Below are positions 1 to 39,185 of a stretch of 39,185 nt of DNA, in pieces. The first letter of the stretch is position 1. Each line of letters opens with the position of its first letter. The notes beneath the pieces are model-generated. The model saw only the letters and a list, made by a program, of their open reading frames with translations. It had not been told where the DNA came from and made no database searches. Origin of the DNA: a virus; IMG/VR virus record IMGVR_UViG_3300025949_000051, positions 1 to 39,185 of that record; one strand, 5' to 3'. Both the position numbers and the translations under genes were made by a program.

Positions 1-104
1 CGCCGTCCTCGGTGACCCGGCGGAGCTCGCCGCGGGTGATCTGCGCCTGCACGGCCTCGTGCGGCGGCCAGTCCAGCTGTAGGACCTGGCCGCCGGCGGC
101 GCGG
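1..104. repeat. Left copy of imperfect terminal direct repeat
   Basis: Bases 1-104 match 39082-39185 at 97 of 104 positions. Mismatches fall at 50, 74, 76, 80, 82, 85 and 86. Both copies are in the same orientation and the same reading frame of a small head gene. Two mismatches are silent. The others change V to I, L to I and L to F, so they look like natural variation rather than sequencing error. Confidence 0.95.
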
Positions 105-133
105 TAGTGCCTGACCTCGGTCTCGTCGCTCAT
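1..133 (-). CDS. Small head-module protein, 5' part (cut by window edge)
   Basis: This is the N-terminal 44 residues of a small acidic protein beginning MSDETEVRHYRAAGGQ. The ATG at 133 follows a GAGG Shine-Dalgarno six bases upstream, and the start lies 8 nt after the stop of the preceding head gene. The reading frame runs off base 1 with no stop. The same protein segment reappears, slightly diverged (VLQLDW here, IIQFDW there), in the truncated gene at the right end. If the molecule is circular the two parts join into one protein of about 107 aa. If not, they are two tandem paralogues. By position, between capsid genes and connectors, it is probably a head or head-tail accessory protein. 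I do not recognise the family. Confidence 0.7.
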   Translation of the reverse strand, partial: MSDETEVRHYRAAGGQVLQLDWPPHEAVQAQITRGELRRVTEDG

Positions 134-141
134 GCCGGGCC

Positions 142-510
142 TCACGTGTTCCGGGGGACCGAGAACGCGGTGATGGTGCCCGCGAACGAGGCCGCGAAGT
201 CGATGCTCATCGAGCCGTCCTTCTGGACGAAGCGGCCGGACTCGAACGGGCCGAGGAACACCACGCCGGTGGTGGCCGGCACGGAGACGGTGAGGTCGCC
301 GAGCGACGCGGCGATGTCCGGCGGCTGCGTGCCGGCGCGAACGATCACGTTGTGCGCCGCGCCATCGGTGTTGGCCACGCGCAGCACGGTGAGCTCGGGC
401 TTGGCCTTGGCGATGGTCATGCCATTGGCCTGGTCGACGGCGGTGCCCGCCGGGTTGGACAGGCTGGAGTTGGGGACGAGCGCGCTGTAGGCGATCGCGG
501 TGCGAGCCAT
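142..510 (-). CDS. Small beta-rich head protein A (possible decoration protein)
   Basis: A 122-aa protein starting MARTAIAYS, rich in V, T, G and A, with alternating beta-strand-like segments and no membrane span. It follows the major capsid gene by 15 nt with a strong AGGAGG site before its ATG. It resembles the 112-aa protein at 38261-38599: both begin MAR, both carry a V.N..G segment, an F[LI]GPF motif and then a DG...[IL]D[FY] block near the C-terminus. The position directly after the capsid gene suits a head decoration or stabilising protein. That role is inferred from order, not from a recognised domain. Confidence 0.75.
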   Translation of the reverse strand: MARTAIAYSALVPNSSLSNPAGTAVDQANGMTIAKAKPELTVLRVANTDGAAHNVIVRAGTQPPDIAASLGDLTVSVPATTGVVFLGPFESGRFVQKDGSMSIDFAASFAGTITAFSVPRNT

Positions 511-525
511 GATCAGGTCCTCCTA

Positions 526-1392
526 TCAGGCGGTCGCGCCGTCGACATAGGCGACGGCCAGGTTGTCGGGGCGGACGAGCTTCGCGCCGTACAGCGCCAG
601 GCCCTTGACGGCGTCGGCGAACTTGTCCTGCGGCCGGTACGCCTCGGTCTTGTTGATCTGCTCGGCGAAGGAGATCGCCGCGCTGGTGCCGGCCGTGACG
701 GCCTGCACGGTGCCGGTCGGCACGGGGACGTTGTTGGACTCCAGGATGTCGAAGCCCGCCGCGCGCCCGACCATGCCGTTGCGCAGCGCCTGGCCGCCGT
801 CGCCGGCCTCGTTGACCTTGATGAACCGGGAGTCCTTGAGCAGCGCCGAGTGAAACTCGGGCGAGACCACGACGTAGCGGCCCGCATTCGGCACGTTGGC
901 CTTGGTCAGCTTGGTGCGCAGCGGAACGAGCACCTTGTCGTAGGCGTCGGACGCGGTCGCCAGGGACTGCGGCGAGCCGGTGGACGCGACGGTGTTCGCG
1001 GCCGGCACGCCGGTGTAGAAGCCGGCGACGTACTGGTCGATGACGTCGGCCATGCCGTACGCGGCCTCGTCCATGGCCTGCGGGATGACGTTGCCCTTGG
1101 CCTGCCGTGCGTCCACGTCGTCGACGAAGAACGCGAAGTACTTGGACTGGTCCACCACGAGGGTCCGCTGCGCGTCGGTGAGCTCCTCGGGGGCGATCAC
1201 CGTGCTGTTCGGGCTGTAGGTGGCGATGGTCGGCCGCGAGATCGAGGTGATGCGGACGGTGTCGCCGGCCTGCGTGATCTCACCCTCGTAATCGCGGTTG
1301 ACGATGGTCGGGCCCGCGTAGACCAGCTGCTTGCGCAGGGCCACGAGCAGGAGCGCCGACCAGATTTCCGGGCGGAACCTGGTGATGGACAT
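526..1392 (-). CDS. Major capsid protein (HK97 fold, P22-coat-like actinophage type)
   Basis: A 288-aa protein beginning MSITRFRPEIWSALLLVALR, the usual opening of capsid subunits in many actinophages. It has the characteristic sequence with INRDYEG-like and GDTVRI elements near residues 30-50, DAQRTLVVDQSKYFAFFVDD around residues 73-93, and a GRYVVVSPEF segment in the middle. It assembles the icosahedral shell on the scaffold encoded just upstream. No N-terminal delta domain or obvious processing site is seen. Length, neighbours (scaffold before, small head protein after) and sequence style all agree. Confidence that this is the capsid subunit is high; the exact subfamily name is from memory. 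Confidence 0.93.
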   Translation of the reverse strand: MSITRFRPEIWSALLLVALRKQLVYAGPTIVNRDYEGEITQAGDTVRITSISRPTIATYSPNSTVIAPEELTDAQRTLVVDQSKYFAFFVDDVDARQAKGNVIPQAMDEAAYGMADVIDQYVAGFYTGVPAANTVASTGSPQSLATASDAYDKVLVPLRTKLTKANVPNAGRYVVVSPEFHSALLKDSRFIKVNEAGDGGQALRNGMVGRAAGFDILESNNVPVPTGTVQAVTAGTSAAISFAEQINKTEAYRPQDKFADAVKGLALYGAKLVRPDNLAVAYVDGATA

Positions 1393-1413
1393 TGGTTACC
1401 TCTCTTGGTCGGC

Positions 1414-2133
1414 CTACAGCAGGTTGCGCAACTGGCCCTTGCTCAGCGCGTCGGCGATCTGCTCGGGCGTCATGGTCTTGAGCTGGTCCTCGGTGATCTG
1501 ATCCGGTGCGCCGGGCGCGCCGGTGAACTGGCCGCCGGACCGGGCGGGACCAGCTGGTGTGACCTTCAGCAGCGGGTTCGCGCCGACGGCCGCGGTGATG
1601 GCGGCCTCGACCTGCGCGGCGAAGTCGCCCGCGTTGGGGTCGAGGTCCTTGGTGGCGTTGGCGAAGCCGACGGAGTCGAGCAGCGCGTCGGCGTTGGCGC
1701 CGGCCTTGCCTGCGGCCCGATAGACGGCGAGCTGCACGGCGGATTGCCGGGCGGCCGCGGTCTGCGCGGTGAGCTGCTCGGTCAGCTTGGCCGGGTCGAC
1801 CGTGTCGTCCTGGACGAGGCCGAGGGCCTTGCCGATCTGCTGCGCCAGGTCCTTGCGTGCCTCGTCGGCGGCCTGCTGCTTGGCGGTGGTGCGCGCCTTG
1901 CCGGCCTCCGCGCGGGCGTCGGCGATCAGCTTCTGCACGGCCGGCGGCAGCGTGGAGACGTCCACCTGCTCACCGGCGGCTGGCTGCTGCGCCAGCGCGG
2001 TCGGCTGCTGTGCGGGTGCCTGCGGCGTCGGAGCGGGCTGGCCAACGGCGGGCGCCTGGCCCGGGTCGGTCGCCGCCGGCGCGGCAGGGGCGGTCGGTGT
2101 GGGCGCGGGCGCGCCAGCTGCTGGAGTGGTCAC
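1414..2133 (-). CDS. Capsid scaffolding protein
   Basis: A 239-aa protein with a Pro/Ala/Thr/Gln-rich disordered N-terminus (about residues 1-60). A central Ala/Lys/Gln-rich helical, coiled-coil-like stretch (about 70-165) follows, and then a short acidic and basic C-terminal tail ending QLRNLL. This composition and the position immediately before the capsid gene are typical of internal scaffolds that guide shell assembly and leave before packaging. The chosen GTG at 2133 has AAGGA five bases upstream. The frame stays open to a TTG at 2214 that also has a GGAG six bases away, so a version 27 residues longer is possible. Confidence 0.85.
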   Translation of the reverse strand: MTTPAAGAPAPTPTAPAAPAATDPGQAPAVGQPAPTPQAPAQQPTALAQQPAAGEQVDVSTLPPAVQKLIADARAEAGKARTTAKQQAADEARKDLAQQIGKALGLVQDDTVDPAKLTEQLTAQTAAARQSAVQLAVYRAAGKAGANADALLDSVGFANATKDLDPNAGDFAAQVEAAITAAVGANPLLKVTPAGPARSGGQFTGAPGAPDQITEDQLKTMTPEQIADALSKGQLRNLL

Positions 2134-2250
2134 GATGGTCCTTCCGGTCGGTTCGAGCACCTGGCCCTCACCGGCGATGAGCACCGCGGGCACCTGGCCG
2201 GCGGTGTCGAGCAACCCGGGCTCCTGGCCTGGGCAGTCTGAGAAACGCGG

Positions 2251-3375
2251 TCAGCGAGCAGTGCCGATCTGTTCGCGGTGGCGCTGTCGGAACAGCGTCG
2301 TGATCGAGGTGTCGGCGACGTGGTCGCGGATCTGCTTGTTGATCGCGCGGACCTTGGCCTCGGCCAGCTTGCGGCCTTCGTCGGTGATCGCGGCGTCGGC
2401 TTGCAGCTTGGCCGTTCGCACGTTCCGTTCGAGACGTCGTAGCTTCTGCCGCGCGGCGTCGCCCTCGGGATCCTCGGTGTGCGTGATCGGCTTGGTCGCC
2501 CCGGGCAGATAGCCGTTTGAGTTGTGCCGACAGTTCGGATGGAACAGACCGGCCGCGATGGCCTCGTCGAGCGTGCCAGCGATGTGGATCGTCAGCATCT
2601 CGTCGGACACCAGCGACCGGCGCTCGATGGTGCGCGGGCCCGGCGGTCCCGAGGTGGCGAGGATCTTGCCTTCCCAGGGCCGACACCTGATGCACTCCTG
2701 CGGCGAGTCGGAGATCATCCGCAGGTCCACGCCGGCCGCATTGAGCCGGTCGTTGTGCGCCTCGATCGACGCCTGCATCACGCCGGTGCGAGTCGCCATC
2801 TCCACATAGGACGCGAGCTGCCAGCGCCGGCCCGACTTGTCGACGAAGCCGGTGATGCCCTGGGACAGGAGCTGATCCCAGGCGGTCTGTGCCGCGGCGA
2901 GCCGCGACTTAGTGCCGAGCAGCACCGGCGTCAGCGCGGTCCTGGCGATGACGTCCCGATAGGCGTGATGCAGCCAGCGCAGCACCTGCAGGTGCGTGCC
3001 ACGCAGTGTGGTCACCAACGCCTTGACGAGCACGTTGATCGCCTCAGCGCCCGGCAGCGCCTGCCGCAGTGCCGCCATCTCGGCCGGCGTCAGGTACCGC
3101 TTGAGCTCGTCGAGCGCCGCGTTGCCGCCGCGCTGCCAGGCCAGAACGAGCGCCTGGTGCGCGACGCCGGTGGTGTCGGCGTCGAGCTTGGCGACGATCC
3201 GCCGGGTGGCGTTGCGCAGGTCGTTGATCGCGCCCAGCTTCGCCGGTGCGGACACGTCGCCCGCGTTGCGGCGCAACTGGCGCGCGACCTCTTGCGCGAT
3301 GCGCACGGCTGCGTCGTCGTACAACGCAACCAGCGTGTCGACCAGGTCCTGCGCGAGGGTGCGGTCGACGGGCAT
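2251..3375 (-). CDS. Phage minor capsid protein (min_cap2 / MuF-related)
   Basis: A 374-aa protein with a long helical N-terminal half and a C-terminal domain containing the GLFHPNCRHNSNGYLPG signature around residues 277-293. This signature marks the phage minor capsid protein 2 family related to MuF/SPP1 gp7. A preceding ECIRCRPWEGKIL segment belongs to the same domain. Such proteins bind the portal and enter the procapsid in small numbers. A basic coiled-coil tail follows. The gene lies 3 nt after the small HTH gene and two genes downstream of the portal, as expected. Confidence 0.88.
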   Translation of the reverse strand: MPVDRTLAQDLVDTLVALYDDAAVRIAQEVARQLRRNAGDVSAPAKLGAINDLRNATRRIVAKLDADTTGVAHQALVLAWQRGGNAALDELKRYLTPAEMAALRQALPGAEAINVLVKALVTTLRGTHLQVLRWLHHAYRDVIARTALTPVLLGTKSRLAAAQTAWDQLLSQGITGFVDKSGRRWQLASYVEMATRTGVMQASIEAHNDRLNAAGVDLRMISDSPQECIRCRPWEGKILATSGPPGPRTIERRSLVSDEMLTIHIAGTLDEAIAAGLFHPNCRHNSNGYLPGATKPITHTEDPEGDAARQKLRRLERNVRTAKLQADAAITDEGRKLAEAKVRAINKQIRDHVADTSITTLFRQRHREQIGTAR

Positions 3376-3378
3376 CGG

Positions 3379-3672
3379 TCACTCCTCGTCGACGGCCTCG
3401 GCGCACGGCCATGGCGTCTTGCACGTGCGGCAGGCCAGCCAGGTCTCGCCGTCACTTGTCCATCGCGCTTGCCGTGGCTGGTGCTCAGCCACGGTGTTAT
3501 TGCGTCCTGGCACGACGTTCGGAAGCAGGCCGAGCGCACGGGCATCGTTCAGTCGTCGGTGAGCGGTTGCCCGCGAGACGAACAGCGCGGAAGCGACCGC
3601 GACGACTGGCTTGGCGTCGCCGCGCATGACGGCCTCGCGATAGACCTCGGCTGCACGAGAGACCACATCCAC
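3379..3672 (-). CDS. Small HTH protein with C-terminal Cys cluster, in head module
   Basis: A 97-aa protein beginning with GTG. Residues about 3-50 look like a helix-turn-helix, with the recognition-helix region SALFVSRATAHRRLNDARALG. The C-terminus has CRTCKTPWPC, a compact cluster able to bind zinc. It sits between portal and minor capsid genes in the late operon, an odd place for a DNA-binding regulator. It could act on late transcription or host DNA after late expression. No specific family is assigned. Confidence 0.75.
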   Translation of the reverse strand: MDVVSRAAEVYREAVMRGDAKPVVAVASALFVSRATAHRRLNDARALGLLPNVVPGRNNTVAEHQPRQARWTSDGETWLACRTCKTPWPCAEAVDEE

Positions 3673-3688
3673 AGCGCCAATCTCCCCG

Positions 3689-5368
3689 TTAGCCAGTCGC
3701 CGGCTGCGGCCCGGCGTTCAGCCCGACGCCATCCGCCGTGTACGTCGGCGCACCAGGGTTGGGCTGCGGCTGCGCCGGTTGCGGGCCGAGCTGCTGGCCG
3801 GTGACCGCGATCGGGCCGCCGGTGAACGTGCCCGGATCGGTCAGACCCGCGCCGGGCTGCTCGCCCTGGATCAACGCGACTTCCTTGTCGACCTGAGGGT
3901 CTTCCCAGTCGGGGTGCAGCATCTGCACGCGGGTCTTGGTGCTCGCGGCCTGCGCGGCCTCCAGGAGCTGAAGCGTGCGGGCGACGGACTCTGGATCCTG
4001 CGACACGGCGTCACCGAACCTCAGTTCCGGTTCCTGCACCGTGATCCCGGACCCGAACTGGGCGACGTCGACGAGCTGCAGGGTTTCCAGCAGCTCGGTG
4101 AGTTCTGGCTTCCAGTACTCGATCTTTCGATCGCGGGTGATAGAGGACTTCTTGTCCCGCGAGTTGACCTCGGTCGCGGTGGTGGCGGGCTTCGGGCCCT
4201 CATCCATGCCGAACGTCTGGAGCGAGTAGCCGGCGTCGCTGATGATCCGGGCCAGCGCCTCCTTGGCGGTGCGCGAGTGCTCCTCGACGCGGATCGAGAA
4301 CTGGACGATGGACATCTGTGGCGGGCCGCCGGGCTGCGGCAGCATGTTGAGCGTCTCGTAGACCTCGCGGTCGACGTCCCACCGCGCGCCCTTGCCGGGC
4401 CCGTTGCTGTCGAGGTAGACGTCGGGGACGATGACGCGGCCCTTGGCGAGCCGGATGTCCCGCATCCAGCTCGACCAAATCTCGTCGAGCGCGTCCATGA
4501 CCGGCTCGACGCCGCTGTAGTCGGAGCGGCCGAGGCCGGCGGCGGCTGGGTTCGCGCGCCACATGCGGTTGGGCCGCATGTTCGGGATGTAGACCGCGGT
4601 GAGCCGGCCCGGCACGCCGGTGTCGATGATGTCGCCGGGCAGCATCTGGTCGTCGACGAGCTCCGCGGTGGTCGGGTGGTCTTCCAGCGCCATCCGGTCG
4701 CCGAGCTCGCTAGGACTGCCCTTGTAGAGGCCGTGCATGATCGCGCCGGGCTCGTGCCGCTCGAGGTGCCGCCAGACGGTGTCTCCGTCAGCCTCGATGA
4801 CCCGCCAGAACGTGACCGCGCCGAGCTCGTCGTAGCACCACTCCGGTACTGCGGCGTCGGCGTGCACAGCGGAGATCCACGGCCCGTCGGGTCGCTCGTC
4901 CTTGTCCCAACACACCCTCAGGTAGACGCCGCCGAGTGCGGCCTGCACCTCGGCGGCCTCGAGGAGCCGGGTGTGGAGGCGGCGGTTGACCTTGTCGATG
5001 CGGTCCTGGGTCTTCTTGGTCTCGAACTTGATGGTGGGTGGCTCGGAGAACAGCAGGTCCGCCGAGGTGGCGGCGAGATCGCCGGCGATGGGGATGTGCA
5101 GCTTGGTGCGGCGCTCGCCCATCGGCGTGCGGGCACCCCAGAACAGGCGCTGCAACCAGCCGGACACGCCGCCACGGTGCGCCCACCCGCCCTTTTCGCT
5201 GGCGAAGAACCCCGTGCCGGTCGGGTCGTAGCCCGACTGTCCTCCGTAGACGGCAGAGAGCTGGTCGGGGTCGCCGGAGTACCAGGCGGACCAGGCGGAC
5301 ATGCGGTTCTGCACGCCGCCGAGCTCGCGTGGTGGCCACGCGACCTTTCCGCCGACGGGGAGCGGCAC
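3689..5368 (-). CDS. Portal protein (SPP1 gp6-like)
   Basis: A 559-aa portal subunit; twelve copies form the DNA entry and exit ring at one capsid vertex. The true start is the GTG at 5368 (VPLPVGGKVAWPP), preceded by AAGGAGG; the frame upstream of this is non-coding in style. Internal features typical of the gp6 family include the N-terminal WYSGDPDQLSAVYGG segment, an SADLLFSEPP strand near residue 100, and the AITRDRKIEYWKPEL-like helix late in the protein. A disordered Pro/Gln/Gly tail ends it. It overlaps no neighbour and follows the cysteine-peptidase gene by 16 nt. Confidence 0.93.
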   Translation of the reverse strand: MPLPVGGKVAWPPRELGGVQNRMSAWSAWYSGDPDQLSAVYGGQSGYDPTGTGFFASEKGGWAHRGGVSGWLQRLFWGARTPMGERRTKLHIPIAGDLAATSADLLFSEPPTIKFETKKTQDRIDKVNRRLHTRLLEAAEVQAALGGVYLRVCWDKDERPDGPWISAVHADAAVPEWCYDELGAVTFWRVIEADGDTVWRHLERHEPGAIMHGLYKGSPSELGDRMALEDHPTTAELVDDQMLPGDIIDTGVPGRLTAVYIPNMRPNRMWRANPAAAGLGRSDYSGVEPVMDALDEIWSSWMRDIRLAKGRVIVPDVYLDSNGPGKGARWDVDREVYETLNMLPQPGGPPQMSIVQFSIRVEEHSRTAKEALARIISDAGYSLQTFGMDEGPKPATTATEVNSRDKKSSITRDRKIEYWKPELTELLETLQLVDVAQFGSGITVQEPELRFGDAVSQDPESVARTLQLLEAAQAASTKTRVQMLHPDWEDPQVDKEVALIQGEQPGAGLTDPGTFTGGPIAVTGQQLGPQPAQPQPNPGAPTYTADGVGLNAGPQPATG

Positions 5369-5384
5369 GGCGGCCTCCTTCCGG

Positions 5385-6080
5385 TCAGCGCTTGGGCACG
5401 ACGGCGTCGGCGCCCTGCTCGCGGAGCTGCGACCAGGTGTAGACGGACATGCGGAATGAGCCGGCGTCGCCCCACTGCGGGCCCCAGCTGTTGTCGAGGA
5501 ACAGGTACGAGTCGCGGTCGTTCTGGCCGTGCTCGTAGCCGCGCACCACGATCTCGTGGCCGCCGCGCACCTGGCCGGCGATGGTGACGCGGCCATACTC
5601 GTCGGGCTGGTCGAAGCCCTCGAACCAGGACACGCCCACGATCAGCGGCTGGTGCTGGATCGCGTGCAGCAGGCCGAGTGTCGTGAACGCGTGACCGTAG
5701 CGGCTGATGAGGCCCTCGCGCTTGACGACCTTGGCGACCGCGAGGCCGGACGAGCCGGTGTCGTCGGGCGGGTACTCGCCGGGCACGTGGTCGATGCGGG
5801 TCGCGGCCGAGTAGACGTCGACCGCGTACGCCTCGTCGTAGCGGGCGGCGTCGGCTCGGCTGCCGCAGAACGGGGCGCAGGCGAGCGCGCCGGTGATGGC
5901 GTTGCCCGTGCAGCTGCCGAGCTGGCCCTGGTCGAAGATGTCGGCGTACCGGTTCCACAGCACGGAGCGCGGCGCGAACAACTCCTCGAGCTCGACGGCG
6001 TGGTCGCGGCTGCGGTCGTCGTGCTCGATGTGGCGGCCGCCGCCGGAGAATAGCGGCAGGCGTTCGATGTGGACTGACAT
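5385..6080 (-). CDS. Papain-like (C1 family) cysteine peptidase
   Basis: A 231-aa protein starting MSVHIERLPLFSGGG. It carries the full papain catalytic set in order: DQGQLGSCTGNA with oxyanion Gln51 and nucleophile Cys57, GGHEIVVRGY with His175, and DNSWGPQWGD with Asn197. The central FCGSRADAARYDEAYAVDVY and LIVGVSWFEGF segments also match the fold. No signal peptide or prodomain is apparent. The gene lies between a fibre-like gene and the portal. Dedicated phage head proteases are usually serine or U9/U35-type, so this may be a maturation enzyme of unusual family or a virion or host-directed protease. Peptidase identity is strong from motifs; the substrate is unknown. Confidence 0.85.
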   Translation of the reverse strand: MSVHIERLPLFSGGGRHIEHDDRSRDHAVELEELFAPRSVLWNRYADIFDQGQLGSCTGNAITGALACAPFCGSRADAARYDEAYAVDVYSAATRIDHVPGEYPPDDTGSSGLAVAKVVKREGLISRYGHAFTTLGLLHAIQHQPLIVGVSWFEGFDQPDEYGRVTIAGQVRGGHEIVVRGYEHGQNDRDSYLFLDNSWGPQWGDAGSFRMSVYTWSQLREQGADAVVPKR

Positions 6081-6090
6081 GTCGCTCCGT

Positions 6091-7311
6091 TCAGCCGAGG
6101 TAGATCGGCAGCACGAAGCCGCTGCCGGTGGTGAGGTCGGTGCCGGGCACGAGGTTGCTCGGCCAGCTCGGCGTGTAGCCGCCAGCCTTGTAGCGGGCGA
6201 GGCCGCCGATGTCGGCCAGGATGCCGGTGTCGGCGTCGTCGACGAACCCGAACTCCGGTGCAACCGAGTAGCCGCGGGCGCTGACGCCGACCCAGTACCA
6301 GGTGTCGACGCTCGGCGTCGGCCCGCTGATCGGCTTGGTGATCTGTCCGGTGGCCTGCCACATGGTGTCGTCGCTGACAGTGCTGGCGATCGGCGCGCCG
6401 CCGGCGTCGGCGAAGATCGCCATGCCGTTGAGGCCGCCGGCGCCGACGGTCGCCGCCAACGCCGTGCGGAACACGCTGACCGACGCGACGGGCACGCCGG
6501 CCCGGACGAGCACGCGCGCGAACCACGCCTCGTTGTTGATGGTGCTCTTGCGCGTGATCGCGAAGACCGGCACGTTGCGGGTGTGGCAGCCGTAGCGGAC
6601 GGCATCCTCTGGCGCGGGCGCGATCTGTAGCGCCGTGTCCGCCTTGCCCAGCGAGGTCTGGACTGCGGCGGCGAGGTCGGTCTTCGGGATCCCGCCGCCA
6701 GGCTTCTGGTACGCGGTGTCAGCCGCGCCGAGGCTGGTCTGCACCGCGCTGGCGAGCTGCGTCTTGAGCAGCCCGGCGTTGCTGGCCACCTTGACGGTGG
6801 GGTTGGTGGCGGTGCCGCCGATGGTGATCGTGCCGTCGGCAGCCGTCACCGAGGCGACCGCGTTGCCGCCGCTCCCGCTGGGCAGTTGGTTGGCCGGCAC
6901 CTTGCCGTCGGTGCCGAGCGTCGCCACGCTGACGCCGAGCGCCTGCAACGGCACGTACACCTGTGGCACTGGCGGATCGGCGACCTGCACGAGCTGATCG
7001 AGGGTGATGTGCGTCGGCGTGCTGGGCACGACGGCCTTGAACGTCAGGTAGAGAACGTCGGTGCGGATGGTGACGACGTAGGCCCATCCGACAGGGGACA
7101 CGCCGGGCGTGTCGTTGGCCGGCACCTGCATCGAGAGCACACCGTTGGTGATCGAGCCGACGATCGGCGCGGTGCCGAGGATCACCTGGTCGTTGCCGTC
7201 GAGCAGCGGCGCCGGGAGGGCGAACTCGGCGGTGCCGGTGGCGGGTGTGCCGTCGGAGCCGAGCACGCTGCCGCCGACGGTGACGAGGTCCAGGCCAGCA
7301 GGAAGCGGCAC
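6091..7311 (-). CDS. Fibre-like / putative receptor-binding structural protein
   Basis: A 406-aa protein (GTG start at 7311 with GGAGG upstream; a start 7 codons earlier is possible). The N-terminal part is beta-rich. Then come fibre-type linker elements: ATLGTDGKVPANQLPSG and two copies of a [TA]QTSLG[AK]ADTA[YL]Q repeat around residues 190-235. The C-terminal domain of about 170 residues is globular and rich in W, Y and G, ending SGFVLPIYLG. These features are usual in tail fibres or appendages, yet the gene sits between large terminase and portal rather than after the tape measure. It may be a head fibre or a displaced tail fibre. Confidence 0.7.
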   Translation of the reverse strand: MPLPAGLDLVTVGGSVLGSDGTPATGTAEFALPAPLLDGNDQVILGTAPIVGSITNGVLSMQVPANDTPGVSPVGWAYVVTIRTDVLYLTFKAVVPSTPTHITLDQLVQVADPPVPQVYVPLQALGVSVATLGTDGKVPANQLPSGSGGNAVASVTAADGTITIGGTATNPTVKVASNAGLLKTQLASAVQTSLGAADTAYQKPGGGIPKTDLAAAVQTSLGKADTALQIAPAPEDAVRYGCHTRNVPVFAITRKSTINNEAWFARVLVRAGVPVASVSVFRTALAATVGAGGLNGMAIFADAGGAPIASTVSDDTMWQATGQITKPISGPTPSVDTWYWVGVSARGYSVAPEFGFVDDADTGILADIGGLARYKAGGYTPSWPSNLVPGTDLTTGSGFVLPIYLG

Positions 7312-7331
7312 GGCATCCTCCTCGTTCGACA

Positions 7332-7370
7332 TCAGCCAGGCCGAGGTTGATCACGCCTCGGCCTGGCTGA
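7332..7370. other. Perfect 14-bp stem hairpin before the fibre-like gene
   Basis: TCAGCCAGGCCGAG at 7332-7345 is exactly complementary to 7357-7370, with an 11-nt loop. It lies in the leader between the 95-aa gene and the fibre-like gene, about 15-20 nt upstream of that gene's ribosome binding site. There is no clear T-tract on either strand. It could be an attenuator, an mRNA processing signal or the scar of an inserted gene. Confidence 0.7.
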
Positions 7371-7423
7371 GCGATCCCGGATTGGTGGCGGCCGGGCCCT
7401 TCTCTTTTTGTGGGAGCTGGTGG

Positions 7424-7711
7424 TCAGACGCGCGGCGGCCAGTAGACGCCGTGGAACTGGTTGCCGGCCGCGGCGGCGCCCATCTGCTGTGCCCACTCGG
7501 ACTGGGCGGCGGAGAACTGCTCGACGGTGTCGAACAGCGGGACCGACGTCCACCAGAGGACGTCGTGGCTGTCGCACAGCACGCGGACGTTGACGAGGCC
7601 GCCCGACCATGCGCGGGTGATGACGGCCGGCGCGACGTCGCTGCCGTTGTTGCCGGTGGCCGGCACGCCGCCGGCGAGAACCACGCGACCGACGCTGGGC
7701 TGCTGGCTCAT
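7424..7711 (-). CDS. Unknown 95-aa protein downstream of large terminase
   Basis: A 95-aa protein beginning MSQQPSVGRVV and ending GVYWPPRV. It is soluble, with a Trp-rich middle (VLWWTSVPLF) and a helical stretch around SAAQSEWAQQM. Its ATG overlaps the terminase stop in an ATGA unit, so translation is probably coupled. I do not recognise the family. The context suggests a structural or packaging accessory. Confidence 0.75.
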   Translation of the reverse strand: MSQQPSVGRVVLAGGVPATGNNGSDVAPAVITRAWSGGLVNVRVLCDSHDVLWWTSVPLFDTVEQFSAAQSEWAQQMGAAAAGNQFHGVYWPPRV

Positions 7712-9003
7712 GCTGCTGTCGCCTCCATGATGTACGGCCGCCATGCGGCCTCGGTGGTGCGCAGGTCGTACCTGCCCGCGTCGAGCGAGTGGTCGTCGTT
7801 CTTGACGGGCTGATCGATGCCCTTCGCGGCGGCCTTGTCGTCCCAGCTGTAACCCGGAGCCTCTTCGATCCAGCCGGCGCACGACTCGTGCACGGCCAGC
7901 TGCTCGCCGGCGAGCAGCGACGAGACGAGGCGGATGCCGTCGAGGACGGAGTTGTCGGCCAGGGTCGGGGTGAGGCCGTCGCGGTGCAGCTGGGTAACGA
8001 ACGACGCGGCCGACGGGTCGACGACCGTCCACGGCGGATGGACGCCGAGCACGTTGGGCGCGCCGGGGTGCGGGATGCGGGCGAGCCAGTCGCGCAAGCG
8101 CTGCGAGTATTCCAGGTCGGTGAGCTGCCGGCGCTGAGTGCGGGACTCGTAGCGGTACTCGTTGGTGAAGTACAGCTTGCGGTCCGCGCCGACGCCGAGC
8201 AGCAGCGCGGCGAACGGGTTGACGGTGCCGTAGTCAACGCCGAGGCCGATCCAGCGGTCGATGCGCGGCAGCTCGCGGACGACGTGCCGGTCCGGGTCCC
8301 ACATGTCGTAGATCGCGCCCTGGGCGAGCACCCATTCGCCGAGGACGAACCGCCGGTAGAACAGGCCGACGTACTCGCGCTTGAGCGCCTCAACGTAGGC
8401 GTGGGACAGGGTCGGGTTGTCGGCGAGCTGGAACGTGAACCGGTGCAGGTCGAGCGCGTCGGGCGCCGCCGACTCGACGATGCGGCCCTCGCGGGTGAGG
8501 TGCAGCTTGGCCCGGTCGAGGTAGTTCTTCTTGAACCAGTGGTTCGGACCCTCGGGGTTGGTGGTGCCGAACCACTGGGCGTCGTCGACCGACAGGCGCG
8601 TGCCGAGCATCGAGAAGAACGACTCGGGGTAGGTGGTGACCTCGTCGCAGTAGGCGCCGGCGAGCGTGATGCCCTTGATCTTGTCTGCGGCGCGTTCGTC
8701 GTTGGCGCCGGCGACGTAGATGGTGCGGCCGAACAGGTCGAGCTCGCCGGCCCCGACGCGGTAGCGGCAGCGTCGCTGTCCGACCATCTCCTGAATCGGA
8801 TCGATGATGTTCCGCTTGAGGCTGCGCTCGGTCTTGCCGGTCATGAGCAGGTTGCCGCTGGGTCCCGTTCGGACGTAGCGCAGCCAGTGCAGGATGCTGC
8901 ACACGGTCTTCGAGGAGCGGACCGCGCCTTCCCAGATGTTGCCGCGGGCGGTGGCCAGGCGGACGCTCTCGCGCTGCTTGCCGACGAGCGGAACGACGGC
9001 CAT
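7708..9003 (-). CDS. terL: Terminase large subunit
   Basis: A 431-aa packaging ATPase-nuclease. The Walker A variant GAVRSSKT is at residues 26-33, Walker B AYCDE at about 117-121, and a TTNPEGP coupling motif near 147-153. The RNase H-like nuclease contributes Asp257 (GVDYGT), Asp329 (VVDPSA) and the late DDHSLDAGRYD cluster near 403-412. The layout matches the PBSX/Terminase_3 type. Start ATG 9003 is preceded by a GGGGG run. It follows the small subunit by 11 nt. Confidence 0.95.
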   Translation of the reverse strand: MAVVPLVGKQRESVRLATARGNIWEGAVRSSKTVCSILHWLRYVRTGPSGNLLMTGKTERSLKRNIIDPIQEMVGQRRCRYRVGAGELDLFGRTIYVAGANDERAADKIKGITLAGAYCDEVTTYPESFFSMLGTRLSVDDAQWFGTTNPEGPNHWFKKNYLDRAKLHLTREGRIVESAAPDALDLHRFTFQLADNPTLSHAYVEALKREYVGLFYRRFVLGEWVLAQGAIYDMWDPDRHVVRELPRIDRWIGLGVDYGTVNPFAALLLGVGADRKLYFTNEYRYESRTQRRQLTDLEYSQRLRDWLARIPHPGAPNVLGVHPPWTVVDPSAASFVTQLHRDGLTPTLADNSVLDGIRLVSSLLAGEQLAVHESCAGWIEEAPGYSWDDKAAAKGIDQPVKNDDHSLDAGRYDLRTTEAAWRPYIMEATAA

Positions 9004-9014
9004 CGTGCCCCCGT

Positions 9015-9479
9015 TCAGTCTCCGATCATGTCGCGGAGCCAGGCGTCGACGGCGGCGAGGCCCTGGGTGTCGGCGTCGTGCTGCTCGATGCGGAGGACTC
9101 CGTCCAGCGCGGCCTTGGCGGCCTGCACGATCTTCAGCTGGCTGGTGAAGTCGGGCTTGTCGTGCCACGTCTCGGCGTAGGTGTTGTCTCGGCCGCCGAA
9201 GCTGTAGACCAGGGCCGGCTGCCACAGTTGGGCGCGGATCTTCGCGGCGTCGTCGAGCAGGTCGTTGGCGAGCTGGGCCCGCTTGGCCTTGGCGTCGAGG
9301 ACCAGGGCTTCGGTGGCCGCTCTGGTCTGCGCACGGTCGAACTTGAGGTCGAGCCGGCGCGCGTGCCTGGAGATCGTCGAGCGGTTGACGCCGAGCTCGT
9401 GGGCGATGGCGGCGCAGCTGAGTCCTTGGGCGTGCAGCTGGCGGAGACGGTCCGGGTCGATGTCGGCGGGCGGAGGCAC
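9015..9479 (-). CDS. terS: Terminase small subunit
   Basis: A 154-aa protein with an N-terminal helix-turn-helix (GLSCAAIAHELGVNRSTIS, about residues 17-37) for binding the packaging site, followed by a helical oligomerisation region. The GTG start at 9479 is fixed by an almost ideal Shine-Dalgarno, GGAGGTGATC, seven bases from GTG. The frame is open upstream to 9605, but that would run through the hairpin at 9549-9587. It is the first gene of the late operon. Confidence 0.9.
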   Translation of the reverse strand: MPPPADIDPDRLRQLHAQGLSCAAIAHELGVNRSTISRHARRLDLKFDRAQTRAATEALVLDAKAKRAQLANDLLDDAAKIRAQLWQPALVYSFGGRDNTYAETWHDKPDFTSQLKIVQAAKAALDGVLRIEQHDADTQGLAAVDAWLRDMIGD

Positions 9480-9548
9480 ACGATCACCTCCGCTACGCGC
9501 GTGCGGCGGACGTTGCACCGTTGCGGCGGCTTTGTTGCACCAGACACG

Positions 9549-9587
9549 ACGAAGCCCCAGCAGGTCTCTAGCCGGCTGGGGCTTCGT
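9549..9587 (-). terminator. Hairpin terminator between early and late operons
   Basis: ACGAAGCCCCAGC at 9549-9561 pairs perfectly with 9575-9587 (13 bp, 13-nt loop). It lies in the 183-bp gap (9480-9662) between the last early gene and small terminase, so it probably ends early transcription and separates it from late genes. There is no long T-tract. Confidence 0.65.
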
Positions 9588-9626
9588 GCTCGTCGACGGG
9601 CGCACCTGTGCTACCCGCGCCGTCAG

Positions 9627-9653
9627 GTTAACACGCCTTGATCGACGGTCGAT
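9627..9653. promoter_or_regulatory. Palindromes in early-late gap (possible late control or cos region)
   Basis: This stretch has GTTAAC (9627-9632) and ATCGAC-G-GTCGAT (9641-9653), an odd palindrome with 6-bp arms. It is the only untranslated interval before the late operon, so a late promoter, activator site or packaging site would be expected here. Which of these it is cannot be decided by eye. Confidence 0.3.
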
Positions 9654-9662
9654 ACATGCTGG

Positions 9663-10505
9663 TCAGGCGGCGTGTTCGGGCTGACCAGCGGCCTGGGCGT
9701 CGACCGCGCGATCGATGAGCAGCCGCACGACGGCGACGCGGTAGCGCGGGGAGCGTTCGCCCTCGCGCGGCGGATGCTGGTAGATCCGCCTGCGACGTGC
9801 CCACATGCCGATACGGGCGAGGGTGAGCTCAACCCCGCGATACCCGGCGAACGCGCGCGTGCACTCGGCCGCGGTCAGCTTTTCGCCGCGCATCGCCGTG
9901 AGCATCACGGCGCGCCGCTCGGCGACCTGGTGCGTGACCCAGCACTTCGGACACTTGACGGTGCTCCGACCCTCGGGCGCGTACAGGTCCTCGTCGCACA
10001 GCTCGGGCTCGTCGTCATCCTCGTTGAGCGGCGCCGAGCACACGCCGAGATAGGCCCGGCTGCCACCGCGGGGCAGCACGGCGTACCTGGCCCGCTCGGT
10101 CAGCTCGTGCACCTCCGCCCACAGTTCGCCGGCCGCCTCGTGCCGCCGGATCTCGCGCTCGTGCTCGCCGAGCCACCGCGCCAGGTCGGCGATCCGGTTG
10201 GCGACGTCGACGAGCAGCGCGTTGTCCTCGCACAGCACACGCACCCAGCCGCCGAGCGTGTTGTGCAGCTGGCGCAACAAGTCGCCGGCGCGCTCGTCGA
10301 AGCCGATGCCGCGCTCGGCGGTCCGTACGACGATCCCGATCGGGCTGCCGCCGGTCTTGGTGAGGCCGGCCAGCACGCGCTCGAGGTCGTGCACCAGCTC
10401 GGGCAGCTCGGCGAAGTCGGCGCGCAGGTCGGCCCAGCACGCGGCACAGAGCTGGCCGCCGTCGTGCACGGGCCGCTGGTCGACGACGCACAGGGGCTGG
10501 TTCAC
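9663..10505 (-). CDS. Zn-ribbon and HTH-like protein ending the early operon
   Basis: A 280-aa protein starting GTG at 10505 with GAGGAG upstream, overlapping the preceding stop in GTGA. The N-terminus has a CVVDQ...CAACWADL zinc-knuckle-like start. The middle is a long helical region. Near residue 200 a CPKCWVTHQVAERR zinc ribbon is followed by an HTH-like segment (EKLTAAECTRAFAGYRG... IGMWARRRRIYQH) that would bind DNA. As the last early gene, directly before the late operon, it is a candidate late-transcription regulator. This is inferred from fold hints and position only. Confidence 0.75.
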   Translation of the reverse strand: MNQPLCVVDQRPVHDGGQLCAACWADLRADFAELPELVHDLERVLAGLTKTGGSPIGIVVRTAERGIGFDERAGDLLRQLHNTLGGWVRVLCEDNALLVDVANRIADLARWLGEHEREIRRHEAAGELWAEVHELTERARYAVLPRGGSRAYLGVCSAPLNEDDDEPELCDEDLYAPEGRSTVKCPKCWVTHQVAERRAVMLTAMRGEKLTAAECTRAFAGYRGVELTLARIGMWARRRRIYQHPPREGERSPRYRVAVVRLLIDRAVDAQAAGQPEHAA

Positions 10506-10681
10506 GTCGTCTCCTCTGGGCGCTTGGTGATGAGCAGCGTCCGGCCGCACTCCTCGTAGGGACAGGCGATCACGTCGCTCCACGCGTGCCGGGTCGGCGG
10601 CGTCTCGGTGAGTTCGAAGCCGTCGGGGACGTCGCATTCCTGGGGGCATTCGATCTTGCATGGGCCTTGATAGGCGGTCAC
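10502..10681 (-). CDS. Small Cys-rich protein, 59 aa
   Basis: GTG start at 10681 with GGAGGA seven bases upstream, in GTGA overlap with genes on both sides. It has two Cys clusters (CKIECPQEC near residues 8-16 and CPYEECGR near 40-47), consistent with a small zinc-binding fold. The family is unknown. Confidence 0.75.
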   Translation of the reverse strand: MTAYQGPCKIECPQECDVPDGFELTETPPTRHAWSDVIACPYEECGRTLLITKRPEETT

Positions 10682-10965
10682 CGGTTGTTCCTCCGTCGGA
10701 TCTTGCCGCGCAGCGCGACCGGAAGCGGTCGTGGTTGTGCCCACGCGCAGTGGGTGAGGTTGCGTCGCGCCCATTGCGGCCTCGCCCGGCGGTCGAAGAC
10801 CTGGCCGAGTTGGACCGTGGAGTGGTCGGGCAGCAGCAACGACACGCGCGGCACGAAGCGCCGCCACAAGCGGGCCTTGGTGCTGATGTCGGGCAGCAGG
10901 GTGACGTCACCGACGACTTCGGACGGTCCGTTCAGCCGCTTCGTGATGGTGAGCGTCATGGTCAC
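10678..10965 (-). CDS. Unknown early protein, about 95 aa
   Basis: Begins V(TM)TLTITKRLNG from a GTG at 10965 (GGGAG upstream), with an ATG two codons later as alternative. Beta-rich N-terminus, basic C-terminus ending RGKIRRRNNR. It is chained by GTGA overlap to the next gene. No recognisable domain; the basic tail may contact nucleic acid. Confidence 0.7.
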   Translation of the reverse strand: MTMTLTITKRLNGPSEVVGDVTLLPDISTKARLWRRFVPRVSLLLPDHSTVQLGQVFDRRARPQWARRNLTHCAWAQPRPLPVALRGKIRRRNNR

Positions 10966-11036
10966 AGCAGGCTCCCGTCGTCCCGCTCGACGTGCGCCCC
11001 GAGGATCGCGGCGAGCAGCCGCAGCAGGCCGGTCAC
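10962..11036 (-). CDS. Possible 24-aa micro-ORF
   Basis: GTG at 11036 overlaps the stop of the HigA-like gene (GTGA), and its TGA overlaps the next start (GTGACCATG). The peptide begins VTGLLRLLAAILG, which echoes the N-terminus of the preceding HigA-like protein (VTGLLRALAATVA). It may be a coupling peptide or the remnant of a duplicated gene start. Coding status is unproven. Confidence 0.4.
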   Translation of the reverse strand: MTGLLRLLAAILGAHVERDDGSLL

Positions 11037-11329
11037 AGGCCACCTCGCGCGCGCTCGGCGTTCAGGTCGTAGTCGGCCTGGACGTGGACCCAGAAGTCGG
11101 CGCGGATGCCGAGCACGAGCTCGAAGTCGAGCGCAGTGCGGGCGGTGATGCCCTTCTTGCCGGTGATGATCTCGCTGACCATCTGGGCCGGGCGGCCGAT
11201 CTGGGCCGCGAATGCGGCTTGGCTGAGGCCGCGTTCTGCGAGTTCCTCGCGGAGGATCTCGCCGGGGTGGATCGCCCAGCCGGGGCCGGGCGCGACGGTG
11301 GCGGCAAGGGCGCGCAACAGTCCGGTCAC
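11033..11329 (-). CDS. HigA-like XRE antitoxin-family protein (orphan)
   Basis: A 98-aa protein from a GTG that overlaps the upstream stop. WAIHPGEILREELAERGLSQ around residues 18-37 is the hallmark opening of HigA-type antitoxins. An XRE helix-turn-helix follows (AAFAAQIGRPAQMVSEIITGKKGI), then TARTALDFELVLGI. Normally such a protein neutralises and autoregulates with a HigB RNase encoded just upstream. Here the upstream neighbour is a RuvC-like nuclease and no HigB-like reading frame is adjacent. It may antagonise a host toxin or simply be a regulator. Confidence 0.85.
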   Translation of the reverse strand: MTGLLRALAATVAPGPGWAIHPGEILREELAERGLSQAAFAAQIGRPAQMVSEIITGKKGITARTALDFELVLGIRADFWVHVQADYDLNAERARGGL

Positions 11330-11886
11330 TCGGTCACCTCCGAGCGGTGCGGCCACTGCGCGCCGTTGAGCGCTGCCGGATGGTGCGCGCGGCTCGGCGT
11401 CTTCGGCCAGTCGAGCCACTGCGCGCCCATCGTGGCGAGTCCGAGGGCGTCCCATTCGTTGTCGTTGGCCCCGGTGGTGTCCGGCCAGAGCCGGGCGAGC
11501 TGCACGGCGACGGTGGCCTTGTCGGCGGCGCCGCTGTTGGTGGCCCACTTCTTGAGCGTGCTGGGCGGTACCACGGCGACGGGCAGCTCGATGGCGTGCA
11601 GCGCGCCGACGACCCACCACCAGAGGCCGGCGCGGTCCCAGTTGCTGCCGCCCTTGGACATGACCGAGGGGCCTTCGACGACGACGAGAATCGGCGAGTA
11701 GCTGCGCAGGTCGTTGGTGGCGGCGAGGATCCGGTCGGCGAGGTTGTGCAGGCGCGCGGACCGCTCGGCCACGGTGTCCTTGGCGGTGCCCTTGGACGTG
11801 ATGGTGGTCAGCGCGGGCGGCTCGTCGCGGTCGAGGCGGCAGAGGCCGGTCGCGGTGAGGCTGAGGTCGAGTCCGACGACGGTCAT
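11326..11886 (-). CDS. RuvC-like Holliday junction resolvase
   Basis: A 186-aa RNase H-fold nuclease. Acidic residues lie in GLDLSLTATG (Asp7), VVVEGP (Glu71) and NDNEWDALGLA (about Asp142/Asp146). The VPPSTLKKWATNSGAADK segment near 107-123 is typical of phage RuvC-like enzymes. It would resolve branched intermediates made during replication and RecE/RecT recombination before packaging. It overlaps the upstream HTH gene (ATGA) and the downstream HigA-like gene (GTGA). Confidence 0.88.
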   Translation of the reverse strand: MTVVGLDLSLTATGLCRLDRDEPPALTTITSKGTAKDTVAERSARLHNLADRILAATNDLRSYSPILVVVEGPSVMSKGGSNWDRAGLWWWVVGALHAIELPVAVVPPSTLKKWATNSGAADKATVAVQLARLWPDTTGANDNEWDALGLATMGAQWLDWPKTPSRAHHPAALNGAQWPHRSEVTE

Positions 11887-12218
11887 TCCCCATCCCCAAA
11901 CACGGCGGCTTCGAGGCGGCTCAGGCGCTCGTCGGTCGTCGTGACGGCGACTTCGCCCAGCAGCTTTTCGGGCGTGACCTCGAAGAGCGCGGCGAGGGTG
12001 ACGAGCTCATCGACGGTGACGGCGACGCGGCTGCCCCGCTCCAGCTTGGAAACGATCTGGTGATTCCACGGGGTGCCGAGTTTGGTCATGCGCTCGGCGA
12101 CCTCGAAGCCGGTCCAATGGCGAGCCCGACGCAGCGCGCTGAGGTTCTCAACCACCGTCTGGGTGATCGGACCCTGAACGCCTCTCTCGCGGTCGCCCTG
12201 TCGGGTGTCCTCGGTCAT
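11883..12218 (-). CDS. XRE-family HTH regulator
   Basis: A 111-aa protein. A Cro/C1-type helix-turn-helix spans about residues 22-80 (ENLSALRRARHW, then IVSKLERGSRVAVTVDELVTLAALFEVTPEKLL). A short helical tail (LSRLEAAVFG) may dimerise. Start ATG 12218 overlaps the previous stop. It is an additional regulator within the early operon. Confidence 0.85.
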   Translation of the reverse strand: MTEDTRQGDRERGVQGPITQTVVENLSALRRARHWTGFEVAERMTKLGTPWNHQIVSKLERGSRVAVTVDELVTLAALFEVTPEKLLGEVAVTTTDERLSRLEAAVFGDGE

Positions 12219-12514
12219 GATCGGTCCGTTCTCGCGCCAGCGGCAGAGCTGGGCGGCTGTTCGATGGGTTCTTGATCGGCCTGCGCCGCGCGGGCGGCGT
12301 CTTCGAGCCGGGGCGGGTGCGGGGTCTTGCGGTCGACGCGTCCGCGGCGGCCGGGTCGGACGCACTTCTCGCCGATGCCGGCGCCGCAGCTGCCGACGGG
12401 GCAGATGACGAGCAGCGGGTTCGGCCGGACCTCGGCGGGCCGGATGTCGCCGGCGGCCGGGTCGGTCCAGTCCCAGAGGCCGTCGCGGTGTCCGGGGCTG
12501 CGCCGGCGGCTCAA
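12215..12514 (-). CDS. Small phage zinc-binding protein
   Basis: About 99 aa. It has a CPVGSCGAGIGEKCVRP...H-type motif (about residues 40-65), the pattern of small zinc-finger proteins frequent in actinophages (CPxC...PGxxC...HxxR). The start is uncertain: a TTG at 12514 overlapping the HNH stop gives the length used here. The end overlaps the next ATG. Confidence 0.65.
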   Translation of the reverse strand: MSRRRSPGHRDGLWDWTDPAAGDIRPAEVRPNPLLVICPVGSCGAGIGEKCVRPGRRGRVDRKTPHPPRLEDAARAAQADQEPIEQPPSSAAGARTDRS

Positions 12515-13029
12515 AGGAGCCTGCTCGGGTCGGCGGTCCACGAGGTCAGGCCGCAAGTGCCGCAGAAGGCCGACAGGCGAGGCGCGTGCATGTCCTGCTC
12601 GAACTCGCCGACGATGCAGACCGGGCACGCGGTCGAGTAGCGGCGATGGCGGTACTCGGTGCCCATTTCGTCGAACTCGCTGTGGCTGATGCAGCAGGGA
12701 TCGCACACCGGCACGACAGGGATGAGCCGGGGCGGGATCCACTCTCGCCAGTTCGACCGGTTCTGGTTGCAGCTGGCGCACAAAGTCCGCAGGTTGTCGC
12801 TGGTGTCGGAGCCGCCGGCGGACCAGGGCAGCACGTGGTCGAGCTGGAGCGGGCCATTGCTGCCGCAGTAGCGGCAGCGACGCCCGTCGCGCTCGTAGAC
12901 GAGCTGGCGCAGGAACGGGTGCAGCTCGCCGCGCTTGCCGTACCGGACGCGGGGGTGGCGCTCGTAGGGCTGGAGAGCGTCGTCGAGGAGTTCGCGAACG
13001 ACGTCGGTCATTTCGGGGGGCTCGGTCAT
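12511..13029 (-). CDS. HNH endonuclease with extra C-terminal zinc ribbons
   Basis: A 172-aa protein. The HNH core is CRYCGSNGPLQLDHVLPWSAGG followed by SDNLRTLCASCNQNRS (about residues 51-92), with two CxxC pairs holding zinc and the LDHV His as catalytic candidate. Beyond it are further Cys pairs (CDPC, CPVC, CGTCG), which is unusual for the short HNH proteins that assist terminase. It lies next to the replication gene rather than beside terminase. It may be a DNA-nicking enzyme or a homing-type element. Confidence 0.88.
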   Translation of the reverse strand: MTEPPEMTDVVRELLDDALQPYERHPRVRYGKRGELHPFLRQLVYERDGRRCRYCGSNGPLQLDHVLPWSAGGSDTSDNLRTLCASCNQNRSNWREWIPPRLIPVVPVCDPCCISHSEFDEMGTEYRHRRYSTACPVCIVGEFEQDMHAPRLSAFCGTCGLTSWTADPSRLL

Positions 13030-13853
13030 GTCGGGACCTCCTCACGTTCGGTGGTCGTGTGCGGAGCGTTGCGGCGGCAGAGCGGACATCGCGGGGTGCC
13101 GTCGGGCTCGGCGGTGCCGTCGAGCCCGTGGGCGCACTTGGGGCCGGTGCGGACTCGGTCCGGTTTGGACAGCGGCAGGATTTCGTCGAGGGTTCGGGTG
13201 GGCGGCGGTTCGCGCGCGTCCGGTGGTTGCGCTGGGAGGTGACTACCGGTGTTGGTCCTCTTAGGTGGTTTGGTCAACTTGGTAGTCGGACATAGCTGTG
13301 TCCGGTCAATCGCCTCAGAATGTCCGGTCATTCGTTTCGTAACGCTGTTAGATGTCCGGTCATTCGGGGCGGCCTCAGTGGATTGAGAGGACATCTGGAT
13401 GTCCGGTGATTCCGAGTTATCCACAGGTTCGTCAGCCGTTTGACCGGACACCTGGATGTCCTCTGATTCATCGAATGACCGGACATCCAGGTGTCCGGTC
13501 GGTTCGTCCCGCCGACCGTCCGGAGAGAGCATCTCAACCCGTTCCATGAGGTCCACGGGGATCGTCAGCCGGTACTCCGACGCCTTCCCGCGACCGCCTC
13601 GGCCGCCTCCACGGGAGACGATTTCGAGGAGCCCGAAGCGGTTCCGCAAGGCGGCCAGCAGCCGCCGAACGTTACGCTCCGTGTCACCGGTGACGTCCGC
13701 GAGGACCTCGGCACCGGGGCGGATGCGCGAGCCGTCCGGGTCGGCGTAGGTCGCCAGAGCGAGCGCCAAGAGCTTGTACGGCTTGGGCATCACGATCCGG
13801 CGGACGATCCGCTCCCACTCGTACCGGCGGGCCGGCATCAGCTCCTCGGTCAC
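13026..13853 (-). CDS. Winged-helix replication initiator-like protein carrying the origin
   Basis: A 275-aa protein from GTG 13853 (AGGAG seven bases upstream, GTGA overlap). Residues 1-110 form a winged-helix domain: an opening YEWERIVRRIVMPKPYKLLALALATY, then DPDGSRIRPGAEVLADVTG and ERNVRRLLAALRNRFGLLE. Residues about 118-185 are a low-complexity linker whose DNA is the iteron array. The C-terminal part is disordered and ends with a CAHGLDG...CPLC zinc-knuckle. By analogy with lambda O it would bind the repeats and recruit the host replisome. No helicase or polymerase gene is present in the window. Confidence 0.75.
   Translation of the reverse strand: MTEELMPARRYEWERIVRRIVMPKPYKLLALALATYADPDGSRIRPGAEVLADVTGDTERNVRRLLAALRNRFGLLEIVSRGGGRGGRGKASEYRLTIPVDLMERVEMLSPDGRRDEPTGHLDVRSFDESEDIQVSGQTADEPVDNSESPDIQMSSQSTEAAPNDRTSNSVTKRMTGHSEAIDRTQLCPTTKLTKPPKRTNTGSHLPAQPPDAREPPPTRTLDEILPLSKPDRVRTGPKCAHGLDGTAEPDGTPRCPLCRRNAPHTTTEREEVPT
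13299..13501. repeat. Iteron array: candidate replication origin
   Basis: Seven copies of the 10-mer TGTCCGGTCA occur within 203 bp. Plus-oriented copies are 13299-13308, 13321-13330, 13353-13362, 13400-13409 (one mismatch) and 13492-13501 (one mismatch). Inverted copies are 13441-13450 and 13476-13485. The longer 16-mer at 13351-13366 is exactly repeated, inverted, at 13472-13487. The last two copies form an inverted pair with 8-bp perfect arms. A perfect DnaA box lies inside the array, and the left flank is AT-richer than its surroundings. The array is inside the linker-coding part of the putative initiator gene. Confidence 0.85.
13417..13425 (+). promoter_or_regulatory. DnaA box
   Basis: TTATCCACA is an exact match to the consensus bacterial DnaA box. 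It lies between the direct iterons (13299-13409) and the inverted iterons (13441-13501), as expected for an origin using host DnaA. Confidence 0.75.
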
Positions 13854-14116
13854 GCAGCGGCTCCTGTCGGGGGTCGACACGTCAGCCCGAGCCGCGTGCG
13901 GATTGCGGCTGCCGTGTAGGTGGACATGCGGGTGTAGGCGGCGACCTCGACATCGGTCCAGCCGAGCAGCCACAGCTCGTAGACGAGGTGCTCGCGGGCC
14001 GCGGTGGTGAGCAGCTCGGCGGGTTCGAGGCCGGCCCTGCACCGGTCGTAGAGGTGCTGGTCGTAGACGGGCCGCGCAGGGGCCGGCCCGCCGGTGGGGC
14101 GGAGGCGGATGGACAC
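13850..14116 (-). CDS. Small HTH (sigma-region-4-like) protein
   Basis: An 88-aa protein starting with GTG (GGGAGG six bases upstream). TAAREHLVYELWLLGWTDVEVAAYTRMSTYTAAAIRTRLGL (about residues 38-79) looks like a helix-turn-helix of sigma-4/GerE style. It directly precedes and overlaps the replication gene, so it may regulate that unit. Confidence 0.75.
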   Translation of the reverse strand: MSIRLRPTGGPAPARPVYDQHLYDRCRAGLEPAELLTTAAREHLVYELWLLGWTDVEVAAYTRMSTYTAAAIRTRLGLTCRPPTGAAA

Positions 14117-14144
14117 GCTGTGCCTCCCGTGGTTCGGTGGTGGT

Positions 14145-14175
14145 GCGCCGGCCCGGTTAGTGGCCGGGCCGGCGC
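14145..14175 (-). terminator. Strong GC hairpin between two early sub-operons
   Basis: GCGCCGGCCCGG (14145-14156) pairs perfectly with 14164-14175 around a 7-nt loop. It lies in the 64-bp gap (14117-14180) after the 59-aa gene and before the HTH/replication block. It lacks a T-tract, so partial termination or attenuation is as likely as full termination. Confidence 0.6.
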
Positions 14176-14180
14176 GGTGA

Positions 14181-14360
14181 TCAGGCCCCGCGGACTTCGA
14201 TGCCGGTGCCGTGCAGGAGTCGCTTCGCCTCGGCGAGCCAGTCCTCTTGGTCCTGATGGGTCAGGTCCCGCCACGGCCGGTCGAGGTTGTGGCGGTCGCG
14301 GAGGTTCTCGGCGATCCGGTGCAGGTGCGTGTAGTTGATGGTCGGGCGGCCGGCGGTCAT
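14181..14360 (-). CDS. Unknown 59-aa early protein
   Basis: MTAGRPTINY... ends GIEVRGA. It is helical, with charged and Trp-containing stretches (NLDRPWRDLTHQDQEDWLAE). ATG overlaps the upstream stop (ATGA). The family is unknown. Confidence 0.7.
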   Translation of the reverse strand: MTAGRPTINYTHLHRIAENLRDRHNLDRPWRDLTHQDQEDWLAEAKRLLHGTGIEVRGA

Positions 14361-14944
14361 GACCCACCGAGACCGTCTCGCCGCTGCCGGGCGAAGCCGA
14401 CGGCCATCTGGGCGCGGATCGCCCGCAGCTGCTTGATCGCGGCCGAGAGCGGGATCGCGTGACAGCCGCAGGGGCACGTGTTGGGCACCTTCGCTCCGAA
14501 GTCACGATCGAGGCCGACGCCGTCGCAGTCGCCGTGCTGGCCGGCGTGGCAGAGGTCGCTGTCCTCCCAGCCGGAGGCCCAGTCAGGGCACGTGTGGTAG
14601 CGCGGGTGGCCGCACATGCACTGGTCCGGCAAGGCGTTGGGGTGATCGGACTCGCCGTGCCCCTCGCCATCCCACTCGGGCTCGTCGAGGTTGAACCCGA
14701 TCGGCGGCACGTGCTCGTCGAGCTGCGTGCAGTTCTCGCGGTGCAGCAGCGTGACGGGCGGGTCGACGCCGAGCTGGTGCAGCTCCTCGGCGTAGCCCTC
14801 GCTGTCGGCTCCCTCGTGCGTCTCGCCGTGGTCGCGGTGCCGCCCCTGCTTCTTGCGGTGCTGGCCTGCCGGCGGGAACAGGCGGAGCAGGAGCAGACCG
14901 CCCGCGCACACGCCGGTGAGCACGACCGCGACGATGCCGATCAC
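14357..14944 (-). CDS. Membrane-anchored His/Cys-rich protein
   Basis: A 195-aa protein. GTG 14944 overlaps the previous stop. Residues 2-22 form a hydrophobic anchor (IGIVAVVLTGVCAGGLLLL). A His/Asp/Glu-rich region follows, then two Cys groups (CMCGHPRYHTCPDW and CHAGQHGDCDG...CPCGCH) suited to metal binding, and a helical tail. Role unknown; presence in the early operon suggests host takeover or exclusion. Confidence 0.75.
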   Translation of the reverse strand: MIGIVAVVLTGVCAGGLLLLRLFPPAGQHRKKQGRHRDHGETHEGADSEGYAEELHQLGVDPPVTLLHRENCTQLDEHVPPIGFNLDEPEWDGEGHGESDHPNALPDQCMCGHPRYHTCPDWASGWEDSDLCHAGQHGDCDGVGLDRDFGAKVPNTCPCGCHAIPLSAAIKQLRAIRAQMAVGFARQRRDGLGGS

Positions 14945-15186
14945 CGGTTCACCGCCGGAGTCCGGAGCACGCCGGTGTGGTAGCCGATGGCGACCATGTG
15001 CGCGACGTTGCGCGCGCCGACAGCGGCGCGCATCCGCTTCACGTGGGTGCGGACGGTGTTGCGGGAGAGGTAGAGCCGCTGGCCGACCTCCGTGCCGCTG
15101 AGGCCTTGCGCGAGCAGGCACAGCACCTCGACCTCGCGCTCGGTGAGCGGTCGGCGGACGGCCGGCTTGGTCCTGGTTTCACCCAT
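14941..15186 (-). CDS. LuxR/GerE-type HTH regulator
   Basis: An 81-aa protein consisting almost only of a GerE domain: LTEREVEVLCLLAQGLSGTEVGQRLYLSRNTVRTHVKRM at about residues 14-52. There is no receiver or sensor domain. It would bind DNA constitutively, possibly acting on phage early or middle genes. Its start region shares a 19-bp direct repeat with the start region of the adjacent upstream gene. Confidence 0.9.
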   Translation of the reverse strand: MGETRTKPAVRRPLTEREVEVLCLLAQGLSGTEVGQRLYLSRNTVRTHVKRMRAAVGARNVAHMVAIGYHTGVLRTPAVNR

Positions 15187-15388
15187 CGGTGCTCACCACC
15201 TGGATCTCTCGCAGCACTGCGAGCGTCTGCGGCCCGAACTCGCCTGCAAGGACCTGCTCCGGGTCCTCGCCGTGCAGGATGCGCGCGACCGCCTGGACGC
15301 TGAGGAGCACCGTCTTTCCACGGCCGGTGGCGATGTGCCAGGCGCGTTTCCGGTCGGCGTCAGCGGTCCACGCTGCCATCACGGCCAT
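15179..15388 (-). CDS. Unknown 69-aa protein
   Basis: MAVMAAWTADADRKRAWHIA... contains ATGRGKTVLLSVQAVARILHG and ends REIQVVSTDG. It overlaps the end of the coiled-coil gene by 29 nt (or 20 nt from the internal ATG at 15379). The family is unknown. Confidence 0.65.
   Translation of the reverse strand: MAVMAAWTADADRKRAWHIATGRGKTVLLSVQAVARILHGEDPEQVLAGEFGPQTLAVLREIQVVSTDG
15183..15201. repeat. 19-bp direct repeat, copy 1
   Basis: CCATCGGTGCTCACCACCT is repeated exactly at 15385-15403, 202 bp apart. Each copy covers the start codon of a gene (LuxR-type and 69-aa) and the end of the preceding one, so both upstream proteins end with VVSTDG-like residues. Confidence 0.85.
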
Positions 15389-16811
15389 CGGTGCTCACCA
15401 CCTCGTACAGCGGACGCCCGGTGCTGGTCATCCACGCCCATGAGCCGCCCCGGGCGGGGCACTTCTCGGGGGTGAAGGCGCAGATGCCGTCGCGGTGCCA
15501 ACCGCGTTGGTGTCGGGTGAACTGGTACGTGTCGCGCCGCACCGTCGTGCCGACCTCCGGCTCCGGGTCGCCGGCGACCCAGCGACGCGGCTCGGCCGGC
15601 TTCTTCAGCTTGCCGAGCGTGATGTTGATGGCGGTGAGGTTGCGCTGGATGGCGACCAAGCCGTTGGCCATCGCGTCCCGCTCGGCGTGGGCCTCGTCTC
15701 GCTGTTGGCGGTGCAGGATGCGCGTGCCGGTCTCGGCCTTGAGTACCTCGGTCAGTTCGTTCAGCTCGCCGGCGAGCTGGTCGAGGGTGGCCACCTCAAC
15801 GCGCGCGTCCTCGCGTTGCGCCTCGATCATCTGGTTGACCAAGCGGCCGTAGACCCTGGGCAGCCCGTCGAGCTCCTGGCGCAGGCGGTCCCGCTCGTCG
15901 CGCACCTTCAGGTACTCCCGCCAGCCCTCCTCGCAGCGCACGATGGCGTCCTGACGGCTGAGACCGTCCCAGCCGTCAAAGGGAACGTTCTCGTCGCCGA
16001 CGAGCCGCTTGAGCCGGGTCACCTCGGCGTCGGCGCGCTTGCACTCCTCGCGGGCCTCGTCGCGCTGCTCCTCCAGCTTGTCGGCGATGCTGACAAGCTG
16101 CTCGATCTTCTCGTCGCGGGCCTCGACTACCTCGCGCAGCCGCTCGATCTCGGCGTCGCGCGGGTCGGGGTCGGATCCGCCGGCACCCTCAATCGCGTTC
16201 CGAATTGCTTCCTGTGCGGCGAGGTAGCCGAGGCCGCCCTCGCCTACGTGAGGGTTCGCGCTGCGATCACATGCCCGCAACGCCGCCGAGACGCGGGCGG
16301 TCTCGCGAGTGAGATCTTGAACTTTCAGCTCGTAGGACTCCTGGAGCCGCTCGATTTTGGCGTCGCGCGGGTCCGGCTCGCCGAACACGTTCAGCAGCTG
16401 CTGACCGAGCGACGCCAACTGCTCCTTGGTCGTACGCCTGCTGGTGATACCCGCGCGCTGGTCGGCGTCCGAGGTGGACACGCACACGTAGTGCTCGCCC
16501 TTGGCGTGGTCGTAGGCGAACGTCACCTTGCAGCCGAACGACAGGTCCCAGCCGATGCCGTCGACGCGCATGGCGTCGACGTCCTCGTCCCACTCGGCCT
16601 CGATGCCGGGATTGCTGGTGACCGGCTTCCGCTCGGCCGCCTGGATCTCGACATCGGCCGAAATGAGGCCGGCGGCCACCAGGCCCTGACGGAACTGCCA
16701 GAGCGGGACGGCACGGAGGCTGTCGATCACCGTGTCACGGATGGCGTTGAAGTCGGGGGCGGGCGCCCCGCCGGCCGTAGCCGACGGAGCGCCATCCTGC
16801 TCGGTGGTCAC
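15360..16811 (-). CDS. Large coiled-coil early protein
   Basis: A 483-aa protein starting GTG 16811 (GTGA overlap). Residues about 1-160 are mixed alpha/beta with FNAIRDTVIDSLRAVPLW and GWDLSFGCKVTFAYDHA. Residues about 170-400 are long charged coiled coil with repeated DPRDA[KE]IERL heptad starts at two places, giving two related coil segments. The C-terminus is a small domain (RRDTYQFTRHQRGWHRDGICAFTPEKC). It may be a scaffold or SMC-like accessory to the recombination proteins; the family is unrecognised. Confidence 0.8.
   Translation of the reverse strand: MTTEQDGAPSATAGGAPAPDFNAIRDTVIDSLRAVPLWQFRQGLVAAGLISADVEIQAAERKPVTSNPGIEAEWDEDVDAMRVDGIGWDLSFGCKVTFAYDHAKGEHYVCVSTSDADQRAGITSRRTTKEQLASLGQQLLNVFGEPDPRDAKIERLQESYELKVQDLTRETARVSAALRACDRSANPHVGEGGLGYLAAQEAIRNAIEGAGGSDPDPRDAEIERLREVVEARDEKIEQLVSIADKLEEQRDEAREECKRADAEVTRLKRLVGDENVPFDGWDGLSRQDAIVRCEEGWREYLKVRDERDRLRQELDGLPRVYGRLVNQMIEAQREDARVEVATLDQLAGELNELTEVLKAETGTRILHRQQRDEAHAERDAMANGLVAIQRNLTAINITLGKLKKPAEPRRWVAGDPEPEVGTTVRRDTYQFTRHQRGWHRDGICAFTPEKCPARGGSWAWMTSTGRPLYEVVSTDGRDGSVDR
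15385..15403. repeat. 19-bp direct repeat, copy 2
   Basis: This is an exact copy of 15183-15201. Recombination between the copies would cleanly delete the 69-aa gene and leave the LuxR-type gene joined to the coiled-coil gene. Confidence 0.85.
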
Positions 16812-17671
16812 CGCTGGTCCCTCAGCGCGGCCGGCGCGGTGCCCTCGAAGAACTCCGTGGCCGCCGTGCCGTTCTTGATGCCGTTGAACACCATCGTGAA
16901 CGCGGACTGCTTCACCAGGTCCGGGCGCAGCAGCGCGTACCCGATGCCGAGGCCGCCGCCGTCGTGGACGCGGTACCGCAGGCGAGCCCGCACCACGACC
17001 GGATCGGTGTTCACGTACACCGGCAGCACCAGCTCGAACTCGGTCGGCACCTCCACGTTGCCCTTGCCGGCCTTCGCGGTGGTCTCGGTGGTGTAGTCGA
17101 ACTGCACGTCGCCGGAGTCCAGCCGGGTCGCCGAGCTGAACGACACGTTGCGCTTGGCCTGGAAGGTGCGGCTGACTTCGAGCATCTCGGCGGCCGACGG
17201 TCGCGTCACCGTGTGGACGAGGTCCTCGATGTGCTCGGCGAACGTGGCCTGGTCCAGAAGCTTGCCGTCGTGCTTCGTCCACGCCAACCAGTCGGCGTCG
17301 TAGCGCAGCTTCAGCGACAGCCGGTGGTCGCGCCAGCCGGGCCTGTTGGCCGCGACGTCGGAGTGGTCGTTGAGGATCGACGTCACCGAGGCCTGCTCGA
17401 CGTCGGCCCACACCGTGGTCTGGTTCGAGATGCCGAGGCGGTCGGTGAGCCGGCAGAAGCTGTCGGGGTCGTAGACGGTGACGTTGCCGCGGGCCGCGAG
17501 CGGCTCGATGAGCTTGGTCTCCAGGTCGACGATCTTCAGCGCCTCGTCGGCGCGGACGCGGGCGAGCACGAGGGACGTGTCGCCGTCGAGCGAGTAGGGC
17601 TCGACGTTGGTCGACAGCCGGCCGAGGGCGGCGGCGACGTCGGCCTCGGCGCGGTGCTGGGTGTCGGTCAC
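16808..17671 (-). CDS. DUF2303 family protein (YfdQ-like)
   Basis: A 287-aa protein. FCRLTDRLG, ASVTSILNDHSD, WRDHRLSLKLRYDADWLAWT, TFAEHIEDLVHTVTRPSAAEMLEVSRTF and the VYVNTDPVVVRARLRYRV block together are characteristic of DUF2303, found in many prophages and E. coli YfdQ. The biochemical role is not known to me. It is commonly placed near recombination genes, as here. Confidence 0.88.
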   Translation of the reverse strand: MTDTQHRAEADVAAALGRLSTNVEPYSLDGDTSLVLARVRADEALKIVDLETKLIEPLAARGNVTVYDPDSFCRLTDRLGISNQTTVWADVEQASVTSILNDHSDVAANRPGWRDHRLSLKLRYDADWLAWTKHDGKLLDQATFAEHIEDLVHTVTRPSAAEMLEVSRTFQAKRNVSFSSATRLDSGDVQFDYTTETTAKAGKGNVEVPTEFELVLPVYVNTDPVVVRARLRYRVHDGGGLGIGYALLRPDLVKQSAFTMVFNGIKNGTAATEFFEGTAPAALRDQR

Positions 17672-18003
17672 TTGCCGCCTCCGAACAGGCTGTGCTGGTG
17701 CGGGTTGTCGCGGACGAGGTTGTTGTCGCCGTCGACGAAGAACAGGGACTTGCGGCGCTCGCCGGCCGGCAGCTTCACCGCGATCTGGTCGGTGACGATG
17801 ACCAGGTTCTCGGTGCCCGCCTCGGGCTTGACCTCGACCTTGTAGGTGAGCGAGCCGGCCTTGCCGGTCTCCTGCACCTTGGTGATGAGGTCGCGCAGCT
17901 TCTCGGACAGCTCGACGTGCGACTGGCCCTTGTTGATGTCGAGCAGGAAGGAGGCGAACTCGCGCGCCTCGCTCTGCTCGGTGTCCTGCTTGGACTCGGC
18001 CAC
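17668..18003 (-). CDS. Unknown 111-aa early protein
   Basis: GTG 18003 with GAGGAG nine bases upstream; an ATG at 18033 overlapping the previous stop would add 10 residues. It has a helical N-terminus (FASFLLDINKGQSHVELSEKL), then beta-strands (LTYKVEVKPEAG, NLVIVTDQIAVKL), ending NPHQHSLFGGGK. It is coupled to the DUF2303 gene. The family is not recognised. Confidence 0.75.
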   Translation of the reverse strand: MAESKQDTEQSEAREFASFLLDINKGQSHVELSEKLRDLITKVQETGKAGSLTYKVEVKPEAGTENLVIVTDQIAVKLPAGERRKSLFFVDGDNNLVRDNPHQHSLFGGGK

Positions 18004-18029
18004 TGTGCGTGGCTCCTCTCGGGTGGGGA

Positions 18030-18233
18030 TCATTGGTTGCGCCTCGCCTCGAAGGTGGCGACGCGCTCTCGCTCGTGCTCGGCGCACTCGGGCGTGCTGC
18101 ACACGGTCATGCCGCCCGCGACCGGGACGGGTTCGCCGGGTGTGCCGTCGGGCTTGTTGCACCACAGCCAGCCGCCGCAGACCGGGCAACCCTCGCCGAG
18201 GACGGCGAACTGATCGCACGCGATGACGTCCAT
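18030..18233 (-). CDS. Small zinc-ribbon protein, 67 aa
   Basis: MDVIACDQFAVLGEGCPVCGG... has a CPVCGGWLWC cluster near residues 16-25 and CSTPECAEHERER near 45-57, a treble-clef or ribbon-like arrangement. The ATG overlaps the stop of the 46-aa gene (TGATG). Confidence 0.75.
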   Translation of the reverse strand: MDVIACDQFAVLGEGCPVCGGWLWCNKPDGTPGEPVPVAGGMTVCSTPECAEHERERVATFEARRNQ

Positions 18234-18373
18234 CAGCGGCACGCTCCCGGCAGCGGGCAGTTCGGGTTGGCGCACAGGGCGCAGAGGATGGCCGCCTGCT
18301 CGGTCGGCGGGACCTCGACGACGGGCCGGTTGTCGAGCGGCGGCGGCATGATGAACTCGCTGTAGGAGGCCAT
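18233..18373 (-). CDS. Tiny Cys-rich protein, 46 aa
   Basis: This is a short gene reading MASYSEFIMPPPLDN..., ending CALCANPNCPLPGACR. The four C-terminal cysteines could bind one zinc ion. TGATG overlaps at both ends support translation in the chain. Confidence 0.7.
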   Translation of the reverse strand: MASYSEFIMPPPLDNRPVVEVPPTEQAAILCALCANPNCPLPGACR

Positions 18374-18570
18374 CAGTCGTCACCGTCCCCGGCGCCCATG
18401 ACGCCAGCCCATTCCAGCTCCGTCGCCGAGCACTGCCGGATCTCGACCTTCTCGTCGTCCTCGCCGAGCTCGATCTGCTGCTCAAACTCGGCCATCGCGT
18501 CCCCGTACTCCAGGGGCTGTTGCGGACTGACCGGCGTGTCGCCGACCCAGACCAGCCAGTAGCGCGCCAT
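18373..18570 (-). CDS. Unknown acidic 65-aa protein
   Basis: MARYWLVWVGDTPVSPQQ... is acidic with a C-terminal MGAGDGDD tail and probably adopts a small alpha/beta fold. It sits in TGATG overlap with recT upstream and the Cys-rich gene downstream. Confidence 0.75.
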   Translation of the reverse strand: MARYWLVWVGDTPVSPQQPLEYGDAMAEFEQQIELGEDDEKVEIRQCSATELEWAGVMGAGDGDD

Positions 18571-19469
18571 CAGGCACCGGCTTCGGGCTCGGCGAGTTCG
18601 GCGTCGCAAAACGAGCAGCCCGGCGCCGGCGCGTCGTTGTGCGCCGAGACGTGCTCCTGGTACTCGGGGCTGTCCTCGATGACCTGGGCCGGCTGGCCGT
18701 CCTCGACGACCTGGCCCTCGATCCACGTCGGCAGCGCCTCGTCGACCGGGGCCTCGTAGTCGGTGCGGACCGAGCCGTCCAACGTGGCCGCCTGGTTGAA
18801 CGCGCGGAGCTCGGTGGACATCGGCAGGAACTTCGCCAGCTGCCGCAACGCGGTCTTCTTGGCCATCGCGTTCCAGTCGGTCACCCACGGGCCGTTCTTG
18901 CTGGCCTTGCTGCGGGCCCGGATCTCCTCGACGTCGTCGACCGACATCACCACGAACGCGCTGCCGCCGTTGAGGAACGTGGCGACCGCGTAGACGTCGG
19001 TGACCTTGCCCCGCTTTTTGCCCCGGGCCGGCTTGTGCTCCAGGAACGGGTTCAGCCCGTACGCGAAGTCGAACTCGTCGGCCTCGTACACCTCGTGCGC
19101 GTCGATGTGCTTCAGCTGCTGCGACTGCCACGCCAGCTTGATGAGTCCCTTGTAGCCGGGGATGAACGTCACCGTCCGGCCGTAGGGCACCAGGTACGCC
19201 TCACCGAGCGGGCCCGGCTCCAGACCGAGCTGCGCGGCGGTCATCAGCGCGCCGAGGAACGACTCCGACGTGCACGCCGCGAGCTGCTGGTTGCCGCCAA
19301 CCAGGGTGATCGCGATGCGCGCGATCCGGTCGGGGTCCATGTGCTTGGGCAGCGCGCGGGCGATCTCCGGGCGCATCCTGTCGATCAGCTGGCGCAGGCT
19401 CGGCTTCCCGTCCTGCTGCGGCTTCTCGGCGGCGGCCTTGCTCACCCGCTGGGCGAGTCCACTGGCCAT
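18570..19469 (-). CDS. recT: RecT-family ssDNA annealing protein
   Basis: A 299-aa recombinase that anneals single strands made by the adjacent exonuclease. Typical RecT segments are the helix LRQLIDRMRPEIARALPKHM, then ESFLGALMTAAQLGLEPG, EAYLVPYGRTVTFIPGYKGLIKLA, and KNGPWVTDWNAMAKKTALRQLAKFLP. An acidic C-terminal extension ends with CSFCDAEL. The ATG is preceded by AAGGAG. It lies 2 nt after the YqaJ exonuclease gene, so the two form a RecET pair. Confidence 0.94.
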   Translation of the reverse strand: MASGLAQRVSKAAAEKPQQDGKPSLRQLIDRMRPEIARALPKHMDPDRIARIAITLVGGNQQLAACTSESFLGALMTAAQLGLEPGPLGEAYLVPYGRTVTFIPGYKGLIKLAWQSQQLKHIDAHEVYEADEFDFAYGLNPFLEHKPARGKKRGKVTDVYAVATFLNGGSAFVVMSVDDVEEIRARSKASKNGPWVTDWNAMAKKTALRQLAKFLPMSTELRAFNQAATLDGSVRTDYEAPVDEALPTWIEGQVVEDGQPAQVIEDSPEYQEHVSAHNDAPAPGCSFCDAELAEPEAGA

Positions 19470-19471
19470 GG

Positions 19472-20479
19472 TCAGATCTCCTTCACGGGCTTGGGGTTCT
19501 TCGGGACGCGCAGCACGCGCGCCCGGTAGGCCGACCACAGCTCGGGCCGCTCCGCCTTGAGGCGAGCGACATCGAGCACGGGCGTCGGCGTCAGGTACTC
19601 GTCGACCAGCTCCGGGTGTTCGGCGGCGAACTTCGCCGACCGGAACGCCCCGTTCTGGTGGTAGGTGGCCTTCACGAGGCCCGTCACGGCGAGGCCGGTG
19701 GCCGGTCCGAACTCGGCGCGCAGCTGGTTGTCCAGCTCGGCGACCTCGTCCTCGACGGCCTTGAGCCGCTGCTTCGCGCGGTCCCGACGGCTGATCAGAT
19801 CGTCCACCTCGACGCCGGCAGACACCACCTGGTCGACGGCGAGGCCGTAGCGGGCCTTCAGCGCTTCGGTCGTCGAGTCGCTGCCGTCGATCGCCGGCGC
19901 CACATCGGCGATCACGTGGTCGAACCAGAAGGTGCGCTCGACGTCGGTCAACTCGGCGATCAGCTTCTCGTCGCGCTGCACGACCTGGTGAAGCGGCTTG
20001 CGGCCGTCGATCAGCACGACGCAGTGCGCGTGATCCTTGCCAGTGACCGCCATTCCGTGCTGCGACTGCAACTCGGCGTGGTCGGGGACCTGGCCGTCGA
20101 GCCACACCTCGGCGTCCTGGGTGCGCCAGCTGGTCGTCTTGGTTTCCAGCACCCCGCCGCAGTCGCACAGGCCGTCCGGGGTGAACTGCTGGAACGGCAC
20201 CTCGCGGGAGCGGAGCAGCCCGGACCGGCGCGTCTTGACGCCGGTCGTGTCGGTGAACCAGTCGCGGATCACCGGCTCCAGCCGGCGGCCCCACTCCATC
20301 GCGTCGTTGTCGGGCTTCTCGACGCTGCGGCCGGTCTTGTCCAGCCACAGCGAGTACTGGGACATGTAGGGGTTGAGGCCGACGACGGTCGACGCGTCAG
20401 AGCCGCCGAGGCCGGCCCGCCGGGCGGCGAGCCAGTCCTCGCGCGGCGCGGCCGCCGGCAGGATGAGTTGCGCGGTCAT
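19472..20479 (-). CDS. YqaJ/RecE-type exonuclease
   Basis: A 335-aa lambda-exonuclease-fold protein. Motifs are GLGGSDASTVVGLNPY (about residues 23-38), PDG (Asp102), ETK (Glu112, Lys114) and QSQHGM (about 138-143), the YqaJ viral recombinase catalytic pattern. It would resect duplex ends to supply ssDNA for RecT. The C-terminal half (about 190-335) adds a coiled coil and an ERPELWSAYR segment. ATG overlaps the previous stop (ATGA). Confidence 0.93.
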   Translation of the reverse strand: MTAQLILPAAAPREDWLAARRAGLGGSDASTVVGLNPYMSQYSLWLDKTGRSVEKPDNDAMEWGRRLEPVIRDWFTDTTGVKTRRSGLLRSREVPFQQFTPDGLCDCGGVLETKTTSWRTQDAEVWLDGQVPDHAELQSQHGMAVTGKDHAHCVVLIDGRKPLHQVVQRDEKLIAELTDVERTFWFDHVIADVAPAIDGSDSTTEALKARYGLAVDQVVSAGVEVDDLISRRDRAKQRLKAVEDEVAELDNQLRAEFGPATGLAVTGLVKATYHQNGAFRSAKFAAEHPELVDEYLTPTPVLDVARLKAERPELWSAYRARVLRVPKNPKPVKEI

Positions 20480-20781
20480 AGCCACGCCTTCCGGTGTCGG
20501 CCCGGCGCGTGCCGCAGGGCGTAGGAGATGAGTCCGATCAGGACGGCGCACCACGACGCCCACAGCACCGCGACCGCGGCCTGCGGGCCGTAGGCGCCAC
20601 GGGCGGCGATCGCGCCGAGCAGGCCGGCCGCCAGCAGCACGCCGACGATCAGCGCGCGGGCGGCGGCGGACAGCGCGCGGTCGAAGAACGGCGGCTGGTA
20701 GACGGCCGGGCGCTCGGGCTGCGCCTGGTCGTCGTCGGCGAGGTCCTCGTCGAGGAGTCCGGTGTAGACGTCGGCGGTCAC
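20476..20781 (-). CDS. Small two-TM membrane protein
   Basis: A 101-aa protein. An acidic cytoplasmic N-terminus is followed by two hydrophobic segments (about residues 36-58 and 66-90) and a basic tail (HAPGRHRKAWL). It has a GTG start in GTGA overlap. Role unknown; early expression fits host membrane modification or exclusion. Confidence 0.75.
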   Translation of the reverse strand: MTADVYTGLLDEDLADDDQAQPERPAVYQPPFFDRALSAAARALIVGVLLAAGLLGAIAARGAYGPQAAVAVLWASWCAVLIGLISYALRHAPGRHRKAWL

Positions 20782-20933
20782 TTCTGCTCTCCGCTCGCCC
20801 AGTAGCCGGACATCTCGTCGGCCGAGGTCTTCTCGGCCTCGCTCGCCTTGTCCCAGTCGGACTCGGCGTTCTTCTTGACCTCGCGGGCGACCAGCTCGCG
20901 GAGCTCGGCGTCGGTGAGCTTCTTGCCGCCCAT
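20778..20933 (-). CDS. Small charged helical protein, 51 aa
   Basis: MGGKKLTDAELRELVAREVK... is mainly helical and charged, ending YWASGEQK. It overlaps both neighbours (TGATG upstream, GTGA downstream). Function unknown. Confidence 0.7.
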   Translation of the reverse strand: MGGKKLTDAELRELVAREVKKNAESDWDKASEAEKTSADEMSGYWASGEQK

Positions 20934-21079
20934 CACGCCTCCTTCGGGAAGAACTCGTCGAGGATCTTCTGGACCTCGAGGTAGCGGTCGGTCTTGTCGG
21001 GGTCCTTGGACACCGGCACGTCCGGCTTGTTGTGCTTGCCGCTGCCGCTGGACGCGGGCGGTACGGTCGGTCTGGCCAT
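20933..21079 (-). CDS. Small protein, 48 aa
   Basis: MARPTVPPASSGSGKHNKPD... has a disordered N-terminus and an amphipathic C-terminal helix (DRYLEVQKILDEFFPKEA). An AGGAGA site lies about 10 nt upstream. Function unknown. Confidence 0.7.
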   Translation of the reverse strand: MARPTVPPASSGSGKHNKPDVPVSKDPDKTDRYLEVQKILDEFFPKEA

Positions 21080-21147
21080 GGAGGTCACATCTCCTGTGGT
21101 CTGCGGGTCGTCCGGTGGCTGCCGGGCGGCCCGCCCTGTTGAGGGGG

Positions 21148-21327
21148 TTAGGCGGCGCGCTTGCGCGGCGTGGCGCAAGGGCGGGGACGGAGCAGGATCG
21201 CGAGCCGCGCCTTGATCTCGGCCGACAGCGGTGGCGCGGCGGCGACCAGCTCCCGGATGCGGATCAGCGACGCGACCGAGATGCCGCGACGGGCGGCCTC
21301 GGCGGCGAGGGCATGCTCGGGCGTCAT
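21148..21327 (-). CDS. Small helical basic protein, 59 aa
   Basis: MTPEHALAAEAARRGISVAS... is helical, with a basic C-terminus (TPRKRAA). Its ATG overlaps the stop of the Cro-like gene (ATGA), so it is the second gene of the early transcript. It could be a small DNA-binding or anti-repressor-type protein; nothing specific is recognised. Confidence 0.65.
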   Translation of the reverse strand: MTPEHALAAEAARRGISVASLIRIRELVAAAPPLSAEIKARLAILLRPRPCATPRKRAA

Positions 21328-21575
21328 GCCGACCTCGCGGGCTGCTCGTCGTCGAGCAGGTCGTCGACCTCGACGCCCATGGCATCGGCGATCGCCTTGA
21401 GCAGTGGCGCGGAGGGGATGCTCATGCCGGTCTCAATGCGCCGCAGGTGCTCAGTGGAGACCTTGTGGCCGATCTCCTCGCACCGCTTCGCCAGGGCCGG
21501 CCTCGTCATGCCCAGCCGCTCGCGCGTTCCGCGCGACTTCTCCCAGCTGAAGGGGAGGCTGAGGTGTGTGGCCAT
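21324..21575 (-). CDS. Cro-like XRE HTH regulator (leaderless)
   Basis: An 83-aa XRE protein: TRERLGMTRPALAKRCEEIG then VSTEHLRRIETGMSIPSAPLLKAIADAMGVEVDDLL (about residues 17-75). It is the first gene of the early operon and diverges from the repressor-like gene. The -10-like TAGTGT ends 6 nt before the ATG, so the mRNA probably starts at the ATG. An operator half-site covers the start codon. By position it is the Cro counterpart. Confidence 0.85.
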   Translation of the reverse strand: MATHLSLPFSWEKSRGTRERLGMTRPALAKRCEEIGHKVSTEHLRRIETGMSIPSAPLLKAIADAMGVEVDDLLDDEQPARSA

Positions 21576-21606
21576 GTGTGAACACTAGGCCCACTGGTTC
21601 ACACAT
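21574..21606. promoter_or_regulatory. Inverted operator pair at the early promoter
   Basis: ATGTGTGAAC (21574-21583) and its exact reverse complement GTTCACACAT (21597-21606) are separated by 13 bp. The left site covers the -10/start region of the Cro-like gene and the right site lies in the promoter spacer. A degenerate CTTCACACA is at 21638-21646. Such an arrangement fits repressor and Cro competition. Confidence 0.75.
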
Positions 21607-21611
21607 ACCAA
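21582..21611 (-). promoter_or_regulatory. Putative early promoter
   Basis: On the minus strand TTGGTA (21611-21606) and TAGTGT (21587-21582) are 18 nt apart. The predicted transcription start coincides with the ATG at 21575, giving a leaderless message. Operators overlap both elements. Confidence 0.55.
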
Positions 21612-21677
21612 CACATGGCGGATCTCTTTTTGGTCAACTTCACACAGCAACCCACGTGCTACCCTGCGCGTCGTAAA

Positions 21678-21696
21678 TGTGCGAACATGTTCACTC
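21678..21696. promoter_or_regulatory. Second operator near the repressor-like gene
   Basis: TGTGCGAAC followed by GTTCACTC forms a palindrome centred on GAACATGTTC (21683-21692), built from the same TGTGAAC half-site as the operator near 21590. It lies about 20 nt upstream of the rightward gene start, suitable for autoregulation. Confidence 0.65.
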
Positions 21697-21711
21697 ACGA
21701 CACGGGGGCTA

Positions 21712-22149
21712 GTGGTGGACCCAGCACGCGAACGCCTGAACAAGGCCATGACCGAACGGATGCGCCAACTGCGGCTCAAATGGGCCGACGTCGCCCGTCG
21801 TGCTGATGGCATGTCGCAGCAGCACCTACTCAGGATCCGCAAGGGACAGGTCCCCATCACTCCAGAGGCGGCGGCGTCGATCGAACGAGCACTGGAGTGG
21901 GCGCCGGGCAGCGTCGTCGTGGTCTGTGGCGGCGGAGAGGCGACGGTCACGGCGGCGGCGGTGGCTCGCCCGCGCTGGCAGAGTTACAGGCTTACCGCCG
22001 AAGAGGCACTTGCCATGTTGCAAGTTGCACTGGGGGACTACGGGCCTGGCGGCTTCTGGCGCGAATTCGACTTCATCTTTGAACGCCGCGAGGACACGGA
22101 CCGAACATCAACCGATTCGCGGAGTAATCAGGAAGGCCGGACAGCCTAA
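21712..22149 (+). CDS. Repressor-like HTH protein (candidate immunity repressor)
   Basis: About 145 aa from GTG 21712 (or 21715), after a GGGGG run; an earlier in-frame GTG at 21679 would start inside the operator. It has an N-terminal HTH (ERMRQLRLKWADVARRADGMSQQHLLRIRKG, then ITPEAAASIERALEWAPGSV) and a C-terminal region with EEALAMLQVALGDY. It is the only rightward gene at the switch and diverges from the Cro-like gene, so it is the best candidate for the lysogenic repressor. No LexA-type protease motif is seen. Confidence 0.75.
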   Translation: MVDPARERLNKAMTERMRQLRLKWADVARRADGMSQQHLLRIRKGQVPITPEAAASIERALEWAPGSVVVVCGGGEATVTAAAVARPRWQSYRLTAEEALAMLQVALGDYGPGGFWREFDFIFERREDTDRTSTDSRSNQEGRTA

Positions 22150-22176
22150 ACCTATACCCGTTCGGGTGTTTCCCGT

Positions 22177-22240
22177 GTCGTCCAGCTGGGTCTTTGATGG
22201 ATCGCGGTCCTAACGGGAACGCACGCCGGGGCTGGACGAC
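22177..22240. repeat. 10-bp inverted repeat, 44-bp spacing
   Basis: GTCGTCCAGC (22177-22186) is the exact reverse complement of GCTGGACGAC (22231-22240). It lies in the gap between the repressor-like gene and the membrane-protein gene. It may be a paired protein-binding site; an att site is possible but unsupported. Confidence 0.5.
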
Positions 22241-22262
22241 GTGCCAGGCAGGAGGGAGCCAC

Positions 22263-22586
22263 ATGGAGCGGATCTGCACGATTGCACTTGTGGCGGCAGC
22301 AATTCTCACCGTTGGCGCAGCGTTGTTAGACGTGGCCGCAATCGCCGACCCGCGACAGAACGGGTTCGACACCGCCGCGATCATCACGTCCATGATATGC
22401 CCGTCCGTGTGGCTGTTCTGCGGCATCAGCTACCTGCAAGGCAGGCAGACGGGCGACATCGACGCGAGCATCAACAACACGAGAGCAAAAACCAGGACGG
22501 ACGCCGTGATCGCACGGCGGCGGCTTGCGTTCGACCCGCCGACCCAGCCGTTGACGGCGCCGGTCAAGCTCCGTCGAGTGCAGTAG
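22263..22586 (+). CDS. Two-TM membrane protein next to repressor
   Basis: A 107-aa protein. ATG 22263 has GGAGGG six bases upstream. TM1 is about residues 5-27 (CTIALVAAAILTVGAALLDV) and TM2 about 37-58 (AAIITSMICPSVWLFCGISY). A basic cytoplasmic tail follows. It is co-oriented with the repressor-like gene, so it may be expressed in lysogens as a superinfection-exclusion factor. That role is inferred from position only. Confidence 0.75.
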   Translation: MERICTIALVAAAILTVGAALLDVAAIADPRQNGFDTAAIITSMICPSVWLFCGISYLQGRQTGDIDASINNTRAKTRTDAVIARRRLAFDPPTQPLTAPVKLRRVQ

Positions 22587-22593
22587 TGGCTGT

Positions 22594-22632
22594 GCCCGTG
22601 GCGCCGTCGACCCCCAGGGCGGCGCCGCGGGC
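22594..22632. terminator. Hairpin between convergent membrane-protein gene and integrase
   Basis: GCCCGTGGCGCCG (22594-22606) pairs with 22620-22632 over 13 positions with one G-T pair, around a 13-nt loop. It sits in the 50-bp gap between convergent gene ends and would act in both directions. No T-tract. Confidence 0.6.
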
Positions 22633-22636
22633 AAGG

Positions 22637-24154
22637 TCACCGAAGCCAGTCGACGCGCACGGCATCCGGATCGAACGACGCGCCCCCAACGCGCCTACCT
22701 CGGGTAGTTCGCAGCACGGTGATCTCCACCAACGAGCCGAGCACTGCGCGACGACGCCCGAGCTCGAGGCCGTCACTGCGGTCGGGCTTCGTGCCGAACC
22801 ACAGTACGGAAACGTCCTCGACGCCAACAACGCCGGCGAGCGGATCGACCCTGGCGGCGACCTCGATCTCGCGATCGATCTCGGCGAGACGGTCACGCAT
22901 CCGGTCGTTGCGGCGCTGCCACCGGGCCCGCGTGATCCGGCCGTCGTCGAGATCGTCGTCGAGATCATCGAGCCGCCGCCGCAACGACACGGCTTCCGCG
23001 CTGAGCTCCGCCGTGTCCACCGCGGCCTCGGGCGCCCGCAGCAGCTCGACGGCGTCAGGCCGCGACAGCCGCTCAACGATGAGGTGCTCGACGAAGGCAT
23101 CCAGCGGCGCGGCGGCCCGCACGACGTGCGGACCATCCTTCACGTCTCGCCGGTTGCGGGCACGGCAGCGATAGGCCGGCTTCTGCTCCCCGCCGCCGGC
23201 GGTGCTCACGCGGAGGTCGGGCAGCTCGCACACGCCACAGACGTACAATCCCGAGCCCAGCCAGCGCACACGGTTGCTGCTGGCTGTGCGCCTGTCGGCA
23301 TCGGTCAGGACGGACACGAGCGCCCTCCACGTGTCTTCCGGCACGATCGGATCCCACACGGCGCTGCCGACGATCTCGCCGCGGTACACCGCGAGGCCGG
23401 CGTTGCGCGGCCGCAGCAGCACGTCCTTGAACGAGATCGTCTTCCATTCCTTGCGCCCGAAGGTGGTGCGGAAGCCGCGTTCGTTGACGGCGCGCACGAC
23501 GCTGCGCAGCGACGCGCCGGCGACGATCGCCTCGCTGGCGGCGAGGATCTCGGCGGCCTCGTCGGGTCGGATCGTCTCGCCGTCGGCCTCGAAGCCGAAC
23601 GGCCGGGCGCCGCCTTGCCATCGGCCTGCGCGGGCTGCTTGCAGCCGGGCGGCCCGGATCCGGTCGGCCTTGTGTTCGGACTCGAACCTGGCGACCGCGC
23701 CGAGCTGGCGCGCGATCATGCGGCCGGATGGCGTCGCCAGGTCGAGGTGACCGGCCTTGACGGTGTAGGTGACCACTCCGCGCGGGTCGCAGACCGCGAT
23801 GTACTTCTCCAGCTCGACTGGGGAGCGGTGCAGGCGGTCGGTGTGCCACGCGGTGACGGCTTTGGCGTGTCCGGCGCTGAGGTCGGCGAGCATCTGCTGG
23901 TAGTCAGGCCGAGGCTTGCCCGAGTAAGCGCTCAGGTCGTTGTCCGCGTACACGCCGGCCAACGAGAAGCCGAGCCGCTCGAACAGGTCGCAGAGATCAT
24001 CGAGTTGCCGCTCGACGCCGAGACCAGCGCCCTCTCGGTCCTGGGAGATCCGGACGTACATGACGGCGGCCGTGCCTTCGCGCTCGCCGAGCGCTTGCAG
24101 CCTCGCGACCAAACGGTCCGGAAGGTGGACGTCCGGCAAGCGCAGTTGTCCCAT
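22637..24154 (-). CDS. int: Large serine recombinase (integrase)
   Basis: A 505-aa site-specific recombinase. The catalytic domain opens with AVMYVRISQDREG (nucleophile Ser37) and includes WHTDRLHRSPVELE. The recombinase domain follows (WQGGARPFGFEADG..., EWKTISFKDVLLRPRNAGLAVYRG). A zinc ribbon (YVCGVCELPDL ... YRCRARN) lies near residues 303-330. A coiled coil (about 395-445) controls directionality in this family. It would integrate the phage by attP x attB recombination and needs a separate directionality factor for excision; none is identifiable by sequence here. Confidence 0.95.
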   Translation of the reverse strand: MGQLRLPDVHLPDRLVARLQALGEREGTAAVMYVRISQDREGAGLGVERQLDDLCDLFERLGFSLAGVYADNDLSAYSGKPRPDYQQMLADLSAGHAKAVTAWHTDRLHRSPVELEKYIAVCDPRGVVTYTVKAGHLDLATPSGRMIARQLGAVARFESEHKADRIRAARLQAARAGRWQGGARPFGFEADGETIRPDEAAEILAASEAIVAGASLRSVVRAVNERGFRTTFGRKEWKTISFKDVLLRPRNAGLAVYRGEIVGSAVWDPIVPEDTWRALVSVLTDADRRTASSNRVRWLGSGLYVCGVCELPDLRVSTAGGGEQKPAYRCRARNRRDVKDGPHVVRAAAPLDAFVEHLIVERLSRPDAVELLRAPEAAVDTAELSAEAVSLRRRLDDLDDDLDDGRITRARWQRRNDRMRDRLAEIDREIEVAARVDPLAGVVGVEDVSVLWFGTKPDRSDGLELGRRRAVLGSLVEITVLRTTRGRRVGGASFDPDAVRVDWLR

Positions 24155-24194
24155 GGCGAAAGTGTGTCATACACTCGGGACCGTAGTCACGAGA

Positions 24195-24216
24195 CCTAGA
24201 TCAAAACATATCTAGG
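24195..24216. other. CCTAGAT...ATCTAGG palindrome in the int upstream gap
   Basis: Perfect 7-bp arms (24195-24201 and 24210-24216) flank an 8-nt AT-rich centre. It lies in the 83-bp gap between integrase and the divergent membrane-protein gene. A smaller AGTGT...ACACT pair is at 24161-24175. It may be an operator, or part of attP, which in serine-integrase phages is usually beside int. Confidence 0.45.
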
Positions 24217-24237
24217 CAGCCATCGAGGGGACCCGCC

Positions 24238-24459
24238 ATGCCCGCGCACCCCATCCGCCGCGCCATAGGCGCTCTCACCGACGGCTTCCCGTGGCCGTCG
24301 ACCATCATCGGCGTGCTCCTGGTCGCCATCGTCGGCCTCGCGCTCGCCGGCAGCGCCTGGTCGCCGAGCGCGCCCGCCGGGCCAGCGCCGGTCATCGCGA
24401 TCACTCCGGACGACCCGGCCGCGGCCACGCCGGTGCCCGTTCAGGACCTCGAGCGCTGA
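24238..24459 (+). CDS. Small single-TM protein (accessory cassette 1)
   Basis: A 73-aa protein. ATG with GAGGGG seven bases upstream. There is one membrane segment (about residues 21-42, STIIGVLLVAIVGLALAGSA), then an extracytoplasmic Pro/Ala-rich tail. It is the first of three rightward envelope genes. Confidence 0.75.
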   Translation: MPAHPIRRAIGALTDGFPWPSTIIGVLLVAIVGLALAGSAWSPSAPAGPAPVIAITPDDPAAATPVPVQDLER

Positions 24460-24463
24460 GCCG

Positions 24464-24700
24464 ATGGACACCGTCATGGACATCCCGAACGCGCTCGTCC
24501 GGTTCATGCAGCTCGCCGTCGCCGCCGCCGCCACCTCCTGGTGGGGATGGGCGATCTGGCTGACCGTCATCGCGCTGGCCGTCATCGCGCTGCGCCGCGA
24601 GCTCGTCGAGGTTGTCGCCGGACTCCGCGCCGTGCCGGACCAGCTGCGACGTGCAGGAAGTAACGCCGTGCGCACCATCCGCCGAAAGGGTCAACCGTGA
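24464..24700 (+). CDS. Small membrane protein (accessory cassette 2)
   Basis: A 78-aa protein beginning MDTVMDIPNALVRF, with an amphipathic N-terminus, a hydrophobic segment about residues 15-43 (Trp-rich, then LTVIALAVIAL), and a basic cytoplasmic tail ending RRKGQP. It overlaps the lipoprotein gene start (GTGA). Confidence 0.75.
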   Translation: MDTVMDIPNALVRFMQLAVAAAATSWWGWAIWLTVIALAVIALRRELVEVVAGLRAVPDQLRRAGSNAVRTIRRKGQP

Positions 24701-25242
24701 AAACTCTCGCGCTCATCGCCGTGCTCGGCGTCGTCGCGCTCGCCGCCTGCTCCACATCCAGCACGCCCGGACCGGCCGCCGCCGCCGGCACACCGACGGC
24801 CAGCTCCGCCACACCAGCCGCCGCCGCGGCCGACGGAACCGCCGACCACCCGCTCGCGTTCGGCGCCACCTGGGGCAACGACAGCCAGATCCGGATCACC
24901 CTCGGCGCGCCGGCCCCGTACACTCCGTCGCCCTCGGCGTTCATCCCCAGCGGCACGGCCGCCAGGGCCGTCGTCCTCGACGTCACGATCGTCGTCCCGA
25001 CCGGCCTCGGCAAGGCATTCCCGGCGATGCTGCTCACCACCCAGGCGACTGTCGGCGCCGCGCAGGCCCAGAGCATCGAGGACGTCGGCAACGGCGTCGG
25101 CACGCCGACGGCCAGCGTGCTGCCCGGCAAGAGCCTCACGTGGAAGGTCGCGTTCGCCGTGCCGGCCGCGCCGAGTGATTTCACCGTGCAGGTGAGCACC
25201 GCGATCGGCGGCCAGCCCGTGTTCTTCACCGGCAAGGTCTGA
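24697..25242 (+). CDS. Secreted lipoprotein (DUF4352-like)
   Basis: A 181-aa protein from a GTG overlapping the previous stop. The signal peptide MKTLALIAVLGVVALAAC ends in a lipobox with Cys18. A disordered Ala/Thr/Pro linker (about 19-50) follows, then a beta-rich immunoglobulin-like domain (RAVVLDVTIVVPTG, SVLPGKSLTWKVAF, FTVQVST) like DUF4352 proteins of actinomycetes. It would be anchored outside the membrane. With the two preceding membrane proteins it forms a likely lysogenic-conversion or exclusion cassette. Confidence 0.82.
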   Translation: MKTLALIAVLGVVALAACSTSSTPGPAAAAGTPTASSATPAAAAADGTADHPLAFGATWGNDSQIRITLGAPAPYTPSPSAFIPSGTAARAVVLDVTIVVPTGLGKAFPAMLLTTQATVGAAQAQSIEDVGNGVGTPTASVLPGKSLTWKVAFAVPAAPSDFTVQVSTAIGGQPVFFTGKV

Positions 25243-25272
25243 CCGCGTAGCCTTCGCGCAGGTCGACCTACG

Positions 25273-25307
25273 ACAGGACCCCCGGCACACGTCGCCGGGG
25301 GTCCTGT
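25273..25307. terminator. Bidirectional terminator (14-bp perfect stem)
   Basis: ACAGGACCCCCGGC (25273-25286) pairs exactly with 25294-25307 around a 7-nt loop. It sits between the convergent lipoprotein and DUF397 genes and would stop both transcripts. Confidence 0.85.
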
Positions 25308-25312
25308 TCTAT

Positions 25313-25492
25313 CTACAGCTCGCCGCGAGCAACCGCCGCGAGCAACCGGGACACCGGACTGCGGTCCTCGAACCGCAGAACAGCGCCATTTGGATTCTTC
25401 GAGTCGCGAAGGGCGCCGAGGCTGCTGACCTCGATGCAATCGCCGCCCTGGCCCCCTCCGCTATAGCTCGACTTCCTCCATTCCTCGGTCAT
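25313..25492 (-). CDS. DUF397 protein (partner of the XRE-DUF5753 regulator)
   Basis: A 59-aa protein reading MTEEWRKSSYSGGGQGGDCI..., then DSKNPNGAVLRF. WRKSSYS...GDCIEV...DSKNP..LRF is the DUF397 signature. Its ATG overlaps the regulator's stop (ATGA). In Streptomyces such proteins pair with WhiJ-type XRE-DUF5753 regulators, apparently as small modulators or antagonists. Confidence 0.93.
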   Translation of the reverse strand: MTEEWRKSSYSGGGQGGDCIEVSSLGALRDSKNPNGAVLRFEDRSPVSRLLAAVARGEL

Positions 25493-26349
25493 GTTCTCTC
25501 CATCCTGCCGGCCAGCAATTCGGTGACTTTCATGACCGACATCCTCGGGGTGAGCGCCACGTCGAGAACCTTTCGCGCGGCGTCTCTGTAGCCTTCCACG
25601 TCCGCCTCTTCGTGAAGATAGAGACCGGCCTCGCCGACCTCGATATGGAGGATCGGGCTCGCGCTCTCGAAGTCGAACAGACTGAATAGTGGCTTCACCA
25701 TTCCCGGGTGGTAGCCGATGCCACCCGGAACGATACGGAGGTCAATATTCGGCTTCTCTGCCATTGTCAGCAGGTGGCGCAGTTGATCGTCCATTGCCTC
25801 GCGCCCACCGACGTTCGCCGTGATCGCGGCCTCGCCGATCAGTGCGGTCATCTGGACAGGATTGCGCCGGTTCAAGATCTCGCGCCGGCCTACCCGCACG
25901 GCCACGCGGGGTTCGACGTCAGCGGCCGGCGCCTCTGCGCGGATGACGGCGCGGGCGTACTCGGCGGTCTGAAGTAGGCCGGGGACGACGGTCATGGCCA
26001 CCTGAGTGATGCGCTTGGTGGTGCGCTCGAATTCCAGCATTGCGGCCAGGTGGGCGCGAGGTTCTGGCACTCCGACCGGCAGCCAGCTGTGCCCGGTGTC
26101 CTCGGCGTCCATCACGGCGAGGATTTCTTGCCGTAGCGCGCCGGTGACGTCGAGCTCGTCGAGGACGCGGATGACCTGCTCGGGCTGCGGCAGCCGCTCG
26201 CCGCTCTCGACCCGTGACCAGGTCGAGTTCTTGATCGCGCCGGCCGTCCGCCGCTCCAGCTCACGCAGGCCGACATCGGCCTGTTCGCGAGCACGCTTGA
26301 GGGCCGCGCCGAGCGTCCGCGCCTTCGCCGTTCCGGTGCTGCTGACCAT
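25489..26349 (-). CDS. XRE-DUF5753 regulator (WhiJ-like)
   Basis: A 286-aa protein from ATG 26349 (an ATG at 26376 with GGGGA upstream is an alternative). The N-terminal HTH (LGAALKRAREQADVGLRELE ... STWSRVESGERLPQPEQVIRVL) spans about residues 12-65. The rest is DUF5753 with ITQVAMTVVPGLLQTAEYAR, VGRREILNR, IGEAAI and DLRIVPGG segments. Such regulators normally act in actinomycete development and accessory loci, so carriage by a phage suggests a lysogen-expressed switch acting on itself, the divergent small genes, or host targets. Confidence 0.92.
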   Translation of the reverse strand: MVSSTGTAKARTLGAALKRAREQADVGLRELERRTAGAIKNSTWSRVESGERLPQPEQVIRVLDELDVTGALRQEILAVMDAEDTGHSWLPVGVPEPRAHLAAMLEFERTTKRITQVAMTVVPGLLQTAEYARAVIRAEAPAADVEPRVAVRVGRREILNRRNPVQMTALIGEAAITANVGGREAMDDQLRHLLTMAEKPNIDLRIVPGGIGYHPGMVKPLFSLFDFESASPILHIEVGEAGLYLHEEADVEGYRDAARKVLDVALTPRMSVMKVTELLAGRMERT

Positions 26350-26390
26350 GCAGCACAGCGTATGCGCACCAGCCATCGAATTGATCCCCA

Positions 26391-26400
26391 CCCGATCGGG
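26391..26400. promoter_or_regulatory. CCCGATCGGG palindrome upstream of DUF5753 regulator
   Basis: A perfect 10-bp palindrome about 45 bp upstream of the regulator start, in the divergent intergenic region. Candidate binding site. Confidence 0.35.
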
Positions 26401-26407
26401 GCATTGC

Positions 26408-26445
26408 TTGACTGCTGCGCAGCACCGCAGACTGTTGCGCAGCAC
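26408..26445 (+). promoter_or_regulatory. Direct-repeat operator and possible rightward promoter
   Basis: ACTG[C/T]TGCGCAGCACC occurs at 26411-26425 and 26431-26445, exactly 20 bp apart (two helical turns), between the DUF5753 regulator and the rightward small genes. A TTGACT (26408-26413) lies 16 bp before a weak GACTGT, so the repeats may overlap a promoter for the rightward genes. The promoter call is tentative; the repeat is clear. Confidence 0.5.
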
Positions 26446-26465
26446 CCGGCAGCAGAGGAGCGATC

Positions 26466-26780
26466 ATGGGCCAGCCTGGAACTGTCGCCCCGCCCCGCGC
26501 CGGGGTGTTCTGGTACCGCGCGGTGGCTTTCGCGGTGACTTTCGCCGCCGCGTGGGGATCCCTGTCCGGCACCCCCAGCCGGATGCCGGCCAGGGCCTCA
26601 GCCCCGGCGTCGCTCGCCATCCCCGGTGTGAGCGCCGCCGGCCCCATCGTCCGCCTCGACGACGGAAAAACTCATTCCGAGCCCCCCACCGTCGTCGAGG
26701 CGGGCCACCAGCTCACGGTGGCGGCGCAGCGCCCCGATCGCCGCGTCGTCACCGTGCACCAACCGGCAGGTGCGCCGTGA
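26466..26780 (+). CDS. Small membrane-anchored protein, 104 aa
   Basis: ATG with AGAGGAG five bases upstream. There is one hydrophobic segment (about residues 14-34, VFWYRAVAFAVTFAAAWGSL), then a disordered and beta-rich exterior part. It is divergent from the DUF5753 regulator and likely controlled by it. The end overlaps the next gene (GTGA). Confidence 0.7.
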   Translation: MGQPGTVAPPRAGVFWYRAVAFAVTFAAAWGSLSGTPSRMPARASAPASLAIPGVSAAGPIVRLDDGKTHSEPPTVVEAGHQLTVAAQRPDRRVVTVHQPAGAP

Positions 26781-27007
26781 ACCTCATGCCCGTCCGCTTC
26801 CGCCGTGGCATCGTCGGCGAGACCAAGCGCACCACGCACCTCGTGCCGGTGCCCGTCGGTGATATGCCGATCGTGCTCGTCGCGCTGTGCGGCACCGAGT
26901 TCGGGCCCGAGCAGGCTGATCTGCTCGACGGGATCCGCGGGATGCCCTGCGAACACTGTGAGGTCGAGGCCATCGCGCGGCAGCCGCTCGCCAAGCAGGT
27001 CAGCTGA
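26777..27007 (+). CDS. Small protein with CxxC motif, 76 aa
   Basis: From a GTG overlapping the previous stop (VNLMPVRFRRG...). Its sequence runs from THLVPVPVGDMPIVLVALCG to GMPCEHCEVEA; a lone Cys and a CxxC pair suggest metal binding. Overlaps the next ATG (TGATG). Confidence 0.7.
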   Translation: MNLMPVRFRRGIVGETKRTTHLVPVPVGDMPIVLVALCGTEFGPEQADLLDGIRGMPCEHCEVEAIARQPLAKQVS

Positions 27008-27111
27008 TGGCCAAGGCGGATCCGGACTGCAAAGACTGCGGCGGCGGCGGCATGGTCCCGCTCGGAGACCCCGCCGACGGCTACCTCACCCCGTGCGACT
27101 GCACCCGATAG
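27007..27111 (+). CDS. Tiny zinc-knuckle protein, 34 aa
   Basis: MAKADPDCKDCGGGGMVPLG... ends PCDCTR. CxxCGGGG with a distal CxC resembles half of a DnaJ-type zinc finger. TGATG coupling to the upstream gene supports translation. Confidence 0.65.
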   Translation: MAKADPDCKDCGGGGMVPLGDPADGYLTPCDCTR

Positions 27112-27119
27112 GAGATTTT

Positions 27120-27281
27120 ATGGGCCGAGACGAGCGCATCCTCGGCAAGGTTGTCGACAGTGCCCGGAAGGCGGAACAGGCGGAGGCCTCCGGCAATCAG
27201 GCTGACCGAAAGGCCGCCGAGGCGTCCTACGACGACATGGTGGAGGCGGCTAGGGAGGCCGGACTCCTAGACGACGACTGA
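27120..27281 (+). CDS. Small charged helical protein, 53 aa
   Basis: MGRDERILGKVVDSARKAEQ... is Ala/Glu/Lys-rich and largely helical, ending LLDDD. AGGAG five bases upstream fixes the start. It is the last gene of the rightward group. Confidence 0.7.
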   Translation: MGRDERILGKVVDSARKAEQAEASGNQADRKAAEASYDDMVEAAREAGLLDDD

Positions 27282-27295
27282 CCCCGGACGCGCGA

Positions 27296-27339
27296 AAACC
27301 GGCCCCGTGCTCCCAGAGGGGAGAGCATGGGGCCGGTTT
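27296..27339. terminator. Bidirectional terminator between accessory genes and holin
   Basis: AAACCGGCCCC (27296-27306) pairs exactly with GGGGCCGGTTT (27329-27339), and part of the interior also pairs. Adenines on the left and thymines on the right flank the stem, so it can act in both directions at this convergent junction. Confidence 0.85.
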
Positions 27340-27351
27340 GTGCGTGCAGGC

Positions 27352-27573
27352 TCAGCTGCTCGGTGGAGTGTCGCCAGCGCGCGGCGTGTGCTTGGCCAGC
27401 CAGCCGGCGACGAACGCCGCGGCCGCCGTGACCGCGCCGTCGATCGCGCCGACCAGCCAGTCCGGCACGGCGGAGCCGTGGAACACGGCAGTGCCGATCC
27501 ATCCGACGATGAACGCGGTGATCAGCGCCGTGGTGCTGGCGGCGGTCACCTTGGTCTCGATGGGTGCGCTCAT
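27352..27573 (-). CDS. Holin
   Basis: A 73-aa protein with two hydrophobic segments (about residues 16-33 and 41-60), a short loop, and a GWLAKHTPRAG end typical of small actinophage holins. It would permeabilise the membrane at a set time so the lysin reaches the wall. It sits directly downstream of the lysin gene. Confidence 0.85.
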   Translation of the reverse strand: MSAPIETKVTAASTTALITAFIVGWIGTAVFHGSAVPDWLVGAIDGAVTAAAAFVAGWLAKHTPRAGDTPPSS

Positions 27574-27585
27574 GGACGTGCCCTT

Positions 27586-28476
27586 TCAGCTCTGGGCCGG
27601 CGCGTCCGGCACCAGCTTCAGCTCGTAGTGGCCGGTGGACGGGTTGAGCTGGGCCTGCTGCGGCTGGCCGTTGATGGCGACGGTGACCTGCGGAGCCATG
27701 ACCTTGGCCTCGGCGGTGAACCGGGTGACCAGGTCCTGCCAGCGGCCCATCGCGTCGGCGTCGCTCGCGCCGTCGTTGAGGTTGCTGTATGCCTGAGCGG
27801 CCCGGACCGAGGCGGGGATCGGCAGGCCGAGGAACGCGCCGTTCTCGAGCAGCAGCCCGGAACCCACCTCGTTGCCGCCCTGCGAGACGGCGAACCAGTT
27901 GCCCATGTCGATTCCCTTCGGAGTAGTAGGAGATGCAGCGGTCAGCCAGTCATCGACGACCACCGACAGGTCGAAGTGGCCGCCGGACCCACGGCCGCCG
28001 GGCCCGTACTGCGGGTCGGCGAACTGGTGGAACGCTGAGGTGATGCCGTTCAGCGTCTCCTGCACCGCGCCGGCGCCCGGGTAGGCGGCCACGCCGTAGT
28101 GCGGGTGCGGCACGCCGGCGGCGTTGAACGCGGCTTGGAGCGCTCCCCAGTCGGCGAGCCCGACGTACACCGTCGGCTCGGCGTCGCCGCGGGCCCGCTT
28201 GGCACGTACCCAGGCGACCGCCTCGGCAGCGGTGGCGTCGCCGTTCTCCCGGTCGAGCACGTCGGCGTCCAGCGTGCTGGCCAGCACGGCGCACCGGACG
28301 TGCACTGAGTTCGGAAACCGTGCCCACGCGGTCGCCGTCCACGCGTCGGGCGGCTGGCCGGCAGGACCGTAACGGCCGTCCACGTAGCCGAGCACGTAGT
28401 CCCACGGCTGTCCCGTCGCCGGGTCGTTGACCGGAATGTCGGTCGGCGTGATCGAGTCGACCATCCGCTTGATCAT
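27586..28476 (-). CDS. Endolysin-like glycosidase (GH25-like fold) with C-terminal module
   Basis: A 296-aa protein from ATG 28476, six bases after GGAGGGG. The N-terminal ~200 residues look like a glycoside-hydrolase-like barrel of actinophage lysins: VDSITPTDIPV, VLGYVDGRYGP, a DxE pair at Asp75/Glu77 inside VLDRENGDATAAEAVAWV, then PTVYVGLADWGALQAAF and a FDLSVVVDDW strand. A linker at about 183-190 leads to a ~105-residue C-terminal module. Position next to holin supports peptidoglycan hydrolysis. Catalysis is inferred from fold resemblance. An internal ATG at 27906 has its own AAGGGA site. Confidence 0.75.
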   Translation of the reverse strand: MIKRMVDSITPTDIPVNDPATGQPWDYVLGYVDGRYGPAGQPPDAWTATAWARFPNSVHVRCAVLASTLDADVLDRENGDATAAEAVAWVRAKRARGDAEPTVYVGLADWGALQAAFNAAGVPHPHYGVAAYPGAGAVQETLNGITSAFHQFADPQYGPGGRGSGGHFDLSVVVDDWLTAASPTTPKGIDMGNWFAVSQGGNEVGSGLLLENGAFLGLPIPASVRAAQAYSNLNDGASDADAMGRWQDLVTRFTAEAKVMAPQVTVAINGQPQQAQLNPSTGHYELKLVPDAPAQS

Positions 28477-28478
28477 GG

Positions 28479-29126
28479 TCATCCCCTCCCGATCCGGAGC
28501 GCTGGCGCCGAGCTCGTCGAGGTCGTCGGCGGCGCGCAGCTGTAGGTCGGCGCGGAATCCGGTGAGCCGGCGTCGCGCGTGCATCGGTAGGTGACGCCGG
28601 CCGGCGAGGTCCATGTCCAGCTGGCCGGCGGCTGGCCGTTGGCGCCAGGCGGTCCCTGTGGGCCGGCTGGGCCTGCGGCGCCCGCCGAGCCGTCCGTCCC
28701 ATTGGCCCCGGGCTGGCCGTCCGCCCCGGGCGCGCCGTCGGCGCCGGATGGTCCCGCCGCGCCGCTCGCGCCGGTCGGGCCGGGCGGTCCACTCGGGCCG
28801 ACGGGACCGGGTGGCCCTTGCGGGCCGGTCGCGCCCTGCGGGCCTGCGGCGCCGGTGACCGCCGGCGGCTGCACAGCCGGCGTCCCGCCGAGCCGCAGCA
28901 CCTGGTCGGCCAGCGCCTGCGCCGCCGAGTGATTGTCGGCCGCAGACGTGGCCAGCGCGTCGATCTGGGCCTGCTGTGTGGCTGACCGCAACAGCATCAA
29001 GCCGGCCAGGACCAGGATGCTCAGCACCGCCAGCGCGCCGGCGATCCAGATCTTGCGGTGCCCGTTGACGTCCCGCGCCCGCTGGGCGGCCTGTGCGACA
29101 TGAGTGCTGCGTGCGTCCTCAGTCAT
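28479..29126 (-). CDS. Membrane-anchored collagen-like protein
   Basis: A 215-aa protein. A basic cytoplasmic N-terminus is followed by one membrane segment (about residues 27-47, [19 protein letters not shown]), a short helical stalk and then about 24 Gly-X-Y triplets (about residues 92-163, [14 protein letters not shown] style). A small C-terminal domain has two Cys. The topology puts the collagen rod outside the membrane. It sits in the lysis cassette, in ATGA overlap with the gene before it. It may be a spanin-like or wall-spanning factor. Confidence 0.85.
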
Positions 29127-29362
29127 CCGTCGAGCTCCTTCCGGCGCTGGTCGCGGTGCACCTGGCGGAGACGGGCGATCTCGTCGTCGCTGAGTGCGCC
29201 GTCGTCAGCGTCGTCGAGCAACTCGTCGACGATCTCCTTGGCCGCACGCGCACGCTCGCGCGGGGACGTGCGGCGCAGGGCCGTGATGACACCGGCAACG
29301 CTGCTGCCAACACCGGTGATGACGGCCGCCAGCGCGGTGAGCAGCGTGGCCAGATCACCCAC
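29123..29362 (-). CDS. Small single-TM protein of lysis cassette
   Basis: A 79-aa protein from GTG 29362. One N-terminal hydrophobic segment (about residues 4-27) is followed by a charged helical cytoplasmic tail ([21 protein letters not shown]). It may be a second holin, antiholin or spanin-type component. Overlaps the collagen-like gene (ATGA). Confidence 0.75.
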
Positions 29363-29389
29363 GGCACCCCCTCTGTCTCTTGTGGATGA

Positions 29390-30133
29390 TCACGACTGCC
29401 GCAGGTGGCAGCCGAACACTTGGGCGGCAACAACTCCCGTGCCGCTCGACACCGCCTTGAGCTGAACCTGAATGCCCTCGTTGCCGAACACGCCGGAGAT
29501 GTCGAACGGCCCCTTGCTGGCGACTTCCAGCGTGCCGTTCTCGGTCCAGGTACCGACGACCGAGCCGGCGACGTAGAGCTTGTAGGTGGTGTTGTTGCTG
29601 CCCGACCCCTGCCCCCATACGCCGTCGATCCGGATGCGCGGATGGCTACCGAGAGGGATTCGCCCCTCCCACAAGGCAGTCTCGGTCGTGATGGCGCTGG
29701 CGTTGACGGTGCTGTAGCCGACGATCGAGCTCGCGGCGATGCTGAACAGCGGGTACATCGGCACCGCCAAGTAGGGGTACGCCATGCCGCCGGTCTGCAC
29801 GTCATCGGCGAAGATGATGCGCCCCAAGTAGTCCCGGATGGCTGTGAAGTAACGGCCGCTGGGGACATCGAGCTGAGTGGCCAGGATGGCCGAGCCGCCC
29901 GGCCGCCACAACTGGAACACCTGCGACGGGCCGCCCCCGGGGTCAGGTCCGATGTAGGCCACAACGTTGCCGGAGGCGTCCTCCATCTCGAAGAACGCGC
30001 CACCTTTGATCAGCAAGCCGCCGCGGCTGATGGTCGCCGAGGACAGGCCGACCGCGCGCCGCAGTTCGTCGATCTGCCGCTGCAGGTCGGCGAGCTGGCT
30101 GATGATGTCGGCCGGCTGGTTCACCTGCCCCAT
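29390..30133 (-). CDS. Minor tail protein, trimerising
   Basis: A 247-aa protein. The N-terminal coiled coil (IISQLADLQRQIDELRRAVG, about residues 10-29) is followed by beta-rich repeats (GGLLIKGGAFFEMEDASG) and a C-terminal beta domain. The build resembles distal tail or fibre proteins that follow the baseplate genes. It ends with FGCHLRQS. Confidence 0.75.
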   Translation of the reverse strand: MGQVNQPADIISQLADLQRQIDELRRAVGLSSATISRGGLLIKGGAFFEMEDASGNVVAYIGPDPGGGPSQVFQLWRPGGSAILATQLDVPSGRYFTAIRDYLGRIIFADDVQTGGMAYPYLAVPMYPLFSIAASSIVGYSTVNASAITTETALWEGRIPLGSHPRIRIDGVWGQGSGSNNTTYKLYVAGSVVGTWTENGTLEVASKGPFDISGVFGNEGIQVQLKAVSSGTGVVAAQVFGCHLRQS

Positions 30134-30142
30134 GAGTCCCCC

Positions 30143-31276
30143 TCAGTAGACGTCGCCGAGCAGTGGCGCCATCGTCAGCTGCACCGTCTCCTCGCCGCCC
30201 TGGTCGGACACCGTGACGTCCAGCCCGATGATCCGCGACGAGGTGTCGAGGCCGGCGGTGAAGAACTCGTCCTTGATGACCAGGCGGCAGTCGTCGCCGA
30301 CCGAGAAGTCATCGACGGTCGGCGAAAGCGATCCGTCCACCTGGAACGTCGGCAGCACCACCGGCAGTCGGTTCACGAACTGGTCCGACGCCGCGTGGTC
30401 GATCAGCGTCTGCGCCTCGCTGACCCCGCTGTACTGCTGGGCCCCTTCGAGTAGCGGCCAGCCGTTGTTGTAGCGCGTCAGGTCCTCGGCGACGCCGATC
30501 GGCGTGCCCTCGGCGGTGCCGTCCGAGGTCGCGAACGCGCGGGTTTCCATTCGCGTGCCGTCGCTCGGCCAGACGTACGACCGCATGTTGCCGCCGAGTT
30601 CCCACACCCACGGCGAGCCCTGCTGGCCGAGGTGCGGCGCGCCCAGGCGCAGCAGCCGCGTCGGCCTGCCCTGGGAATCGGTCGGCCCGACGTCGAACAG
30701 CATGTCGGGTCCATTGAGGACGTTGCACAGGTCCTGTAGCGCCGAGCCGACATCCTTGAGCTGATAGCCGTAGTAGGACCGGTCGCGGTTGATGTCCGAG
30801 GAGTTGTTGTCCACCGTGATGCCGATGTCCCCGCCGGTGTGCGACGCGGCCTCGGCGATCAGGTTGCGGACAATCAAGTTCTGCTCTGTCGCTGTGTACG
30901 CCGTGGACAGTGAGGCGACGTATTCAGTGTCGGCGTAGGCCGTTCCGGACAGCACCGGCAGGATGTACCGGTGGTTGTAGTAGCTCCACCAGTCCGCCGC
31001 GCCGATCGACAGAACCTTGCTCTCACTGTCGTACTTGCGGGTCCAGATGATGCCGCCCCACACCGGATTGTCGCCGCGTAGCACGTAGATCGCGCGGCTC
31101 GTCGGCGTGGTCAGCGTGTACGGGTTGAGTGCGGCGATCTTCGGCGTGAGGATCGTCTGGCCCTTCAATGTGCCGCAGTCGCAGAGCTTCTGCGACCACT
31201 TCACCGACGCCAGCGGCAGTTCGCCCAGGATCGTGTTGGTGCGCAGATCGGCGATCAGGTAGGTGTACTGGGCCAC
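30143..31276 (-). CDS. Minor tail protein (gp37-like, tail-associated)
   Basis: A 377-aa protein. The N-terminus (YTYLIADLRTNTILGELPL) and the segments VWGGIIWTRKY and IGAADWWSYYNHR are typical of the Gp37-like minor tail family found two genes after the distal tail protein in actinophages. It probably forms part of the tail tip hub. Confidence 0.8.
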   Translation of the reverse strand: MAQYTYLIADLRTNTILGELPLASVKWSQKLCDCGTLKGQTILTPKIAALNPYTLTTPTSRAIYVLRGDNPVWGGIIWTRKYDSESKVLSIGAADWWSYYNHRYILPVLSGTAYADTEYVASLSTAYTATEQNLIVRNLIAEAASHTGGDIGITVDNNSSDINRDRSYYGYQLKDVGSALQDLCNVLNGPDMLFDVGPTDSQGRPTRLLRLGAPHLGQQGSPWVWELGGNMRSYVWPSDGTRMETRAFATSDGTAEGTPIGVAEDLTRYNNGWPLLEGAQQYSGVSEAQTLIDHAASDQFVNRLPVVLPTFQVDGSLSPTVDDFSVGDDCRLVIKDEFFTAGLDTSSRIIGLDVTVSDQGGEETVQLTMAPLLGDVY

Positions 31277-31277
31277 C

Positions 31278-32522
31278 TCACACCTCGGTGATGAGGGTAT
31301 TCGGCCCGAGGCGCTTGGCGATGAAGTAGGTGCTGCCGTTGGACGACGCGGTGATGCTCGCGGTGCCGGTACCGCTAATGCGCTGGATACTACCGACGTA
31401 GGTCTTCGTGATCGCGGCCGTGGTGCGCAAGATGAACTTGCGGTTGACGATCAGCGGAATGCCGGCGTTCACATCCGGCTCGGCCGCCTGCATGATCACC
31501 GTGCCGCTGAGATTCGTCTCCCTGATGATCCAGTTGAACGTGTCTCCGGACACCGTGCAGTTGTAGTTGGCCTGCATTTCCAGCTCGTACTCAGAGTTGG
31601 GTTCGAACGTGATCGAGCCGGTGTTGACGTTGATCAGGGCCTCGGTGCCGCCCGAGGTGGGGCCGGCGATCGTGCCGCCGGTGACGTATCGCTTGCCGCC
31701 GAACGCGGTACTGTCCGCTCGCTGCCACGCGCCGCTGACGTAGACGTAGGCGATGCCGGTCGTCAGCATCGCGAGCTGCCCGGCATACGGCGTGGTGACG
31801 GCGGACTGGATGTCCGCCAAGGACGTGCCGAACGCGTCCTGAACCAGCCAGCCGCCGGCCGCAATCGAGTAAATCTCGACCCACGTCCGGTCGCTCCGCC
31901 AGATGGTCATGCCGTCGTAGGGCGTCAGCGTCGCCCGGTCCGTCGCGTTCTTGACCGGCAGCACGCCACCGAGCGCGACGGCCCACGGCGGCCGCAGGTC
32001 GTCGATCATCGATGCGGTGATGGTCCCCGCGAGCGCCGTCACGCGCACGCGCGCAAGCGTGATGTAGTCGCTGGATCCGCTCGGCGTCGGATCGACCGGC
32101 GTGCCCGACGGCGTGCCGACGACCTGATAGACCTTCCACAGGTTGTCGCCGTCGCCGTAGCCGGTGTCATCCTGCTGAGCGATGATCAGGTCGTTGCGCT
32201 GCAAGCTCGGGTCGGCCGGGTGCGCAGTCAGAAGGTCGATGTTCGTATTCACGTCGAGGCACTGGATGTAGCTGCCAGCGCCACGACCGGTCTGCATGAA
32301 CATCTGGAACGCGTTGACCTTGACGGTCTTGTCCGGCGTGCTCTGGGCGGCGACGAGGCCAGGTGATCCGGCGGCGGTCGAAGCGCCGGGCCGCAATCCG
32401 GTGCGCGCCTTGACGTTCGTGCTGCCCGGAGTGATCAGGGCGCCGATGTGCAGCCGGGCATCCTCGGTGGTGATGATGCCGCCCGGCGAGGCGGACACGG
32501 CCCAGCTGTTGCGTGCGGACAC
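31278..32522 (-). CDS. Minor tail / baseplate protein
   Basis: A 414-aa protein from GTG. It has beta-rich domains, a WKVYQVVGTPSGTPVDPTPSG linker, ASMIDDLRPPW in the centre and an ALINVNTGSITFEPNSEYELE beta-sandwich C-terminus that could bind host glycans. It lies after the distal tail and before the gp37-like protein (2-nt gap). Confidence 0.75.
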   Translation of the reverse strand: MSARNSWAVSASPGGIITTEDARLHIGALITPGSTNVKARTGLRPGASTAAGSPGLVAAQSTPDKTVKVNAFQMFMQTGRGAGSYIQCLDVNTNIDLLTAHPADPSLQRNDLIIAQQDDTGYGDGDNLWKVYQVVGTPSGTPVDPTPSGSSDYITLARVRVTALAGTITASMIDDLRPPWAVALGGVLPVKNATDRATLTPYDGMTIWRSDRTWVEIYSIAAGGWLVQDAFGTSLADIQSAVTTPYAGQLAMLTTGIAYVYVSGAWQRADSTAFGGKRYVTGGTIAGPTSGGTEALINVNTGSITFEPNSEYELEMQANYNCTVSGDTFNWIIRETNLSGTVIMQAAEPDVNAGIPLIVNRKFILRTTAAITKTYVGSIQRISGTGTASITASSNGSTYFIAKRLGPNTLITEV

Positions 32523-32535
32523 GAGAACCTCCGGA

Positions 32536-33414
32536 TCAGGCGGCGGCGTCGCGCCAAGAGACGGTGAGCGTTGCGTTCGGGTCGTAGGTGCCGAGCTGCG
32601 CGAAGTCGATCCGTGTCGGCGTGTTCGGCAGCAAGGGGAACCACGAGCGCGTGAACAGCTGGTTGTTGGCCTGCACGCCCTGCAACATGACCTGGCGCAG
32701 GTCCGTGTCGATCGTCAGCGTCTGGCCTGCTGCCACGACGAAGCTGGGATTGAACTGAAGCCGGTCGCCCGTGTCGTGGTTGGTGATCGTCGGCCCAGTG
32801 ACCGGACCGGTGATCGTGAACTGCGGCCAGGACGCGACCCAACCGGCATTTGTGATATTCGAGAGGAAGCCGCCCGTCGGGCCGGCGCCGAAGTCCAACG
32901 GGAACACGAGCGGGAACACGAGACCGGACGTGGCCGCCGTCGCCAGTCCGGTCGACATCGTGTGCAGCGACGGCGAGTAGAGCTTCGGGTCCGTCGCCTC
33001 CCACTGGAGCGCGAGTGTGGTGTACCCGACGGCGTACAGCTTGTCGACGGGCATCGCCCGCTTCTTCAACCTGGCGTTGCACAACCACTTCTGACCGTTG
33101 AGCTGGATGACGAGCGGTTCCTCGACGGGGGATTCGGTCGGCGCGCTCAACGCCTGAATCGCCGCCACGCCGCCGGGGAAGCCACTCAGCGGGACGCCCT
33201 TGGTCTGAAACGTCGCCGTGACGACCCGCTTCGCCATCAGTGAGGCGTTGGGAAACATCCCGTGGCGGCTCGGCCGCGGCTGGTCGTCTCCCCGGAAATC
33301 CGGGAGGTCCAACCAGCCCGTCAGCGTGTCGAGCCGCCACATCGAGGTGCCGCCGAGGATCGTCGAGCGCCACTCGACCTGTCCGTCGCCCGTCAGCAGG
33401 TCGCCCGCGGCCAC
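32536..33414 (-). CDS. Distal tail protein (Dit-like)
   Basis: A 292-aa protein located directly after the tape measure, the usual place of Dit. It has an N-terminal beta domain (RRVVTATFQTKGVPL-like strand, QWEATDPKLYSP) and a C-terminal galectin-like region (DRLQFNPSFVVAAGQTLTIDTD). It links the tail tube to the tip complex. Confidence 0.82.
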   Translation of the reverse strand: MAAGDLLTGDGQVEWRSTILGGTSMWRLDTLTGWLDLPDFRGDDQPRPSRHGMFPNASLMAKRVVTATFQTKGVPLSGFPGGVAAIQALSAPTESPVEEPLVIQLNGQKWLCNARLKKRAMPVDKLYAVGYTTLALQWEATDPKLYSPSLHTMSTGLATAATSGLVFPLVFPLDFGAGPTGGFLSNITNAGWVASWPQFTITGPVTGPTITNHDTGDRLQFNPSFVVAAGQTLTIDTDLRQVMLQGVQANNQLFTRSWFPLLPNTPTRIDFAQLGTYDPNATLTVSWRDAAA

Positions 33415-33415
33415 G

Positions 33416-35578
33416 TCAGCCTCCCGCCTTCGCCAGCCACGCCATCTCCCGCGCGATGTCCTGCGCGTCCTGGCCGGCGTAGGCGTGGAAGTTCTCGATG
33501 TTCAGCCCGGCGCCGGCGTTGGTGGCGAACGGTCGAGCGTTGCCGGCCAGCGGGCCGCCGTTCGGCCCGAAGTCGACGCCGATCTGACCGCCGACGTTGC
33601 TGATCTGGTTGGTCAGGCCGGTCAGGTAGTCGGTCAGTGGGCGCTGACCGTTCTGCAGTCCGGCCAGCAGACCGCCCATGATCGCGTTGCCGTGCGGAGT
33701 GAGCAGCGTCGCGTCGTAGGACAGCGGCCCCTTGTGCGACGAGATCCAGTCGCCGATGCCGCCGATGAAGCTGGTGACACCGTTCCACGCTGCCTTGAGT
33801 CCGGCAAGCAGGCCGTCGAGGATTGCCTTGCCGGCGTTGACGAGCAGGTTGCCGAACCCGGCCGCGGCGTTCCCGATCAGGGAACCGAGGCCCTTGATGA
33901 GATCGACCACCGCGTTGATGCCGCTCGACACGACGTTCTTGACCTGGTCCCAGACCGCGCCGAGCACCTCCTTGATGCCCTGCCAGACCTGTGACCAGTT
34001 GCCCGAGATCAGGCCCATGACGATGTCGATGACGCCCTGCACGGCGTGCATCACGTTGGTGACCGTGTCCTGAATGAACCCGAACACCACCTGGACGACC
34101 GGCAGCAGCGCGTTGATGATCGGGATCAGCAGGCCAGCGATGATGTTGATGACCGGCACCAGAACTGGCACCAGCGCCGCGATCGCCTGCGCCACAACGA
34201 GCAGCACAGGCGTCAGGGCGTTGATGATGGTGATCAGCGGCGGCAGCAGCGCCATCGCCAGCTGCACGATCGGCGGCAGGATCGGCAGCAGCGCGCCGAG
34301 GATCTGCAGGAACGCCGGCGCAAGCGCCTGCAGCACCTGCAGCAGCGCCCCACCCAGCGCGGCGACCAGCTGCCCGACCACCGGCAACAGCGGCATGGTC
34401 GCGTGCAGCACCTGCATGAGGGCTTGCGCGAGGAACGTCTGGAAAACGCCGACGATCTGCGTGACGATCGGCAGCAGCTGCAGCAGGATCGGCGACAGGC
34501 CACTCGCGAGCTGGGCGATGATCGCCGCGAACGCGGGGATCAGCGGCGTGATCGGGCTCAACAGGTTGGCCAGGGCCGGAATCAGCGGCTGCACCGCCTG
34601 AACGACGCCGACCAGGATCGGCGCGAGACCGATGAGCACCTGGCCGAGCTGCTGCCCCAGCTGCGCGATCACGGGACCGGCCGCGGCGAACAACTGTCCG
34701 AGCGCCACACCCAACGGCGCCAGCGCCTGCACCACGTTCAGAATCACCGGGCCCAGCTGCTGCACGACCGGAATCAGCGTGCCGACGAGGCTGGTGACGA
34801 GCTGCTGGATGATCGGCATGAGGGCGGCGACGATCGGACCGCCCACGTTGGCCAACGCGCCGATCAGGGAGCCCAGCGGCCCCAGGATGGCGCTCACGCC
34901 CTGTAGCAGGGCGCCGATCGCCTGCTGCGCCCCGCCGGCGCCGCTGGCGACGCCTTGCAGGAACTGGGCCAGACCACCGCCGAGGGAAGCGATGCCGCTC
35001 GACAGCGTGCTGATCACGGGCCCGGCGACCTGCACCACGGCCTGGATCCCGGGCATGAGCCCTGTCACGAAGCCGGCGACACCATGAGCGAGATCAGTGA
35101 TCATCGGGCCGAGCTGCTGGAAGATGCTCGCCAGTGCGGGCCGGATGCTGTCGAACGTCTGGGTGGCCAGCTTGGCCACGTTCAGTAGCACCGGGACCAG
35201 CGGTGCAGCCATCTGGGTCAGGCTCGTTTGCACGTGATCGGCGAGCGCAGAGAACGACGCCTGCACGTTGGCGTTCGACTTGATAGCCATGATGGCGACC
35301 GCGGAGACCACGGCCCCGACGCCGGCTATCGCGCCGCCCGCCCCTACGGCGGCGCCGCTGGCTACACCGCCGAACAGGCCCATGTACTTGGTCAGCTGGA
35401 GGATGCCCTCGCCGCTGCTCTTGGCCTGGCCGCCGATGTAGTCGGACAGGCTCCCGAAGACGCCCTTGATCTCGACGGCCGTGGCGGCCATCTTCGTCTT
35501 GGCCATGTCGAGGCCGCGGTCGAACTTCGAGCCGTCGAGGCCGAGATAGGCGACAAGGTCGCCGACGGTGAGCGCCAC
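33416..35578 (-). CDS. Tape measure protein
   Basis: A 720-aa protein from GTG 35578 (GAGGGG nine bases upstream), the longest in the genome. The N-terminus [20 protein letters not shown] is typical. The middle (about residues 100-560) is nearly uncharged, Leu/Ile/Val/Gln/Pro-rich helical repeats ([14 protein letters not shown] style, about 30-40-residue periodicity). The C-terminus has [19 protein letters not shown]. It sets tail length, which would be about 105-110 nm using the usual 0.15 nm per residue. Confidence 0.95.
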
Positions 35579-35591
35579 GGTTCACCGCCCC

Positions 35592-36262
35592 TCACAGACC
35601 GGCCATCGCCTGCCGCGCCTGCTCGTCTGTCGCCATCGGACCGTCGTCCTCGATGGCTTGCATGAACCGGGATTGCGGGCTGAGGCCGATCAGCAGGAAG
35701 CGGAACTCGCGCTGGCGGAGTTCGGGGATGCCGTCGGCCGTGATGCCGTACTCGCGCCGAAAGTCGGCGACGATCAGCGGCCAGTGCGCGCGGATGCGCG
35801 GGTCCGCGAGGATGCCCTGCGGGCCGCGCGGTTCAGCGGCACCGGGGCTTTTCCCTCGGCGTCACGGGCCCGCGCCTTCTCGACGATCTCGGCCGCCTCG
35901 GCGAAGGACGTCTCTTGCCCCTGGCCATTGGCCATGCCCCACGCGAGGATGACCTGAAGCTGCGCGGTGGTCGCGCCGTTCTCGACCCACGCCGCCAGCG
36001 GGTCGGTGCCGAACAGCGTCGTGAGCAGGTGCTTGACGTCGTCCTCGTCGGACGAGGACGCCAGCTCCGCGACCTGGTCGTTGAACTTCAGCGGGAGGTC
36101 GCGGGGGATCGGCACGACCACGCCGATGATGGTCTTGGTCTCGACGGCCTTCTCGGGTCGAGACGCCCAGTAGGAGAGGAAGTCGTCCTCGTCGGCGACG
36201 AGCTCGACGAACTCGCGGCCGTTCTCGACGACCCGTACGGCCTTCTTGCCGGCGGCGGTCAC
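35592..36262 (-). CDS. Tail assembly chaperone fusion (G-T), via -1 frameshift
   Basis: This is the long product: residues 1-138 are from 36262-35849, then a slip back by one base at the G GGA AAA site and translation of 35849-35592, giving 223 aa. The T part contains ILADPRIRAHWPLIVADFRR, GITADGIPELRQREFRFLLI and GLSPQSRFMQA, the classic downstream chaperone sequence. The chaperones coat the tape measure during tail assembly. The frame change is predicted from the sequence, not observed. Confidence 0.85.
35774..36262 (-). CDS. Tail assembly chaperone (G, unshifted product)
   Basis: A 162-aa protein from GTG 36262 (GTGA overlap with the tail tube gene). It contains FVELVADEDDFLSYWASRPEK, LPLKFNDQVAEL and the QLQVILAWGMANGQ segment typical of G-type chaperones. 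After the slippery site the zero-frame tail is basic and short (ending SARTGR). It is made in excess over the fusion. Confidence 0.9.
   Translation of the reverse strand: MTAAGKKAVRVVENGREFVELVADEDDFLSYWASRPEKAVETKTIIGVVVPIPRDLPLKFNDQVAELASSSDEDDVKHLLTTLFGTDPLAAWVENGATTAQLQVILAWGMANGQGQETSFAEAAEIVEKARARDAEGKAPVPLNRAARRASSRTRASARTGR
35849..35855 (-). other. Programmed -1 frameshift slippery site GGGAAAA
   Basis: On the minus strand, zero-frame codons GAG GGA AAA GCC contain the heptamer G GGA AAA, a canonical X XXY YYZ slip site. It lies 24 codons before the zero-frame stop, and the -1 frame is open through the T domain to 35592. Confidence 0.9.
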
Positions 36263-36711
36263 GGGGCGCTCGTCAGGGTCGTCGCGCCGGACCTGGTCAC
36301 CTTGACGCCCCAGCTGGACATGTCGTTGTTCTTGCCACCGGTCTTTTGCTCCTCGAACACCGCGCCCCAGTTCTTCCACTGGGTGTCCTGCGGGTGTCGG
36401 AAGCGGAGCTTGCCGACGCTGGCCTCGCCGGTCGCCTCGGCGAGGGTGACGCAGCGGGCCTGCCCGGCGTCCTGGGTGCCGGTCACGTCGTCCTTGATCA
36501 GGAAGCCGTTGATGTCCATGGCCTTGCCGCGCTGCATCGCGCGGGCCTCGTAGTTGCCGGCGCTGTCGAACGTGGTCACGTCGGCGATGGACGCGTTGGA
36601 CGAGGGGTCGATCGTGACCTCGGTCAGCGAGCTGATCGGCAGCCACGTCAGGTTGTCGGCGGCGAGCACCTGCACGATGATCGAGCGCGCCGGGATCTTG
36701 ACGGCAGTCAT
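36259..36711 (-). CDS. Major tail (tube) protein
   Basis: A 150-aa protein beginning MTAVKIPARSIIVQVLAADN. LPISSLTEVTIDPSSNASIADVTTFDSAG and GFLIKDDVTG...GQARCVTL are typical of siphovirus tail tube subunits. AAAGGA lies six bases before ATG. It directly precedes the chaperones. Confidence 0.92.
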   Translation of the reverse strand: MTAVKIPARSIIVQVLAADNLTWLPISSLTEVTIDPSSNASIADVTTFDSAGNYEARAMQRGKAMDINGFLIKDDVTGTQDAGQARCVTLAEATGEASVGKLRFRHPQDTQWKNWGAVFEEQKTGGKNNDMSSWGVKVTRSGATTLTSAP

Positions 36712-36742
36712 GATCGGTCCTTTCGGGACAGTGGGTGCCAGA

Positions 36743-37165
36743 TCACTGGCGCTGAGCGGACTGGTTCCGGATCTCCATCCGGAAGTTCACCGACCACTCG
36801 AAACGGTTTCGGAGATCCGGCCCGATGTAGACCGGGCCGCCACTGGTGCCGATGCACAGCATCAGGTACGTGCCGCCCGGCAGTACCCGCATGCTCAGGC
36901 CATGCAGGGCGTCGTATATCCGCTGCGCCAGGGCCTCGGGCGCGGACGCGTCGGCGTCGGTACCGCGCGTGCGGATCTGGATCGTCGGCTGGTCATAGCC
37001 CAACAGGGCGTCCGACTCAGGGCCGCCATACCGCGCAACGGTGATCGCGGCGTCCGGCTGGTCTGCGGCCTGCGTCAGGAAGATGTTGCCCGTGCCGCCG
37101 GTGTCGTCGTAGGTCCCGAGACCCAGCTGGACCAGCAGGCGCGCGATCTGCTCGGTGAGCGTCAT
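36743..37165 (-). CDS. Tail terminator / minor capsid 3-like connector
   Basis: A 140-aa protein from ATG 37165 (MTLTEQIARLLVQLGLGTYD). TIQIRTRGTDADASAPEALAQRIYDALHG and YIGPDLRNRFEWSVNFRMEI are characteristic of the family that completes the tail end joining the head. It overlaps the previous gene (ATGA). Confidence 0.85.
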   Translation of the reverse strand: MTLTEQIARLLVQLGLGTYDDTGGTGNIFLTQAADQPDAAITVARYGGPESDALLGYDQPTIQIRTRGTDADASAPEALAQRIYDALHGLSMRVLPGGTYLMLCIGTSGGPVYIGPDLRNRFEWSVNFRMEIRNQSAQRQ

Positions 37166-37518
37166 TCCAGCGCCCTCCGCAGCTGCTCGGCGATGAGGGC
37201 GAGCATGACGTCGTTCTCTTCCTGCGCCGAGAGTTCGAGCCACTTCGCGCGCCGCCCGGGGGCGTGTCGGTTCTCCAGCCGCTCGTGCTGGTACACCGCA
37301 TAGACGGTGTCGTAGCTGACCGCGCCCCTCAGGTCGGCCTCGTCGACCTGGGCCACGCCGGACCGCAGCAGCGTGCCCTCTTCCAGCGGCACCGTGCGGT
37401 TCGACGCTTCGAGCAGGTGCTCGGTAGCCAGCTTCAGCCCGCGCACGCCGCCCTCGCGTGCCCGGATCTGTGCGTACGGGCCGTCCCACTGCATCTCGAC
37501 ACGGACGTCGTCGCTCAC
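37162..37518 (-). CDS. Head-tail connector (minor capsid 2 / gp10-like)
   Basis: A 118-aa protein from GTG 37518. LEEGTLLRSGVAQVDEADLRGAVSYDTVYAVYQHERLE is the core of this connector family. A charged C-terminal helix follows. It is in GTGA overlap with the stopper gene. Confidence 0.85.
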   Translation of the reverse strand: MSDDVRVEMQWDGPYAQIRAREGGVRGLKLATEHLLEASNRTVPLEEGTLLRSGVAQVDEADLRGAVSYDTVYAVYQHERLENRHAPGRRAKWLELSAQEENDVMLALIAEQLRRALE

Positions 37519-37835
37519 GTCGTCATCACCTCAAGGTGTGACGGCACCGGAAGACTTCCGCCGTCCTGCTGGTTGGCCACCAGCACGATGGCGGTGCGCC
37601 CGTCGGCGAAGGTGATCCGCGAGCCGACCGGGCACGCCAGGCTCAGCCGAAACAACACCGTGGCATTCGCGGTCACCTGCTCGGCGTTCTGCCCGCGCGT
37701 CAGCCGCTGTCCGTTCGACACGAAACACGGCACATCGTCGACCTTCGGGCCGTACGTCGGCCCCTTGCCGCTATGCCCGGTGAACGGCTCGACAGACACC
37801 GTGTCTTGCAACAACCATGCGGGGATCTCGGCCAC
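37515..37835 (-). CDS. Head-tail connector (stopper / minor capsid 1-like)
   Basis: A 106-aa protein from GTG. WLLQDTVSVEPFTG, YGPKVDDVPCFV and GSRITFADGRTAIVLVANQQD are typical of the small beta-barrel stopper proteins that close the connector after packaging. Confidence 0.83.
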   Translation of the reverse strand: MAEIPAWLLQDTVSVEPFTGHSGKGPTYGPKVDDVPCFVSNGQRLTRGQNAEQVTANATVLFRLSLACPVGSRITFADGRTAIVLVANQQDGGSLPVPSHLEVMTT

Positions 37836-37847
37836 AGCGACCCCCTT

Positions 37848-38264
37848 TCACCACCAGGTGGTGATCGTGCCGGGCGTGAGTCCGGCGGCCTTGAGCGGAC
37901 CGCCGAGGTACGGGCACACCCGCGGCAGCGGATCCCACGCGTTCGAACCACTGCCACGGCTCAGCGACACCGAGCCGATCGACACGGACTGGTACTGCAT
38001 GGCCTGGCCGGACTCGGTTCCCGGGTTCTGCAGCCACCACACGACTTGCATGCAGGTCGCGTTGCTGAGTGCCTCGATGACGTCCGTATCGGTCGGCATC
38101 CCGCTGTCGTCGGTGTCGTACACCGCCGACAGGATCACGGTGTCGACTTCCTCGGACGCCCGCGTGAGCAGCCGGGTCGCCTCAGGCTCGGCCGGCACGG
38201 TCACGTCGGCCGGCGCGTAGGCGGTGAGCGCGTTCCGGTCGGCGTAGACCCGGGCCATGGTCAC
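37848..38264 (-). CDS. Head-tail adaptor (gp6/gp15-like)
   Basis: A 138-aa protein from GTG 38264 (or ATG 38258). The helical body (ATRLLTRASEEVDTVILSAVY, DVIEALSNATCMQVVWWLQNPG) matches adaptors that attach to the portal. The C-terminus ends with PGTITTWW. It overlaps the small head protein B stop. Confidence 0.83.
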   Translation of the reverse strand: MTMARVYADRNALTAYAPADVTVPAEPEATRLLTRASEEVDTVILSAVYDTDDSGMPTDTDVIEALSNATCMQVVWWLQNPGTESGQAMQYQSVSIGSVSLSRGSGSNAWDPLPRVCPYLGGPLKAAGLTPGTITTWW

Positions 38265-38599
38265 ACCGCCGGCAGTTCGAGCACCGCTCGCGTGACGCTC
38301 GCCGTTGCCGAGTAGTCCAGGTAGACGTTGCCGTCGCTCTGGTTGTAGTTGGCCGGGAACGGGCCGATGAACTTGTCCGCGCCGGCGGTGATGGTGATGG
38401 CCACGCCGGTCGGGCTGTGCCCGTTGATGGCGCCGCCAATGTTGAGGGTCACGGTCAGCGAGGAGCCGCCGCCGTTCTTGACGTGCACGAGCCGGCGGCC
38501 GTTGTTGGCGACCTGGTCGTTGTTGGCGGACACCGCGGTGTAGTTCGCGGCGAGGCCGTCGGTGACGAACGGCTGCACCGCGGGGACGTCACGCGCCAT
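38261..38599 (-). CDS. Small beta-rich head protein B (paralogue of 142-510)
   Basis: A 112-aa protein. It shares the MAR opening, V.N.GG segment, F[LI]GPF motif and DG...[IL]D[FY]SA block with the protein at 142-510. A role as a second head decoration or connector-associated protein is inferred. It overlaps the gene before it by 11 nt. Confidence 0.75.
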   Translation of the reverse strand: MARDVPAVQPFVTDGLAANYTAVSANNDQVANNGRRLVHVKNGGGSSLTVTLNIGGAINGHSPTGVAITITAGADKFIGPFPANYNQSDGNVYLDYSATASVTRAVLELPAV

Positions 38600-38834
38600 C
38601 GGTCTTCTCCTTGCCGGGCTTGGCCGGCTTGGCCGGCTGGTTCGTGGCGTCGCCGCCGGTGTCGTCCTGCTCCTGCTCGGCGAGCGGCTCGACGACCTGG
38701 CCCTCGCGGCGCCAGCCGTCGCCGCCCGTGTAGTCGAGCGCGAGCAGGCCGAGCTGGGTGTCGGTGTAGTCGCCGTCGAAGGGGATGACGCGCTCGACCA
38801 CGACGCCGTCGACGACCTTTTCGTAGGTGGTCAC
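38589..38834 (-). CDS. Small acidic head-module protein, 81 aa
   Basis: From GTG 38834 with AAAGGA five bases upstream (VTTYEKVVDGVVVERVIPFD...). A beta-rich acidic N-terminus precedes a Lys/Pro/Asp/Glu-rich disordered tail (QPAKPAKPGKEKTDGA). Function unknown. Confidence 0.72.
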   Translation of the reverse strand: MTTYEKVVDGVVVERVIPFDGDYTDTQLGLLALDYTGGDGWRREGQVVEPLAEQEQDDTGGDATNQPAKPAKPGKEKTDGA

Positions 38835-38890
38835 GGTGGTCCTTTCGGTGAGGTGCCGGGCCGGCCGAGGGGGTGACCGGCCCAGCGGTC

Positions 38891-39185
38891 TCACTGGCCG
38901 TAGCGCTCCTGCATGTCCTTGACGGTCATGGCCTGCGCGTCGTCGACCGACACCGGATGATCGGTGTTCTCGGTGAGTGTGACGACGTAGCCCACCCACT
39001 CGTCCTTGCTGGCGTTCTTCGCCGGCGCCTTCGGGGCGACCACCTGGGGCACTCCGTCGTCGGCCGGCTCGACGTAGGGCTCGCCGTCCTCGGTGACCCG
39101 GCGGAGCTCGCCGCGGGTGATCTGCGCCTGTACGGCCTCGTGCGGCGGCCAGTCGAACTGGATGATTTGGCCGCCGGCGGCGCGG
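38891..39185 (-). CDS. Small head-module protein, 3' part (cut by window edge)
   Basis: 97 residues to the TGA at 38891, missing the N-terminus. It starts in frame with RAAGGQIIQFDWPPHEA, nearly the same as residues 11-27 of the gene fragment at 1-133, and continues EPYVEPADDGVPQVV... to MTVKDMQERYGQ. Joined to the left fragment it would be about 107 aa. A SKDEWVGYVV..DDAQAMTVKDMQERYG ending suggests a small helical domain. Confidence 0.75.
   Translation of the reverse strand, partial: RAAGGQIIQFDWPPHEAVQAQITRGELRRVTEDGEPYVEPADDGVPQVVAPKAPAKNASKDEWVGYVVTLTENTDHPVSVDDAQAMTVKDMQERYGQ
39082..39185. repeat. Right copy of imperfect terminal direct repeat
   Basis: Matches 1-104 at 97 of 104 positions, in the same orientation and reading frame. 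Confidence 0.95.

What the first reader, a model, noticed from the sequence alone, without database searches (positions are those of the whole stretch)
28479..29126. Membrane-anchored collagen-like rod in the lysis cassette
Collagen repeats usually occur in fibres, but here they follow a membrane anchor and lie beside a small TM protein, lysin and holin. A rigid rod across the wall could act in outer-layer disruption in mycolate or other complex-envelope hosts, or in surface display.
Basis: inference. Interest (0 to 1): 0.52.

Follow-up and report, generated by a model that had tools for sequence, protein, structure and literature searches.

The report
Membrane-anchored collagen rod, actinophage lysis cassette
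A phage gene next to the cell-bursting genes makes a membrane-anchored collagen-like rod about as long as a bacterial wall is thick; it belongs to a widespread family usually labelled as tail fibre, and several features suggest that it instead sits in the envelope of the dying cell.

Summary
ORF 28479-29126(-), 215 aa, has an N-in membrane anchor, a short stalk, 25 uninterrupted Gly-X-Y triplets and a two-cysteine C-terminal cap. It is one gene of a conserved pair: a small membrane protein with a charged cytoplasmic part (A, 29123-29362) overlaps it by 4 nt. In 33 AB loci gathered here, A lies directly upstream of B in 33, two cysteines follow the rod in 33, and an endolysin-type gene lies within about 2 kb in 28. 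The pair also occurs in 232 Cutibacterium phage records, Arthrobacter phages (same order as here: A, B, endolysin, holin) and Streptomyces phages (endolysin, holin, A, B), mostly annotated "minor tail protein", sometimes with a start codon that removes part of the anchor region. My reading: B is a trimeric, wall-length rod fixed in the membrane of the lysing cell, acting with A in the lysis module. Anchoring is well supported by sequence; the lysis role is inferred. A virion fibre is the main rival, since no proteomics was found. The mycolate idea is not supported: all named hosts are Cutibacterium, Streptomyces or Arthrobacter. The window's own lysin could not be assigned to a family.

The parts
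28479..29126 (-). B: membrane-anchored collagen-like protein, 215 aa
   Evidence: relatives
28989..29045 (-). B, transmembrane segment, residues 28-46 (N-in)
   Evidence: hydropathy and flanking charges
28878..28913 (-). B, stalk motif LxxQVxxLGxxP just before the rod, residues 72-83
   Evidence: L, Q, V, L, G invariant in 15 aligned relatives
28629..28853 (-). B, 25 uninterrupted Gly-X-Y triplets, residues 92-166
   Evidence: Pfam PF01391
28536..28628 (-). B, two-cysteine C-terminal cap (C182, C197)
   Evidence: two cysteines after the rod in all 33 loci
29123..29362 (-). A: 79-aa membrane protein, N-terminal TM then charged cytoplasmic helix; overlaps B by 4 nt
27586..28482 (-). putative lysin, start overlaps end of B (ATGA); family not recognised
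   Evidence: by position, as in relatives
27352..27573 (-). holin-like, 73 aa
   Evidence: weak phrog_9284 match
29390..30133 (-). last gene upstream of the pair, phrog_9849 (unknown function), in the tail-gene run
30143..31276 (-). minor tail protein, phrog_1885

Best explanation
B is a single-pass (type II) membrane protein made late in infection together with its overlapping partner A. Three copies form a collagen triple helix outside the membrane, about 21 nm long here and 18-33 nm in relatives, closed by a cysteine-paired cap, so that the rod crosses the peptidoglycan. With A (a membrane protein whose charged part faces the cytoplasm, loosely like XhlA) it forms an accessory module of the lysis cassette that acts on the envelope when holin and endolysin open the cell. 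Shown: gene architecture, conserved pairing, conserved neighbourhood. Inferred: topology, trimer, disulphide, wall crossing, late expression, and action in lysis or egress. How it acts (strut that keeps the wall breach open, tether of the endolysin, or loosening of outer layers) is a guess.
For: A is directly upstream of B in 33 of 33 loci: 32 by script, L153 by hand. An endolysin-type gene lies on the same strand within about 2 kb in 28 of 33 (27; L180 by Amidase_2). In phages OnionKnight and SF3 B follows the holin, beyond the tail genes; in the window, Arthrobacter and Cutibacterium phages the order is A-B-endolysin-holin (Maja and Shoya have one small ORF between B and lysin A and no gene named holin in the stretch seen, and PeggyLeg03 has 'membrane protein' in place of a named holin). 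A profile of the pre-collagen part alone matched 9 genomes of 394 at E 5e-7 or better, and all 9 continue into Gly-X-Y. Of 80 other viral collagen loci only L016, the family member already known as L004, has a compact anchored form. Paired cysteines after the rod in 33 of 33 fit an exported place rather than the reducing cytoplasm where tail fibres assemble. Arthrobacter phage PeggyLeg03 gp24 is already annotated 'membrane protein'.
Against: No experiment. Three genomes carry the pair with no phage gene nearby (L151, L155, L157), and L152 and L156 have no recognised endolysin close by, so a lysis role is not general. The window lysin is unproven. Nearly all annotations and two C. acnes phage papers treat B as a tail or adhesion protein. 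Genes between tail and lysin are often tail genes. A is only weakly like hemolysin/XhlA PHROGs (2 of 11 members for each of two families, best E 5e-4) and no Pfam XhlA match appeared.
Confidence: 0.5

Rival explanations
1. B is a virion protein: a short collagen tail fibre or adhesion protein whose N-terminal hydrophobic helix is buried in the tail tip, as records annotate it.
For: Annotated 'minor tail', 'collagen like minor tail' or 'tail fiber' in most records; PHROG category 'tail' for phrog_1806 and phrog_18350; collagen fibres with trimer-forming caps are known in prophage tails (PMC3368898); in C. acnes phages gp19 is the most divergent gene of the structural block and was read as host-range related (PMC3094311, PMC12945031).
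Against: Overlap with, or immediate neighbourhood of, a small membrane protein in every locus; TM with positive-inside flanks; position after the holin in Streptomyces phages; the pair occurs without phage genes in three genomes; the annotated starts of SF3 gp25 and PA6 gp19 cut away part of the anchor region, which would hide it from annotators.
Confidence: 0.27
2. B is displayed on the surface of the infected cell or lysogen to act outward: to block superinfection, to keep progeny from re-adsorbing to debris, or to stick cells together.
For: Chromosomal AB pair with dN/dS about 0.07 to 0.13 for A and 0.28 to 0.36 for B; rod and cap are swapped while the anchor is kept (window versus L004; Popper versus Sarge cap), as expected of a part that meets variable partners; bacterial collagen-like adhesins exist (NCBIfam SclA/SclB/Lcl, far below cut-off).
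Against: Position inside or beside the lysis cassette and overlap of reading frames with lysis genes; no expression data; no cell-wall sorting signal.
Confidence: 0.2
3. The reading frame is a low-complexity artefact of high G+C sequence.
For: G+C about 70% and Gly/Pro/Ala-rich codons; other frames of the region are open too.
Against: Anchor and stalk conserved at 81-86% in two other viral contigs; 0 of 20,000 shuffles reach the repeat; same architecture in unrelated hosts.
Confidence: 0.01

Closest known systems
PHROG families phrog_18350 ('tail fiber protein') and phrog_1806 ('collagen like minor tail'; Cutibacterium phage PA6 gp19)
   Same: TM at the N-terminus, Gly-X-Y rod, cysteine cap, small gene before it, endolysin and holin beside it
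   Different: The window protein itself matches only through rod and cap; these families are described as tail parts
Streptomyces phages OnionKnight gp24-gp25, Kromp gp27-gp28, SF3 gp24-gp25
   Same: A-B pair with overlapping frames, in the lysis cassette
   Different: Order endolysin-holin-A-B; in OnionKnight and Kromp the A protein has the coil first and TM last
Arthrobacter phages Sarge, Shoya, Popper, Zaheer, Maja, PeggyLeg03
   Same: A, then B, then endolysin as in the window, A with TM first
   Different: Longer stalk with interrupted Gly-X-Y in most; lack the LxxQVxxLG motif
Spanins (Rz/Rz1 and unimolecular)
   Same: Works-like comparison only: membrane-anchored elongated protein of the lysis cassette that crosses the envelope
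   Different: No outer membrane, no lipoprotein partner, collagen rod instead of coiled coil; not homologous
Streptococcal collagen-like surface proteins SclA/SclB
   Same: Surface-exposed Gly-X-Y rod
   Different: Sortase-anchored at the C-terminus; here an N-terminal TM; score far below the NCBIfam cut-off

Membership tests
Collagen triple-helix repeat proteins (PF01391) | Gly-X-Y repeats above the curated cut-off | tested here: met
   57.8 bits against cut-off 27.2; 25 triplets
Actinophage AB module (name mine) | Small one-TM protein directly upstream with overlapping frame | tested here: met
   33 of 33 loci; the script favoured overlaps of 4 or 1 nt when choosing starts
Actinophage AB module (name mine) | N-terminal TM, LxxQVxxLGxxP stalk, rod, two-cysteine cap | tested here: met
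Phage minor tail / tail fibre protein | Present in the virion | not testable with these tools
   No virion proteomics found for a relative
Phage minor tail / tail fibre protein | Profile match over the full length including the N-terminus | tested here: not met
   Window residues 118-202 only in phrog_18350 and 89-164 in phrog_1806; relatives OnionKnight and PA6 do match from the N-terminal part
Spanins | Outer-membrane lipoprotein partner or lipobox, diderm host | tested here: not met
   No cysteine before residue 182 in B, so no lipobox; A and the holin-like protein lack one by inspection
XhlA-type lysis protein (for A) | Significant XhlA/hemolysin profile match | tested here: inconclusive
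   phrog_937 and phrog_1193 'hemolysin' in 2 of 11 members of A9 each, best E 5e-4; none for the window A protein
Sortase-anchored collagen-like adhesins (SclA/SclB) | NCBIfam cut-off and LPXTG signal | tested here: not met
   47.1 bits against cut-off 325; C-terminus ends ALRIGRG
Phage endolysin (window 27586-28482) | Recognisable catalytic domain | tested here: inconclusive
   No Pfam, PHROG or NCBIfam match; L003 relative GH25 E 8e-4 below cut-off; hhalign to two GH25 lysins negative
Phage holin (window 27352-27573) | Similarity to an annotated holin | tested here: met
   Kromp gp26 E 7e-10; mu1/6 holin E 2e-5, both single-pair E-values; phrog_9284 E 0.008

The most novel reading that the evidence does not exclude
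Phages of single-membrane actinobacteria carry a two-gene envelope device, a small membrane protein plus a wall-length, membrane-anchored collagen strut, that serves lysis or egress in the way spanins serve phages of diderm hosts; hundreds of database entries mislabel it as a minor tail protein, some because the annotated start removes part of the anchor.
Probability: 0.35. Interest if true: 0.75.

Novelty: new variant of a known kind. Interest (0 to 1): 0.55.

Why it matters
If right, it adds another kind of player to lysis of Gram-positive hosts, shows collagen used as a wall-spanning strut rather than a tail fibre, and corrects a label carried by many of at least 232 Cutibacterium phage records, where the same protein has been treated as a host-range adhesion protein. 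It also makes a plain test possible: look for the protein in virions and in membranes.

Tried and rejected
Chance: rejected. A direct relative of the window protein in cultured phages: none by tblastn, nor for the lysin; relatives were reached only step by step through L003, L004, L011 and L015. First genome-contig scan with A1: nothing; the second gave ordinary collagen proteins where I looked (L096, L099) and a centre for the genome surveys. L012 was a false relative. Lysin fold: model too poor to search, so no fold search was run; profile comparison with two GH25 lysins and the PDB sequence search gave nothing usable.

Coverage limits. In one search, 63 of 394 genomes matched at E 0.01; loci were returned for 30 matches, of which the best 9 plus L137 encode collagen and 20 do not; the remaining matches were not examined. 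In one search, the weakest of 18 hits (G622) was not examined. In one search I looked at 10 of the 15 loci; 9 have the stalk motif before collagen. L158 (from L137) lacks the canonical stalk motif and was added to the 33 loci by hand. The endolysin references include genes of the loci themselves; for the window, L003, L176, L178 and L181 no above-threshold domain supports the endolysin call.

Literature: 10 searches listed no paper that by title or abstract start describes a membrane-anchored collagen protein in a phage lysis cassette. Passages were seen of PMC3094311, PMC3368898 and PMC12945031; of the others only listings and abstract starts.

Full report
What is there. The window is a 39,185-base virus record. 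On the minus strand the late genes run: tape measure 33416-35578, distal tail protein 32536-33414, 31278-32522 (weak minor-tail match), minor tail protein 30143-31276, phrog_9849 protein 29390-30133, then A 29123-29362, B 28479-29126, a putative lysin 27586-28482 and a holin-like gene 27352-27573. A and B overlap by 4 nt, and the lysin start overlaps the end of B. B has a TM from residue 28, a stalk, 25 Gly-X-Y triplets (92-166), a two-cysteine cap (C182, C197) and a short tail ending RIGRG. None of 20,000 shuffles gives a run above 8 triplets.

How firm are the neighbours. The holin-like gene is similar to the annotated holins of Kromp (E 7e-10) and mu1/6 (E 2e-5), both single-pair E-values. 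The lysin has no recognised domain, and its model is too poor to use. Its only relative found (L003) has a sub-threshold GH25 match. The lysin call therefore rests on position.

Closest relatives. Two IMG/VR contigs carry B with 86% and 81% identity in the first 91 residues. In L004 the tail genes upstream look different, the downstream enzyme is an Rv2525c-like glycoside hydrolase, and the rod and cap of B are replaced, yet A, the anchor and stalk and the terminal RIGR are kept. A third contig, L011, has the window's cap type but the other enzyme. So A plus the anchor and stalk of B is the conserved core; rod, cap and enzyme are exchanged around it.

A wide family. A prophage record (L015) and then cultured phages led to a shared motif before the rod, LxxQVxxLG. 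A profile of that pre-collagen part (A5) was run on 394 genomes of the class of Nonomuraea (Actinomadura) parvosata: 63 matched at E 0.01. The 9 best (E 5e-7 or better) all continue into Gly-X-Y, as does one weaker match (L137); the other 20 returned loci do not. In the order of G080 (unnamed; probably Streptomycetales, inferred from lysin similarity) 18 of 293 genomes matched at 1e-4, 17 of them at 6.3e-11 or better. In the family of G314, 14 of 150 matched the full protein at 1e-15.

The pair. I assembled 33 loci: the window, four viral contigs, three cultured phages and 25 genome loci. A small one-TM protein lies directly upstream in 32 by script and in L153 by hand. Overlap is 4 nt in 26, 1 nt in 5 and 8 nt in 1 of the 32; the script favoured overlaps of 4 or 1 nt when choosing starts. 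Records annotated by others show overlaps of 4 or 8 nt too (OnionKnight, Zaheer, Maja, Popper, Shoya, Sarge, PeggyLeg03); Kromp is annotated with a longer overlap. A comes in two layouts, TM first (window, Sarge, L153, SF3) and coil first (most genome loci); in those I looked at, the basic residues next to the TM place the coil or charged part inside. Two cysteines follow the rod in all 33. The caps fall into several unrelated-looking types that are exchanged even between close Arthrobacter phages (Popper versus Sarge).

Lysis context. An endolysin-type gene lies within about 2 kb, same strand, in 27 of 33 by tblastn and in L180 by Amidase_2, so 28 of 33; five of these 28 (window, L003, L176, L178, L181) lack an above-threshold domain (L176 was not scanned and counts through L181). 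The five without are L151, L155 and L157 (no phage gene nearby), L152 and L156. In most genome loci and in OnionKnight, Kromp and SF3 the order is endolysin, holin-like, A, B, that is, beyond the tail genes. In Cutibacterium PA6 and in Arthrobacter phages the order is A, B, endolysin, holin as in the window, with exceptions: in Maja and Shoya a 40-odd-residue ORF sits between B and lysin A and no gene is named holin in the stretch seen, and PeggyLeg03 has 'membrane protein' after the endolysin. tblastn of the PA6 N-terminal part finds 232 phage records, all Propionibacterium or Cutibacterium. Sarge gp21 finds 17 records, all Arthrobacter. SF3 B finds SF1 and SF3.

Why the anchor was missed. 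SF3 gp25 is annotated from 4021 of L208, but an in-frame GTG at 3970 overlaps gene A by 4 nt and adds 17 basic residues' worth of N-terminus in front of the hydrophobic stretch. PA6 gp19 is annotated from a GTG inside the hydrophobic stretch, while an in-frame TTG two bases after gp18 adds a basic N-terminus, and the PHROG profile begins there. PeggyLeg03 gp24 is annotated as a membrane protein. Published descriptions call the Cutibacterium protein a tail or adhesion protein (PMC3094311 passages; PMC12945031 passages); the latter reports a low-confidence trimer model (pTM 0.24) and asks for experimental validation.

Control for anchoring. Of 80 other viral collagen loci brought in by the repeats, 4 have a hydrophobic segment before the rod, and the only compact one is L016, which is L004 again. 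An anchor is therefore not a usual property of viral collagen proteins.

Mechanism. The rod is 75 residues here and 62-114 in 31 loci (Sarge left out, its rod being interrupted; L153 not in the list), which at 0.286 nm per residue (recalled) is 21 nm and 18-33 nm, the range of Gram-positive wall thickness (recalled, 20-40 nm). A trimer anchored by three TMs and held by a disulphide cap would put the cap at or beyond the outer face of the wall. I think it acts with A at lysis. The conserved pairing and cassette position carry that claim; the action itself is inferred. Against a purely lytic role stands the chromosomal pair in L151, L155 and L157, under purifying selection in pairwise comparison (A dN/dS 0.07 and 0.13, B 0.28 and 0.36 for L155 against L157 and L151).

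What cannot be excluded. A virion fibre with a buried hydrophobic helix is still possible; I found no proteomics. Surface display against superinfection is possible too. The mycolate idea is not supported: hosts named in records are Cutibacterium, Streptomyces and Arthrobacter, and the window's DUF5753/DUF397 pair points to a filamentous actinomycete (recalled distribution).

Novelty. The protein is a new member of a family that exists in databases under the tail label; the reading of it as a membrane-anchored rod in an AB lysis module is what I did not find in print (searches, open-licence papers only).

Noticed in passing
window 27586-28482 and L003 8657-9505: The two putative lysins are nearly identical over their last 110 or so residues but much less alike before that, as if the N-terminal enzyme part had been exchanged.
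   Followed up: partly
L153 8641-9561(-): A protein with a peptidoglycan-binding domain just upstream of the AB pair carries its own short collagen-like tail; it might co-assemble with B.
   Followed up: no
L151, L155, L157: AB pair in the chromosome without phage genes nearby, with similar neighbours in L155 and L157, under purifying selection; a possible host-adopted copy.
   Followed up: partly
L206 2574-3320 and L207 2543-3340: The gp19 genes of Cutibacterium phages PA6 and PAD20 end in different reading frames, so PA6 lacks PAD20's cap sequence.
   Followed up: partly
L208 3970-4659 and L206 2574-3320: Annotated starts of SF3 gp25 and PA6 gp19 leave out part of the N-terminal anchor region.
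   Followed up: yes
window 1-133 and about 38926-39185: The two ends of the record encode similar but not identical stretches, as if the assembly ended in a diverged overlap of a circular or redundant genome.
   Followed up: partly
window 25313-26376(-): HTH-DUF5753 gene followed by a DUF397 gene between the lysis genes and the serine integrase (22637-24154), a host-type regulator pair of actinomycetes carried by the phage.
   Followed up: partly
L007 12141-12407: Phage SV1 has an A-like coil-plus-TM gene in its lysis region but no B gene is annotated after it, so A-like genes may occur without B.
   Followed up: no
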